This document shows, piece after piece, positions 1 through 64,000 of a stretch of 64,000 nt of DNA. The translations under genes were made by a program, and so were the position numbers. A model generated the notes under the pieces. The model saw only the letters and a list, made by a program, of their open reading frames with translations. It searched no databases and was not told where the DNA came from. Positions within the stretch are counted from its first letter, which is position 1; the number at the start of each line of letters is the position of its first letter. The stretch comes from Setophaga petechia. Taxonomy: Eukaryota > Chordata > Aves > Passeriformes > Parulidae. Where the stretch lies: NCBI GenBank assembly GCA_024362935.1, contig JANCRA010000116.1:494501-558500 (forward strand). The letters are read 5' to 3'.

Positions 1-1469
1 CAGCTGTGGGTGTCGGGAAGCAGGGACTGAGCCCCCCAAAATCCCCAGGGTGTTTGGATCCCGAGGGTGAAGCTGTCCCAGCCCCAGCCCGCGGGGCTCA
101 GCGCCGGCACCGGCTCAGGGCCCTTCCCGCTGCTGCCATCACCTCTCCGGGCTGGAATGGGGATAAAAAGGAAAAAAAGGACAAAACCCAAAGGTCAAAG
201 AACAGCCAGGAACTTGTCAGGGTGGAAAGGGCAGCTGTGGGATGCCCCAGGGGGAGCTTAGCCATTCCCTGGCCTTTCGCAGCGCTGCCCGGAGCCTGAA
301 TGCAATAATGCCATTTCCTGGGGAAGCGCAGCAGCGGCATCCAGCCCAAATCCCAGGGAGGTTTCAGAATGCAAAGAGGCCACGGAGATGTTTGAAATGT
401 TCATGTTTTGGGTGCTGCAGGGTGTTCGGTGGTGTGCTGTTCCCATCATTTTGGGAAGCTGCTGCTGGCAGGGAGCGAGCGCAGGGAGGCAGCGGCGGGG
501 CCGGGAAAGGCTCCGTCCTTCCCGCGGCCCCACGGATCCATCCGGGAGCAGCACCCGGCTCTGGGGCTTCAGCCTGAAGGGAAATGTTTTTCCTTTCTGT
601 TTTGTGGCTTTAGAAAAATTATTTTTTTTAAAAAAAATCTGTTTTAATTACCTGGAGGGAAATAATCCCAGTACACCGAGGGTTTGGAGACACCCAGGTA
701 TTGGGATTGGAGGAGTGGGATAGCCAGGGCTGGTGGCTGTGCCAAACCCAGGATATTATTACTGTTATTATTATCATTATTATAATTATTACGAATTAAA
801 TATTCAGTGAAAAATCCCGTATGGAATCAAATTCCCATGGAAAACCAACCTGCTTTATCCATGACACCCATCCCGCTGTGACACAGGTGTGTTTTCACCT
901 GGGGCCCTACACCTGAACCCACAGTTTGGGGGGTTTTACCATTTTTTCACGGATTTAACAATTCCCAGAGGGGTTGCAGCTCATGGCTGTGCCTGGCCCT
1001 ATTTCCCAGCTGCTTTTCCCTCTGGAAAATGGAATTTTGCCCCCTGGGCTGTTCCAGCTCCGGGTCCCTCAGGCAGGCAGCAGCACCTGGAGCAGCCCAG
1101 GGCAGGTGAGGAGGGTTCAGGTCCTGCCCAGCATCAGGAAATGCCTTGGGATACGGGCTGGGGATGGTGCAGGTGTTTAACCCCTTCCAGGCCGAGGAGC
1201 TGCGTTAATTCGGGGAGAGATTGGAGCAACGGGCCCAGAACAGCAAAATCAAAGGGGCTGGGGGAGCAAAATGCAGCTCAGGGCCCTGAGGGAAACCCAA
1301 AAGTGGGATCGGGGTGGAGAAGGGGCAGGGAGGGCTCTGAAGGGAATCTGGGATGGTCAGAGCAAGGGGAGCCATTGGGGGGTTTGGGTGTGATGGGGAC
1401 ACTGGGTGTGACACGGGTGGCATCGAGCTGGGCACTGGGGGGGTCTGGGCAGGGTGGGGGCACCGGGGT

Positions 1470-2665
1470 CAGCAGGGATCCCAAATTCTGTGTGTGCTCT
1501 GGGATCAGCGGGGATCCTGGGCACTGGGATCAGCGGGGATCTGGGGCATTGGGGTCAGCTGGGATCCTGAGCACTGTGCTGGCATTGGGATCAGTGGGGA
1601 TCCTGGGCACTGTGGATGCTCTGGGATCAGCGGGGATCCTGGGCATTGGGATCAGCAGGGATCATGGGCATTGTGCTGGCTCTGGGATCAGCGGGGATCC
1701 TGGGCATTGGGATCAGCAGGGATCATGGGCGCTGTGCTGGCTCTGGGATCAGTGGGGATCGTGGGCATTGGGATCAGCAGGGATCTGGGGCATCATGCTG
1801 GCAACAGAATCAGCAGGGATCCTGGGCACTGTGGATGCTCTGGGATCAGCAGGGATCGTGGGCACTGTGCTGGCACCGGGATCAGCGGGGATCCTGGGCA
1901 TTGGGATCAGCAGGGATCATGGGCATTGTGCTGGCTCTGGGATCAGCGGGGATCCTGGGCATTGGGATCAGCAGGGATCCTGAGCACTGTGCTGGCACTG
2001 GGGTCAGCTGGGATCCTGGGCATTGTGGATGCTCTGGGATCAGTGGGGATCCTGGGCGCTGTGTTGGCACTGGGATCAGCAGGAATCATGGGCATTGGAA
2101 TCAGTGGGGATCCTGGGCACTGGGATCAGCAGGAATCTGGGGCATCATGCTGGCAACAGAATCAGCAGGGATCCTGGGCACTGTGGATGCTCTGGGATCA
2201 GCAGGGATCCTGAGCACTGTGCTGGCACTGGGATCAGTGGGGATCCTGGGCATTGGGATCAGCAGGGATCTGGGGTACTGTGCTGGCACTGGGATCAGCA
2301 GGGATCCTGGGCACTGTGGATGCTCTGGGATCAGCAGGGATCCTGGGCACTGTGCTGGCATTGGGATCAGCAGGAATCATGGGCATTGGAATCAGTGGGG
2401 ATCCTGGGCATTGGGATCAGCAAGGATCCTGAGCACTGTGGTGTTACCAGGATCAGCAGGGCCCCCAGACTCTGAGTATTTTGGGATCAGCAGGGATCCC
2501 ATGCCCTGTGGGTTCTTTGGATCAGCAGGGCCCCCATGCCCTGTGGGTTCTTTGGGATCAGCATGGCCCCCATGCCCTGTGGTGCTCTGGGATCAGCATG
2601 GCCCCCATGCCCTGTGGGTTCTTTGGGATCAGCAGGGCCCCCATGCCCTGTGGTGCCCAGGGCCG
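1470..2665. repeat. Minisatellite, GGATCAGCAGGGATCCTGGGCA type
   Basis: Tandem array of about 24-bp and 36-bp alternating units, each containing GGATCAGCRGGGATCC followed by TGGGCATTG or TGGGCACTGTGGATGCTCTG. From about 2463 the unit changes to a form with GGGCCCCCATGCCCTGTGGGTTCTTT. The long open frames across it are a by-product of unit lengths divisible by three. Confidence 0.9.
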
Positions 2666-2955
2666 TGTGCCAGGCTGGGATCTGGGATGTGTGCTGGGAA
2701 TGGGACGAGCTGGGGGCACCGTGCTGTGTCCTGCTGGGTTGGGCACGGCTTTGTTGGTGGCACCAGGTCCCTTCCCCTGCCTTGGGAGCAGCCTGGGCTG
2801 GGAAGGTGCTTCCCTGGGCTCCTCTGGCACCTCGGAGCTCAGAATTCCCAGCAGAGCTGCTCCATCCCTGGCACCTCATGGGGCAAACCCCACTTGGGGT
2901 CTCCAATCTGCATTCCCTGAGCAGAGGCCTCTCCCTGGCTGCTGCAGAGGGGAGC

Positions 2956-3390
2956 TTGGCGTGGTTGTGGAGCCACTGAGTGTCCCAGTGTCCCCTAGCA
3001 GCTTTGGGGTGGTTATGGATCTTCTGTGTGTCCCAGTGTCCCCTCAAAGCTTTGGGATTTTTATGGAGTCACCGTGTATGCCAGTGTCCCCTCCTGGTTT
3101 TGGGGTGATTGTGGAGTCACTGTGTATGCCACTGTCCCCTCACAGCTTTGGGGTGATTGTGGGGTCCCTGGATATCCCAATGTTCCCCCCTGGTTTTGGG
3201 GTGACTGTGGAGTCCCTGGATATCTCAGTGTCCCCTCACAGCTTTGGGGTGATTATGGGGTCCCTGGATATTCCCTCCTGGTTTTGGGGTGATTATGGAG
3301 CCCCTGGATGTCCTGCTGTTCCCTCACAGTTTTGGGGTGATTATGGAGCCCCTGGATGTCCTGCTGTCCCCTCCTGGAGCTGTCCCCGCA
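2956..3390. repeat. 48-bp minisatellite, about 9 copies
   Basis: The anchor TTTGGGG recurs at 3003, 3051, 3099, 3147, 3195, 3243, 3283 and 3331. Spacing is exactly 48 bp except one 40-bp unit carrying an 8-bp deletion. Each unit reads TTTTGGGGTGATTATGGAG, then a CCCTGGATGTCC-like part, then TGTCCCCTC. Confidence 0.93.
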
Positions 3391-3965
3391 GGGACAGAGC
3401 AGCCCTGGCCGGGGGCTCGGTGCTGGCTGTAATTAATAATTAATAATTAACGGAGCAAATGCCTGGGAATCACAGGAGGAGAAAGATGCCCAGATAGGGC
3501 TGCAGAGGGGCCCCGAGTGAGGCCCAGGGCTGGCAGTGTCCCCTGCCCTGAGAGCTGTCCCCAAACACAAACCAGAGACATTTTGGGGGGTTTTTAGGGG
3601 GCAAATCCCCACAGGAACGGGCGGAGGTGCAGCGCTGGCACTGGGGGTGGTGGCACTGGGGGTGACAACGCAGCACAGGCAGTGTCACCCTGTGACAGCG
3701 GGGCTGCTCCCTCCCTGTCCCCATCCAGGGCCACCCCAGCGCCCTCACCCTTTGTGTCACCGCCTGGGGAAGCTCCACAGGGGTTTTAACTGTCCCCGAG
3801 TGGTGATGGCAATGTCACCTTGGGGGCAGCGCCGATCCCCCGGTGCCATCGGATGTCACGATGGCCGTGGTGGCCCTCGGGGCACGGTACAGCTGGGAAT
3901 GTGCAGGGAAACGGGGATGGGAGACGGGCTTAGGGACAGGACAGGGATGCAGGAGCCACCTCGGG

Positions 3966-4187
3966 GACTGTCCCTGTCCCTGTCCCTGTCCCATTCCTGT
4001 CCCTGTCCCCGTCCCATGCCTGTCCCTGTCCCTGTCCTGTCCCTGTCCCTGTCCCATTCCTGTCCCTGTTCCCGTCCCATCCCTGTCCCTGTCCCTGTCC
4101 CATCCCTGTCCCTGTCCCTGTCCCTGTCCCATCCCTGTCCCTGTCCCATCCCTGTCCCGTCCCTGTCCCATCCCTGTCCCTGTCCCA

Positions 4188-4221
<34 letters not shown>

Positions 4222-4302
4222 ATCCCTGTCCCTGTCCCTGTCCCTGTCCCATCCCTGTCCCTGTCCCTGTCTCATCCCTGTCCCTGTCCCTGTCCCTGTC
4301 CT
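3966..4302. repeat. (CCCTGT)n hexanucleotide array
   Basis: About 335 bp of CCCTGT repeats, with CCCATC variants spaced irregularly. One strand is C-rich and the other is built of GGGACA. Confidence 0.95.
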
Positions 4303-4329
4303 GCAGCAGGAGCTCGGGGCGGGAGGTGA

Positions 4330-4740
4330 CAGAGGGGGCTCTGTCCCCCCCAGCCCCGGGGGACAGAGCCACCCCGGGAGTGGCAGCGCCGGGACCTGGA
4401 TGTACAAACACCCGGCATGAGAAGGGTTAATTTGGGAAGGGATAAAAGCTCGGGCTCGGGGGTTTAAAGCGATTCCTCCGGAGCTCGGTGAGGGAGGTGA
4501 CCCCGGGGGACAGAGCCAGCCCCGGGAGTGGCACTTGGCATGCAGAAACAGCCGGCATGAGAAGGGTTAATTTGGGAAGGGATGAAACGGAGAAGGGTTA
4601 ATTTGGGAAGGGGTAAAACGGAGAAGGGTTAATTTGGGAAGGGGTAAAACGGAGAAGGGTCAATTTGGGAAGGGATGGAGCCCCGCGCTCTGGGGTTTAC
4701 AGCGATTCCTCCCGGAGCTCGGGGCCAGCTCATCCCCGGT
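4330..4740. repeat. 31-bp repeat nested in a larger GC-rich duplication
   Basis: The unit GAGAAGGGTTAATTTGGGAAG recurs from 4420; four copies between 4559 and 4675 are spaced 31 bp. A larger duplication (GGGGGACAGAGCCA, CGGCATGAGAAGGG, GCGATTCCTCC, GGAGCTCGG) surrounds it at about 4345-4490 and 4500-4725. Confidence 0.85.
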
Positions 4741-5050
4741 GCCATTGGGAGCTCCCCGCAATTCTCCCGCCGTGGCTGCGGCCTTTGGAGCGAGGGACGC
4801 GGCCCGGGAGCTCCTCCAGCCCGGGAACATCCCCGCTCCCAGCCGGGAGCCCCGGGGAGCCCGCAGGAACCGAGCCGAGCCGGGCCGGGCAGAGCCGGGC
4901 CTGGCAGAGCCGCTGCTCCCCCGCCCCGCTCGGGCAGATTTGATCGCTTTGTGCCTCCGTTCCCCTCCACAATTCAGGGATAAGGCAACTTCCCCTCTCC
5001 CGGAGCTTTAATTAAAGCTTGCAAAGCGCTCCGCGGAGCCTGGATGGAAG
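4740..5050. other. GC-rich single-copy segment, possible CpG island or regulatory element
   Basis: Non-repetitive and rich in CpG, ending in a block with CTTTAATTAAAGCTTGCAAAG (5005-5025 region) that resembles homeodomain-type AT-rich sites beside GC-rich DNA. No coding signature was recognised. Confidence 0.35.
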
Positions 5051-5098
5051 GCGCCAGCCCGGCACGGCTCCGGGAATGCCCCGGAGGTAGGAAAGGCA

Positions 5099-5205
5099 AT
5101 GGATCGTGTCCCGGGATTGTGTCCCGGGATTGTGTCCCGGGATTGTGTCCCCGGATCGTGTCCCGGGATTGTGTCCCCGGATCGTGTCCCGGGATTGTGT
5201 CCCGC
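5099..5205. repeat. 12-bp minisatellite GGGATTGTGTCC
   Basis: About eight copies of CCGGGATTGTGT or CCCGGATCGTGT in a row. Confidence 0.9.
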
Positions 5206-5289
5206 CGCCGGGAGGAGCCGTTCCGAGCCGGGACAGCCCAAAGGCAGCGGCTGCTGCAGGGCTGGAGTGGCTCCAGGGAATGCCGGGCC

Positions 5290-5545
5290 GGGGTGGAATG
5301 ATGGGCTGGAATGGGAATGACTGGAATGGGATGGGAATGCTTGGGATGGGAATACCGATCTGGGATGGGAATGCTGGGCTGGGAATGCCTGGGATGGGAA
5401 TGGTGATCCGGGATGGGAATGCTGGGCTGGGAATGCCTGGGATAGGAATGCCAGCCCGAACTGGGAATGCTGGTCCCCGAACTGGGAATGCTGGTGCCAG
5501 AACTGGGAATGCTGGTGCCAGAACTGGGAATGCCGGGCTGTGCCG
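5290..5545. repeat. GGGAATGCTGG-type minisatellite
   Basis: Imperfect units of GGGATGGGAATGCTGGGCTG, passing at 5455-5535 into four near-perfect 21-bp units of AACTGGGAATGCTGGTGCCAG. Confidence 0.85.
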
Positions 5546-5794
5546 GCCCGGGGAGGCTCCGGAGCAGGGAGCGGTGTCTGCAGTCGGCGCTGAAAGAAAA
5601 GGGCCGATGGTCCCGGGATCGGCTGAGCGGGGCCAGCGGCTGCAGGACCCCAACGGCTGCGGGAGAAAGCTCAGCCTGGGCTGGGCTGAGCTGGGCCGGG
5701 CCGGGTTGGACTGGGCCGGGCCGGGCTGGCAGCGGCGGCCGAGCAGCGGCACCCAGTGCTGCGGGCCTGGGAGCCAGGCAGCGTCCGCAGCCCG

Positions 5795-5965
5795 CCAGGG
5801 GCATCCTCATCCTGCCTGGGGCATCTTCATCCCGCCGGGGGCACATCCTCATCCCGCCGGGGGCATCTTCATCCCGCCGGGGGCATCCTCATCCTACCGA
5901 GGGCACATCCTCATCCTACCGAGGGCACATCCTCATCCTACCGAGGGCACATCCTCAGCCCGCCG
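5795..5965. repeat. 21-24-bp minisatellite GGGGGCATCCTCATCCCGCC
   Basis: About eight head-to-tail units differing by CTTC for CTC and by a 3-bp ACA insertion. The preceding bases 5546-5794 are GC-rich single-copy sequence with nothing recognised. Confidence 0.87.
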
Positions 5966-5989
5966 GGGGCATCCTGGTTCCCACCTGCG

Positions 5990-6630
5990 GCATCCACATC
6001 CTGCACCACTGCCTGCAGCATCCCACCCCACTGCCATCCCCATCCCACCCCAATGCCACCCCTCACTCCCCATCCCTGCATCCTGCATCCCATCCTGCAC
6101 CCCTGCCTGCAGCATCCCACCTGCAGCGTCCCTCACCCCTGCCTGCAGTGCCCCTCATTCCCAGATGGAGCATCCCATAACTCTTCCTGCAGCATCCCAT
6201 CCCATAACCCCATAACCCTGCCTGCAGCATCCCACATTCCATAATCCTGCCTGCAGCATCCTACATCCCTTACCCCATCCACTCTGCTTCCTGCAGCATC
6301 CTGCATCCCTCACCGCTGCCATCTCCCATCCTGCATCCCATATCCTGCATCCCTGCATCCCTGCATCCCTGCATCTGCCATCCCTGCATCCCTGCCTGTG
6401 CCATCCCCATCTCTGCCTGTGCCATCCCCATCCCCATCCCTGCCTGTGCCATCCCATATCCTGCATCCCTGCATCCCTGCATCCCTGCCTGTGCCATCCC
6501 CATCCCTGCTTCTGCCATCCCTGCATCCCTGCCATCCCCATCCCCATCCCTGCCTGTGCCATCCCATATCCTGCATCCCTGCATCCCTGCCTCTGGCATC
6601 CCCCATCCCCATCCCCACCCCCGCCTGTGC
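5990..6630. repeat. Degenerate CATCCCTGC-rich minisatellite
   Basis: Interleaved words CTGCATCC, CTGCCTGTGCCATCC and CCCCATCC without a fixed period. Confidence 0.8.
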
Positions 6631-7079
6631 CATCCCACCTCCCTCAGTGCCCCCTGACCCTGTGGGTGCCCCCAGCATCCCAAAGTGCCCCTGGCCCTGC
6701 TGCCCTGTCCCCAATCCTGGTCCTGAGCCCAGCCCAGCCCCTGCTGCCAACGCTGGAGCCAGGACTGAGGAGTGGCTCAGGGCTCCTGGGTGGGATCCCA
6801 GGGATGGACGCTCTGCTCGGGCTCCTGGGACAGGGCCTGGCACCGGCAGAGCAGGAAAGGTCTCCTGGAACCTCGGCGTGGTCAATTAATGATGGATAAT
6901 TGGGACTCTGGTCCTGGCTGGAGGAGTGAGGATGGCTCTGAGCGTCATCCCAATGTCACTGGAGCTGCTGTGCCAGTGGCACCTGGCAGCAGTGGCAGCT
7001 GGAGCAGGGCTGGCTTTGGCTGCTCCCCCTTTCTGTGCCAGTCCAGGCCCAGCCCAGCTCGGGCTGACGGGCTCTGGGT

Positions 7080-7405
7080 GCTGTGAGCAGTGTCACCTGT
7101 GCTCTGAGCAGTGTCACCTGTGCTGTGAGCAGTGTCACCTGTGCTGTGTCTGTGTCAGGCTCTGGGTGCTGTAGGGAATGTCACCTGTGCTGTGAGCAGT
7201 GTCACCTGTGCAGTGTCTGAGGTGTCACCTGTGCTCTGAGCAGTGTCACCTGTGCTGTGTCTGAGGCTCTGGATGCTGTGAGCAGTGTCACCTGTGCTGT
7301 GAGCAGTGTCACCTGTCCTGTCTGAGGTGTCAGGCTCTGGTGCTGTGAGCAGTGTCACCTGTGCTCTGAACAGTGTCACCTGTGCTGTGTCTGAGGTGTC
7401 ACCGA
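7080..7405. repeat. 21-bp minisatellite GTGAGCAGTGTCACCTGTGCT
   Basis: About a dozen copies, some truncated or with TGTCTGAGG inserts. Confidence 0.9.
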
Positions 7406-7415
7406 GTGTCCTTCA

Positions 7416-8168
<753 letters not shown>

Positions 8169-8336
8169 GTGAAGGTGTGGTTCCAGAACCGGCGGACGAA
8201 ATACAAACGGCAGAAGCTGGAGGAGGAGGGCCCCGACTCGGACCAGAAGAAGAAGGGCTCGCACCACATCAACCGATGGCGCCTGGCCACCAAGCAGTCG
8301 AGCGGAGAAGACATCGATGTCACCTCCAACGACTAA
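8169..8336 (+). CDS. EMX1: EMX1, final coding exon (homeodomain helix 3 and C-terminal tail)
   Basis: EMX1 is a nuclear homeodomain transcription factor expressed in the developing dorsal forebrain of vertebrates. The exon opens after TTGCAG at 8163-8168 in phase 0 and encodes 55 residues to TAA at 8334-8336. Residues 1-15 read [15 protein letters not shown], the DNA-recognition helix of the homeodomain with the invariant WFQNRR core. Then come [28 protein letters not shown] and the family's terminal IDVTSND. Tyr in [16 protein letters not shown] and [11 protein letters not shown] fit EMX1; as I recall, EMX2 has RRTKFKR and ends TSDD. The exon break between Q44 and V45 of the homeodomain is the usual place for EMX genes. 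Upstream exons lie outside the window. Directly before it sits a tandem array of the same acceptor (7891-8168). Confidence 0.96.
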
Positions 8337-8421
8337 GGCCGGCCCGGGCCGCAGGTGCGGCCAGCATGGCGAGGAGCCCGCGGCGCGCAGGGGGGACCCC
8401 GGCGGCGGCACCCACCGCACC

Positions 8422-8485
8422 CTAGGGACGCTCTAGGGACGCTCCGGGGACGCTCTGGGGACGCTCCGGGGACGCTCTGGGGACA
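8422..8485 (+). repeat. 11-bp minisatellite in EMX1 3' UTR
   Basis: Five to six copies of GGGGACGCTCC or GGGGACGCTCT, CpG-bearing in every unit. Confidence 0.88.
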
Positions 8486-8876
8486 CGGCCGCGCCGCCGC
8501 CGCCGCCGCCCGCGGCCTTTCCCGGGGCCGGGGCCCGTGCCCGTGCCCCCGCCGCCCGGGGCCACCCTCGGAGGGGCTTTCGGGGCGCTGCCGCCCCGCC
8601 GAGCAGGGAGAGGAGGCTGCCAGGGCGGCCCCAGCGCATCCTCCCCGCGCCGCGGCCCGGGGGATGCTCCCACCGCCTCCCGCCCGAGGCTCCGTGTTCC
8701 AAGCCCTCCTCGTTCGCCTTTTTATTCTCATTTTCCTCCCCCTCCCTCCCCGCCTTTATTTTGCCATCGTTTGGGTTTTTTATGACGGTTGGTTTTAATT
8801 TATTCTCTCTGCCCGTGCCCCGTGTGCGTGCGTTCCCTCCCGTAGATAGCGGCTGTAGTGAGTGTTACTGCGTGGA

Positions 8877-8882
8877 AATAAA
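8877..8882 (+). terminator. EMX1: EMX1 polyadenylation signal AATAAA
   Basis: Canonical hexamer in GTGGAAATAAAGG, 541 bp after the stop codon. A minisatellite begins about 170 bp further on. Confidence 0.8.
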
Positions 8883-9049
8883 GGAAAATCCTGCTGGAAA
8901 CTCACCTGGACACCTGCGGGGTGGGGACAGAGCCCCGCCAGGGCGGGGACAGCGGGGTCCCTGTGGGACGGTGATGGGAGGAACTGGGAGGAACTGGGAG
9001 AGAGGGAACAGGGGGAGTTTGGTGGCTCCATGGCGCTGGGTGAGGACGG

Positions 9050-9998
9050 GGGTGTCCTCTCAGGGTCCCACAGGTGTGACAGGTGTGTGGAGTGTCCCTG
9101 GGGATCCCACAGGTGTCACAGGCATGTGGGGTGCCCCTGGGGGTGTCCCTGAGGGTGTCCCTGGGGGTCCCATAGGTCTCACAGGTATGTGGGGTATCCC
9201 TGGGGGTGTCCCCGGGGTCCCAAAGGTGTGACAGGCATGTGGGGTGTCCTCTCGGGGTCCCACAGGTGTCACAGGTATGTGGGGTGTCCCTGGGGGTCTC
9301 ACAGGTATCCCTGGGGGTCCCACAGGTGTCATGTGGGGTGTCCCAGGGTGTCCCTGGGGATTCCACAGGTGTCACAGGCATGTGGGATATCCACGGGGGT
9401 GTCCCTAGAGGTGTCCCCGGGGGTCCCACATGTATGACAGGTATGTGGGGTGTCCCCGGGGGTGTCCCTGGGGGTCCCAAAGGTGTGACAGGCAAGTGGG
9501 GTGTCCTTTCAGTGTTCCAAAGGTGTGACAAGTATGTGGAGTGTCCCTGGCGGTGTCCCTGGGGGTGTCCCCAGGGTCCCACAGGTGTCAAAGGTATGTG
9601 GGGTGTCCCTGAGGGTGTCCCTGGGAGCATCCCTGGGGGTGTCCCTGGGGGTCCCAAAGGTGTGACAGGTATGTGGGGTGTCCCTGGGGGTCCCACAGGT
9701 GTCATGTGGGGTGTCCCAGGGTGTCCCTAGAGGTGTCCCCGGGGATCCCACAGGTGTCACAGGTGTGTCAGGTGTCCCAGGGTGTCCCCGGGGGTGTCCC
9801 TGGGGGTTTCACAGGTGTCACAGGTATGTGGGGTGTCCCTAAAGGTCCCACAGGTGTCACAGGTATGTGAAGTGTCCCCTGGGAGTGTCCCTGGCTGTGT
9901 CCCCGGGGTCCCACAGGTGTCACAGGTATGTGGGGCGTCCCTGGGTGTGTCTCTGGGTGTGTCCCCGGGGTCCCACAGGTGTGACAGGCATGTGGCAG
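9050..9998. repeat. Minisatellite GGTCCCACAGGTGTCACAGGTATGTGGGGTGTCCCTG
   Basis: Composite array: a core of about 39 bp (CACAGGTGTCACAGGTATGTGG) separated by one to four 15-bp GGTGTCCCTGGGG spacers. Many units contain CAG|GTATGT, a good match to a vertebrate 5' splice site. Confidence 0.92.
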
Positions 9999-10202
9999 CT
10001 CCAGGGATGGCAGCCCCACACCTGCGCAGGGTTTGGATGTCGGCAGAGCTCCCGATCCCTGCGGATCCCTCGGGAATGTCCCTGCAGGGTTGGGACACCC
10101 AGGGCTGCCCCACCGGGACCCCCGGACAAGGGAGCTCAGGGGAGAAAGGTCAGGAGGCCCCCCCAGGTTTTCCTGGAATTCGGGGGGAAACACACAGAAA
10201 TA

Positions 10203-10255
10203 TTAAAAAAAAAAAAAAAACAAAAACCAAAAAAACCAAACCATATATATATATA

Positions 10256-10307
<52 letters not shown>

Positions 10308-10740
10308 TATATTATATATATAATATATATAATATATATTATATATATATTATATATATATATGTATTATATATTTGTAAAAATACAAAGTAATAATATA
10401 TAAAATATAGCATATATGCACATATATACACATGAATAAATAATATACTTACAGATGCATATATAATGTGTATATTGTGTTTTAGAATTTATATTTTATA
10501 TATATTTATTAGTATGCACATATATATTTTGTATGCAATAGGTATATATAAAATATAGATTGTGCTTCGTGAGGTGAATATTATATATAATAATATCTAA
10601 TTACATATTTTAAAATATATCAATTGGCTTATATATTTTATTATATGTACTAGATGATAATTATATATATATTATGCCTATAATTATACATATTTTTATA
10701 GTGTAGCATGATACAGATTTTGCAATTATTTATGTATAAT
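10203..10740. repeat. AT-rich block: poly(A) followed by (TA)n
   Basis: An A-run from 10203, A-rich linkers to 10240, then more than 100 bp of nearly pure TA dinucleotides and about 350 bp of degenerate AT-rich DNA. The sudden drop in GC contrasts with flanks near 65% GC. Confidence 0.95.
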
Positions 10741-11010
10741 TATCTACAAAACACACAAAATCCATCAGTCCTGCTCCCTCCCCACAGCCAGGGCAAAGCA
10801 TTCCAAGGAAAATCCCCATCCCTGCGGAGCCAGCCCATAATAACCCTGTCCTCGGGGGGGACCCTTCGCTCCCACCATTCCCCGGGGGTGGCACTCGGAG
10901 CCGGGGGCACAGCCAGGGGGTGACAGCTTTTATTGTGACAGCCCGGGGGACACGGGGACTCGCGGGCGCTGGCGACGCAGGGGTTAAAAACAGACGGAGC
11001 TGAGGGGTCC
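10741..11010. other. Short single-copy intergenic segment
   Basis: GC-rich non-repetitive sequence between the AT block and the next minisatellite. No gene was recognised. Confidence 0.5.
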
Positions 11011-12015
11011 CGAGGGTGGCCCCAGGGTGTCCTGGAGGTGTCTCAGGGTGTCCCCAGGGTGTCCTGGAGGTGTCTCACGATGACCCAGAGGTGTCCCGGG
11101 GTGTCTCAGGGTGTCCCCAGGGTGTCCTGGGGGTGTCTCAGTGTCCCAGGGTGTCCCTGGGGGTATCCCAGGGTCTCTCAGGATGTCCCAGAGGTATCCT
11201 GGGGGTGTCCCCAGGGTGTCCCACGGTGTCCTTGGGGTGTCTCAGTGTCCCAGGGGTGTCCCAAAGGTGTCCCAGGGGTGTCCCAGGGGTATCCCAGGGG
11301 TGTCCTGGGGGTGTCTCAGTGTCCCAGGATGTCCCAGGAGTGTCCCAGGGTATCTGGGATGCATCCCAGGGGTGTCCTGGGGATGTCCCAGGATGTTCCA
11401 GAGTGTCCCCGGGGTGTCCCAAAGGTGTGCTGAGGGTGTCTCAGTGTCCCAGGGTGTCCCAGGGTGTCCCGGGGGTATCCCAGGGGTGTCCTGGGGGTGT
11501 CTCAGGGTGTCCCAGGGTATCCCAGGGGTGTCCCTGGGTGTCCTGAGGTGTCCCAATGTGTTCTAGGGTGTCCTAGGGTGTTCCAGAGTGTCCCCGGGGT
11601 GTCCCAAAGGTGTGCTGGGGGTGTCTCAGTGTCACAGGGTGTCCCAGGGGTGTCCCAAAGATGTGCTGGAGGTGTCTTGGGGTGTCCTGGAGGTGTCCAA
11701 GGGCATCCTGGGGTGTCCTGGGCATGTCCCAGGGGTGTCCCAGGGAGACCCAGGGTATCCTGGGGTGTCCTGGGGGTGTCTCAGGGTGTCCCAGGAGTGT
11801 CCCTGGGTGTCCTGAGGTGTCCCGAGGTGTTCTGGGATGTCCCAGGGTGTCCTGGGGCTGTCCCTGGGAGCCCCGAGGTGTCCCAGGGGTGTCTTAGGGT
11901 GTCCCTGGGGTGTCACAGGGTGTCCCAGGGGTGTCTTAGGGTGTCCTGGAAGTGTTCTGGGGTGTCCCAGGCTGCCTGGGGGTGTCCCCAGGGCGTCCCT
12001 GGGTGTCCGGGGTGC
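11011..12015. repeat. 11-bp minisatellite GGTGTCCCAGG
   Basis: About 1 kb of GGTGTCCCAGG, GGTGTCCTGGG and GGTGTCTCAGT words in mixed order with higher-order repeats (for example 11395-11440 and 11580-11625 nearly identical). Confidence 0.92.
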
Positions 12016-12565
12016 CCACCCCGCTGGCAGACACGGTGCTGGCAGCTGTCCCCTCGCCATTCCCGGGGGATTCGCTGTCAGGACGTGCTCAGACCCAAGG
12101 ACGGATCAGTGGATGCCAAGTGTGGAATAAGCCATAAAAACCAGTAAAGAGCCCAAAGTGGTGTTTCCTAAAGGGACCTGGGGACACACCCGGAGCTGGG
12201 GACAGCCACCAGCACCAGGACTCCACATCCCAGCCTGGGAATGTCCTCAGAGCATCCCAGAGGAGCTGATCTGTGCCCAGAGCCCTGCCCAGGGGGGTCT
12301 CACACCCCAGGACCCCCCAAGCTCCTCCCAAGGCCATCCCGGACCCCAGCCCTCCACGGGGAGGGGACAGCCCATCCCTCGGGCAGGTGGCATTGCCAGG
12401 GATGTCCCAGCATCTCCTGTGCCCACGTGGCAGCGTCCAGCACTGGCCAGGTGACCCCACAGGGACCTCCTGCCATCCTGCCAGGACCTGGCACAGCCCA
12501 GGGAGGGGAGCGGGAAAAGGAGGAACAGGGAGAAACGGAAGGAGCTGAGCTGTGCCCGGGCTGGA
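12016..12565. other. Intergenic single-copy sequence
   Basis: Non-repetitive, no recognised gene. Contains AATAAGCCATAAAAACCAG near 12125. Confidence 0.5.
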
Positions 12566-13150
12566 ACCGGGACACCCACTGGGACATGGGGGACACCCAC
12601 TGGGACATGGGGGACACCCACAGGGACATGGGGTACACCCACTGGGACATGGGGGACACCCATTGGGACATGGGGGACACCCACTGGGACATAGGGGACA
12701 CGCACTGGGACATGGGGGACACCCACAGGGACATGGGGTACACCCACTGGGACATGGGGGACACCCACTGGGACATGGGGGACACCCACTGGGACACGGG
12801 GGACACACATTGGGACATGGGGGACATCCATTGGGATATGGGGGACACCCACTGGGACATGGGGGACACCCACTGGGACACGGGGGACACCCACTGGGAC
12901 ATGGGGGACACGCACTGGGACATGGGGGACACTCATTGGGACACGGGGGACATCCATTGGGACATGGGGACACCCATTGGGACATGGGGGACACCCACTG
13001 GGACGTGGGGGACGCCCATTGGGACATGGGGGACACCCACTGGGACGTGGGGGACACCCACTGGGACATGGGGGACGCCCATTGGGACATGGGGGACATC
13101 CATTGGGACACCCATTGGGACACGGGGGACACCCACTGGGACACAGGTGA
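12566..13150. repeat. 21-bp minisatellite CACTGGGACATGGGGGACACC
   Basis: About 27 copies, very homogeneous. The unit length is 7 codons, so all frames stay open, one giving a THWDMGD heptad. Substitutions do not favour any one frame and there is no coding context on either side. Confidence 0.95.
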
Positions 13151-13244
13151 CACCACCCCGGGCTTGTCCCAGGGAGCAGCCCCCAGACCCATCCTCCAGG
13201 AGAAACACTCAAAACTCCTCGCTGGCACCTCGTGCTGCAACCTG

Positions 13245-13500
13245 GTCCTTAATTATTCCTTAATTAACATAGCCAAGAAATCAATTAAGCGCCATTTCTA
13301 ATGAAGCGCTCCGGGAGCCGACGCTCTCGTTGTTGTTCCGTGCCGAGGGAGGGCTCGATGTGAGCGGCGCTCCCGGGCCCTCCCTCATCTCCAATTACAG
13401 CAAACCGGGAATGCAGCGCCCGGGTCCTGCCCCCGCCCCGCCCAGGGCTCCGCTCTGGGCATGAGGAGATTAATTAGTGATTAAATGAACGAGCAGAGTG
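13245..13500. promoter_or_regulatory. Candidate conserved non-coding element downstream of EMX1
   Basis: Single-copy island between two minisatellites, with clustered homeodomain-type words: CTTAATTATTCCTTAATTAAC at 13250-13270, CAATTAAGCGCC, TAATGAAGCGC, CCAATTACAGC and GATTAATTAGTGATTAAATG at 13470-13489. Intact AT-rich motifs in a region otherwise overrun by GC repeats suggest selection. This is inference; no alignment was possible. Confidence 0.4.
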
Positions 13501-13619
13501 GTGGCATTGCCTGGGTTCTGGAGCTGCCTGGCACCGCTCGCTGGTGACAACCAGAGTTAGTGTGGAGCTGTGGCCCAGCCCTGTGTCCCAGCCCCAGAGC
13601 CATTGGAAGGGCTGAGGGG

Positions 13620-14255
13620 GACATTCCCTCGTGGGACATTCCCATGGGCCATGCCTGTGTGGGACATTCCCATGTGGGGCATTCACATGTGGGACATTCC
13701 CATGTAGGGCATTCTCAGGTGGGACATTCCTGTGTGGCATTCCCAAGTGGGACATTCCCATGGGCCATGCCTGTGTGGGACATTCCCATGTGGAGCATTC
13801 ACATGTGGGACATTCCTGCGTGACATTCCCAAGTGGGGCATTCCCATGTGGGATATTTCCATGGGGCATTCCCAAGTGGGACATTCCCATGTAGGACATT
13901 CCCATGTGGAACATTCTGATGTGGGACATTCCCATGTGGCATTCCCATGTGGGACATTCCCATACGGCACTACCACGTGGGGCATTCCCATGTGGGAAAT
14001 TCCCATGGGCCATGCCTGTGTGGGACATTCCCATGTGGAGCATTCACATGTGGGACATTCCCATGTGGCATTCCCAAATGGGGCATTCCCGTGTGGGACA
14101 TTCACATGTGGGACATTCACATGTGGGACATTCCTGTGTGACATTCCCAAGTGGGACACTCCCAAGTGGGACATTCCCATGTGGCATTCTCATGTGGGAC
14201 ATTCCCATGTGACAATCCCATGTGGCATTCCCACGTGGGACATTCCCATGTGACA
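13620..14255. repeat. 15-bp minisatellite CCCATGTGGGACATT (block 1)
   Basis: About 45 units of 13-15 bp. Higher-order duplication is visible: the word GGGCCATGCCTGTGTGGGAC recurs at about 13645, 13761 and 14008. Confidence 0.93.
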
Positions 14256-14370
14256 TAGTGTCCTGATTTGATAAAGAAGTGAGTTTTTTTGGGAAACTGG
14301 GGGGGATGAGGAGGAATCTCTTTGGATGCCCCATATGGGGTATTTCCATAAACATTTCCATGTTCCATAG
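14256..14370. other. Non-repeat insert splitting the 15-bp minisatellite
   Basis: 115 bp without the repeat (GTGTCCTGATTTGATAAAG, GGATGCCCCATATGGGG) lie between two blocks of the same array. Origin not recognised. Confidence 0.6.
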
Positions 14371-14660
14371 GGGACATTCCTGTGTGGGACATTCCCATGT
14401 GACATTCCCACGTGGGGCATTCCCATGTGGGAGATTCCCATGTGAAATTCCTACATGGGACATTCCCATATAGCATTCCCATATAGGGCATTCCCACATG
14501 TGACATTCCCATAGTGACATTCCCATGTAGGACATTCCCATGTGGCATTCCCATATAGGGCATTCCCACATGTGACAGTCCCATGTGGGGCATTCCTACA
14601 TGTGACATTCCCACATGGGACATTCCCACATGTGACATTCCCACATGGGACATTTCCATC
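14371..14660. repeat. 15-bp minisatellite CCCATGTGGGACATT (block 2)
   Basis: Continuation of the array, with more divergent units such as CCCATATAGGGCATT and CCCACATGTGACATT. Confidence 0.92.
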
Positions 14661-15690
14661 GCTCCCACCATGAGGGCAGGGACCAGGAGCTCCCAGCTCT
14701 GGGGTGCCCCAGGAGGGGTCCCAGCCCCGGGCTGCCTGGCAGGGTCAGTGCCTGTGGAGAGCTCAGCTCTGGGGCTGCTGATCTTTCCTGCTGCCTCAGA
14801 TAAAACCCAACCCTGTGCTGGGACGCCCAAGGACTCTGGGTTCCCAAGGGTTTGGGAGCACAGGGCCAGCACAGTGTGCTCCTCATGCAGAGCCCTCATC
14901 CTGCCTATCACCAAGCTGGGGACAGCGAGGGGAGGGCAGCACCCAGGGACACCTGCAGTGTCCTGATTGTCCCAGGGACACCTGCAGTGTCCTGATTGTC
15001 CCAGGAGGATGCACTGGCTTTGGGAGGTGTCTGGACAATCCCAGGGTGTCCAGTGCCACCTCCCCAGCCCAGACCTGCAGGGATTGTGGATGAGCCCTCC
15101 CTGGTGGGGGTTTGGAATGGGATGAGGTTCCAGGGCCCTTCCAACCCAAACCATTCCCCCATTCCCTGCTGCCAGAGGAGGTGGAGCGGGGAGCTGAGCC
15201 CAGGGCCTGATCCTGGCTCTCCCCAGCTCCCCCAGGAGCTCCTGCCCAGTGCTTTGGGCCAGGGCCACGAGATTTGGAGTGACATTGGGACAAAATTTGG
15301 GAGCAACCACTGCTGCCCCGCTGGCAGGGGCTGGCAGGGGCTGGCAGAGGTACCCCTGCCAGGGAAGGGCTGACTCAGGCCCGGGGTGTTCCACTGCTCA
15401 GCACAAACCCTGCCGAGCTGACTGAGCCCCGTGCTGCTGCCACAGCAAGCCAAACAAGTCTGACGGGGTTTGTGCGGGCAGACACCACCCCAGACTCATT
15501 TAGGGCCTGTCATTGTCACTTGTGTGACGGAGCAGCTGCCTTTGAGCCGAGGCACGCTCACAGCACAGCTCCTCTGACATCCCCAAGCTGGTGCCCAGCC
15601 CCTCGCCAGGATCAGGCCCTCTGCATTCCCCGGAGCTGCCTGCCTTTAATAAACCCCGGCTCTCTGCTCTGGCTGGATCCAGCCCCTGCT
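14661..15690. other. Intergenic single-copy sequence
   Basis: No recognised gene. Contains the left arm of an inverted repeat (15082-15186). Confidence 0.5.
15082..15186 (+). repeat. Left arm of 105-bp inverted repeat (CR1-tail-like)
   Basis: Reads from GATTGTGGATGAGCCCTCCC to CAGAGGAGGTGGAG. Its reverse complement returns at 16054-16158 with only a few mismatches. The middle (AGGGCCCTTCCAACCCAAACC) resembles the CR1 3' end on the + strand. Confidence 0.88.
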
Positions 15691-16053
15691 GATGGTCACT
15701 GGATGGTCACTGGATGGTCACTGGATGGTCACTGGGTGGTCACTGGATGGTCACTGGATGGTCACTGGGTGGTCCCTGCATGGTCACTGGATGGTCACTG
15801 GATGGTCACTGGGTGGTCACTGGGTGGTCACTGGATGGTCACTGCATGGTCACTGGATGGTCCCTGCATGGTCACTGGATGGTCACTGGGTGGTCCCTGC
15901 ATGGTCACTGGATGGTCACTGGGCGGTCACTGGATGGTCACTGGATGGTCACTGGGCGGTCACTGGATGGTCACTGGGTGGTCACTGGGTGGTCACTGGG
16001 TGGTCACTGGATGGTCACTGGATGGTCCCTGGATGGTCACTGGGTGGTCACTG
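15690..16053. repeat. 11-bp minisatellite TGGTCACTGGA
   Basis: About 33 near-identical 11-bp copies, with CCCTGCA and GGGTGG variants. It fills the space just before the right arm of the inverted repeat. Confidence 0.95.
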
Positions 16054-16158
16054 CTCCACCTCCTCTGGCAGCAGGGAATCCTGGAATGGTTTGGGCTGGA
16101 AGGGCCCTGGAATCTCATCCCATTCCAAACCCCTGCCAGGGAGGGCTCATCCACAATC
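16054..16158 (-). repeat. Right arm of 105-bp inverted repeat (CR1-tail-like)
   Basis: From CTCCACCTCCTCTGGCAGCAG to GCTCATCCACAATC; reverse complement of 15082-15186. Contains GGAATGGTTTGGGCTGGAAG, the typical antisense CR1 3' end. Confidence 0.88.
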
Positions 16159-16529
16159 AGGACACAGGATGGGAGCCCTGCTAACGATGTGTGATCCCTG
16201 CAGGTGATGGGTGAGCAGGGAAAGCACCCACAGCCTCTCCCACCACGGGGAAATCGGGGTCTGGCCCTTTCCCCAGGCAGGACCTGATCGATCCCTGGTT
16301 TTCCTTGATGGCAGCAGAGCCCAGGCTGCTTCCATCCCCTGGGAATGCCGGGCAGGTACCCCCAGCTCAGACACCACCCCTCGGCTCTGTGATCACCCAC
16401 AAACCCAAATTCTGCTCCTTCCCCTCTGGGGTCTCACAGCAGAGCTCAGCCCCCATCCCCTCCTTTCCCTGCTGCACACAGCCCTGGCATGAGGCAGCTC
16501 TGAGCAGAACCCTCGGAGCAGCAGCCCTG

Positions 16530-16890
16530 CTCCTCATCCTGGGCACTGCCACATCCCTGCTCCTCATGCTGGGCACTGCCACATCCCCTCCCTGGGCACT
16601 GCCACATCCCTGGGCACTGCCACATCCCTGGGCACTGCCACATCCCTGCTCCTCATCCTGGGCACTGCCACATCCCTGCTCCATTCCCTGGGCACTGCCA
16701 CATCCCTGGGCACTGCCACATCCCTGCTCCTCATCCTGGGCACTGCCACATCCCCTCCCTGGGCACTGCCACATCCCTGCTCCATTCTCTGGGCACTGCC
16801 ACATCCCTGGGCACTGCCACATCCCTGTTCCCATTCCCTGGGCACTGCCACATCCCTGCTCCATTCCCTGGGCACTGCCAGTGTCCCTTT
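16530..16890. repeat. Minisatellite TGGGCACTGCCACATCCC
   Basis: About 15 copies of the 18-bp core with optional TGCTCCTCATCC or TGCTCCATTCCC spacers. Confidence 0.9.
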
Positions 16891-17489
16891 TCCCCATCCC
16901 TGGGCTCCCCCTCACTGCTGCAGGAGTTACCCATCCCAGGGTGCTGCCAGTGGCACAGATGGCCATGGAAATGTCCCCAGGACAGCTGTCACCTCCTTGT
17001 GCCCCCCCAGCCCCCAGCTGGGGTGGGACCATGCCCTGGAAGGTTCATCCATCTCACTCAGTGCACTGAGGGACTGCCCTGGGCCCAGCCCAGCTGTGCT
17101 GGCCCTGGTGTAACCCAGAGCAGCCCCAGGGCTGAGCAGGGCCCGCTCTGGGTTCCCAGCAGTGTTTGGGACCAGGAGCTGTCCCAGAACAGCAGCTCTG
17201 AGGGGCCTGGAGCTGCCCCTCCTGCCCTGCCTGCTGAAACCCACAGCACCCATCCCCTTGGTGCAATTCCTCCTGATTTACACCGGGCCAGGGCAGGAGC
17301 AGGGCCCTGAGCTGCCCCATGGTGTGGATCCTGTTCCAGGCATTGCAATAAATCCATCAAATACATTCTGTGTCAGTGGGGATTTGGTTTCCCCTTTCCC
17401 CCCACCCTCCCCAACCCCACAAGAAATTGGCATTGGAAGGGGAAGAGCCTGTGCCACCCCAGCACCACCACCATGGTGCCCTCTCCAAG
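16891..17489. other. Intergenic single-copy sequence
   Basis: No gene or repeat family recognised. Confidence 0.45.
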
Positions 17490-18292
17490 GGATCCTGCAG
17501 GGACAAGGGATCCTACAGGGACATGGAACCTGCAGGGATATGGAACCTGCAGGGATATGGAACCTGCAGGAACATGGAACCTGGAGGGACATGGAACCTC
17601 CAGGGATATGGAACCTGCAGGGACATGGAATGTGCAGGGACATGGAACCTGCAGGGATATGGATCCTACAGGGACATGGAACATTCAGGAACATGGAACC
17701 TACAGAGATATGGAACCTGCAGGGACATGGAACCTCCAGGGACATGGAACCTGCAGGGATACGGATCCTACAGGGATATGGAACCTGCAGGGATATGGGT
17801 CCTACAGGGACATGGAACCTGCAGGAACATGGGTCCTGCAGGGAAATGGAACCTGCAGGGACATGGAACCTGCAGGGATATGGAATGTGCAGGGACACGG
17901 AACCTGCAGGGATATGGAATGTGCAGGGATATGGGTCCTACAGGGACATGGAACCTGCAGGGATATGGAACCTCAGGGACATGGAACCTGCAGGGATATG
18001 GAACCTCCAGGGATATGGAACCTGCAGGGACATGGAATGTGCAGGGACACGGAACCTGCAGGGATATGGAATGTGCAGGGATATGGGTCCTACAGGGACA
18101 TGGAACCTGCAGGGATATGGAACCTCAGGGACATGGAACCTGCAGGGATATGGATCCTGCATGGACATGGAACCTGCAGGAACATGGAACTCACAGGGAC
18201 ATGGAATGTGCAGGGAAATGGAACCTTCAGGGATATGGAACCTGCAGGGACATGGGTCCTGCAGGGACATGGAACCTGCAGGCACATCCTGC
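17490..18292. repeat. 17-bp minisatellite ATATGGAACCTGCAGGG
   Basis: About 46 copies, with GGGTCCTACAGGG and GGAATGTGCAGGG variants. A segment of roughly 130 bp is repeated inside it (about 17900-17980 and 18025-18130). Confidence 0.95.
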
Positions 18293-18476
18293 CTCTGGAA
18301 TGTTCTGCTGGTGGCCACGCTCCAAATGAAGCTGAGGGAGTCCCTCAGGGTCGGATTTTGGGGTGAATTTTTGGGGAATTTTATGAGATACCAGAAAGCC
18401 AAAGTGCGGCCCCAAACCCAGTGCAGTGTGGGGGTGACTCAGCTCTTCCCCTTTAACCAGCCCAAAGCTTGAAGGG

Positions 18477-18500
18477 ACAGACAGACAGACAGACAGATGT
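18477..18500. repeat. (GACA)n microsatellite
   Basis: Short run of GACA/CAGA tetranucleotides. Confidence 0.85.
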
Positions 18501-18654
18501 CCCCAGAGGGCAGTGTCCCCTCAGAAGGTGCAGTGGCACTGCCATCAGCTCAGCACAGCTGCCAGGACCTGGCTTTGGGTCCTGGTCTGCACCAGCACAG
18601 GGACTTGGGCAGAGTTGGCTGTGCTGGGTGGAGGGGTTGGAAAAATGGGGGAGA

Positions 18655-18899
18655 GAAGAGGAAGAGGAAGAGGAAGAAGAGGAAGAGAAGAGAGAAGGAG
18701 AGAAAATAGAGGAGAAAGAGAAAGAGAAGAGAGAAAGAGAAAGAGAAAGAGAAAGAGAAAGAGAAAGAGAAAGAGAAAGAGAAAGAGAAAGAGAAAGAGA
18801 AAGAGAGGGATAATGGAGAGGAGAGGAGAGGAGAGGAGAGGAGAGGAGAGGAGAGGAGAGGAGAGGAGAGGAGAGGAGAGGAGAGGAGAGGAGAGGAGC
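18655..18899. repeat. Purine tract: (GAAAGA)n then (GGAGA)n
   Basis: Bases 18656-18720 are mixed GGAAGA, 18720-18808 nearly pure GAAAGA hexamers, and 18815-18898 pure GGAGA pentamers. All purine on the + strand apart from isolated T. Confidence 0.96.
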
Positions 18900-19573
18900 A
18901 ATTCCAGTTGGAAGGGGCTGCCATGATCCTTGTCCAACTGCCTGCCCAGCTGGGGGTTGATCCAAACTTAAACCACATCCTGTCCTCAGACTCCAGCTCA
19001 GCAAAGCGTGGCTTAGCCAACCACCTCAGATCAGCAGCAGCCCTGTCAGAGGTGCTGGGTGGGACAAACCCCGCTCAGGGCTGTGCAGAGGGACAGAGCA
19101 GCTCCAGCACCATTTCTGCTCCAACACTCCACCCGTGGGCACCTCGGCTTTCCAGGATCTTGGAACCCAGGCCAAAGCCCCTGGGGAATTCCAGGGGATG
19201 GGATCCAGGGCCAGCCAGTCTTGCAGCAGAGTCTGCAGGAGGAGGAGGAGGAGGAGGGATGGAGGGCACAGCCCAGCCCTTCCCTGGGCACACGGACGTG
19301 GCAATTCCTCTTCAGCTCATCAGTGCTGGGGTGGGAGGGCAGAAACCAACGCTGGGCATTCCCAATGCCCTGATCAATCACATCCACGCTCCCCTTGGTC
19401 TCTGCAGAGCTGGGGCTGTGCAGCAGCAGTGGGGACTGAGCTCCCATGGACACAGGATGTGCTGGGTGATGTCTGTGCTGTGCAGGCAGCTCTGAGCTCG
19501 CCCCTGATCTCCCTCCATGCAGTGCCAGCCATTCTGAGTTTTGTTAGCTAGTTCTAAAGTGGTTCAACGTGAT

Positions 19574-19579
19574 TTTATT
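19574..19579 (-). terminator. SFXN5: Possible SFXN5 polyadenylation signal
   Basis: TTTATT on the + strand gives AATAAA on the - strand, 234 bp after the SFXN5 stop codon, in a short AT-richer stretch. It is the nearest canonical hexamer downstream; a longer UTR is possible. Confidence 0.45.
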
Positions 19580-19812
19580 TGTTGTAGTTGCTGCTCCTGT
19601 TGCTAAGTTAAAACTTTTAATATGAATCTTTCTGAGTGGTGTGAGGTGTCAGTTCTCTGCAGGTGTTAATTCACTCCCGGGCTGCCGGGAGCAGTTCCTA
19701 TCACTGAGCTCTGTTATTTCATCTTCTTCTTGTTGCTGTTTGCTTTCTCCCAGGGCTGGAGCTTCCCCTCTTCCCTCCCCAGACCTCCTGGGCCAGGATG
19801 CTCCTCTTCCAC
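19580..19812 (-). other. SFXN5: SFXN5 3' UTR (proximal part)
   Basis: Sequence between the SFXN5 stop codon and the nearest AATAAA. Single-copy and without repeats. The distal limit is uncertain. Confidence 0.5.
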
Positions 19813-19890
19813 TCACAAGCCTTTGTTGTAGACCACGGTTTTACTGGTGGTGGCCATGGCGATCTCCGGCTCCAGCTGGGACGTCTCGAT
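19813..19890 (-). CDS. SFXN5: SFXN5 (sideroflexin 5), last coding exon
   Basis: Sideroflexins are multi-pass inner-mitochondrial-membrane carriers; SFXN1 transports serine, and SFXN5, mainly neural, has been linked to citrate transport. This exon begins in phase 0 after the acceptor CTCCGCAG (- strand, AG at 19891-19892) and encodes 25 residues: [17 protein letters not shown] followed by TVVYNKGL and TGA at 19813-19815. The terminal TVVYNKGL and the [10 protein letters not shown] segment match vertebrate SFXN5 as I recall it. It is joined to 44801-44918 by a 24.9-kb intron (19891-44800) with donor GT and matching phase 0. The exon lies in single-copy sequence, with no array at its acceptor, unlike the exon before it. 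Confidence 0.95.
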
Positions 19891-20499
19891 CTGCGGAGGC
19901 AAAGAGGAGCAGGATCAGAGCCCAGGCACGGATCAGCTGGAGAACTGATTCATGGAGAGGGAGGAGATGGGGATAATTCCATGCCAAGCACGCTGCTGCT
20001 GGTGTTGGGTGTGTTTGGTGCGTGCCCCCCCGATGAGGACGGGTTTGCAGCACGGGGAACGCTGCACGTTCTGTGCCTGGCAGTGCTCAATGAATTATTG
20101 AGTGTCTGAGGCTCCAGCACATCCCACCCAGCCCAGCCTCCCATCCCTTCCTTCCCTGCAGCTCCCGGCATCCAGAGCCCAGGGCTGGACCTGCCAGAGC
20201 CCAGGTGGTGCCAAAGGGAAGAGCCTGGCTGGGCTCCACCCTCACGGCCAAACCATTCCTGCCCCTTTCTCCGTCTCCATGAAATCTCCATCCCTTCCCT
20301 AATTTTTTTTTTCCTTCCACCAGCTCCTCCCGAAGCTTTCCCTTGCTCTGAAATCGCTTGGAATCTCTGCATCCCCGGGAGGGATCCGTGGCACTCCTGG
20401 GGAAGCAAAGACCCCGCTCCCAGCCGGGCCAGGACACCTGGGAAAACCTGGAATTTTGGGAATCCTGCACACTGAACCCACGCTGGTGCTGACACAATG

Positions 20500-21130
20500 C
20501 GAGGAACCCACGTTAAAAATCGAAATGCTTTTGAAAATGTTTAACCTAGTTAGACAAATTAGCAAAAATTTGTGCAAAACAATTTAGGTATTTAAAATAT
20601 TCAATGTTTTTAAAAACTGGAAAAACTGTTCTTAGCTTTCAGCTGCAAAAACCCAACAAAATATAACATCAAAGCAATCTTAACATGAGGTGCAACATAA
20701 CCCTTCAGCAAAGCTGTTAAACAGCTACTGAAGCATCATGGGAAATAGCACTTCATTTATTCAAATGCACATATGTCAGGTTTTTGCACCATATGTCATT
20801 CCAAGCTATTTACAGTAATAATTAAATCTTAATCAACGTTTAACCTCTGTAAAATGTTTGAAGGGATCTAATCACCCTTCAGACTGCACTAATGAAGGAG
20901 AAATATATAAACATAAAAAGAAAATGATGCATAGATAGCACACCAGAAAGAACAGTAATTGCAAAATTGTATTTCTTTTAAATATAATCAGCAAATTATG
21001 TAAAGTAAAGCCAACGAGTATTTTAAGTGAAGACATCTTGGGTGTCAGAGGTGTGATCAGCTAATTTTGTACTGCTATCCATAACAGATGTAGCATATTT
21101 TCTTTTAGTGCCATTATTAGCAACTTCACC
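20500..21130. promoter_or_regulatory. AT-rich single-copy island, candidate conserved element
   Basis: About 600 bp with low GC and no tandem structure, just upstream (gene-wise) of the last SFXN5 exon. Contains words such as CAGTAATAATTAAATCTTAA and AGCAAATTATGTAAAG. The composition contrasts sharply with both flanks. Function not recognised. Confidence 0.3.
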
Positions 21131-22189
21131 ATTCCTTTCAGTGCTGCGGCACAAAGTGAAGCATTGTGCCGGGAGAGCACCGGGAAAGGTGCAGCACACC
21201 CGGATCCCACGGATCCCTCCCGAGGGAGGATCAGCCCTGCCCTGCTCTGCTCTGCCTCTGACGCAGCTTTCCTCCCATTGTCGGGGCAGTTTTCTGCCGG
21301 GGACCCGCGGAACAGCTCCGAGGTTTTGGGGCTGGGTGGGTTCAGGGAAATATCCAAGGGGGAAGAGGAACCCCAGCCTGGGGGGCAAGGAATGGCTGGA
21401 GGGGGGGATGCCACGCTGGTGCCAAGGTGGGGATGGGTCACAGGGTGGGTTCTGTCATCTCAGAGGGTTTTCCAACCTCAGTGATCCTGCTTTGAAATTA
21501 ATTCCACCCGGAACTGGGAGGGTCAGCGCCGGCCGCCCATGGGAATGGGGCAGCTCAAACCCAACGTGCTCCACAGAAACCCAACAGAGAGGCCCCCCAG
21601 TCCCACCATCTCCATCAGGCTGGAGAGCTGGGAGCCCCAAGGAAGGCACAGCTGCCCTGGGGGAGCCCAGCTCAGGGCTGGGACATCCTCGGGGTGCTGG
21701 GGATGGGGCTGAGCCCAGCTGGGAGCCGAGGCTGTGCAGGGAGAGGGAAGGAAGGAGGGGAGGAAGGAGGGGAGGAAGGAGCAGGGCTGTGCTCACGCTC
21801 TCGTGGGACACAATTCAAGAAGCAGCCAGCACAATCCAAGCTGAACAGCAGGAAGAGTATCCTGGTGGGAAGAGCAAAATATCGCAGCCGACTGCTGGGG
21901 GAAGGTGTGGGGCGTCTGTGGTGGGAAGTTTTCAGCACAAATTACAGGGAAGCCATCAGGAATAGTTTAGGCAGAGCTGAGCTTGTCTTGGTGGAAGGAA
22001 GAGATGAGATAATTGTTTGGAGATCCTGCCAGCTTCCAGCCCCTGGGCCTGGGGGGAAACAGCTCCTTTCCCTGCGTGGGGAATGGGTTCTTCATCCATG
22101 GCAAGGCTGTGCAGAGGGGTCTGAGGGGGGTTCAGGGAGGGGGGATAGGTCTGGTGATGGAGCAGAAGGACGTGGGAAGTGCCTTAGGA

Positions 22190-22325
22190 TTCATACTAAG
22201 GTGGAAGTGCTCAAAATCCACATGGATGTGGCACTTGGGGACACGGTCAGTGCTGGGGGAATGGCTGGACTGGATGGACACTGAGGGCTTTTCCATTTTA
22301 ATGATTCCATGGTTCTCATGGATGG
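22190..22325 (+). mobile_element. CR1 LINE 3' fragment
   Basis: ATGGATGTGGCACTTGGGGA, then GGACTGGATGGACACTGAGGG and TGATTCCATGGTTCT match the avian CR1 3' UTR. Heavily 5'-truncated and diverged. Confidence 0.75.
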
Positions 22326-23414
22326 GCACCAGTCAGGACCCCCTGTGACACCACCAGTCACAGACACCAAGCTCAAGCTCCTTCCTGAAGCCTGGGAAGA
22401 TGCTGGACACACTGGGGCTGACTGGTTGGACTGGAGCCTCCCCTGCAGGTCTCCTCCTGCCTGACTTTAATCAAGAAGGGATTGAAATCTGCTCCAGAGC
22501 CTCGGGAGCTCCAAGGGGTGCATCTGCACCAAGGAAAAATGCACAGGAAATTGGGAAAGCTGCTCAGAAATCCATCAGGAGGAACCTACTCCTCCCACCT
22601 GGACATCAGATGGAGAAGAACGGGGAGGTGGTGGTGGGTTACAGGTACCAAGACAATCCCAACCTTGCTGTGCACCAGCCTTGCTCCCTTTTTTTGTTGG
22701 AAAGTATAATTTCACTGATTTTGGGGTTCTGCTGTTCCAGCTGGCCAGAATCCTGGACCTGCTCAGCCAGCTGGCCAGGGAATTGTGACAGATGTGAGAC
22801 CACAGCTCCTGGTCAAGATTTTGGTGTCTCAGCTGCCAAGACAACCCTGACCATGGTCATGGCCATGCTGGGAACCCTCCTGTGAAGGAGCAGCTGCCTT
22901 GGAGGGTGCTCTGAGGAGCAGGCTGGGCCTGCACTGGTGGCACCTGTCCCACACAGGGCACTTTGTCCCTTCAAACCAATGGCACTGGGGTTGAATCGTG
23001 TCCATCCTCCTCTTGCCAGCTCTGTCTGTGCCAGGGCAAAGGGGGGATCCCCCTCCTGGCTTTGGGATGATGGCCCTGGGGTGTTACCAGGGAAGGGCCT
23101 TCACCAATGGATCCAGCAGAATTCCAGGAGGGACAGAAGCTCCCAGCAGCACTGAGGGACCCAGGGTGGGAAGCACCACTCCCAGACAGTGCCACAAGGT
23201 TTGGGCAAACCCCAGGATTTGGGGCTGGTGGTTGCACTCACAGCTTGGTACCCAGCATGGGGAGCTCTCCAGTGAGGCTGTGGGAGAACAGGAATTCCTT
23301 CAGTGCCCTGTGAGGATGCTGGAAGCTTTGCCATGGATCCAGGGAGATCCTCACCAGGGACACCACCAGGATGCACCTCCCAGCTCACCCAGAAACGTGG
23401 CTGGGATGAACCAC

Positions 23415-24255
23415 AGCCCATCCCAGCCCCTGGGAGCAGGTGAAACCCGAGGATGCTCCTTTCCAAGAGCACCAGAGGAAAATGGGGGAAAACCCCAAAA
23501 TCTCAGTGTCCTGACTCTCATTAATCACCTGTTCCTGGACCTGCATCTCTCAGGTAGCTCGGGCAGGATGGCAGCAATGCCAGCACCAGGGTGGAACCCA
23601 TCCCTCCCTCCCAGGGAACCACAGCTCATCCCAGCCCCTGGGAGCAGGTGAAACCCAAGGATGCTCCTTTCCCTCTGTCAGACAGCCAAAAGCACAAGAG
23701 GAAAATGGGGAAAACCCCAAAACTCAGTGCCCTGAACCTTATTGAGCACCTGTTTATGGACCAGGTAGCTTGGGCAGGATGGCAGCAATGCCAGCACCAG
23801 GGTGAAACCCATCCCTCCCTCCCAGGGAACCACAGCTCATCCCAGCCCCTGGGAGCAGGTGAAGCCTGAGGATGCTCCTTTCCAAGAGCACCAGAGGAAA
23901 ATGGGGAAAAACCCCAAAATCTCAGTCTCCTGACCCTTATTAATCACCTGTTCATGGACCAGCAGTACCCAGGTACCTCGGACAGGTTGGCAGCAATGCC
24001 AGCACCAGGGTGGAACCCATCCCTCCCTCCCAGGGAGCCACAGCCCACCCCAGCCCCTGGGAGCAGGTGAAACCCGAGGATGCTCCTTTCCCTATGGCAG
24101 ATAGAGAAGCACCAGAGGAAAACGGGTGAAAACCCCAAAAACTCAGTGCCCCGAACCTTATTGAGCACCTGCACATGGAGCAGGTAGCTCGGGCAGGATG
24201 GCAGCAATGCCAGCACCAGGGTGGAACCCATCCCTCCCTCCCAGGGAACAAAGCT
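23415..24255. repeat. 209-bp tandem repeat, 4 copies
   Basis: CAGCCCCTGGGAGCAGGTGA recurs at 23424, 23632, 23843 and 24051 (208, 211 and 208 bp apart). Each unit also has GAGGATGCTCCTTTCC, GAAAATGGGG-AAAACCCC, an ATTAATCACCTGTT or ATTGAGCACCTG part, and GGCAGCAATGCCAGCACCAGG. Confidence 0.93.
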
Positions 24256-24753
24256 GGGAATCGCCTCCCCGGCTCTCCAGCTCTCTTCCCCCCATCCCTT
24301 GCCTTGCAGTGGGAGCCTCTCTCCTCTCATCAGCTCAGACAAGGCTAATTGGGGTGATAAAGAACTGGCTGGGAGTGCTGGCGTGGGCTGGAGGAACAAA
24401 TGGTGCGGTGGTCACAGCTGGTGCTGCGGAGCCGGCGCGGGAGCGGGCGCGGGGGGCTCGGGGCGCTGCACGGGGGGCTCCCGGGGGGCTCCGTGTGTTT
24501 TGCATGGCTGCTGACACGGGTGTAACGTGCAGGCACGGCCGGTGCGGCAGCAGCAGGCAGGAAGCAGATGCTTTTTGTTTGGGGTTGATACTCATTTCTA
24601 TCCCAGCTCGGGAAAAGGTGTAGAAAGGAATGTGCTCCGGAGAGTGCGGGGAGAGAGATAGGTCTAGGCTGGCTGCCAGGGATCCTGGAACGATATGGAA
24701 GGCAGCTAGGGGAGACAGGAGCAGATGGATTTGGCATACAGCTCATCACTCAG

Positions 24754-24792
24754 CCAAAAAAAAAAAAAAAGGAAAAAAAAGAAAAAAAAAAG
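24754..24792. repeat. Poly(A)-rich tract
   Basis: Three A-runs of 8-15 separated by single or double G. Confidence 0.9.
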
Positions 24793-25097
24793 TGGGGGGA
24801 GAAAAGGGAGAAAGCAGCCAAATTTGGGAGGGGGAGGGTCAGGGGGACTGGAGGATGCTGCTCCGGGCTGGGGGAAGGGAGGGACAGCACGGTCACTGAT
24901 GCTGCTGATGCTGCTGCCGGCGGGGAGAGGTGCTGGAGGCTCCTCGGGAGCCTGGGAAGGGTCTCCTGGCCCTTCCAGCAGCTCTGGGCCATCTCCTCCC
25001 AGGCCTGCGGTCACCAGGGCACAGCCCAGGGCAGGGCCGGGCACTCTGAGCCCTTGGGAGGCTCAGCCAGGGGTAGGAAGGGCTGAGCACCAGGGAA

Positions 25098-25400
25098 TCG
25101 TGGAATGCTTGGGGTTGGAAAGGAGCTCGGAGATCACAAAGCCCAACCATGCCCAGCACTGCCAGGGCCACCAGTGCCCCATGTCCCCAAGTGCCACATC
25201 CACACGGCTGGAAATCCCTCAGGGATGGGCACTGCAAACCTCCCTGGGCACTTCCAGTGCCTGACCCCCCTTTCCATGGGGAAATTCCTGCTGTGCCCAC
25301 CCTGAGCTCCCCTGAGGCCGTTCCCTCTGCTCCTGTCCCTGTTCCCCTCCTGGCAGGAGCTGTGCAGAGCCACAAGGGCCCCCTGAGCCTCCTTTGCTCC
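25098..25400 (-). mobile_element. CR1 LINE fragment
   Basis: Antisense CR1 3' end: AATCGTGGAATGCTTGGGGTTGGAAAGGAGCTCGG-type start (25099), GATGGGCACTGCAAACCTCC, and CCTGAGCCTCCTTTGCTCCAG. It runs into the 30-bp minisatellite at 25405. Confidence 0.85.
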
Positions 25401-25402
25401 AG

Positions 25403-25640
25403 GCTGAGCCCCTGCCCAGCTCCTCAGGGATTCTGCAGCCCCTGCCCAGCTCCTCAGGGACTCTGCAGCCCCTGCCCAGCTCCTCAGGGATTCTGCAGCC
25501 CCTTCCCAGCTCCTCAGGGATTCTGCAGCCCCTGCCCAGCTCCTCAGGGATTCTGCAGCCCCTTCCCAGCTCCTCAGGGATTCTGCAGCCCCTTCCCAGC
25601 TCCTCAGGGATTCTCCAGCCCCTCCCCAGCTCCATTCCCT
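25403..25640 (-). repeat. 30-bp minisatellite grown inside a CR1
   Basis: Eight units of CTGCCCAGCTCCTCAGGGA-TTCTGCAGCCC, with TTCCCAGC variants. The flanks are CR1: AGGCTGAGCCCCTGCCCAGC before, and CCCCAGCTCCATTCCCTGTC, CACACTCCAGCCCC after. Confidence 0.9.
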
Positions 25641-25884
25641 GTCCTGGTCACACTCCAGCCCCTTTTTTGTCACCCCTTTGCATTCCCAGTCAAATGGGAC
25701 CTTCCCAGTTATCCAGCAGAGCTGATAAATGATGGGAAATGTCTCTGTGACTCCTTCCTTCCCCCAGCTGTCCCAGCCCCTCTGGATGGATCCATCCTGC
25801 CCCATGGATCTGTGGTGTCTCAGCAGCATTTCAGGTCACTGACCAGCTCCCCTTGGGTTATGGGGCTTGGAGCACCTGGCCTAG

Positions 25885-27035
25885 TGGGAAATGTCCATGG
25901 AAAGTGTCCTTGACCATGGAAAGTGTCCCTGATCATGGAAAGTGTCACTGTCCATGGAAAGTGTCCCTGATCATGGAAAGTGTCACTGTCCATGGAAAGT
26001 GTCCCAGTCCACGGAAGGTGTCCTTGACCATAGAAAATGTCCCTGGCCATGGAAGGGGTCCATGAAAGGTGTCCTTGCTCATGGAAGGTGTCCATGGCCA
26101 TGGAAGGGGCCCATGGAAGATGTCCTTGGCCATGGAACGTGTCCCTGGCCATGGAAAGTGTCCATGGAAGATGTCCCTGGCCATGGAACGTGTCCCTGGC
26201 CATGGAAAGTGTCCATGGAAGATGTCCCTGACCATGGAAGGGGTCCATGCTCATGGAGGATGTCCCTGTCCATGGAAAGTGTCCTTGCTCATAGAAGGTG
26301 TCCCTGGCCATGGAAGGTGTCCCTGTCCATGGCAAGTGTCCCTTTTCATGGAAGATGTCCCTGTTCATGGAAGGAGTCCCTGATCATGGAAAGTGTCCAT
26401 GAAAGGTGTCCCTGGCTATGGAAGGTGGCCCTGGAAGGTGTCCCTGTCTAAGGAGGGTGTCCCTGACCATGGAAAGTGTCCCAGGCTATGGAAGGGTTCC
26501 CTGGCCATGAAGGGTGTCTCTGGCCATGGAAGGTGTGCCTGGAAGGTGTCCCTGGCCATGGAAGGTGTCTCTGGCCATGGAGGGTATCCCTGGCCATGGA
26601 AGGTGTCCATGGAAAGTGTCCCTGTCCATGGAAGGTGTCCCTGACCATGGAGGGTATCCCTGGCCATGGAAGGTGTCCCTGGCCATGGAAAGTGTCCCTG
26701 GCCATGGAAGGTGTCTCTGGCCATGGAGGGTATCCCTGGCCATGGAAGATGTCCCTGGCCATGGAAAGTGTCTCTGGCCATGGAAGATGTCCCTGTTCAT
26801 GGAAGGTATCCATGGAAGGTGTTCCAGATCATGGAAGGTGTCCCTGTCCACGGAAGGTGCTCATGGAGGGTGTCCCTGACCATGGAAGGTGTCCATGGAA
26901 GGTGTCCCTGGCCATGGAGGGTGTCCCTGACCATGGAAGGTGTCCCTGGCCATGGAAAGTGTCCCTGGCCATGGAAAGCATCCATGGAGGGTGTCCCTGG
27001 CCATGGAAGGTGTCCCTGGCCATGGCAGGGGGTGG
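25885..27035. repeat. 19-bp minisatellite CCATGGAAGGTGTCCCTGG
   Basis: About 60 copies over 1.15 kb, some shortened by 5 bp (TCCATGGAAGGTG). The CCATGG core is palindromic. Confidence 0.95.
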
Positions 27036-27923
27036 CTGAGATGGTTTTAGGTCCCATCCCACCCAAAGCACTGAAGTGTCCCCATGGATGGATCTCTCAG
27101 GAACAAGACAAGGACAGCAGTGCTGGCTGAGGAACCCTCCTGCAATTGCTACAGACCTGCAGCCAACTGAGGGGGACCTGAACGTGAGAGAATTCGGGAA
27201 ATACTCAAAAACCTTTGATTATATCACAGAAAACATGTTTCAGAGCATCTCCAGCCTCTGGTTGCAGAGCCCAGCAGCTGTGGAGCCCCAAGGCCTCTCC
27301 ATGTCCTGCTCTGAGCAGCACCAGCCACCCCCAGGGTTGGCATTTTCCTAAATCCACAATTCCAGCTCTTCATTTATCCATTTGCTGCCCTGAGGAGCTC
27401 TCTCCTGACAGAGATTTTCCTCCCATGCAAGCATCCAAAGATTATCAGCTCAGCTTTGTTAAAACCAAAGACAGAACTCGTGGTTCTCCTCAGCAAGGCA
27501 GATTGTTGCCTGAAATGTTGGTGTTAAAACTCTTTCCTGACAACTTCCCAGTTTCTCTACCCAGTTGAAATCCTGGTGTGCCCCAAAACTGGGCACAGTC
27601 GTTTGAGAGATGTTCTCATGGCTGCAGTACAAATGGATGATTAATGAATTACTGATATTCTGTTTTCTGCCAAAATCACCAAGTTGGGGGAAAACAGTTT
27701 TGAGAGAAACCTGAATTTTGTGAAGTTTTCCTTCAAATTAACAATAAAAATTGAATTTAAGAGGTGACCAATACAGTTCTCTTCATTTTAGGTTTCTCTC
27801 AAGTCTTTTTGACCCCTGCCTTTGAAAGAAATGTTCAGTTTTCATAATAAAAAAACGTATTCAGTCAAAATGTTTTTCACAAAACCATGGAAAGTCCCCT
27901 GACATCTCAAGATTAGAACCATG

Positions 27924-28015
27924 GAATCATGGAATGGTTTGGCTTGGAAGGGACCTTAAAAATCCTCTCATTTCCACCCTGTCCTGCAGCAGCTGGAGCT
28001 GGGTGCTGGTGGCCA
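27924..28015 (-). mobile_element. CR1 LINE 3' fragment
   Basis: ATGGAATCATGGAATGGTTT followed by GGCTTGGAAGGGACCTTAAA is the antisense CR1 3' terminus. Confidence 0.85.
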
Positions 28016-28534
28016 AAGCCTTCATGGTAAAGAAAAACCAGAAAAATCTGGAATGGATAAATCTCAGGAGCCAAATATCCCAAATTTATTCCTTTTAATT
28101 GTTCCAAATAAAAGAGGAAAGCTGGAAATGCTCTGCCTGTGACAGGACCCATGGTCAGCACTTTTCCACCAGAGCTGGATCAGGGCTGCTCCCTCACCCT
28201 GGGCTGGGGGAATTAAAAAGCACCAGAAGTTGAAATGAAAATTATCTTTAAACAATAAAAATGGAGGAAAGTTGGAATATTTGGCTGTTCTGGAATATCT
28301 GGTTGTTTTGGCTTTTGAGAGTTATTAAGTTCAGGAGGGTTTTTTTGTTCTGGAATATTTGGCTGTGGTGGTTTTTGAAGGTTTTTCCATTTCAGGGACT
28401 TTTTGTTTGCCAGGGATGTTCCTGCCCCCAGCTGAAATGGGAATAACCAACTGCCCTGAAGCAGAGCAGATTTCAGGATTTTTGGGGCAGCTGTGGGACT
28501 GCAACTTCCCCTCCTTCACTGGGTTGGGCAGTGC

Positions 28535-28665
28535 TGGTTTCATGGCTGGATTTGATGATTTTAAAGGTTTTTCCTGCCTAAATGATCCCATGGTTCTGTG
28601 GTTTGGTGCTGCTGGGTTAATGGTTGGGTTTGATGACCTTAGAAGTATTTTCTAACCTAATTTCA
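28535..28665 (+). mobile_element. CR1 LINE 3' ends, two short copies
   Basis: GATTTGATGATTTTAAAGGT with CCTAAATGATCCCATGGTTC, then GGTTTGATGACCTTAGAAGT with CCTAATTTCATGATTCTTC. Both are degenerate CR1 tails. Confidence 0.6.
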
Positions 28666-29344
28666 TGATTCTTCAGTCAAGGGTTGTGCAAACCCAGGGC
28701 ACCACAGGGAATATTTCTGTGTCTGCTCTGGGGTGCCCTGACCCCCAGGGCAGCACTGACTGTGACCCTCATTCATGGAGAAAATTTCCTGGACTTCAAG
28801 ATAGACTGGAACCCACAAAAAGTGTGAAATGAATAACAGAGAGCAGTGTGGGTGTGTCACTGGATGAGAAATTGAGGGTTTGGGGTTTTTAGGATGTTGT
28901 GGATGGCAGCAAGATGGAGGACACAGGGTGTCATCCTGGGTTTCTTCTTCTTCTTCTTTTTCATGAGTTTGGGTGGCATTTTTGGGCAGAAAAGTCCTCA
29001 TTGCAGCTCTTTGGGATCAGTTATTGGGTTAAAAGGGAAAATAATCTGGGTGTCAGTTATTAATTGCATAGTTTAGTCTTAAAAGACCTTATAAAAAGAG
29101 ATTGTTGGCCATATTTGTGCCTTCTAATGAAAAGCTGCTGAACCTACAGCTGTGAGACTGTTTTACTGATAAGAAATAATGAACACCTGAGTGTGAACAT
29201 GAATTACTGCCTCAAGAGCCTTCAGTCCTGACCCAGAGAAACCCACAACTGGGACCCACACAAAGGGTGGGAGCTTTAAAAGTTTTTTAAACTTTTGGGG
29301 AATTACCACAGCACAGCTTCTCTGAGGAAAAATATTCAGCAAAG

Positions 29345-31035
29345 ACCTCGACATTAAATCAGGTGGGAAGAAGGGAAATGTGGATTTGGGGAAGGGAAAA
29401 GGAAGGGAAATGTGGGAATGTGGATTTGTGGAGACCTGGACATCAAATCAGGTGGGAAGAAGGGAAATGTGGATTTGGGGAAAGGAAAAGGAAGAGAAAT
29501 TTGAAAATGTGGATTTGTGGAGACCTGGACATTAAATCAGGTGGGAAGAAGGGAAATGTGGATTTGGGAAAGGGAAAAGGAAGGGAAATTTGGGAATGTG
29601 GATTTGTGGACACCTGGACATTTAATCAGGTGGGAAGAAGGGAAATGTGGATTTGGGGAAGGGAAAAGGAAGATTTTTGGGAATGTGGATTTGTGGACAC
29701 CTGGACATTTGATCAGGTGGGAAGAAGGGAAAAGTGGATTTGGGGAAGGGAAAAGGAAGGGTAATGTAGGAATGTGGATTTGTGGACACCTGGACATTAA
29801 ACCAGGTGGGAAGAAGGGAAAAGTGGATTTGGGGAAAGGAAAAGGAAGGGAAATGTGGGAAATTTCCCACATTTGGATTTGTGGACACCTGGACATTAAA
29901 TCAGGTGGGAAGAAGGGAAATGTGGATTAGGGGAAGGGAAAAGGAAGGGAAATTTGGGAATGTGGACTTGTGGACACCTGGACATTTAATCAGGTGGGAA
30001 GAAGGGAAATGTGGATTTGGGGAAGGGAAAAGAAAGATTTTTGGGAATGTGGATTTGTGGAGACCTGGACATTAAACCAGGTGGGAAGAAGGGGAATGTG
30101 GATTTGAGGAACGAAAAGGAAGGGAAATTTGGGAATGTGGATTTGTGGACACCTGGACATTAAATCAGGTGGGAAGAAGGGAAATGTGGATTTGGGGAAA
30201 GGAAAAGGAAGGGAAATGTGGGAATGTGGATTTGTGGAGACCTGGACATTTAATCAGGTGGGAAGAAGGGAAATGTGGATTTGGGGAAGGGAAATGTGGG
30301 AATGTGGATTTGTGGACCCCTGGATATTAAATCAGGTGGGAAGAAGGGAAATGTGGATTTGGGGAAAGAAAAGGAAGGGAAATTGGGGAATGTGGATTTG
30401 TGGAGACCTGGACATTAAATCAGGTGGAAAGAAGGGAAATGTGGATTTGGGGAAGGGAAAAGGAAGGGAAATGTGGGAAATTTCCCACATTTGGATTTGT
30501 GGACACCTGGACATTAAATCAGGTGGGAAGAAGGGAAATGTGGATTTGGGGAAGGGAAAAGGAAGGGAAATTTGGGAATCTGGATTTGTGGAGACCTGGA
30601 CATTAAATCAGGTGGGAAGAAGGGAAATGTGGATCTGGGGAAAGGAAAAGGAAGGGAAATGTGGGAAATTTCCCACATTTGGATTTGTGGAGACCTGGAC
30701 ATTAAACCAGGTGGGAAGAAGGGAAATGTGGATTTGAGGAACGAAAAGGAAGGGAATTTTGGGAATGTGGATTTGTGGAGACCTGGACATTAAATCAGGT
30801 GGGAAGAAGGGAAATGTGGATTTGGGGAAAGGAAAAGGAAGGGAAATGTGGGAATGTGGATTTGTGGAGACCTGGACATTTAATCAGGTGGGAAGAAGGG
30901 AAATGTGGATTTGGGGAAGGGAAATGTGGGAATGTGGATTTGTGGACCCCTGGATATTAAATCAGGTGGGAAGAAGGGAAATGTGGATTTGGGGAAAGGA
31001 AAGGAAGGGAAATGTGGGAATGTGGATTTGTGGCT
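29345..31035. repeat. 89-bp minisatellite, about 19 copies
   Basis: Unit: TGGATTTGTGGAGACCTGGA, CATTAAATCAGGTGGGAAGA, AGGGAAATGTGGATTTGGGG, then an AAGGGAAAAGGAAGG purine tail of variable length. Bases 30115-30340 and 30740-30965 are almost identical, a higher-order copy. Three units carry a 24-bp palindrome (29851, 30469, 30657). Confidence 0.95.
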
Positions 31036-31499
31036 GGAGCAGGAGCTGCCCGGGCCCAGGGTGTCTCTGCAATGAGTGATGATCACAGCCATGGTAACAG
31101 AGCACAGGTGGGACCCCAGCCCACACCTGGGGAGGTGACCCTGCTCCCTGCATGTCCCAGCCTGTCCTGAGCAGCAGCTCCTGAGCTCCAGCCCCGTGGT
31201 CATCCCCAGTCCATCCCCCAGGAGCTCTGCTGCTCCACTGCCCCACCTGAGGGACCCTGCTGGGGCCCCAGGGTGACATCAGGGACATGAGGAGCTCCTT
31301 CTTGGCCTTGCTGTTTGAAATCTTATGGATTCTGAGCCTTTCTTTGGGGTTTTTGGGGGATTTGGTTAACACTGAGCTCTCAGAGCCTCAGCACCTCCAG
31401 CTTTATAACAATTGGAAGCTCAACCCCCAGCATGGCACCAGCTCCAGGTCACTGCAGAGTTGTGAGTTTGGGTGTTCTGGGAAAGCACAGAGCTGCCCA

Positions 31500-32045
31500 C
31501 AGCTCCAGAAACCTCAGCTGTTCAAACAAAACCACCAAAACCCCCCAAATAAAGGCTTTGAGACCCTAAGATTTCAAAAGCAAAGTCAGAAAATCTTCCA
31601 GAGAGAGGAGACACCCAAGGCCTCTGTGGGGGCTGAACCTTCTCCCCTCTGCTCTGGAGGTTGGCTCAGAGTGGGAGGTCCAGAATCCTCAGCTGCTCAG
31701 ACAAAACCACCAAAACCTCTCAAATAAAATCTTTGAGACCCTAAGATTTCAAAAAGCAAGATAAAACTATTTACTGTGTCTGTCTTCCAGAAAGAAGAGA
31801 CACCCAAGGCCTCTGTGGGAGCTGAACCTTCTCCCCTCTGCTCTGGAGGTTGGCTCAGCATGGGAGGTCCAGAAACCTCAGCTGCTCAAACAAAACCACC
31901 AAAACCCCCAAATAAAGGCTTTGAGACCCTAAGATTTCAAATAGCAAGGTCAGAAAAACTTCCCTGAGTGTCTTCCAGAGAGAGGAGACACCCAAGGCCT
32001 CTGTGGGAGCTGAACCTTCTCCCCTCTGCTCTGCAGGTTTGCCCA
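31500..32045. repeat. 184-bp tandem repeat, 3 copies
   Basis: The words CCTCAGCTG.TCA.ACAAAACC, TTTGAGACCCTAAGATTTCA, GAGACACCCAAGGCCTCTGT and GAACCTTCTCCCCTCTGCTC recur three times about 184 bp apart. Confidence 0.9.
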
Positions 32046-33249
32046 GCGTGTGACAGGGTGGGATGGGCTAAACCTGAGATTTCCACAATAATTTCACTTC
32101 CACAGCAGCTCCAGAAAGGTCTCAGGCTGGCACAGGAGCAGTGTGGTGACCTCAGGGCTCGTGGCCTTCCTCAGGACAGGGCTGAAGGAACTTCTCCCTG
32201 GCTTCCTGGGAGAACCATCACATTCCAGGATGCAGATTTTTATATATTTTTTTGGAACATCCAAGCCAGTGGATTGGTGGAAAAGTCACCAGCCCACCCC
32301 AAATATGGCCTTGAGAGTTCCAAAATTGCCGAGTTTGGTTATGATTCCTGATCCTTGCTGGAATGGAAAGCACCTACACAGACACTCAAGAGTTTCTCCT
32401 TTCTTGGAAGGAAAAAAACAAATCCTACTTTTGAATGTGGACATTACTAAAATGAGTCCATTTGGATGAAAATGAGCTCTTAGGCCCATTCCAGCAGGAA
32501 TTCCTCAAGCAGCTCTGCCAAGGAAGAAGGAATTTGTTGCTCTTTGCTGAAGACATCGACCCCAGAATTCTCCTGCTGTTCAGGAGGAAGAGCACGATGG
32601 AAGAGCAGGATTTAGGTTTTAGCATTTCCCTTGGTGCTTTAGGGAAGCTGAGCAAATTCCTCAGGATCCCAACCTCCAGCACATTTCCTTCTCTCACAGA
32701 CCACCAGCCTCACTAGGAACAGGAAATTCAAAAAGCAATTACAGATAATTACATATGTGAGGTGTGATTAATAAGGCATCCTCAGCCCTAAGCAGGCAAG
32801 TCTGGACAGCTGATCCCCTTCCCTTGCATCCTGCACCTCTTGGGGAGCTCAGAGCTGCTCCAGATGAGCCAAAACAGCTCCAAATACACCAAAAAGGACA
32901 AATCCAACCCTGTGTGACAAGAGAGGGGCAAGGCAGGAGATGGGCAGGGAAAGTCTGGGGGTGCACAGACAAAGAGGCCTCTGACCAGGATTGATGATAT
33001 TAAAGGTATTTCTGATTTAATGATTCCTGTGTGGGGCCAGGAGTCAGACTCTTCATTCTTCATTTTTCATTCTTCATGGATCATTCTCCATTCCAGCTCA
33101 GGGTATTCCATAATTCCCAGCAATCATGGAATACCCTGAGTGGGAATGAGGGATGATCCATGGGCTGGCAGAGGAGGGGCAGGGATTTGGTTTTCAGGCC
33201 CAGAGAAAGCAGCAAAGCCCAGGAGCCAGGGGAGGGCAGGAATCCTGGG

Positions 33250-33500
33250 GAGGAGCCCCTCTGTTTACAGTAGGTGCTGCTGAAAGGTGTCCCGAAGAAA
33301 GACAGCAATTAACAGGCCAGCGGAAAAAAATGGCTTCTTTCCACAAAGAGCCTTTTAAGTCTGTTTTTCGGGCCACTTTAAGGGTTAATGTTTAGCTGTT
33401 TATCCGGACTTGTCGGATGTCAGCTCTTTCTTTTGACTCCTAATGGCTTATAGCCATCAGGAGGTGAAGCCTCCTCAAAAGAGCTGGTGTCAGGAATGTT
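33250..33500. promoter_or_regulatory. Candidate conserved non-coding element
   Basis: Single-copy sequence with balanced composition (GACAGCAATTAACAGGCCAGC, CTTTTAAGTCTGTTTTTCGG, GTTTAGCTGTTTATCCGG) embedded in repeat-rich intron. No coding signature was seen. Confidence 0.3.
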
Positions 33501-34026
33501 TTTTTTATGCCCACCAGCACCCACACACCTGCAGCAGCCTGTGCTTGCAGGGGGATAGTTTACATACTTGAACCTGTCTCCCAGGGCCAGGGGTATAAAC
33601 ATGAAACCAGATCCTGTCTGACAGCCCTGGGCGCTGCAGAGGGTCCCTGCTCCCACAGCCACCCCCTGGCCACAAAGCACAGCTCGGGTCGGGTCCTGCT
33701 GCCCAGCTCTGCTGCTCCACCTGGGCGTTTTAGGGCTCTGCAGAATGTTCAGCACCTTTGAGTGGTGAAACAAAGGGGAACTGCCAGGAGCAGCCATCAA
33801 AAACCAGCTGGGTCACAAATCAAAGGCTGCGGGACAGGCAGGGGAGGGAGAACAAAGGCACAGCCCCCACAGCCATCGGGGCTCTGCTCACTGCCGACCT
33901 TCCCTGGCCCCGAGGTGTCACCGAGCCCAATAATCACCCAAACAGGAGGAGCAGGTGGAAACTGAACCACCCTGAAGTGGCCCAGGGGCTCCTAAGCGGT
34001 GCCGGTGGAGCTCCTGAAGGCCAAAA

Positions 34027-34815
34027 CCTTCTCCTCCTCCTTCTTCTTCTCCTTTTCTCCTCTTCCTTCTCCTTTTCCCCTTCTCCTTTTCTCCTTCTCC
34101 TTCTCTCCTTCTTCTCCTTCTCTCCTTCTTCTCCTTCTCCTTTTCTCCTTCTCCTTTTCTCCTTCTCCTTTTCTCCTTCTCCTTTTCTCCTTCTCCTTTT
34201 CTCCTTCTCCTTTTCTCCTTCTCCTTTTCTCCTTCTCCTTTTCTCCTTCTCCTTTTCTCCTTCTCCTTTTCTCCTTCTCCTTTTCTCCTTCTCCTTTTCT
34301 CCTTCTCCTTTTCTCCTTCTCCTTTTCTCCTTCTCCTTTTCTCCTTCTCCTTTTCTCCTTCTCCTTTTCTCCTTCTCCTTTTCTCCTTCTCCTTTTCTCC
34401 TTCTCCTTTTCTCCTTCTCCTTTTCTCCTTCTCCTTTTCTCCTTCTCCTTTTCTCCTTCTCCTTTTCTCCTTCTCCTTTTCTCCTTCTCCTTTTCTCCTT
34501 CTCCTTTTCTCCTTCTCCTTTTCTCCTTCTCCTTTTCTCCTTCTCCTTTTCTCCTTCTCCTTTTCTCCTTCTCCTTTTCTCCTTCTCCTTTTCTCCTTCT
34601 CCTTTTCTCCTTCTCCTTTTCTCCTTCTCCTTTTCTCCTTCTCCTTTTCTCCTTCTCCTTTTCTCCTTCTCCTTTTCTCCTTCTCCTTTTCTCCTTCTCC
34701 TTTTCTCCTTCTCCTTTTCTCCTCCTTTTCCTTTTCTCCTCCTTTTCCTTTTCTCCTTCTCCTTTTCTCCTTCTCCTCCTTCTCCTTTTCTCCTCCTCCT
34801 CCTTCCCCTTCCCCT
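34027..34815. repeat. 14-bp polypyrimidine minisatellite CCTTCTCCTTTTCT
   Basis: About 790 bp of pure C/T on the + strand. From about 34130 to 34725 it is some 42 almost perfect 14-bp copies. It ends in a C-rich run before a CR1. No purine interrupts the homogeneous part. Confidence 0.97.
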
Positions 34816-34827
34816 TGGAAATGCCCC

Positions 34828-34980
34828 TGCATCCCTGGCAGTGCCCAAATCCAGGCTGGACAGGGCTTGGAGCACCCTGGGACAGTGGGAGGTGTTCCTG
34901 CCCGTGGCAGGGGGTGGAACAAGATGAGTTTTAAGGTGGGTCCAACCCAAATCATTCCATGATTCCAGGATTTTAGAGAA
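34828..34980 (+). mobile_element. CR1 LINE 3' fragment
   Basis: CCCTGGCAGTGCCCAAATCC, GGAGCACCCTGGGACAGTGG, then GGTGGGTCCAACCCAAATCA and TTCCATGATTCCAGGATTTT: CR1 3' UTR and tail in sense. Confidence 0.88.
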
Positions 34981-35271
34981 GCATTTGCTCCCAGAAGAAG
35001 TGACCGAGGTCTGCCAGCTCCAGGGCAGGGAAATGCTTTGATTTTGAGATTTTGAGAAAAAAGTGGGGGAGAAAACCCCATGGAAATGGAGATATCATGG
35101 TCCAGAAATGTTCTTTGCTTGGCCAAACTGGCTCCTGCTCTCCTGGTCCAGAGGAGTTTCAGTTGGGACTGAAAAATCCACAAATCCAAAGGGCACTGCA
35201 GGAAAGAGCTTCCAGGTGAGTTTGGGAAATGGGGGTGGCCCTGGGACAAGGCAGGGGCTGCCTCTGTGGCA

Positions 35272-36033
35272 TCACCAGCATGGATCTGCAGCTGGAATCC
35301 CAGCATGGATCTGCAGCTGGAATCCCAGCATGGATCTGCAGCTGGAATCCCAGCATGGATCTGCAGCTGGAATCCCAGCATGGATCTGCAGCTGGAATCC
35401 CAGCATGGATCTGCAGCTGGAATCCCACCATGGATCTGCAGCTGGAATCCCAGCATGGATCTGCAGCTGGAATCCCAGCATGGATCTGCAGCTGGAATCC
35501 CAGCATGGATCTGCAGCTGGAATCATACCATGGATCTGCAGCTGGAATCATACCATGGATCTGCAGCTGGAATCCCACCATGATCTGCAGCTGGAATCCC
35601 AGCATGGATCTGCAGCTGGAATCCTACCATGGATCTGCAGCTGGAATCCTACCATGGATCTGCAGCTGGAATCCCAGCATGGATCTGCAGCTGGAATCAT
35701 ACCATGGATCTGCAGCTGGAATCCCAGCATGGATCTGCAGCTGGAATCCCACCATGATCTGCAGCTGGAATCCCAGCATGGATCTGCAGCTGGAATCCCA
35801 CCATGATCTGCAGCTGGAATCCCAGCATGGATCTGCAGCTGGAATCCCAGCATGGATCTGCAGCTGGAATCCTACCATGGATCTGCAGCTGGAATCCCAG
35901 CATGGATCTGCAGCTGGAATCCCAGCATGGATCTGCAGCTGGAATCCCAGCATGGATCTGCAGCTGGAATCCCAGCATGGATCTGCAGCTGGAATCCCAC
36001 CATGGATCTGCAGCTGGAATCCCACCAGGTGGA
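35272..36033. repeat. 25-bp minisatellite CAGCATGGATCTGCAGCTGGAATCC
   Basis: About 30 copies with very little divergence (CCAGC, CCACC, TACC and ATACC variants; three units lack one G). Confidence 0.96.
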
Positions 36034-36624
36034 GCAGGCAGAAGGGAATTACCAGGACACAGCATCTGCTCCACCCCAGAAGGAGAACCTGAGGGAGCAT
36101 CTCCCCATGGTGGGAATGAGGAGTTGCCATGCAGAAAGGAGAATCTGGGGGTTCTCCTGACTGGAATGTCCCAGCAATGGAATGTTTGGGCTCTGTGGTC
36201 TCTAGAAGCACCAGGCTCTGACCCAAAGCCCTCCCTGGATCAGCAGCTCAGGACAAAGCCCCACTGCAGCCACTTTGGCTCTGGTATGTCACTGCTTGGG
36301 CCTGACTTCATTCCCTCTCTGACACAAGGAAAAGCCAGATCTTCATTCCCAATCACTGCAGTTCTTTGCTTATTCTGAATTCTGTGTTTTCCTTGCTCTT
36401 GACAAAAAATCTTCCTGCAAATATTGAGCAAAAAGTAATTTTAAAAAGCCTTTTAATAGTGTTCTGAAGACTTTGCCTGTGGAGGAGTAGAAAACATGCT
36501 GTGGTGTTTCTTCTGTGCAGGCAGATGAGGAGCTGCTTTACTCAGAAAGCAAAAAGGGAAACTCCTTGCTCCTTGCACTTTACCTTGATTTTTGCTGTAC
36601 AGTCTCCTAGACCTGACATTTGAT

Positions 36625-36748
36625 ACTGCAAAGTACAATAGCACAAATAGAACTGTAGAGTACAACGGTACAAATAGAACTGTAAAGTACAATAGCACAA
36701 ATAGAATTGTAAAGTACAATGGTACAAATAGAACTTTAAAGTACAAGG
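36625..36748. repeat. 27-bp minisatellite
   Basis: Four and a half units of AGTACAATAGCACAAATAGA-ACTGTAA, A-rich. Unit length is 9 codons. Confidence 0.9.
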
Positions 36749-37284
36749 GCAGGACAGGACCAAGCCTGGCATCCCTCCCCGTGCTCTTAGAGAATCCCTT
36801 CACCCAGGAATGCTCTGGACTGCCTCAGGGAGGTCTGGAGCACCTGAACCTGCCTCTGTCCTTGCCCTGAATGCCCCTGAGCACCCCAAAAAGCTCTGTT
36901 GTCACTGACCTGGGGTTTATCCCATGGAGGGTGGCCTGACCTTGCAAGCTCTAAAGCAAACCCAGCTCCAGGTCTCCTTCTGAGGGTGGAGATGATGCCA
37001 GACAGAGAAACTCCAGGTGGGAGCAGGAGCTGGAGCAGATCCCTGCAGCAGATCCCTGCAGCCAGGAGCCTGGTGTGGTCCCATCAGAACTGGGGGTGAC
37101 AGATGTGCCCTTCACCTGAGGAGATCTTTGCCCTCCAATGCTCACCTGAGGCCTGTCCTGCAGCAGGGACCCCTGACTCCCCTCAGTGGGGGATTCTGCT
37201 GCTCTGGTGTCAAAACTCAGCTGAGATAAATCCCATCAGCCTTGAGAGACCCCAGGAAAAACCATCAGAGCACAACTTCTGAGC

Positions 37285-37745
37285 ACTGATGGATGGACAG
37301 ATGAGTCTTCAACTAATTAGAGTTGAAAAGTGGAGTGTTTATTACAGGGCTGGGCACAAGCTGAATCATTTCTAAAGGTATGTGCACCCTTTGAGGGTCT
37401 AAACTTTTTCTCTGTCTCCTAATTTGTTTCATATGCATTAAGTTTTGTAATAGGTTTATGCATATTTATTTCTTATTAGTCTTTGTGCAGAGAGCTCTCT
37501 GGTTGTCTGTCCATCTCCTGCACCTTTAGTTTTGGTTTAGTTCTTGTTTCAGGGTTTAAGGAGCCTTTCTTATCTTCATTTAGCTTGGAAGTTCCCATTT
37601 CTTCCACCTTGTTTGAGGCAGTTTTGTGAGGTACAGGCTTTTGTGAGTACAGTTTTTTTATGAACACAGCAAATTAATGAAACAATTCCAAGCAGCACAC
37701 TTCACTTAAATCTGAACTAGATTCCTAACTTAATTCCTAACCCCA
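37285..37745 (-). mobile_element. Possible LTR remnant
   Basis: AT-rich, with AGTGTTTATTACAGGGC (AATAAA on the - strand near 37337), resembling the R/U5 end of avian endogenous retrovirus LTRs in antisense. Ends and target duplication not found. Confidence 0.35.
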
Positions 37746-37924
37746 TATCTCAGCACCTGCAGTGGGCCAGGCAGGGAATCCACAGGAACCAGGGACAGCA
37801 GGGTGGCACAGCCTGTGCCCATCCACTGGGGCAAACTCTTCCCATCCAAAGGGAAACTTCATCTGTTGGCAGCTTCCCTGGCAGCAGGAGCCTCCAGCAT
37901 CAGCTGGAAAACCCAAACTGGCCA

Positions 37925-38092
37925 GGGAGGATGGGGACAACCCACCAGCCATGGCCAGTGCTCCAGGGATGTTGGGGACAATCCACCAGCCATGGCCAGT
38001 GCCCCAGGGAGGATGGGGACAATCCACCAGCCATGGTCAGTGCCCCAGGGATGTTGGGGACAATCCACCAGCCATGGCCAGTGCCCCAGGCT
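37925..38092. repeat. 41-bp minisatellite, 4 copies
   Basis: Units of CCAGTGCCCCAGGGATGTTG-GGGACAATCCACCAGCCATGG. Confidence 0.92.
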
Positions 38093-38584
38093 GTGCTCAG
38101 AAGTCCAGATGGAGTTTAGGACTTCCCTACACCATTATTTCCTATCAAAGATGGGCTGGGAGCTCCCACTGGAGTTCTGTGCCACCTCTGGGGCCTGCTG
38201 TCCCCAAATGTCACCTCCTCTCCCATCACCTCACCCTGCCAGGGGCAGCACCATGCTCTGGGAGGGTCTCTCATTCTCCAGCCTCTGACAGGAACGAGTC
38301 CATCCTCACTGAGGAGCTCCAGGAACCTCATCAAGCACCACCACCCTTCATCTGAAGGCTGGGAAGGGGCTCAACACATTCCTAAATAACTCAGATTTTC
38401 CCTCAAGTCCTACTTGAACCATGCCAGTGTTCAGCCACCCACTGTCAGGTAAACCCTGGGGGTTCTGCTCAAATCAATCATTTCATTCAGGAAGCCCCCT
38501 GGGGTCACCTCTTCATTTGAGGCTGACATGGAGAACAAAGACACTCTTGGCTTTGTCAACAAGGGAAAGGCAAGGAGATAAACC

Positions 38585-39335
38585 AGAAGGTGAGGGAGAT
38601 AAGACAAACCTGAAGATAAGGGAGGAGAGACACCAGAAGATAAACCAGGAGATAAAACCAGAAGATAAACCAGAAGGTAAGGCAAGGAGATAAACCAGAA
38701 GACAAAGGAGAAGATAAACCAGAAAATAAGACAGAAGATAAAGCAGAAGATAATCCAGAAGATAAAACAGAAGATAAACCAGAAGGTAAGGCAAGGAGAT
38801 AAACCAGAAGATAAGGGAGGAGAGAAACCAGAAGGGAGAAGATAAACCAGAAGATAAGGAAGAAGATAAACCAGAAGATAAGGCAGGAGATAAACTAGAA
38901 GATAAGGCAAGGAGGTAAACCAGAAGATAAGGGAGAAGATAAACCAGAAGATAATCCAGAAGATAAGGCAGGAGATAAACCAGAAGATAAGGGAGAATAT
39001 AAACCAGAAGATAAAACAGGAAATAAACCAGAAGATAAACCAGGAGATAAACTAGAAGATAAGGCAAGGAGGTAAACCAGAAGATAAGACAGGAGATAAA
39101 CCAGAAGATAAGACAGGAGATAAACCAGAAGATAAGACAGGAAATAAACCAGAAGATAAGACAGGAAATAAACCAGAAGATAAGGCAGGAGATAAACCAG
39201 AAGATAAAACAGGAAATAAACCAGAAGATAAGACAGAAGATAAACCAGAAGATAAGGCAGGAGATAAACCAGAAGATAAAACAGGAAATAAACCAGAAGA
39301 TAAGACAGGAAATAAACCAGAAGATAAGCTGGGTC
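38585..39335. repeat. Purine-rich minisatellite GATAAACCAGAA / GATAAGRCAGGA
   Basis: 12-bp half-units GATAAACCAGAA and GATAAGACAGGA alternate to make about 24-bp units. C is rare and T is limited to GATAA. It reads KPEDKTGD in one + frame but is broken by frameshifts. Confidence 0.93.
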
Positions 39336-39824
39336 AGCACTCAGGAGAGGAACCTCAGATGAACCTCGTGGTGCTCTGGAGCAGGAGGGAACCATCTCTG
39401 AGGCACAGCTTGAATCCTTGCAGGCTTTGGGAGACACTTCCCAGCGAGCTCCCAGCCTCCTGCCAGCCCTGCAGGACCTCGTGGCACCTCTTTGCTGAGA
39501 GGAGCTCCTTCCAAGCCCAGCCTCCATCCCAAGGGCTCCCAGGAAACCGTTCCCCAGCCCCAGAAGCAAAGCAGAACTTCTCACTTCTCAAACATTTTTC
39601 CCCATGGCAGCTGGCAAATCCCTTCCCTGGCTTCTCATCCAAGTTGGACAAAATTACTGCAGAGAATCCCTCCTGCTCCCTTCCCCCCCGTGCAAAGCAA
39701 TCCCAAGGGAGGGATGGTTCCATGGGGACCCCCTGCTGGATTGCATCTGATTTCCCTCCTAAGTATGGAATGGGGAAGCGTCTCCAGGGCTGTGGCTGTG
39801 ACCTCCATACAGCTCTTTTGTCAA

Positions 39825-40060
39825 GTGCCATTTCATTAAAAAATCAGCCTTTTAACTGTGGACACATTTCAACCTCACCAAATCTGCTAATTATTGACAG
39901 TTGGTGAAGAGGAGATTTCACTTGTTCCTCCTGTTAAACTGCATCTAATTAGTAATTACTGGTTCACTGTCATCTTTACTGCAATAATCCCACTGCACAT
40001 TGGCTCATTAACCTTTTGCTTTTCTAAAGCAGCCTGCCAACAAGATGAAGGCTAAAACAG
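39825..40060. promoter_or_regulatory. Candidate conserved non-coding element
   Basis: Single-copy AT-rich island with homeodomain-type words (GCTAATTATTGACAG, CATCTAATTAGTAATTACTGG, GGCTCATTAACC) and no repeat structure. Confidence 0.35.
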
Positions 40061-41462
40061 ATTGGAAAACAATAGCTCAGCCTTGGATTTTAGGCTGTTT
40101 ATTCCCCTTGTCCTGGAGATCCAAAAGGAAGATTATTTTTAAGGAAAGGCTGAAATCAGCTTCGTTCTGGAAGACACCTCGGTTTGCCTTGAGCATCACC
40201 CCAAAAACACCCTTTAAACCTCCCCCAGGTGAGGGGCTCAGGTGGTTGAAGGCTGCTCTGCCATTCTCCAGCTCCATTTCTCCCTTTCTCACCTGGCCCT
40301 GTCCAGCTTTGCCCCCAGGATCCCCTGGGGCAGGGGGTGACAGGAGCTCCTGGTGGATCTGCTGCAGGAACGCTCTGGAGGAGCAGGGCCCACGGGGCAG
40401 GGAAGCAACCCCGTGGTTCTTTCTTTCTTCTGCTGCTACACTGAATTTCATTTGCACAAGCCCCATTTTCGGTTTGGAGCTGTCACAGCTGTTTCCATTG
40501 GCAGTGCATAGCTGAGTAGGAGTTGTCAGTGGGGATGCTGCGGGATTGGGAGAGGGAAGAGATTCCCCGGGGGGCATGGGAGGCAGTTGGAGGTTGTGGG
40601 CTAAATGCATTAACTACATGTTTCTCCTAAACTTAACAGCAGTGAATTACTCAATGCATATTGATGGCTTTAGGAGCCACAGTTAACACTATCCTGGGAT
40701 GACAGGAACGTTTTCAGCAGCTCCAGTGTGAGTATTCCCATGGATCCATGGTTTCGTGGCTGGTACATGGAGGGGTTTATTTTTATAATGTTCTCTTTAG
40801 AGCCATAATATCCAGAAACAAGCTGTGATTCTGGAGCAGAAATCCAAGTGGAATTTCATCCCTACCAAACCCAGGGCTTGGCTAGGCTGGGTATGGGCCC
40901 AGAAAAGGCTCAGGGTGCATTAACCTTGCCAGCACGTGGAGGGTCCTCACCTCCAGGGCTCCCTTTCCCTGACACTGGTGCCTCTGTTTGCAGCCAGGGC
41001 TGGGCTCTGATTGCCCTGGAATTGTTGTAACACAGGAGTAACTCTGGAGCAGCTACAGCTGATGGGACAAGGTGGCTGCATTTACCCAGCAAATTCATTA
41101 AACCTATTGCAGAGCTTCAGTTCTGCTGGAAAACCAATTGTGAGCTTGAGCCCCGTTAGGATCAAAGGTGGCCAAGCAAACTCCTGGCCCAAAACAAGCC
41201 CTCCATGGCACATCAGCCTCTGTGTTTGCTCCTGACTTCCAGAAGGTTCTGAGTGTGTGAGCAAGGGCAGAACTTGGCTCACTCACAGTTCCTGCTGCTC
41301 ACAGCACAGCCCTGTTTGGAACAGAGCACATCTCTTACACCTTGGTGCTGATCTGGCACAACAGCCTGGTCCTGTCCTGCTGTGCCCATGACCATGGGAA
41401 AAGCAAAGATATTCCCACAGAGATCAGTGCTAAAACACCTCTGAACTCCTCATCTGACAGGA

Positions 41463-41560
41463 CAGAATCATGGAATCATTCAGGTTGGAAAAGACTCCAA
41501 GGCAATTGAGCCCAACCACTGCAGCTCAGGGTCTGGTGATGAGTGCCCAACAATTCACAG
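41463..41560 (-). mobile_element. CR1 LINE 3' fragment
   Basis: CAGAATCATGGAATCATTCAG with GGTTGGAAAAGACTCCAAGG and AGCCCAACCACTGCAG is the antisense tail of a different CR1 subfamily from the GGTTTGG type. Confidence 0.82.
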
Positions 41561-41769
41561 GTTTGGAGAAACACTCCCTGCAAGGAGGCTTGGATTTCCC
41601 ATCCAGAAATGGATCCAGAGAGGTTGGTCCAGGTAAAACCAAAACTCACTTTGTTCCCTTGAGAATCTCCACAGGAACCTCCAAAGAGATTTTGGAGAAT
41701 GGGGTAATGTCCTTTGTAAACACTCACATGTGTATAGAAAATGCAAACATAATTGGAAAACAGGCTGGG

Positions 41770-42125
41770 AGAGCTGGGAATGTTCCCCTGGAGAAGGGAA
41801 AATTCCAGGGAATATTTAAAGTCCCTGCAGGGGCTCCAGGAGAGCTGCAGAGGGACTGGGGACAAGGGACAGAGGGACAGCACCCAGGGAATGGCTCCCA
41901 CTGGGAAAGGGGAGATTGGGCTGGGATCTGGGCAAGGAATTCCTGGCTGGGCTGGAATTCCCAGATTTGCTGGGGCTGCCCCTGGATCCCTGGCAGTGCC
42001 CAAGGCCAGGTTGGACACTGGGGCTTGGAGCACCTGGGACAGTGGGAGGTGTCCCTGCCATGGCAGGGGTGGCACTGGGTGGAATTTAGGGTTCCTCCTG
42101 ATCCAGACCATGCCAGGATTCTGTG
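41770..42125 (+). mobile_element. CR1 LINE 3' fragment
   Basis: Sense CR1: GGAGAAGGGAAAATTCCAGG, GAGAGCTGCAGAGGGACTGG, GGGCTGGGATCTGGGCAAGG, GGATCCCTGGCAGTGCCCAA and a degenerate tail. Close relative of the copies at 51370 and 63285. Confidence 0.9.
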
Positions 42126-42554
42126 CCTGATCATCCCTGGCTGCCCCTGGAGCCCCTGAGCCCACGGTGTGAGCAGATGTGGGATGCAGCTGTGCAGGGC
42201 TCCCATCCCCTGCAGCAGAGCTGGGTGGCAGCAGGCAGTGCCCAGGCAGGCTCTGGAGGGCTCCTTCTCCCTGGCAGGGTGTGTGGGCAGCACACATCAT
42301 CCTGTCTGAGCCCTCAGCAGGGCTGATTCATGTTTGCTCTGCTCACAACATCTCAGCTGCCTGCACGAGGTCACTCCCCACAAGGCTGCCTGCAATCCCA
42401 GTGTCCCCAGAGCCAAACCACTCCTGAGATTTCCCTCTGGCTTAGAATTCATTCAGCTCCTAAAATCAATGAGATTTTCCCTGCTGGAGCATCAGGTACT
42501 GCACAGGAGAAGTTATGTGAAGTGTGTGTTATTTTTAGGAATCAATTTTTCACC

Positions 42555-42845
42555 AAAAAAATAACAAAGTACTGGGATGCTCTTCCCAGGGAGGTGGTGG
42601 AATCACCACCACCAAAAAAGCCTGGACGTGGCACTTGGTGCTGTAGTCTGGTTGAGCTGTTAGGTGATCATTGAAGAGACCTCAATGATCATAGAAGTCT
42701 CTCCCAGCCTCATTATTCTGTGATTCTGTCACCTAGAAAGGCACAATTCCAGTGGGAGATATCCCTGGCCATGGCAGGAAGCAAGAGAGTCTTTAAGGTC
42801 CTTCCAAGCCAAACCATTTTAGAATTGCAGGATTTTGGATGAACG
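42555..42845 (+). mobile_element. Two CR1 LINE 3' fragments in series
   Basis: First copy: GGATGCTCTTCCCAGGGAGG, then GTGATTCTGTCACC. Second copy: TCCCTGGCCATGGCAGGAAG, then GGTCCTTCCAAGCCAAACC. Confidence 0.8.
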
Positions 42846-42939
42846 GTGGCAATGTCTCCTTTGGGATAAATGAGCTTGGTGGTACCTGCTGTGGCCTTGC
42901 TGCCCTGATTATCCTGAAAGATTTTTTCCTGGAAATTTC

Positions 42940-43165
42940 CAGGAAAATTGCACCAGGGAAGGCTTAAACTGGATATGAGGAAGGAATCCTTCCTGGAAAG
43001 GGAGGGCAGGCACCCCCAGGGCAGGTCCCCATCCCTGCAGGGATTTCACAGCCCTGTGGCCCTTGGGGCCAGGGGCAGTGGTGGCCCTGGCAGTGCTGGG
43101 GGAACAGTTGGACTCGCTGATCTCAGAGGGCTTTTCCAGCCTTAAACCCGCTCAGATTCCCTGGG
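42940..43165 (+). mobile_element. CR1 LINE 3' fragment
   Basis: TTAAACTGGATATGAGGAAG, AGGTCCCCATCCCTGCAGGG, GTTGGACTCGCTGATCTCAG: sense CR1 near its 3' end. Confidence 0.85.
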
Positions 43166-44204
43166 AGAGGAGCAGGAGGGATGCTGTGTGCCCCAGCCTC
43201 CTTCCCACGGGCAGGCTGGACCTGCTCCAGCTGCACCTTGAGCAGGTGTGAGACCTGGCAGCGCTGCTCAGCCTTGCCAAGCCCAGCCTGGGAGCAGAAC
43301 CGGGGATCAGCACAGAGCTGAGGGCCTGGAGCTGAGGCTGAGCTCCTGCCAAAAGCACTGCCAGAGCCCACGAGAGGCAGGGAAATCACATTGCTCCTGC
43401 AACTGGGGCTTGTGCAGCTTCTGACTGCAATGCTGTGTCTGCTCCTGATGGAAGGGCTCCAAAAACGATGTTGACTAATTAGAAAAAGTTTAAGGAAGAG
43501 CCATATGAATCATTAAAGCTTCAGCAAACACGTCTTTTAGCAAGAGGCTCCAAGACTGAGATAAATTCAGGTTCTTAGAGAGAAGGGACAGTTTTCTCTC
43601 AGCCTGGAGACAGCAAGAAGGACAACAGAGAATTCCCAACGTGTTTGTCAGTCAGCACACAAGTGTACAGCAAGATTCCCTGGCTGGAAGTCATGGATAA
43701 ACCCATCCAGACTGAAAAAAAAATATGAATTCACGTGCAGACAGTGATACAAGCTCCTGATCCAGTGACAGGAAAAGAACCTTGTGAGAGAGCCCTTGTT
43801 TTCCTCCCTTAGGAACAGAGACCCATTCTGGAAATGCACAGATTTATAACCAGGAAAAGCTCCAATCACCAAAATTAAAGATTTAAAATAAACCCACCCG
43901 AGCAATTTGTTCAACTAAATTGGTCTGGGTGATTGCATTGCTCACTCCCTGTTTCCTTGGCTGGTTTTCCTTTGTTCACCCTCAGGCTGGGCCTTCCCAG
44001 GAGATGAAAAATAAAAAGCCCTCAGAGAGGCTCTGGGGAGCAGCATCCCCCTCAAAGGGGTGCTCCAGGCTCTCAGCCTCATGGACAGAGCTTGGGTTCA
44101 ATATTTTAACTCCAAGGAAATCCCAGTGTGAGGGAGAGGGGCCTTCCCCTGCCTGGTGAAGCTGTGCTGTTCAGGAGAGGAATATTCACAGAATTTTACA
44201 CAGA

Positions 44205-44745
44205 ATTTTACACAGAATTCACATGGTTGGAAGAGACCTTCAAGACCATCCAGTCCAACCCAGCCCCAACACCTCAACTGCCCCCTGGCACCCAGTGCCA
44301 CATCCAGGCTCTGTTAAACACCCCCAGGGATGGGGACTGCACCACCTCCCTGGGCAGAACATTCCAGAACCTTTTCCCTGCTGTCCCACCTGGATTTCCC
44401 GTGGCACAGCTCCAGGCTGTGTGCTCTGGCTCTGTCAGTTCCTGCACACAGAGCCCAGCCCCAGCTGAGCACGGGCACCTTTCAGGAGCTGTGCAGGGTG
44501 ATGGGGGCAGCCCTGAGCCTCCTTTTCTCCAGGCTGAGCACCCCCAGCTCCCTCAGGGGCTCCTCACAGGGTTTGTGTTCCCTCTCCAGCCCCCTCTGGA
44601 TGGGCTCAAACATCCCAAAGTCCTTCCCAACCTGAGGGGCCAGAGCTGGGCACAGCACTCGAGGTGTGCCCTCCCAGTGCCCAGGGCAGGGGCACAGAGC
44701 AGCTCCCCCAGGAATGGAGGGGCCACAGGAGTGGGGCATCCCCCA
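44205..44745 (-). mobile_element. CR1 LINE fragment, long copy
   Basis: Antisense CR1 from ACATGGTTGGAAGAGACCTTC through GGATGGGGACTGCACCACCT and CTCCTTTTCTCCAGGCTGAG to CCAGTGCCCAGGGCAGGGGC. It ends about 55 bp from the SFXN5 exon. This is one of the least truncated copies in the window. Confidence 0.88.
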
Positions 44746-44800
44746 GGAAGGCAAAGAGGCCGTGGTTTGTCACCCCCTGAGAGCCCCAGACCCCACTGAC

Positions 44801-44918
44801 CTCGGACATCTGCGGGAAGAGGCTGATGGCCAGGGGCAGGGCCAGCCCGAAGGCAGCCAGGCACACGAGGCTCTGCACCGGCAGCAGCATCCGGGGCCGG
44901 CACCTCAGCAGCCACGTC
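44801..44918 (-). CDS. SFXN5: SFXN5 (sideroflexin 5), penultimate coding exon
   Basis: 118 bp: one base completing the split Lys codon from the previous exon, then 39 codons. The protein starts [15 protein letters not shown] and continues [19 protein letters not shown], a strongly hydrophobic membrane helix, then PQMSE. Donor GTCAGT follows GAG (intron from 44800 down); acceptor is CCGTTGCAG with AG at 44919-44920, and a CTAAC branch-point word lies at 44937-44941 (- strand). [16 protein letters not shown] is diagnostic of SFXN5. The first nine residues are less like the human protein as I recall it (TALLQARPR), Trp and Cys replacing Ala; this end is also the part copied into the adjacent minisatellite (44919-45468). 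Confidence 0.95.
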
Positions 44919-45468
44919 CTGCAACGGAAAGGCTGGGTTAGAACATTCCAGGGACAGGGGACAGGGGACAGCCAGGTCCTGCAGGGGAAAGGCTGGGTTA
45001 GAACATTCTAGGGACAGGGGACAGCCAGGTCCTGAAGGGAAAGGCTGGGTTAGAATATTCCAGGGACAGGGGACAGCCAGGTCCTGAAGGGAAAGGCTCA
45101 GTTAGAACATTCTAGGGACAGCCAGAGCCAGGTCCTGAAGGGAAAGGCTCAGTTAGAGCATCCCAGGGACAGGGGACAGGCAGAGCCAGGTCCTGCAAGG
45201 GAAAGGCTCAGTTAGAACATTCTAGGGACAGGGGTCAGCCAGGTCCTGCAAGGGAAAGGCTGGGTTAGAACATTCCAGGGACAAGGGACAGCCAGGTCCT
45301 GCAAGGGAAAGGCTCAGTCAGAGCATCCCAGGGACAGGGGACAGCCAGAGCCAGGTCCTGCAAGGGAAAGGCTCAGTTAGAACATCCCAGGGACAGGCAG
45401 AGCCAGGTCCTGCAAGGGAAAGGCTCAGTTAGAACATTCCAGGGACAGGGGACAGCCAGGTCCTGAGG
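44919..45468 (-). repeat. SFXN5: Minisatellite made of the SFXN5 branch point and splice acceptor
   Basis: Ten tandem copies, 51-60 bp long, follow the exon's own first copy. The word GCCAGGTCCTG begins at 44971, 45024, 45076, 45127, 45185, 45238, 45291, 45350, 45402 and 45455; the exon version (GCCACGTCCTG) begins at 44911. On the - strand each full unit reads a TTCTAAC branch-point word (lost in some), CCTTTCCCTTGCAG or CCTTCAG, then GACCTGGCT, that is the acceptor plus the first bases of the exon. The last copy passes directly into LTR-like sequence. Confidence 0.93.
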
Positions 45469-46059
45469 CAGAGATGTGGGACTCCAGGCAGCTCTTCAAA
45501 ATGAGTTTATTGTACAGGTGTTACAGCAACCTTGGGTTGTGGGTGACAGAGCCACCCCTTAAGCTGCCAGCTCCAGCTCTAGGCAAGCCTGAATTCTTTA
45601 GTTTTGGTTACACTGCATTTTATATTTTTCTATGCTGAGCATCTCAATACATAACAACCAATCAATACCTTTATTATTACCCACAGCCTATCATGACTTC
45701 TCTCATTACCATGTTATGGTCAATACTATCCAATCATATGAGTCGGTATGGTACAGTTTAAGCTTAAGGTTATTTTTCAGTTTTGCTGCAGTGGAAAGGC
45801 AAGCCTGAACCATTTAGTTCTGGTTACATTGCATTATATATATATATATATTTTTTTTTTTTTCTGAGCATCTTAATACATAACAACCAATCAATACCTT
45901 TATTATTACCCACAACCTATCATAACTATCATTACCATGTTATGGTCTATACTATCCAATTACAGGAGTTAGTGTGTTACAGTTTAAGCTTAAAGCTGTT
46001 TTTCAGTTTTGTTACAGTGGAAAGGCAAGCTTGAACCATTTAGTTCTGGTTACATTGCA

Positions 46060-46094
<35 letters not shown>

Positions 46095-46392
46095 TTTTTG
46101 GTGAGCATCTTAATACATAGCAACCAATCAATACCCTTACTGTTTCCTACAGCCTGTCATAACTATCATTACATTTTATGGTCATCACTATCCAATCACC
46201 TGAGTTAGTGTGTTACAGTCACCATACAAATCAGTATGATAATCACCACACATGAGTTAGTAGGTTACAATCACCGTGTTATGGTCATCACTATCCAATC
46301 ACATGAGTTAGTATGGCACAGTTTAAGCTTAAAGTCGTTTTTCAGTTTTCTTGCAATGGAAAATTCTTAGATCTTTTTCCTACTTGCCACAT
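45464..46392 (-). mobile_element. LTR-derived element with internal triplication
   Basis: Antisense polyadenylation word (AATAAA, - strand, 45506-45511 in GAGTTTATTGTACAGG) and AT-rich U3-like sequence to about CCTACTTGCCACA at 46379-46391. Three tandem copies of the U3-like part begin with AGGCAAGC at 45581, 45797 and 46023. I could not find a target duplication, so the ends are approximate. Confidence 0.6.
45581..46364 (-). repeat. Tandem triplication of LTR sequence (216, 226 and 342 bp)
   Basis: Each copy holds TTTAGTTCTGGTTACATTGC, an AT/T run, TACATAACAACCAATCAATAC, TATCCAATCA and AGTTTAAGCTTAA in the same order. The third has an additional internal duplication around GAGTTAGTGTGTTACAGTCA. 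Confidence 0.88.
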
Positions 46393-46754
46393 CAGTGTGT
46401 CTAGTTTGCCTAGTGGTATCTTTCTGGTTTTTTAAGACCTATTTCTGTTTGGAAAAAGCATCTTTTTGTTTGTGGTCAACAAATCCTTTGCTCTAGTCAT
46501 AAAACCCCCTTCCAGCTTGATTTAACCTTTGCTTTCTTAATTGTGCAGTAAATGTCCTGGCTCAGCAATTGGCAATTTATGGTTCTTTTATATCAAAACT
46601 TGCTTCCACCTCTGTTCTGCTCTCAGGTTCTGTATCCAGAGATCTTTCTGCCAAGCACACATCTGTGAAAATTTCTTGTCAAACTTCCATCCTTCCCAAA
46701 GGGGAGTGCAGGACATCCCTGCATGGACTCTGCTGCTCACCTGGACCTGCTGTG

Positions 46755-47208
46755 CCCCTCTCCTCACTGGTGTCAGCCCCCTCAGAGAACCATGGAATGG
46801 GTTGGCTTGGAAAGAGCCTTAAACATCATCCAACTGCTCCTGCTGCCATGGCAGGGACACCTCCCCTGTGCCAGGGACACCATCCCTTGTGCCAGGGACA
46901 CCATCCCTTGTGCCAGGGTCCTCCCAGCCCTGCCAGGAGGGACAGCTCATCCTCAGCAGGTCACCATCAACCCCAGCTCCACCCACCCCAAAAGCTCCAG
47001 CACAGGTGACCCAGCACAGGTGAGCCCAGCACAGGTGAGCCCAGCACAGGTGACACCTGCAGCAGGCTGGAGCTGATGCTCTCTGAGCAGAAGGAAATCA
47101 GGTCCCTAAGAGGAACTGGGAGCTCTGGGAGCTTTGGGAAAGGCACAAAGAGCTTCATTAATGGGGTGATAAAGACACAGCATTGACAATCCCTTCATTT
47201 GTTAAAAG
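46755..47208. repeat. Segmental tandem duplication, copy 1 (454 bp)
   Basis: Begins CCCCTCTCCTCACTGGTGTC and ends CATTTGTTAAAAG. Contains an antisense CR1 tail (ACCATGGAATGGGTTGGCTT, 46790), an ACACCATCCCTTGTGCCAGGG repeat and a short CAGCACAGGTGA array. Confidence 0.9.
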
Positions 47209-47788
47209 CCCCTCTCCTCACTGGTGTCAGCCCCCTCAGAGAACCATGGAATGGGTTGGCTTGGAAAGAGCCTTAAACATCATCCAGCTGCTCCTGCTGC
47301 CATGGCAGGGACACATACCTTGTGCCAGGGACACCATCCCTTGTGCCAGGGACACCATCCCTTGTGCCAGGGTCCTCCCAGCCCTGTCCAACCCTGGGCA
47401 CTGCCAGGGGGGACAGCTCTTCCTCAGCAGGTCACCACCAACCCCAGCTCCACCCACCCCAAAAGCTCAGAGCAGGTGAGCCCAGCACAGGTGAGCCCAG
47501 CACAGGTGACCCAGCACAGGTGACCCAGCACAGGTGACCCCACCACAGGTGATCCAGCACAGATGAGCCCAGCACAGGTGACCCAGCACAGGTGACCCAG
47601 CACAGGTGAGCCCAGAACAGGTGACCCAGCACAGGTGACCCAGCACAGGTGGCACCTGCAGCAGGCTGGAGCTGATGCCCCAGGTCCTTGAGAGGCACTG
47701 GGAGCTCTGGGAGCTTCGGGAAAGCACAAAGAGCTTCATTAACGGGGTGATAAAGACACAGCATTGAAAATCCCCTAATTTGTTAAAA
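47209..47788. repeat. Segmental tandem duplication, copy 2 (580 bp)
   Basis: Same order of elements as copy 1. It is longer mainly because the 13-bp AGCACAGGTGACCC array (47465-47660) has grown from about four to about fifteen units. Confidence 0.9.
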
Positions 47789-48014
47789 TCCAGCACCTGC
47801 AGAGGGTGGCAAGGATGTTTGAACATTTGCTGCTCCTGGGGGACGTTTATGAGTTCAAGATTTGTTAACAGCAAACTGCTGAAGGTACCTGCAAGGTCAG
47901 GTTCTGGTAATGACCCAAAAGTGACCCTTCTGATGGGGTTAACACTGGAAAAGTGGGACAACATTTGGCTGGTAGGAGCTGGTATATTAAATATATTCCA
48001 GGATAAATATTAAC

Positions 48015-48015
48015 T

Positions 48016-48065
<50 letters not shown>

Positions 48066-48240
48066 TATACATATATATATATATATAATAAATTATAAAT
48101 ATATAAGATTAACAAAAATATTATAAATAATAATAAACATTATTTCTAAATAATATATAAATATTATAAATAAGATAATTCTAAATATTATAAATTTTAA
48201 TTAAATAAATATTATAAATGGTAACTGCCTTAGGCAATTT
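48015..48240. repeat. (TA)n and AT-rich block
   Basis: TA dinucleotides from 48019 to 48090 with CACACATA interruptions, then AAATATTATAAAT-type sequence. Confidence 0.94.
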
Positions 48241-48504
48241 ACCAATGTTAAAGGGGAAAATATCATTTGTGAGGGATTTATTCCAGAGCCATTTATAAAA
48301 AGGATCCCTATCATTCAACTGAAAAAAAAATGGGAATATAAACCAACACCAGGACAGGGAGTTCTGCTGGAATGTTCAGAGTGTATCAGCAATGTGGAGA
48401 GGGAGTGGATTTGCTGCTGGGTTATTTTGGACACAGGGAGCAGCTGGAGCTGGACCAGGGCAGATTTGGGTTGGATTTTAGGAAAAGGAGGATTTTACCC
48501 ACAC

Positions 48505-48795
48505 CCAGAGGGGTAGTAAAAAATCCAGGGGTAAAAATCCAGAGGTAAAAATCCTGGGGTAAAATTCCAGGGGTGAAAATCCAGGGGTAAAAATCCAGGA
48601 CTAAAATTCCAGGGGTAAAAATCCAAGGGTAAAATTCCAGGGGTAAAAATCCAGGGGTAAAAATCCAGGGGTGAAAATCCAGGGGTAAAAATCCAGAAGT
48701 AAAAATCCAGGGGTAAAAATCCAGGGGTGAAAATCCAGGGGTGAAAATCCAGGGGTGAAAATCCAGGGGTAAAATTCCAGGAGGGAAAATCCAGA
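48505..48795. repeat. 14-bp minisatellite AGGGGTAAAAATCC
   Basis: About 20 copies, with GTGAAAATCC and GTAAAATTCC variants. Confidence 0.95.
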
Positions 48796-49429
48796 CTCCC
48801 CAGGGAATGGGCAGAGCCCTGAGGCTGCCAGAGCTCCAGGAGCCTTGGACAGCACTCCAGGGATGGCCAGGGTGGGATTTTGGGGGTCTGGGCAGGCCCA
48901 GGGGTTGGATGGATGATCCCCGTGGATCCAGCTCAGGATATTCCATGATCTCCTTCCCCCTGGGGTGGCCACAGGAGCTCTCCTGGGCCAGGGAAGGTAC
49001 AAGGGATGGCACCAAGCCTGAACATCCATCCCAGAGGTGACACCCCAGTCCCAACCCAAAGTGCTCCATTCCCCTGCCTTGGCACGGGGCTGCAGCCAGG
49101 CTGGACCCAGGTCACCTCTGCCCCTTGCTGCACCTCCAGGGCTGGCTCTGAGCACACCTGGGGGATGTGGTGAGAAGGAATTCATGCCCTGCTCCTGCCT
49201 GAGCCTCCCCACCCTGCTGAGAGCCTGGGGAGAGCAAGCACCAGGGTTTAACTCCTCCAGCAGCTCAGCTCCTCACTAATAAGCTCTCGAGACAGAGTTG
49301 ATCCTATCAATTTGTGCTGTGAAAATCAAACTTCTGTTCTCCAATCTTGAGCTGCTCTGTGCTGCACAGAGCATGGCTGCAGCTCAGAGCCTCTCTGAGG
49401 AGCCTGCAAGGCTTCAACCAAGCAGGAGA

Positions 49430-49730
49430 GTGGCTCACCTGTACCAGCAGGACAGCAGGACACCTGTCCAAGGAGGGGAGTGGGTCACTGTACCAGCAGG
49501 ACAGCAGGACACCTGTCCAAGGAGGACAGCAGGGCACCTGTCCCAGCAGGGCACCTGTCCAGGAGGAGAGCAGGGCACCTGTCCCAGCAGGGCAGCAGGG
49601 CACCTGTCCAAGGAGGGAAAGTCACCTGTCCAAGCAGGAGAGCAGATGACCTGTCCCAGCAGGAATGGTGACCCATCCAAGCAGAGAAGGTGATCTGTCT
49701 CAGCAGGACAGCAGGTGACCTGCTCCACAC
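49430..49730. repeat. Minisatellite CAGCAGGACACCTGTCCAAGGAGG
   Basis: Degenerate units of 20-45 bp built of CAGCAGGRCACCTGTCC. Confidence 0.85.
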
Positions 49731-49764
49731 CCTGTCACACCTGCCCTGTTCCAGGACTGCCCTG

Positions 49765-50168
49765 GATAAGCTCTGGTCACCCCTGGATGCACAGGGGCAG
49801 CTCCTGGAGCTGTGATCATCCCTGGCATGGGCAGGGGCAGCTCCTGGAGCTGTGACCATCCCTGGATGCACAGGGGCAGCTCCTGGAGCTGTGACCATCC
49901 CTGGATGCACAGGGGCAGTTCCTCGAGCTGTGACCATCCCTGGATGCACAGGGGCAGCTCCTGGAGCTGTGATCATCCCTGGCATGGGCAGGGGCAGCTC
50001 CTGGAGCTGTGATCATCCCTGGCATGGGCAGGGGCAGCTCCTGGAGCTGTGACCATCCCTGGCATGCACAGGGGCAGCTCCTGGAGCTGTGACCATCCCT
50101 GGCATGGGCAGGGGCAGCTCCTGGAGCTGTGACCATCCCTGGATGCACAGGGGCAGTTCCTCGAGCTG
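49765..50168. repeat. 40-bp minisatellite, about 10 copies
   Basis: Unit AGGGGCAGCTCCTGGAGCTG-TGACCATCCCTGGATGCAC, with GGCATGGGC alternating with GGATGCAC. GCTCCTGGAGC is an imperfect palindrome. Confidence 0.94.
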
Positions 50169-50259
50169 GTTTTTGTCCTGCTGAAGCTGCTGTGATCCAT
50201 GAGAGCCCTCATTGGGCCACTCCCAGCAGCAGATCCTCGCAGCCTCCTGGGGCTCAGTT

Positions 50260-50600
50260 TAGAGCCAAAGCGTTGCTGCTGACACCACCCCTGACATCTT
50301 AATTTGGAACTGCACCCTCTGTAATTACTGCCCTGTCGGGGACCTTATAATCACCCAAGTAAAACCTCAACCAATTTGAAAGGATCCCGGGTCCAGCCCC
50401 CAGGTGTGACTTCCAGGGGTGCTTCCAGCCCAGGCCAGTTCAAATTACAAGGGCCGACCTCCTAATTAGGAAGAGTTATGGCTCGATTTAAAAAGGAGAG
50501 CAGACTAATTAACACATGTAGTGTAATGTCTTAATTGGGATTCAGATTGGAGAATTTGTGCGGTTCAGAATAAATGACTCATAATTAGCCAAGAGGTCCA
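50260..50600. promoter_or_regulatory. Candidate conserved non-coding element
   Basis: 340 bp of single-copy sequence with clustered ATTA words (CTGTAATTACTGCC, TCCTAATTAGGAAG, GACTAATTAACACATG, CATAATTAGCC), an AGGTGTGA T-box-type half-site at 50402-50409 and an intact CTTATAATC block. It stands out from repeat-rich flanks. Confidence 0.4.
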
Positions 50601-51364
50601 GTTTTCTCCTGTCCCTGGATCCCTGCTCCCGACACCGAGCTGGGGAGGAAGGGGAGTTAAATATTGCATTTTGTGAGCTGTCAGCTGCACTGCAAATCCC
50701 TCTTTGCACCCATTAACCCCCCATTGGAAGGGAGTGATGAGGAGCTTCCAAAGGGTTTCACTGCAGAGGATCAGCACAGATTGAAAATAAATTAATAAAA
50801 GAAAATAAAATATCCGTGTGGAAATAAAATGAATATCCATGTGGTGAGGAGGGATTTAGTTCACACCATTGCCCTGCCTGCTCTGCCAAAGGGTTGGGTC
50901 GGGGAATGGGGAGGTCTGGACCTTCAGAGCCCCCTGACAGCCCAACTCTGGCATTTTCTGGAGCCTGAACAATCCCAGGGTGAGTGAGGTTGGGAGAGAG
51001 GTCACCCAGTCCCACCTCCCTGCTCCTGCAGGGTCCCCTGGAGCACAGAATTCAGGATTGTGTCCAGATGCATTCTGAGTATCTCAAAAGGTACTCAAAA
51101 TAGAGATATTAAAAACTGAATTACTGAAGTCTCCAGAGATGTTCAAAAAGCAGGGGAAGGAGCCTGATTTATTCACAGGAGCAAACCCCATCCCACCCCA
51201 CCAGAACCCTGCAGAAATATTGGTGCTGTTTCACCAAGAACAGGAGTTTTAGGGACCTCACCCCATGCACAGGACAGGGGCAGCTCTGGAATGAAACCCT
51301 GGCTCAGATTATTCAACAAAGGGTTGGAAAGTTTGGTCTCACCCTGGGAAGCTGCAGGAGGACA

Positions 51365-51725
51365 AGAGAATCATGGAATCATGGAATAGTTGGAGTTGGA
51401 AGGGACCTTAAAGCCCATCAGGGACACCTCACATGATCCCAGGTGGATCCAAGCCCCAGTGTTCAACCTGGCCTTGGGAACTGCCAGGGATCCAGGGGCA
51501 GCCCCAGCAAATCTGGGAATTCCAGCCCAGGACCTCCCCACCTGCCCAGCCAGGAATTCCTTGCCCAAGATCTGATCCAAACTTCACTCTCTCAGCTGGA
51601 GACCATCTCCCCTTGTCCTTGCACTCCCTGCTCTTGGGAAAAGTCCCTCTCCAGGGACTTTTAATGGTGTCACAACCCCTCTTGAACATGTTTATTTTAT
51701 TGTCCCCAATTCCATAACCCAACAC
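51365..51725 (-). mobile_element. CR1 LINE 3' fragment
   Basis: ATGGAATCATGGAATAGTTG, GAGTTGGAAGGGACCTTAAA, GGCAGCCCCAGCAAATCTGG, TCCCCTTGTCCTTGCACTCC: antisense CR1, same subfamily as 41770 and 63285. Confidence 0.9.
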
Positions 51726-51904
51726 TTTTGCTCTGTCTCATTGGCATAAAAAACTGCTCCACGTTTCTCCCCTGATCTTGGGATGGCAAAGAACAGCAAA
51801 TTCCACAACACCTCCTCCTCCTCCTCTTCCCCTTTTTCTTCCATTTTTGTCCCTTTCCCCCTTCAAACCCCACAATGCCTCTTCCTCCTGGGATTTCCCT
51901 GTGC

Positions 51905-52470
51905 ACCTGTGGTGGTTTCAGAGGTGGTTTTGTGCTGAGGAGACCCTGGGAGAGGTGGGGAGAGGCTGGTGTCAGAGCGTCGGGGGTAGGACGGCTGGGA
52001 CGGATGGAGACGAGAGATCTCTGCAGCCAGGTCTGGAACTTGGGGTTTATTGCAATGGGCCAAGTGCAGGGGCCTTTTGGAATTTGGGGTTTATTGCAAT
52101 GGGCCAAGTGTAGGGCCCTGCTGGAATTTGGGGTTTATTGCAAAGGGCCTGGGTGCAGGGGCCTTTTGGAATTTGGGGTTTATTGCAAAGGGCCAAGTGC
52201 AGGGCCCTGCTGGGATTTGGGGTTTATTGCAAAGGGCCTGGGTGCAGGGCCCTGCTGGGAGCTGCCAGGCACAGCTCAGAGCAGGACTGAGAGAAGAGAG
52301 AGGGAGAGAGGATGAGAGGGTGAGTAAGAGGGTGAGGGAGTATAAAAGGTAAGAAAGTAAAAAGGATAAGAGAGTAAAAGCGTAAGAGAGCGAGGTTCCT
52401 GTTCCAATACCATAAATCTTCTTCTGTGTTGAATATTCTAATTCTCACTAACCAATCTAGTACAATATAC
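51905..52470 (-). mobile_element. LTR-like element with amplified polyadenylation region
   Basis: Antisense LTR-type 3' end (GGTGGTTTCAGAGG onward), then five or six tandem copies of a segment of about 56 bp holding GGGGTTTATTGCAA (AATAAA on the - strand) at 52040-52260, then a purine-rich GAGAGAGGATGAGAGG and GTAAAAAGG stretch. Boundaries not determined. Confidence 0.5.
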
Positions 52471-52472
52471 AA

Positions 52473-53214
52473 ATCCTACAGCATTTCCATACAGCCTGTA
52501 AGAATCATTACATTACCATACTGTGTTACATTTTAAACCCTAAAAACTCCTCTTTGGACCCCTTCTGCCAACCTAGGAGGGTCTGCTCTGACCCTTGGAG
52601 CTGCCTGCAAGCAGAGGGTGTTGTTCCATCAAAAGGGGATTGTCACCCTGATTTATTAAGATTTTCTAAGCCTTCTGATGTAGACATTCTTGTAGCAAAC
52701 TTTCTCACCCACTTTCTGTAAATAACTCATTGTTTTGCATTCCTTTATGGAGGAAGAGAAAGTTGATGGACTGTTGGTTTGTCCAGTGTCATTGGAGAGG
52801 TGGCACTGTCATTCTCCAATCCACTGTCACTCTTGGAAAACTATAAATGTTGGGGTCAGAAAATAAACTTCCCTTTTTTCTTCACTTTGAGAACAGTGCT
52901 GTAGGTTTGTGTTCTTTCATGTCCTATAGTGACAGGGGATTACCTTCAGCTGGCCACACCATTGTTTTCCAGTTGTTCAGTAACTGAGGGATCTCAAGGC
53001 TTGCTTTCATTTCAGTGTATAGCTTCTATATTCTCAAAATCTTTTGCCAGACAACCATCTTTATAAGGATTTCCTGTTTCACCTTCCCCACAGGCAGGGG
53101 AGGTTCACTGAGGGCTGGGTAGGCCCGGAGTAGGCCATAGGTACAAACACACACACAGACAGTGCATCTGCTGCACGGAGCCACGGCGCTGTAAACACAC
53201 CTTCATCCAACTCT
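52473..53214. repeat. Tandem duplication copy A (442 bp plus solo LTR)
   Basis: From ATCCTACAGCATTTCC to CTCATCC. Shares with copy B the words CTTGGAGCTGCCTGCAAGCA, TTGTTTTCCAGTTGTTCAGT, AGGCCCGGAGTAGGCCATAG and GGAGCCACGGCGCTGTAAAC. Interrupted by the solo LTR at 52641-52934. Confidence 0.92.
52641..52934 (+). mobile_element. Solo LTR, 294 bp, with 6-bp target duplication
   Basis: Begins TGTCACCCTG and ends CTATAGTGACA, giving 6-bp terminal inverted repeats TGTCAC/GTGACA. It is flanked by GGGGAT at 52635-52640 and 52935-52940. Contains a TATA word CTATAAATG at 52841 and AATAAA at 52862-52867 in the expected order. The empty site is visible in copy B. This is a recombined remnant of an endogenous retrovirus with no coding sequence. 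Confidence 0.93.
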
Positions 53215-53680
53215 CATCCTACAGCATTTACATACAGCCTAGAGGAATCATTACATCACCATACTGTGGTACATTTTAAACCCTAAGGACTCCTCTTTTG
53301 GCTTTTTCTGCCAACTATAGGGTCTGCTCTGACCCTTGGAGCTGCCTGCAAGCAGAGGGTGTTTCATTGAAGGGGGATGGCCATACCATGGCCTTCAGCT
53401 GGCCACGCCATTGTTTTCCAGTAGTTCAGTAACTGAGGGATCTCAAAGCTTGCTTTCATTTCCATCTCACTTAAAGTTGCTGTATTCTCAAAATCTTTTT
53501 CCAGACAACCATATTTATAAGGCTTTCCTGTGTCACCTTCCCCACAGGCAGGGGAGGTTCCCTGAGGGCTGGGTAGGCCCGGAGTAGGCCATAGGTACAA
53601 ACACACACACAGACAGTGCATCTGCTGCACGGAGCCACGGCGCTGTAAACACACCTTCATTCAACTTTCATCGCAGCCTT
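53215..53680. repeat. Tandem duplication copy B (466 bp)
   Basis: Follows copy A without a gap and lacks the LTR. Contains an (AC)n run in both copies (ACAAACACACACACAGACAG). Confidence 0.92.
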
Positions 53681-53944
53681 CATTAGTGCTCTGAGTTTTG
53701 CATAATTTGGCAGCTGCCCCTGGCGTTTTTCAGGAGGTGCTGTAATTGATTCCATATGGGAGTTATCGGGGGCGCTGAACTGGGCCCGTGTTTGCCGGGG
53801 AGGAGGTGTCGGATGCGAAACCAAACATGACGGGAGCGAGCCCCAGGCTCCCAGCTGACACCGTCTGGGGGTTTCTGGGCTGTTTGCTGCAAACGGGAGC
53901 AGAGGCAGCACAGACACCGCCAGACGCCGCGGGGCGCGGGGAAC

Positions 53945-55115
53945 GCCGGGATCCTGGGGGGTTCTGGGGCGTTCTGGGGGATCCTGGGGGATCCTGAGTG
54001 ATCCTGGAGGGTCCTGGGGTATCCTGGGGTATCTCAAGCAATACTGAGGGATCCTGGGGGGTCCTGGGGGGTTCTGGGGGGTTCTGGGGGATCCTGGGGG
54101 ATCCTGAGGGATCCTGAGAGGTCCTGGGGGGTCCTGAGCAATCCTGGGGGATCTCAAGCAATACTGAGGGATCCTGGGGGGTCCTGGGGGATCCTGGGGT
54201 GTCCTGAGGGGTTCTGGGGGGTTCTGGGGGATCCTGAGTGATCCTGGGGGATCCTGAGGGATCCTGAGCAATCCTGGGGGATCTCAAGCAATACTGAGGG
54301 ATCCTGGGGTGTCCTGGGGGATCCTGGAGGGTTTTGAGGGATCCTGAGCAATCATGAGGGGTCCTGGGGGATACTGGGGGGTTCTGGGGGCTTCTGGAGG
54401 ATCCTGGGGGGTCCTGGGGGATCCTGAGGGATCTCAAGCAATACTGAGGGATCCTGGGGTGTCCTGGGGGATCCTGGAGGGTTCTGAGCAATCATGAGGG
54501 GTCCTGGGGGATCCTGGAGGGTTCTGAGGGATCCTGAGCAATCATGAAGGTCCTGGGGGATCCTGGACGGTTCTGAGGAATCCTGAGGAATCATGAGGGG
54601 TCCTGAGGGATCCTGGGGTGTCCTGGGGGATCCTGAAGGATCCTGAGGGATCCTGAGCAATCCTGAGAGGTCCTGGAGGGTCCTGAGCAATCCTGGGGCA
54701 TCTCAAGCAATATTGAAGGATCCTGGGGTGTCCTGGGAGATCCTGTAGGGTTCTGAGCAATCATGAGGGGTCCTGGGGGATCCTGAGCAGCACTGAGGCA
54801 TTCTGGGGTGTCCTGGGGGATCCTGAGGGATCCTGGGGGGGGTCCTGAGGGGTCCTGGGGGATCCTGGGGGTTCTGGGGAGTCCTGAGGAATCCTGGGGC
54901 ATCCTGGGGGCTCCTGAGTGATCCTGGGGGATTCTGGGAGATCCTGGGGGCTCCTGAGGGGTCCTGAGTAATCCTGGGGGGTCCTAAGGAATCCTGGGGG
55001 ATCCTGGTGGGGTTCTGGGGAGTCCTGGTGGATCCTGAGCAATCCTGAGGGATCCTGGAGGATCCTGCGGGGTCCTGATGGATCTTGGGGGCTTCTGAGG
55101 GATCCTGAGTGATCC
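53945..55115. repeat. 11-bp G-rich minisatellite GATCCTGGGGG
   Basis: About 1.17 kb of GATCCTGGGGG, GATCCTGAGGG and GTCCTGGGGG units, with a TCTCAAGCAATACTGAGG block recurring at 54029, 54150, 54283, 54431 and 54702. Confidence 0.95.
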
Positions 55116-56574
55116 CACACTCCTCACAACACCCTCTGATACACCCAGGAAGTCTGGGACCCCCAGACCCCGATCCTGCTGAGCCTGTCAGGTCTCTCTG
55201 CCCTGTCCCCCAGCTTTTCTCCCCCGTTTTGGGTCATTTTGGGAAATGTGAGCTCCACCAGAGACCAGCAGCTCTGCTGTCCCACCCAGCCAGGCCAGCA
55301 CCGTCCTCACCCCACAGCCCCAGCCCTGAGCCCCTCCGAGGACACAGCAGATGCAAAAGGAGGGAGGCTGGGGGGCTTTTTGTGCTTGATTGACACCATG
55401 AAAGGAGCAGTTTCCGTGTTTACTCTGGGAACAGCCCCAGCAGTTGAAGGTGTCACTGCTGGCAGCTGCTGAGCCCAAACAAACTTCACTGAGGGCTGGG
55501 CTGGACAGGGCCTACAAGGAGAGGCACCTGTGGGAGCATCCTGCACTCCCTGGCACGGGAAATGCCTCCAGGAAAACCCAGGGACACCAGGGTCAGGGGC
55601 AACTCCTGTCTCACCCCAGCTCTGCAGGGACAAACAGGGCTCAAGGAGAAGAAAATGCCCTTCCAGCACCACACTGCACTGGCCAGCCCCCAGGAAAATC
55701 CATTTTTCCTGGTGCCACTGATTCAGCTGAGCCAGAGCAGCTCTGCAGTGCTAATCCAGCCCTGGAGCATCCTGATTTTATGGGATTTGTAGGAAAACAG
55801 CCCTGGGACTGCTGCATGGGGAGGATCTGGAGGTGAAGAAGAGCAGCATCCTGATTTTATGGGATTTATAGGAAAACAGCCCTGGGAACTGCTGCACAAG
55901 GAGAATCTGGAGGTGAAGAAGAGCAGAAATGCTCCTCTTCCATGGACATAACAGTTCTGCTCCCATTTCTCCCTCAGCTCCTGCTCTTTGCCAGCAGCTC
56001 CAGCTTTGTCTCTTCCACAGACACTGCCCAGCCAGCTCCAAGGCCTTCTCCAGTGCATCCTGACATTCCCGAGCTCCTGGAACCTTCTCAGTGCTTCAGA
56101 TCCTCTGAACTGTCTTCTCTGAGGGGCACAGAGGAGGTTTGGGATCAGATAAGGATGTAAGAAGAGCTCAGGTTCTGCTCAGAGCTTCCCCAAAGCGTCC
56201 CCAGCAGACGATGGTGACAGACTGAGCTTCTCCAGCTCCTGGCCAGACCACAGGAGGCAAAAATTTGGTCTCTCCCAGCCCAGAGCTCAGACTGAGGCCG
56301 CATTTAGGGCTGGCCTGCCCCACTCCAAGCAGCTGCAGCTCTGCAGGGAGCTGCTGGAGAAGCCTTGGATGGTGGCTGGGAGCAAACAGCTCCATCTCCC
56401 AAATTTCATCCTAACAACCAAACAAAGGACTGACAGAAGGGGCTGAATAAAGGAAATAAAAGGAAATAGGGATGAAGAGCCCAACTTCCCGCAGTGGCTG
56501 CTGCTGTCCCCACACCTGTGTGACACAGAGACACCACAGAGTCCCCATTTTCAGCCACCCTCACCCCTCAGGCC

Positions 56575-57010
56575 CCTCCAAGCCGATATTTCCCCGCAGC
56601 GAGAGCTGCCGGCGCGGATATTATTTATAAAAGCTCAATGAGAATACATCTGCACGGATAACTGACACCGTGTTCCCTGCGTGGCATATGCAGGCTGAAA
56701 ATAAACATTGGTTCTATATGTTCACTGCTCCAGCAGAGTCCAAGCAGCAGGAAATGCATGAAACATGGGCAAGAGCGGGAGCGCGGCGGTGGGAGGGAAC
56801 ATGGAATTACTTGGAGAGCAGAGAGGCGGCCCCGGGAGTTAAAATACACAGCAGGCAAAGAGAAGAGAGGAGCCAAGAGAGCTGAAAAAAATGGCACAAG
56901 AGACGAGAGAGGCAGCTGGGGGAGTTAAAACATGCAGATGGAGAGATGGCTGGGAGAGAGGAAAGACCTGGATGCGAGCGGAGAGACGGCGGCCGGGAAC
57001 TGGCCACTTA
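56575..57010. promoter_or_regulatory. Candidate conserved non-coding element
   Basis: Single-copy segment with GGATATTATTTATAAAAGC, GATAACTGACACCG and GGTTCTATATGTTCACTGC, then GAGAGA-type purine stretches. No coding features were seen. Confidence 0.3.
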
Positions 57011-57154
57011 AAATAAACTTTGGGAGCAGCGAGCTGGGGAGGATTCCTGGGGTCTGACACCCTGCTGGGGGCAGGGGCTGGGCCCTGCAGGGGTGGGGGT
57101 CCCACCCAGGTGAGCACCATCACCCACCTGCACCTGGGATCACACTGGGCATGG

Positions 57155-58550
57155 GAATCATCCCTCCTTCCCATATCCCAAATTCAGACTACTCAGAGGA
57201 GTCACCCCCTTCCTTCCCCACAATCCCAAATGTAAATGAGGAATCACTCCCTTCCTTCCCCACAATCCCAAATGTAAATCTATTGGAGGAATTGTTCCTT
57301 CCTTCCCCACAATCCCAAATTCAAACTACTCAGAGGAATCTCTCCCTTCCTTCCCCACAATCCCAAATGCAAATCCATTGGAAGAATCATCCCCTGATTC
57401 CCACAATCCCAAATGTAAATGAGGAATCTCTCCCTTCCTTCCCCACAATCCCAAATGCAAATGAGGAATCTCTCCCTTCCTTCCCCACAATCCCAAATGC
57501 AAATCCATTGGAAGAATCATCCTCTACTCCCCACAATCCCAAATACAAATCCATTGGAGGAATAACTCCCTTCCTTCCCCACAATCCCAAATGTAAATCC
57601 ATTGGAAGAATCATCCTCTACTCCCCAAAATCCCAAATGCAAATCCATTGGAAGAATCATCCCCTACTTCCCATAATCCCAAATGCAAATCCATTGGAGG
57701 AATTGTTCCCCTCCTTCCCCACATCCCAAATTCAAATGACTCACAGGAACTGTTCCCTCCTTCCTACAATCCCAAATGTAAATCCATTGGAGGAATAGCT
57801 CCCTTCCTTCCCCACAATCCCAAATGTAAATCCATTGGAAGAATCATCCCCTACTTCCCAAAATCCCAAATGCAAATCTATTGGAGGAATTGTTCCTTCC
57901 TTCCCCACTTTCCCAAATTCAAAATACTCAGAGGAATCACTCCCTCCTTTCTTTCCCATAATCCCAAATGCAAATCCATTGGAGGAATTGCTCCCCTCCT
58001 TCCCCATATCCCAAATTAAAATGACTTGCAGGAATTGCTCCCTCTTTCCCACAATCCCAAATGTAAATAAATTTGAGGAATTGTTCCCTCTTCCCCACAA
58101 TCCCAAATGCAAATCCATTGGAAGAATCATCCCCTACTTCCCACAATCCCAAATACAAATCCATTGGAGGAATTGTTCCTTCCTTCCCCACAATCCCAAA
58201 TTCACAATGCTCGGAGCAATCACTCCCTTCCTTCCCCACATCCCAAATTCAAACAACTTGGAGGAATTGTTCCTTCCTTCCCCACAATCCCAAATGCAAA
58301 TCAATTGGAGGAACCATCCCCTCCTTCCCACCATCCCAAATGCAAATCCATTGGAGGAATTGTTCCTTCCTTCCTCACTTTCCCAAATGTAAATCAATCG
58401 GAAGAATCATCTCACAATCCCAAATACAAATCCATTGGAGGAATTGTTCCTTCCATCCTCACTTTCCCAAATGTAAATCAATTGGAGGAACCATCCCCTC
58501 CTTCCCACCATCCCAAATGCAAATCCACTGGAGATCCAGATTGTGGCTCC
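57155..58550. repeat. Minisatellite CAATCCCAAATGCAAATCCATTGGAGGAAT
   Basis: About 30 units of about 47 bp (CCTTCCTTCCCCACAATCCC, AAATGCAAATCCATTGGAGG, AATTGTT) with shortened forms. ATGCAAAT, the octamer word, recurs in most units. Confidence 0.95.
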
Positions 58551-59854
58551 TGATCCCAGCTCTGCAGAGTGACACCTTCATCCTTCCCATTTACAGCCCC
58601 TGTAGGGATTTCTATAAATAAATGGATAATGCCTGCCTGGATCTCACCCCCATTAAAACACCCTCCTCAAACTCAAATCCTACTAAATTTATCAAGTTAC
58701 ACTTTCCCCAAACGCTCCAAAGTTGCTTTTTTTTTTCCCAAAATGAGCTTTCAGCTCAGAGTGAGCCCTTTGGGAACGAGTTTTAAGATCTGAGAGTTGA
58801 CTTCAGCTCCCTGAGGCACAGACAGGGACAGTCCCCGTGTCCCAGGGCTGCTCCAGAGCTGCCACCAGCTCCAGCAGCGTGGCCAAGCCACACCTCACTC
58901 CCCATCCCTGCTGCTTCTCACTGCCAGCCTTCCAGGAGCCCGAGGATATCTGATGGAAAATGCAGCAGGCACAAAGCTCCGGGCACAATTCAGGCAGGCA
59001 AAAGCAGAGCCCGGATATTTTTATACCCACGGAGTTTTGTGGCAGCGAGAAGGAAAATTTTCTCTCACAAACGTGAATTAAAGCTTTCAATAAGTTAAAA
59101 TGATGATTTTTGGTTTTTTTTGGAGGGCAATCTCCTGTAAGTTCACAGATAAAATCAGTTTTAGAAAGGCCTGCACTGAGCACAGGTGCATTCAGCAAAA
59201 CTCACATCAATCCAAGGATTTATGATGCCCCCGAGGACAAAGAAGTGATTTACTGGTTTTATTTTGCTGCAAAGGAGGGAGCAAATTTCACCATCAGTTT
59301 TATTTTCTCCCCAGGTGCCAATCCAATTTTACTGCCAGGTTTATTTCAGCCTGGAGATGGCCCAGGATGGGCCCTCAGTGTGTCCTGCTGGAGACAATAA
59401 TTTATTCATTTAGAGAGCAGAAATTTTCTACAAATTTCTCCAAATTTTTTTTACATAAAGGATTTTATCTCTGGGTACTGAGCAATAAAATAATTTGAAG
59501 CAATAAAATAATTTTTTCTGAGTGTTGAATTTTTTTGATGGTTAAATGGGAATCAGTTCAACCAGTGGGAACACACAAAACCACCTCAGTGCAAAGCCTC
59601 AGTTCTACACACGACTTGGAGTAAGCCCTGAGTAAATTACTCCAGAGTAAACTACTCCAGAGTAAGGCACAGCCACTCCCAGGCACATTCCCAGCAGATC
59701 CTGCAGGTAAATCCTGGCTTTGTGGGTGACAAAGGACTTGGAACAAGGATGAGGCTGCAGAGATTTTGTCCAGAAGGAGAATGAAATAAAATTCAAATGT
59801 TTTGCACAAAATTAGGAGGGTTGGAATCTGCTCCTCCTTGGAATTAGAGGGTGT

Positions 59855-59905
59855 TTAAGGTGTCTTCCTACCCAAACAATTCCATGATTCCATGATAATC
59901 TCTCT
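59855..59905 (+). mobile_element. CR1 LINE terminal fragment
   Basis: CTTCCTACCCAAACAATTCC followed by ATGATTCCATGATAAT is the CR1 3' terminus. Confidence 0.7.
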
Positions 59906-60171
59906 GCACACCAGCTGAGCCCTTTTAATCTCTAATGTTTCCTAAAAATCAGGGGTGATTTTGCACTGAATTCAGGGGTTTTGTCTCACACTGACCTTCC
60001 ACCAGGGGTTATTCAAACTGCTGGGATGTCAGGGTGAGTTAGAATAATCACACCAATATAAAACTTCAACAAGCTGGACATTGGTCCTAAATGATGGAAA
60101 TTGATTGAAATGATGGAAACGATTGGTTCTAAATGTGGAAATTTAATATGCAAAAAAATCTGTCTGGTGGA

Positions 60172-60385
60172 TGAAATGTGAGGGGAGACCTTGTGGCTCT
60201 GCACAAGGAGGGGACAGGAGGGGACAGCTGGGGGGGTCGAGCTCTGCTCCAGGGAACGGGGACAGGAGGAGAGGGAACAGCACCAGGGAAGGTTTAGGAT
60301 GGATTTGGGGGAAATTCCTTCATGGAAAGGGTTGTTAAGCACTGGAAGGGGCAGGAGTCCCCATCCCTGGGGGGATTTCAAAGCC
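60172..60385 (+). mobile_element. CR1 LINE, 5' part of a copy split by a solo LTR
   Basis: Sense CR1 (GGAGACCTTGTGGCTCTGCA, GGTTTAGGATGGATTTGGGG, CCATCCCTGGGGGGATTTCA) breaking off at AAAGCC, then resuming at 60819. Confidence 0.9.
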
Positions 60386-60812
60386 TGTGGGAAATGGATT
60401 TGTAGAGAACCTGACAGAGGGCTCACATCTGTATGCAAACATTGAGATAAAAAATACTGACTTAGAAATGCCATGGAATAAGAGAGAAATTGTTGAGAGA
60501 GAAATAAGGTTTCAAAAGATAACCTTGCAAAAAAGACTAGATACTTTAGGGAAACAGAACTGTAAAAGATATATTGTAAAACCCACAAGGGGTAATTTTA
60601 GATAATTACCTTTAAAACATTTACAACATAGTGGAGCTAAAGCTGATAAGCCAAGAAACACTTCTAGTGTATTATAATTAAGAAATAGCTTCTAATTGTA
60701 ATAACATAACTTACAACATCTGTATTATCTCACCCTTCACACAAGACTGAAAATAAAATAAAATAAGTTTTTAAAACCCCATCTCTAAACCAGACTAAAA
60801 CATAACCCAACA
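60386..60812 (+). mobile_element. Solo LTR, 427 bp, inserted in a CR1
   Basis: Begins TGTGGGAAAT and ends CATAACCCAACA (TG...CA), flanked by a 6-bp duplication AAAGCC at 60380-60385 and 60813-60818. Removing it and one AAAGCC restores CR1 (TTTCAAAGCCCTGTGGATG). AT-rich, with an AATAAAATAAAATAAG polyadenylation region near 60750. No coding sequence. Confidence 0.93.
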
Positions 60813-60818
60813 AAAGCC

Positions 60819-60925
60819 CTGTGGATGTGGCACCTGGGGACATGGGTGGCAGTGCTGGGATGGTTGCACTGGATGACCTTGGAGGATCTTTCCAACCCAA
60901 ACCATTCCATGATCCCATAAAATGC
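60819..60925 (+). mobile_element. CR1 LINE, 3' part after the solo LTR
   Basis: CTGTGGATGTGGCACCTGGG, TGCACTGGATGACCTTGGAG, TCCAACCCAAACCATTCC: the CR1 3' end, which then continues as a tandem array. Confidence 0.9.
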
Positions 60926-61650
60926 TTGGACTCAATGACCTAGGAGGACCTTTCCAACCCAAACCATCCTGTGATTCTCATAAAATGCTTGGACTCAATG
61001 ACCTAGCAGGACCTTTCCAACCATTCCATGATTCCATAGAATGGTTGGACTGGGTGACCTTGGAGGACCTTTCCAACACAAACCATTCCATGATTCCATA
61101 AAATGCTTGGACTCAATGACCTTGGAGGACCTTTCCAACCACTCCATGATTCCATAAAATGGTTGGACTGGGTGACCTTGGAGGACCTTTCCAACTGAAA
61201 CCATTCCATGACCCCATAAAATGCTTGGACTGGATGACCTAGCAGGACCTTTCCAACCCAAACCATCCCGTGATTCTCATAAAATGCTTGGACTCAATGA
61301 CCTAGGAGGACCTTTCCAACCATTCCATGATCCCATAAAATGCTTGGACTGGATGACCTAGCAGGACCTTTCCAACCACTCCATGATTCCATAGAATGGT
61401 TGGACTGGGAGACCTTGGAGGACCTTTCCAACCCAAACCATTCCACGATTCCATAAAATGCTTGGACTCAATGACCTTGGAGGACCTTTCCAACCCAAAC
61501 CATTCCACAATCCCATAGAATGGTTGGACTCAATGACCTTGGAGGACCTTTCCAACCCAAACCATTCCACAATCCCATAGAATGGTTGGACTCAATGACC
61601 TTGGAGGACCTTTCCAACCCAAACCATTCCACAATCCCATAAAATATCCA
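60900..61650. repeat. Satellite grown from a CR1 3' tail
   Basis: About 13 units of 50-62 bp: ATAAAATGCTTGGACTCAAT, GACCTTGGAGGACCTTTCC, AACCCAAACCATTCCATGAT. Some units lack the ACCCAAACC part. The unit equals the last 60 bp of the adjacent CR1. It ends about 50 bp from a SFXN5 exon. Confidence 0.92.
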
Positions 61651-61700
61651 CGCCTGTCACCCTCTGAGGCCCTTCCCTGCCTCCCCCTGGGCAGACTCAC

Positions 61701-61786
61701 TTCTCCAGCACGGACATGATGATGGGAGGTAGAACCAGTATAGGCATGGGCAGGACCACTCTGGTCAGGGCTGTTTCCAGCAGGGC
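61701..61786 (-). CDS. SFXN5: SFXN5 (sideroflexin 5), third-from-last coding exon
   Basis: 86 bp beginning in phase 0 after acceptor TTGCTCCACAG (- strand, AG at 61787-61788) and ending with the first two bases of a Lys codon before donor GTGAGT. The 28 complete codons give [19 protein letters not shown] then PPIIMSVLE. The hydrophobic run [15 protein letters not shown] is a membrane segment, and the [10 protein letters not shown] motif is the hallmark of the sideroflexin family. The split AA|G codon joins exactly to the first base of 44801-44918, supporting both exon calls. Earlier exons would lie above base 64000; none was recognised between 61787 and 64000. Confidence 0.95.
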
Positions 61787-62194
61787 CTGTGGAGCAAACA
61801 CAAACAAACAAACACATGCAGACATCCCAAACCAAGCCAGCATGGACCTGCCAGGCTCAGGATGGCTCTGCTGATGGCACTGAGCTGTCCCCCCAGAGTC
61901 TGCAGCAGCTGACAAACCTCAAAGCAGTTGAGAATTGGAAAATCATGCCTGGATAACAATTCTCCAAGCTTAGTTTAAAAGTAGGCTCAGGTGCCATGTA
62001 TGGAGGGTCAAATTGCCAAGCCACAGCGACTTGGATAGTTTTGGATGCAGAAAACATCTGGGTTTATCATCAATTATCCCATCTGAGTAGAGCTAGAGCT
62101 TGGCCAGAGCCTAATTGTGGATGTCACCTGTGTCAATGATGGGAATGAGAGCAATGTCACCTGTGTCACTGATGGGAATGGGATGGGAATCACT

Positions 62195-63035
62195 GATGGG
62201 AAACGTTGAGGGGGAAACATTGCATGGGAGATGTTGTGGAGGAAATGTTGGAGGGGAAATGTTTAGGGAAATGTTGTGGAGGAAATGCTGTAGGGGAAAT
62301 GTTGTAGGGAAACGTTGTGGGGGGAATGTTGAAGGGAAATGTTGTAGGGGGAATGTTGTGGGGAAATGTTGTAGGGAGGTGTTGTGGAGGAAATGTTGTA
62401 GGTGAAATGTTGTAGGTGAAATGTTGTAGGGGGAATGCTGTTGAGAAATTTTGGAGAGGAAATTTGTAGGGGGAATGTAGTAGGGAAATGTTGTAGGGGG
62501 AATATTGTTGAGAAATTTTGAAGGGGAAATTTTTAGGGGGAATGTTGTAGAGAAATGTTGGAGGGGAAATGTTGTGGGGAAATGTTGTAGGGAGGTGTTG
62601 TGGAGGAACTGTTGTAGGGGAAATGTAGGGAAATGTTGGAGGGGAAATGTAGGGAAATTTTGGAGGGGAAATGTTGTATGGGGAATGTTGTGGGAAAATG
62701 TTGTAGGGAAATGTTGGAGGGGAAATATTGGAGGAAAATGTTGTAGGGGAAATGTTGTAGGGGAAATGTTGTAGGGAAATGTAGGGAAATGTTGGAGGGG
62801 AGATGTTGTAGGTGAGATGTTGGAGAGAAATGTTGTAGGGAGATGTGGAGGAAATATTGTAGGTGAAATGTTGGAGGGGAAATGTTGGAGGGAAATTTTG
62901 GAGGGGAAATGTTAGGGGGAAATGTTGTAGGGAAATGTTGTAGGGAGATGTTGTGGAGGAAATGTTGTGGGAGAGAGGTTGTGGGGAAAATGTTGCAGGG
63001 AAATGTAGGGAGATGTTGTAGGGAAATATCCCACC
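62195..63035. repeat. 15-bp minisatellite GAAATGTTGTAGGGG
   Basis: About 55 units, with GGAGGGGAAATGTTG and GTGGAGGAAATGTTG variants. C is almost absent from the + strand. Confidence 0.95.
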
Positions 63036-63284
63036 ATGGACTGAGCAGCATTTTCAGCCCTTCCTGCCTGAGCTGAGCTTTGATCTCACTCTGTGCTGGG
63101 GATGCAGCTCCTCACTGCTGCCCCAGGAATTGTTTCCCATCACTGCTGCTTCATTCCCTGCAGGGATTTGGGACACACAGGGCTCTCCTCTCCCAGGAAA
63201 ACCCCAACCATAGAACTACATTGTGTCTCCACGATTCTTCCTTCCTCACCAAAGGGAGCAACCAAAGCAGGGTTTGGATTTATT

Positions 63285-63610
63285 GAGGCCCAGAGATGTC
63301 CCAGGGCCTGCAGGGGCTCCAGGAGAGCTGCAGAGGGACTGGGGACAAGGGACAGAGGGACAGCACCCAGGGAATGGCTCCCACTGGGAAAGGGCAGATT
63401 GGGCTGGGATCTGGGCAAGGAATTCCTGGCTGGGCTGGAATTCCCAGATTTGCTGTGGCTGCCCCTGGATCCCTGGCAGTGCCCAAGGCCAGGTTGGACA
63501 TTGGGGCTTGGATCCACCTGGGACAATGGGAGGTGTCCCTGCCCAGGGATGGGATGGCACTGGATGGGATTTAGGATCCCTTCCACCCGAACCATCCCCT
63601 GATTTTATGT
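63285..63610 (+). mobile_element. CR1 LINE 3' fragment
   Basis: Sense CR1: GAGAGCTGCAGAGGGACTGG, GGGCTGGGATCTGGGCAAGG, GCAGTGCCCAAGGCCAGGTT, then CCCTTCCACCCGAACCATCC. Nearly identical to 41830-42120. Confidence 0.9.
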
Positions 63611-64000
63611 CACAGGGACATGTGGGTCACAACAAACCCTCACACAGAGACAGCTCTGTCACAATGAGGATCTGCCACGTTTCACATGACAAAAACCAGG
63701 ATTAACCTATCCAGCAAGAAGAGCTGGGATTGGATGGCAGCTGAGCAGAAGTTCCCAGAACTCCCAAATTTTACATTTGAGCTCCACCTACATCACTCTC
63801 ACAGCGCCTCCACTTTTAATCTTCATTTTCCCTTTCAGCCATCAGGACAGAGAGAGGAGAGTGGGTCCTGGAGCCAGTTAATGGAAGTGAGGAAAACTGG
63901 CTCCAAGAAGTGTCTCTGAGCCCTTCAGCAGATTGTTTTAATCCCCCTGTTAACCAACAATATGGAGAGCTATTCGAGATCTCCCCGTTCCTGCCGAGGA

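Follow-up and report, generated by a model that had tools for sequence, protein, structure and literature searches.

In NAGNAG and other tandem acceptors, alternative 3' splice sites are separated by a few bases and depend on a common branch point. The human IFI6 gene (6-16/G1P3) reportedly carries a minisatellite, said to have been described in NAR in 1995 (23:1854), in which a unit of about 12 bp supplies multiple splice donor sites. In chicken, Hron et al. (2026; PMC12954441) described sequence stuttering, or exon stuttering, in 236 introns of 115 genes, with 190 of these introns on dot chromosomes. Intron length varying among individuals is a feature of exon stuttering, location on dot chromosomes is an association and no requirement, and the screening cut-off of that paper (a blastn-short match of at least 20 nt and at least 42.1 bits) is a detection limit that stands outside the definition. 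In the literature searched, neither "exon stuttering" nor "sequence stuttering" was found as wording outside Hron et al., and no work on repeated acceptors, or on where SFXN5 or EMX1 lies in bird genomes, turned up among titles and the starts of abstracts; both genes are absent from the main text of PMC12954441, whose gene list is a supplement.

The amplification observed at SFXN5 and EMX1 in Setophaga petechia is the kind of event published in 2026, as set out in the main text of that report (PMC12954441). Both genes lie in the window, i.e., the whole analyzed stretch of 64,000 bp. SFXN5 was located by tblastn with a human SFXN5 sequence, which placed three exons in order on the minus strand, at 61786-61701 (the preceding exon, ending GAGAA/GTGAGT, where the slash marks the exon edge), 44918-44801 (the array exon, of 118 nt, with the donor GAG/GTCAGT), and 19890-19813 (the last coding segment, with the stop). 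The attribution of the gene and of the array exon made in the first-pass annotation was supported, as all three exons match SFXN5 and their phases fit (AA/G); the acceptor at 44918 is in frame, since the GAGAA exon end and the G exon start complete a lysine codon. The donor of the array exon (44795-44803, minus strand) has a C at +3, which is unusual for a splice donor, and the Geothlypis trichas model P0003 runs past this donor, matching the next 21 residues of the window.

Upstream of this exon, at 44919..45465 on the minus strand, we observed an acceptor array of ten tandem units of 51-60 bp (45462-44919) plus one leading CAG, the last unit abutting the exon at 44918. Each unit spans an exon-start copy GACCTGGCT up to the next CAG, with lengths, in order, of 53, 52, 59, 53, 53, 58, 51, 52, 53, and 60 bp and a pairwise identity of 0.77-0.96, and the TRF call covers 44958-45465 with 9.5 copies of period 53 and a score of 705. 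The ten GACCTGGCT words that the first-pass annotation had placed upstream of the true GACGTGGCT at 44918 were all recovered, at 45462, 45409, 45357, 45298, 45245, 45192, 45134, 45083, 45031, and 44978, and its ten offsets, from 544 to 60 bp, are all right. The exon bases common to the copies are the first 9-10 only, with a mismatch at base 4. The true 3' splice site module (44919..44943, minus strand) comprises TTCTAAC at 44943-44937, the tract CCTTTCCGTTGCAG, and a branch adenine at -20, and the nearest upstream acceptor module occupies 44979..45003 (minus strand). The outermost copy (45453..45465, minus strand) is truncated to CAG and GACCTGGCTG, with its own branch point and tract absent; no CTRAC word was found in the 45 bases before copy 45462, where the flank is unrelated. 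Hence, the ten complete modules of branch point, tract, and AG that had been counted earlier are obtained only when the true site is included, copy 45462 being incomplete. The distance from branch adenine to exon-start word is 19-20 bases in every one of these modules. The sequence details proposed for the modules held in part: TTCTAAC is exact in eight of the ten (seven copies and the true site), with CTCTGAC and CTCTAAC in its place in the remaining two, and the tract CCTTTCCCTTGCAG is exact in five copies, with CCTTTCCCTTCAG in three, CCTTTCCCCTGCAG in one, and CCTTTCCGTTGCAG at the true site. Mean identity between units peaks at lag 4 (0.887, with 0.841-0.869 for the remaining lags between 1 and 7), which is too weak a signal for a higher-order repeat within the array. 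Directly upstream of the array, a 226 bp unit is repeated about 2.6 times (45625-46219), and a related 52 bp array extends to 46313.

Scored with an acceptor matrix not trained on birds, nine acceptors of the array obtained 11.92-13.75 (13.48 for the nearest upstream one), the outermost 8.53, and the true site, with a G interrupting its tract, 11.67. The two remaining SFXN5 acceptors scored 10.68 and 10.3, and all thirteen rank in the top 2.2% of the 9,079 AGs on both strands. Translation in the frame of the gene revealed a premature stop before the exon from nine of the ten upstream acceptors, located within the branch word in seven of these nine and formed by a TGA right after the branch word in two. 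The sole upstream acceptor preserving the open reading frame is 44978, with a predicted gain of 60 nt, or 20 residues; four of the ten offsets are divisible by three, one of which is open. A special meaning of the single in-frame copy per array was dropped as an idea, because chance can yield it.

The word formed by AG and the first 10 SFXN5 exon bases (at most one mismatch) has six occurrences in the upstream intron, whereas 100 single-base shuffles averaged 0.03-0.04 and peaked at 1 or 2. None of the array copies was found among the best 30 exon-to-intron BLAST matches; the array is not prominent by BLAST score because the copied exon piece is so short. For the other two SFXN5 exons (61786 and 19890), no acceptor-edge copies were detected in the adjoining intron searched. 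A composition effect, by which any pyrimidine-rich minisatellite would mimic acceptors, was rejected for SFXN5: its array has nine sites scoring at least 10 on one strand and is alone among the 65 tandem-repeat blocks of the window in exceeding four, the next block having four. The EMX1 array described below is unremarkable by this count, its copies scoring below 10. Donor stuttering of the IFI6 type in SFXN5 was likewise rejected, as the donor-edge words of two exons (the last 10 exon bases plus GT, at most two mismatches) occurred 3 and 2 times, scattered, and were no commoner than in shuffles of the two introns (maxima of 3 and 4 over 100 shuffles). At 23408-24249 on the plus strand, a 211 bp unit in four copies carries acceptor-like sites scoring at least 10 at 23615, 23826, 24034, and 24245, with no identified exon.

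A second array was found at EMX1, a convergent neighbor of SFXN5 with an unrelated repeat unit, whose exon was placed with EMX queries. The coding part of the last EMX1 exon (8169..8336, plus strand) starts GTGAAGGTGTGGTTCC and encodes VKVWF of the homeodomain, an ancient motif. Ahead of it, at 7897..8168 (plus strand), stand 11 tandem units, each 22-29 bp long and carrying the exon start and acceptor; ten of the 11 copies stand behind AG and the copy at 7949 behind AA. Over 16 exon bases, three of the 11 copies are exact, one has one mismatch, two have two, and five have four. As the copied bases are conserved homeodomain codons, copying most likely proceeded from exon to intron. The word of AG and the first 10 EMX1 exon bases (at most one mismatch) occurs 11 times in the intron versus a mean of 0.02 and a maximum of 1 in 100 shuffles. 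The ten copies that were scored reached 6.08-9.1, the true acceptor being the strongest at 10.47, and ten of the 11 upstream starts run into a stop, with the start at 8118 remaining open and giving a 17-residue insert. Together, two of the four exon 5' edges identified in the window end an acceptor array. No match in the window passes the published screen; the best, at EMX1, has 16 nt and 32.2 bits, lying below the highest value in 50 shuffled controls (34.2 bits; median of the maxima, 24.3).

Local tandem arrays cover 24,337 of the 64,000 window bases (38%) in 65 blocks, matching the tandem-repeat-rich introns that characterize exon stuttering, and the GC content of the window is 53.4%. Among these repeats, CAGGTGAGC-like word arrays at 46997-47053 and 47473-47651 (plus strand) are 5' splice site look-alikes antisense to SFXN5. 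An identical 21 bp repeat array with the same weak protein match is present at 46769-46918 and 47223-47372, 454 bp apart, and probably reflects a local duplication, since both the array and the protein match are shared. Among four bird models examined, the longest contig recorded is 72.5 Mb for SFXN5 of Geothlypis and 90,861,225 bp for SFXN5 of chicken, the latter presumably being chromosome 4, and 76.9 Mb for EMX1 of Catharus and 73.8 Mb for EMX1 of Passerculus. If the placement agrees with these four models, the locus would perhaps reside on a macrochromosome, despite its share of tandem repeats and its GC content.

To place the arrays among other birds, protein models clustered at 90% identity were searched, which for SFXN5 gave 212 matches among 311 candidates, the best 120 being inspected. 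The best match was a partial model of the bulbul Brachypodius atriceps (P0001; 82% over 34 aa, E 6e-16), which joins a relative of the translated unit to the exon, with 11 of the 15 intron-derived residues identical to the window. The bulbul model shows a homologous intron end, and the central claim of the first-pass annotation, that the exon's own acceptor had been amplified, is supported in outline. Because the bulbul SFXN5 model reads through this homologous intron end, the unit is probably local sequence rather than a dispersed insertion, and by its translation it looks like an ordinary intron end of SFXN5. No further exon-start copy was seen in P0001, which reaches some ten residues past the unit; since it reads so little beyond the unit, more upstream copies are possible in the bulbul. 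Zonotrichia albicollis (P0002) and Geothlypis trichas (P0003) share the array-exon peptide, as does Nesospiza acunhae (P0007) with one change; together with the Geothlypis residues past the donor, this makes a nine-primaried oscine the probable source of the window. These three models join EK/TWLLRC, i.e., the proximal acceptor, and say little on acceptor competition. The 20-residue insert was found in none of the best 120 of the 212 SFXN5 matches, among which clustering at 90% could mask isoforms. For EMX1, an insert-bearing query returned one match, which, used as a query in turn, returned four, two of them bird EMX1. The Passerculus sandwichensis model P0124 ("EMX1-like isoform 2-T2") aligns to the array at 7918-8016 (E 4e-9), and the Catharus ustulatus model P0121 (isoform X1) reads VKVWFQNR and then 22 more residues before the exon peptide. 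These annotation records, which are not RNA, indicate that other passerines also have EMX1 exon-edge copies and that upstream copies serve as the exon start in gene models. The same searches returned a predicted homeotic protein proboscipedia of Diaphorina citri (P0123) that contains a tandem copy from the same homeodomain position, twice; either the protein is modelled wrongly or an exon edge has been duplicated in a comparable way in this insect.

Taken together, we consider it very likely that the SFXN5 array is an instance of exon stuttering, i.e., a local tandem expansion whose last intact copy is the exon and which is most likely neutral. That an unrelated dispersed repeat was inserted beside the SFXN5 exon and resembles an acceptor by accident is scarcely credible. 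Dispersed copies, named in the first-pass annotation as the observation that would speak against amplification, were sought throughout the 64 kb with two joined units by BLASTN, and all matches outside the array were short and weak, the best having E 0.059 over 19 bases; the homologous bulbul intron end and the recurrence of the pattern at EMX1 with an unrelated unit also argue against an insertion. More deserving of attention, and still improbable, is the reading in which a CAGGACNTGG-like word happened to lie one unit upstream and seeded slippage, the exon edge itself never being copied. A pre-existing similar word could have acted in this way because the SFXN5 exon part amounts to about 10 bases with a mismatch, and the bulbul upstream peptide SRGVLPSPVPW is, by eye, loosely like the unit at that place. 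Against such chance microhomology, however, the word keeps one register with the acceptor across all ten SFXN5 units, three EMX1 copies are exact over 16 exon bases, and the thrush copy encodes VKVWFQNR.

A functional alternative holds that the copies compete with the true site as a splicing rheostat, in which products prone to NMD cut SFXN5 mRNA and copy number tunes expression. This appears unlikely to us, even though nine array acceptors outscore the true site, nine of the ten upstream acceptors give a stop, no other block matches the array in strong one-strand sites, and the annotation starts EMX1 isoforms at upstream copies in sparrow and thrush. The matrix behind these scores was not trained on birds, and at EMX1 it ranks the true acceptor above every scored copy. 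Moreover, the best 120 SFXN5 matches are without the 20-residue insert, of whose later part the bulbul carries a relative, although stop-bearing products are scarcely expected among proteins in any case. More doubtful still is the extension of this idea in which acceptor arrays are variable-number splicing elements in songbirds, every unit being a complete 3' splice site and fast changes in copy number setting the productive share of SFXN5 and EMX1 mRNA and producing heritable differences between birds in expression or isoforms. Recursive splicing was also considered as a common explanation and rejected because the SFXN5 copies read AG/GACCTGG, which is not ratchet-like, whereas AG/GTGAAG of EMX1 would be somewhat so.

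Under exon stuttering, a tandem duplication across the intron/exon edge would have copied the last ~43 intron bases together with the first ~10 SFXN5 exon bases, and the array would then have expanded into the intron, with selection presumably preserving the exon as the final intact copy. The exon-proximal acceptor would probably yield the normal functional SFXN5 mRNA, and the upstream acceptors, nine of which lead to a stop and one to 20 additional residues, probably stay silent for the most part or contribute minor products. The stress that the first-pass annotation had laid on a functional module being amplified as such exceeds the evidence, since any duplication of ~53 bp over the exon 5' edge includes branch point, tract, and AG.

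With these observations, exon stuttering, described in chicken and there mainly on dot chromosomes, would also reach passerines and perhaps a macrochromosome. New are the occurrence in two adjacent genes, the exon pieces below the published screen, and the annotation-level support for such acceptors entering gene models. The published screen may undercount, since two of four exon 5' edges within 64 kb carry short copies that escape it. In addition, the series of ten complete and nearly identical 3' splice sites offers a natural experiment in spliceosomal choice between equal acceptors, in which the use of every copy can be read in RNA because each has a predicted stop or insert.

Compared with the described systems, the window arrays fall within the strict definition of exon stuttering as worded in the main text of its report (PMC12954441), and their source is the exon border, with copies that begin at exon base 1 and span AG except for the single EMX1 copy with AA. 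As far as that text describes them, the chicken cases share with the window direct tandem copies of exon edge and splice site that spread into the adjoining intron amid local tandem arrays, an exon kept intact, and possible alternative transcripts. They differ in that the present host is a passerine and not chicken, that the location is perhaps chromosome 4 rather than a dot chromosome, and that the copied exon piece is about 10 nt in SFXN5 and up to 16 nt in EMX1, versus 20-187 nt in the published cases. As in NAGNAG sites, several acceptors would compete at one exon; in contrast to them, the SFXN5 copies stand 51-60 bp apart, each except the outermost with its own branch point. The IFI6 minisatellite reportedly likewise repeats a splice site at an exon edge, but there the donor is repeated, in a single human gene, whereas the units of the window carry acceptors; to our knowledge, it is the nearest single-gene precedent, of which the present arrays form the mirror image.
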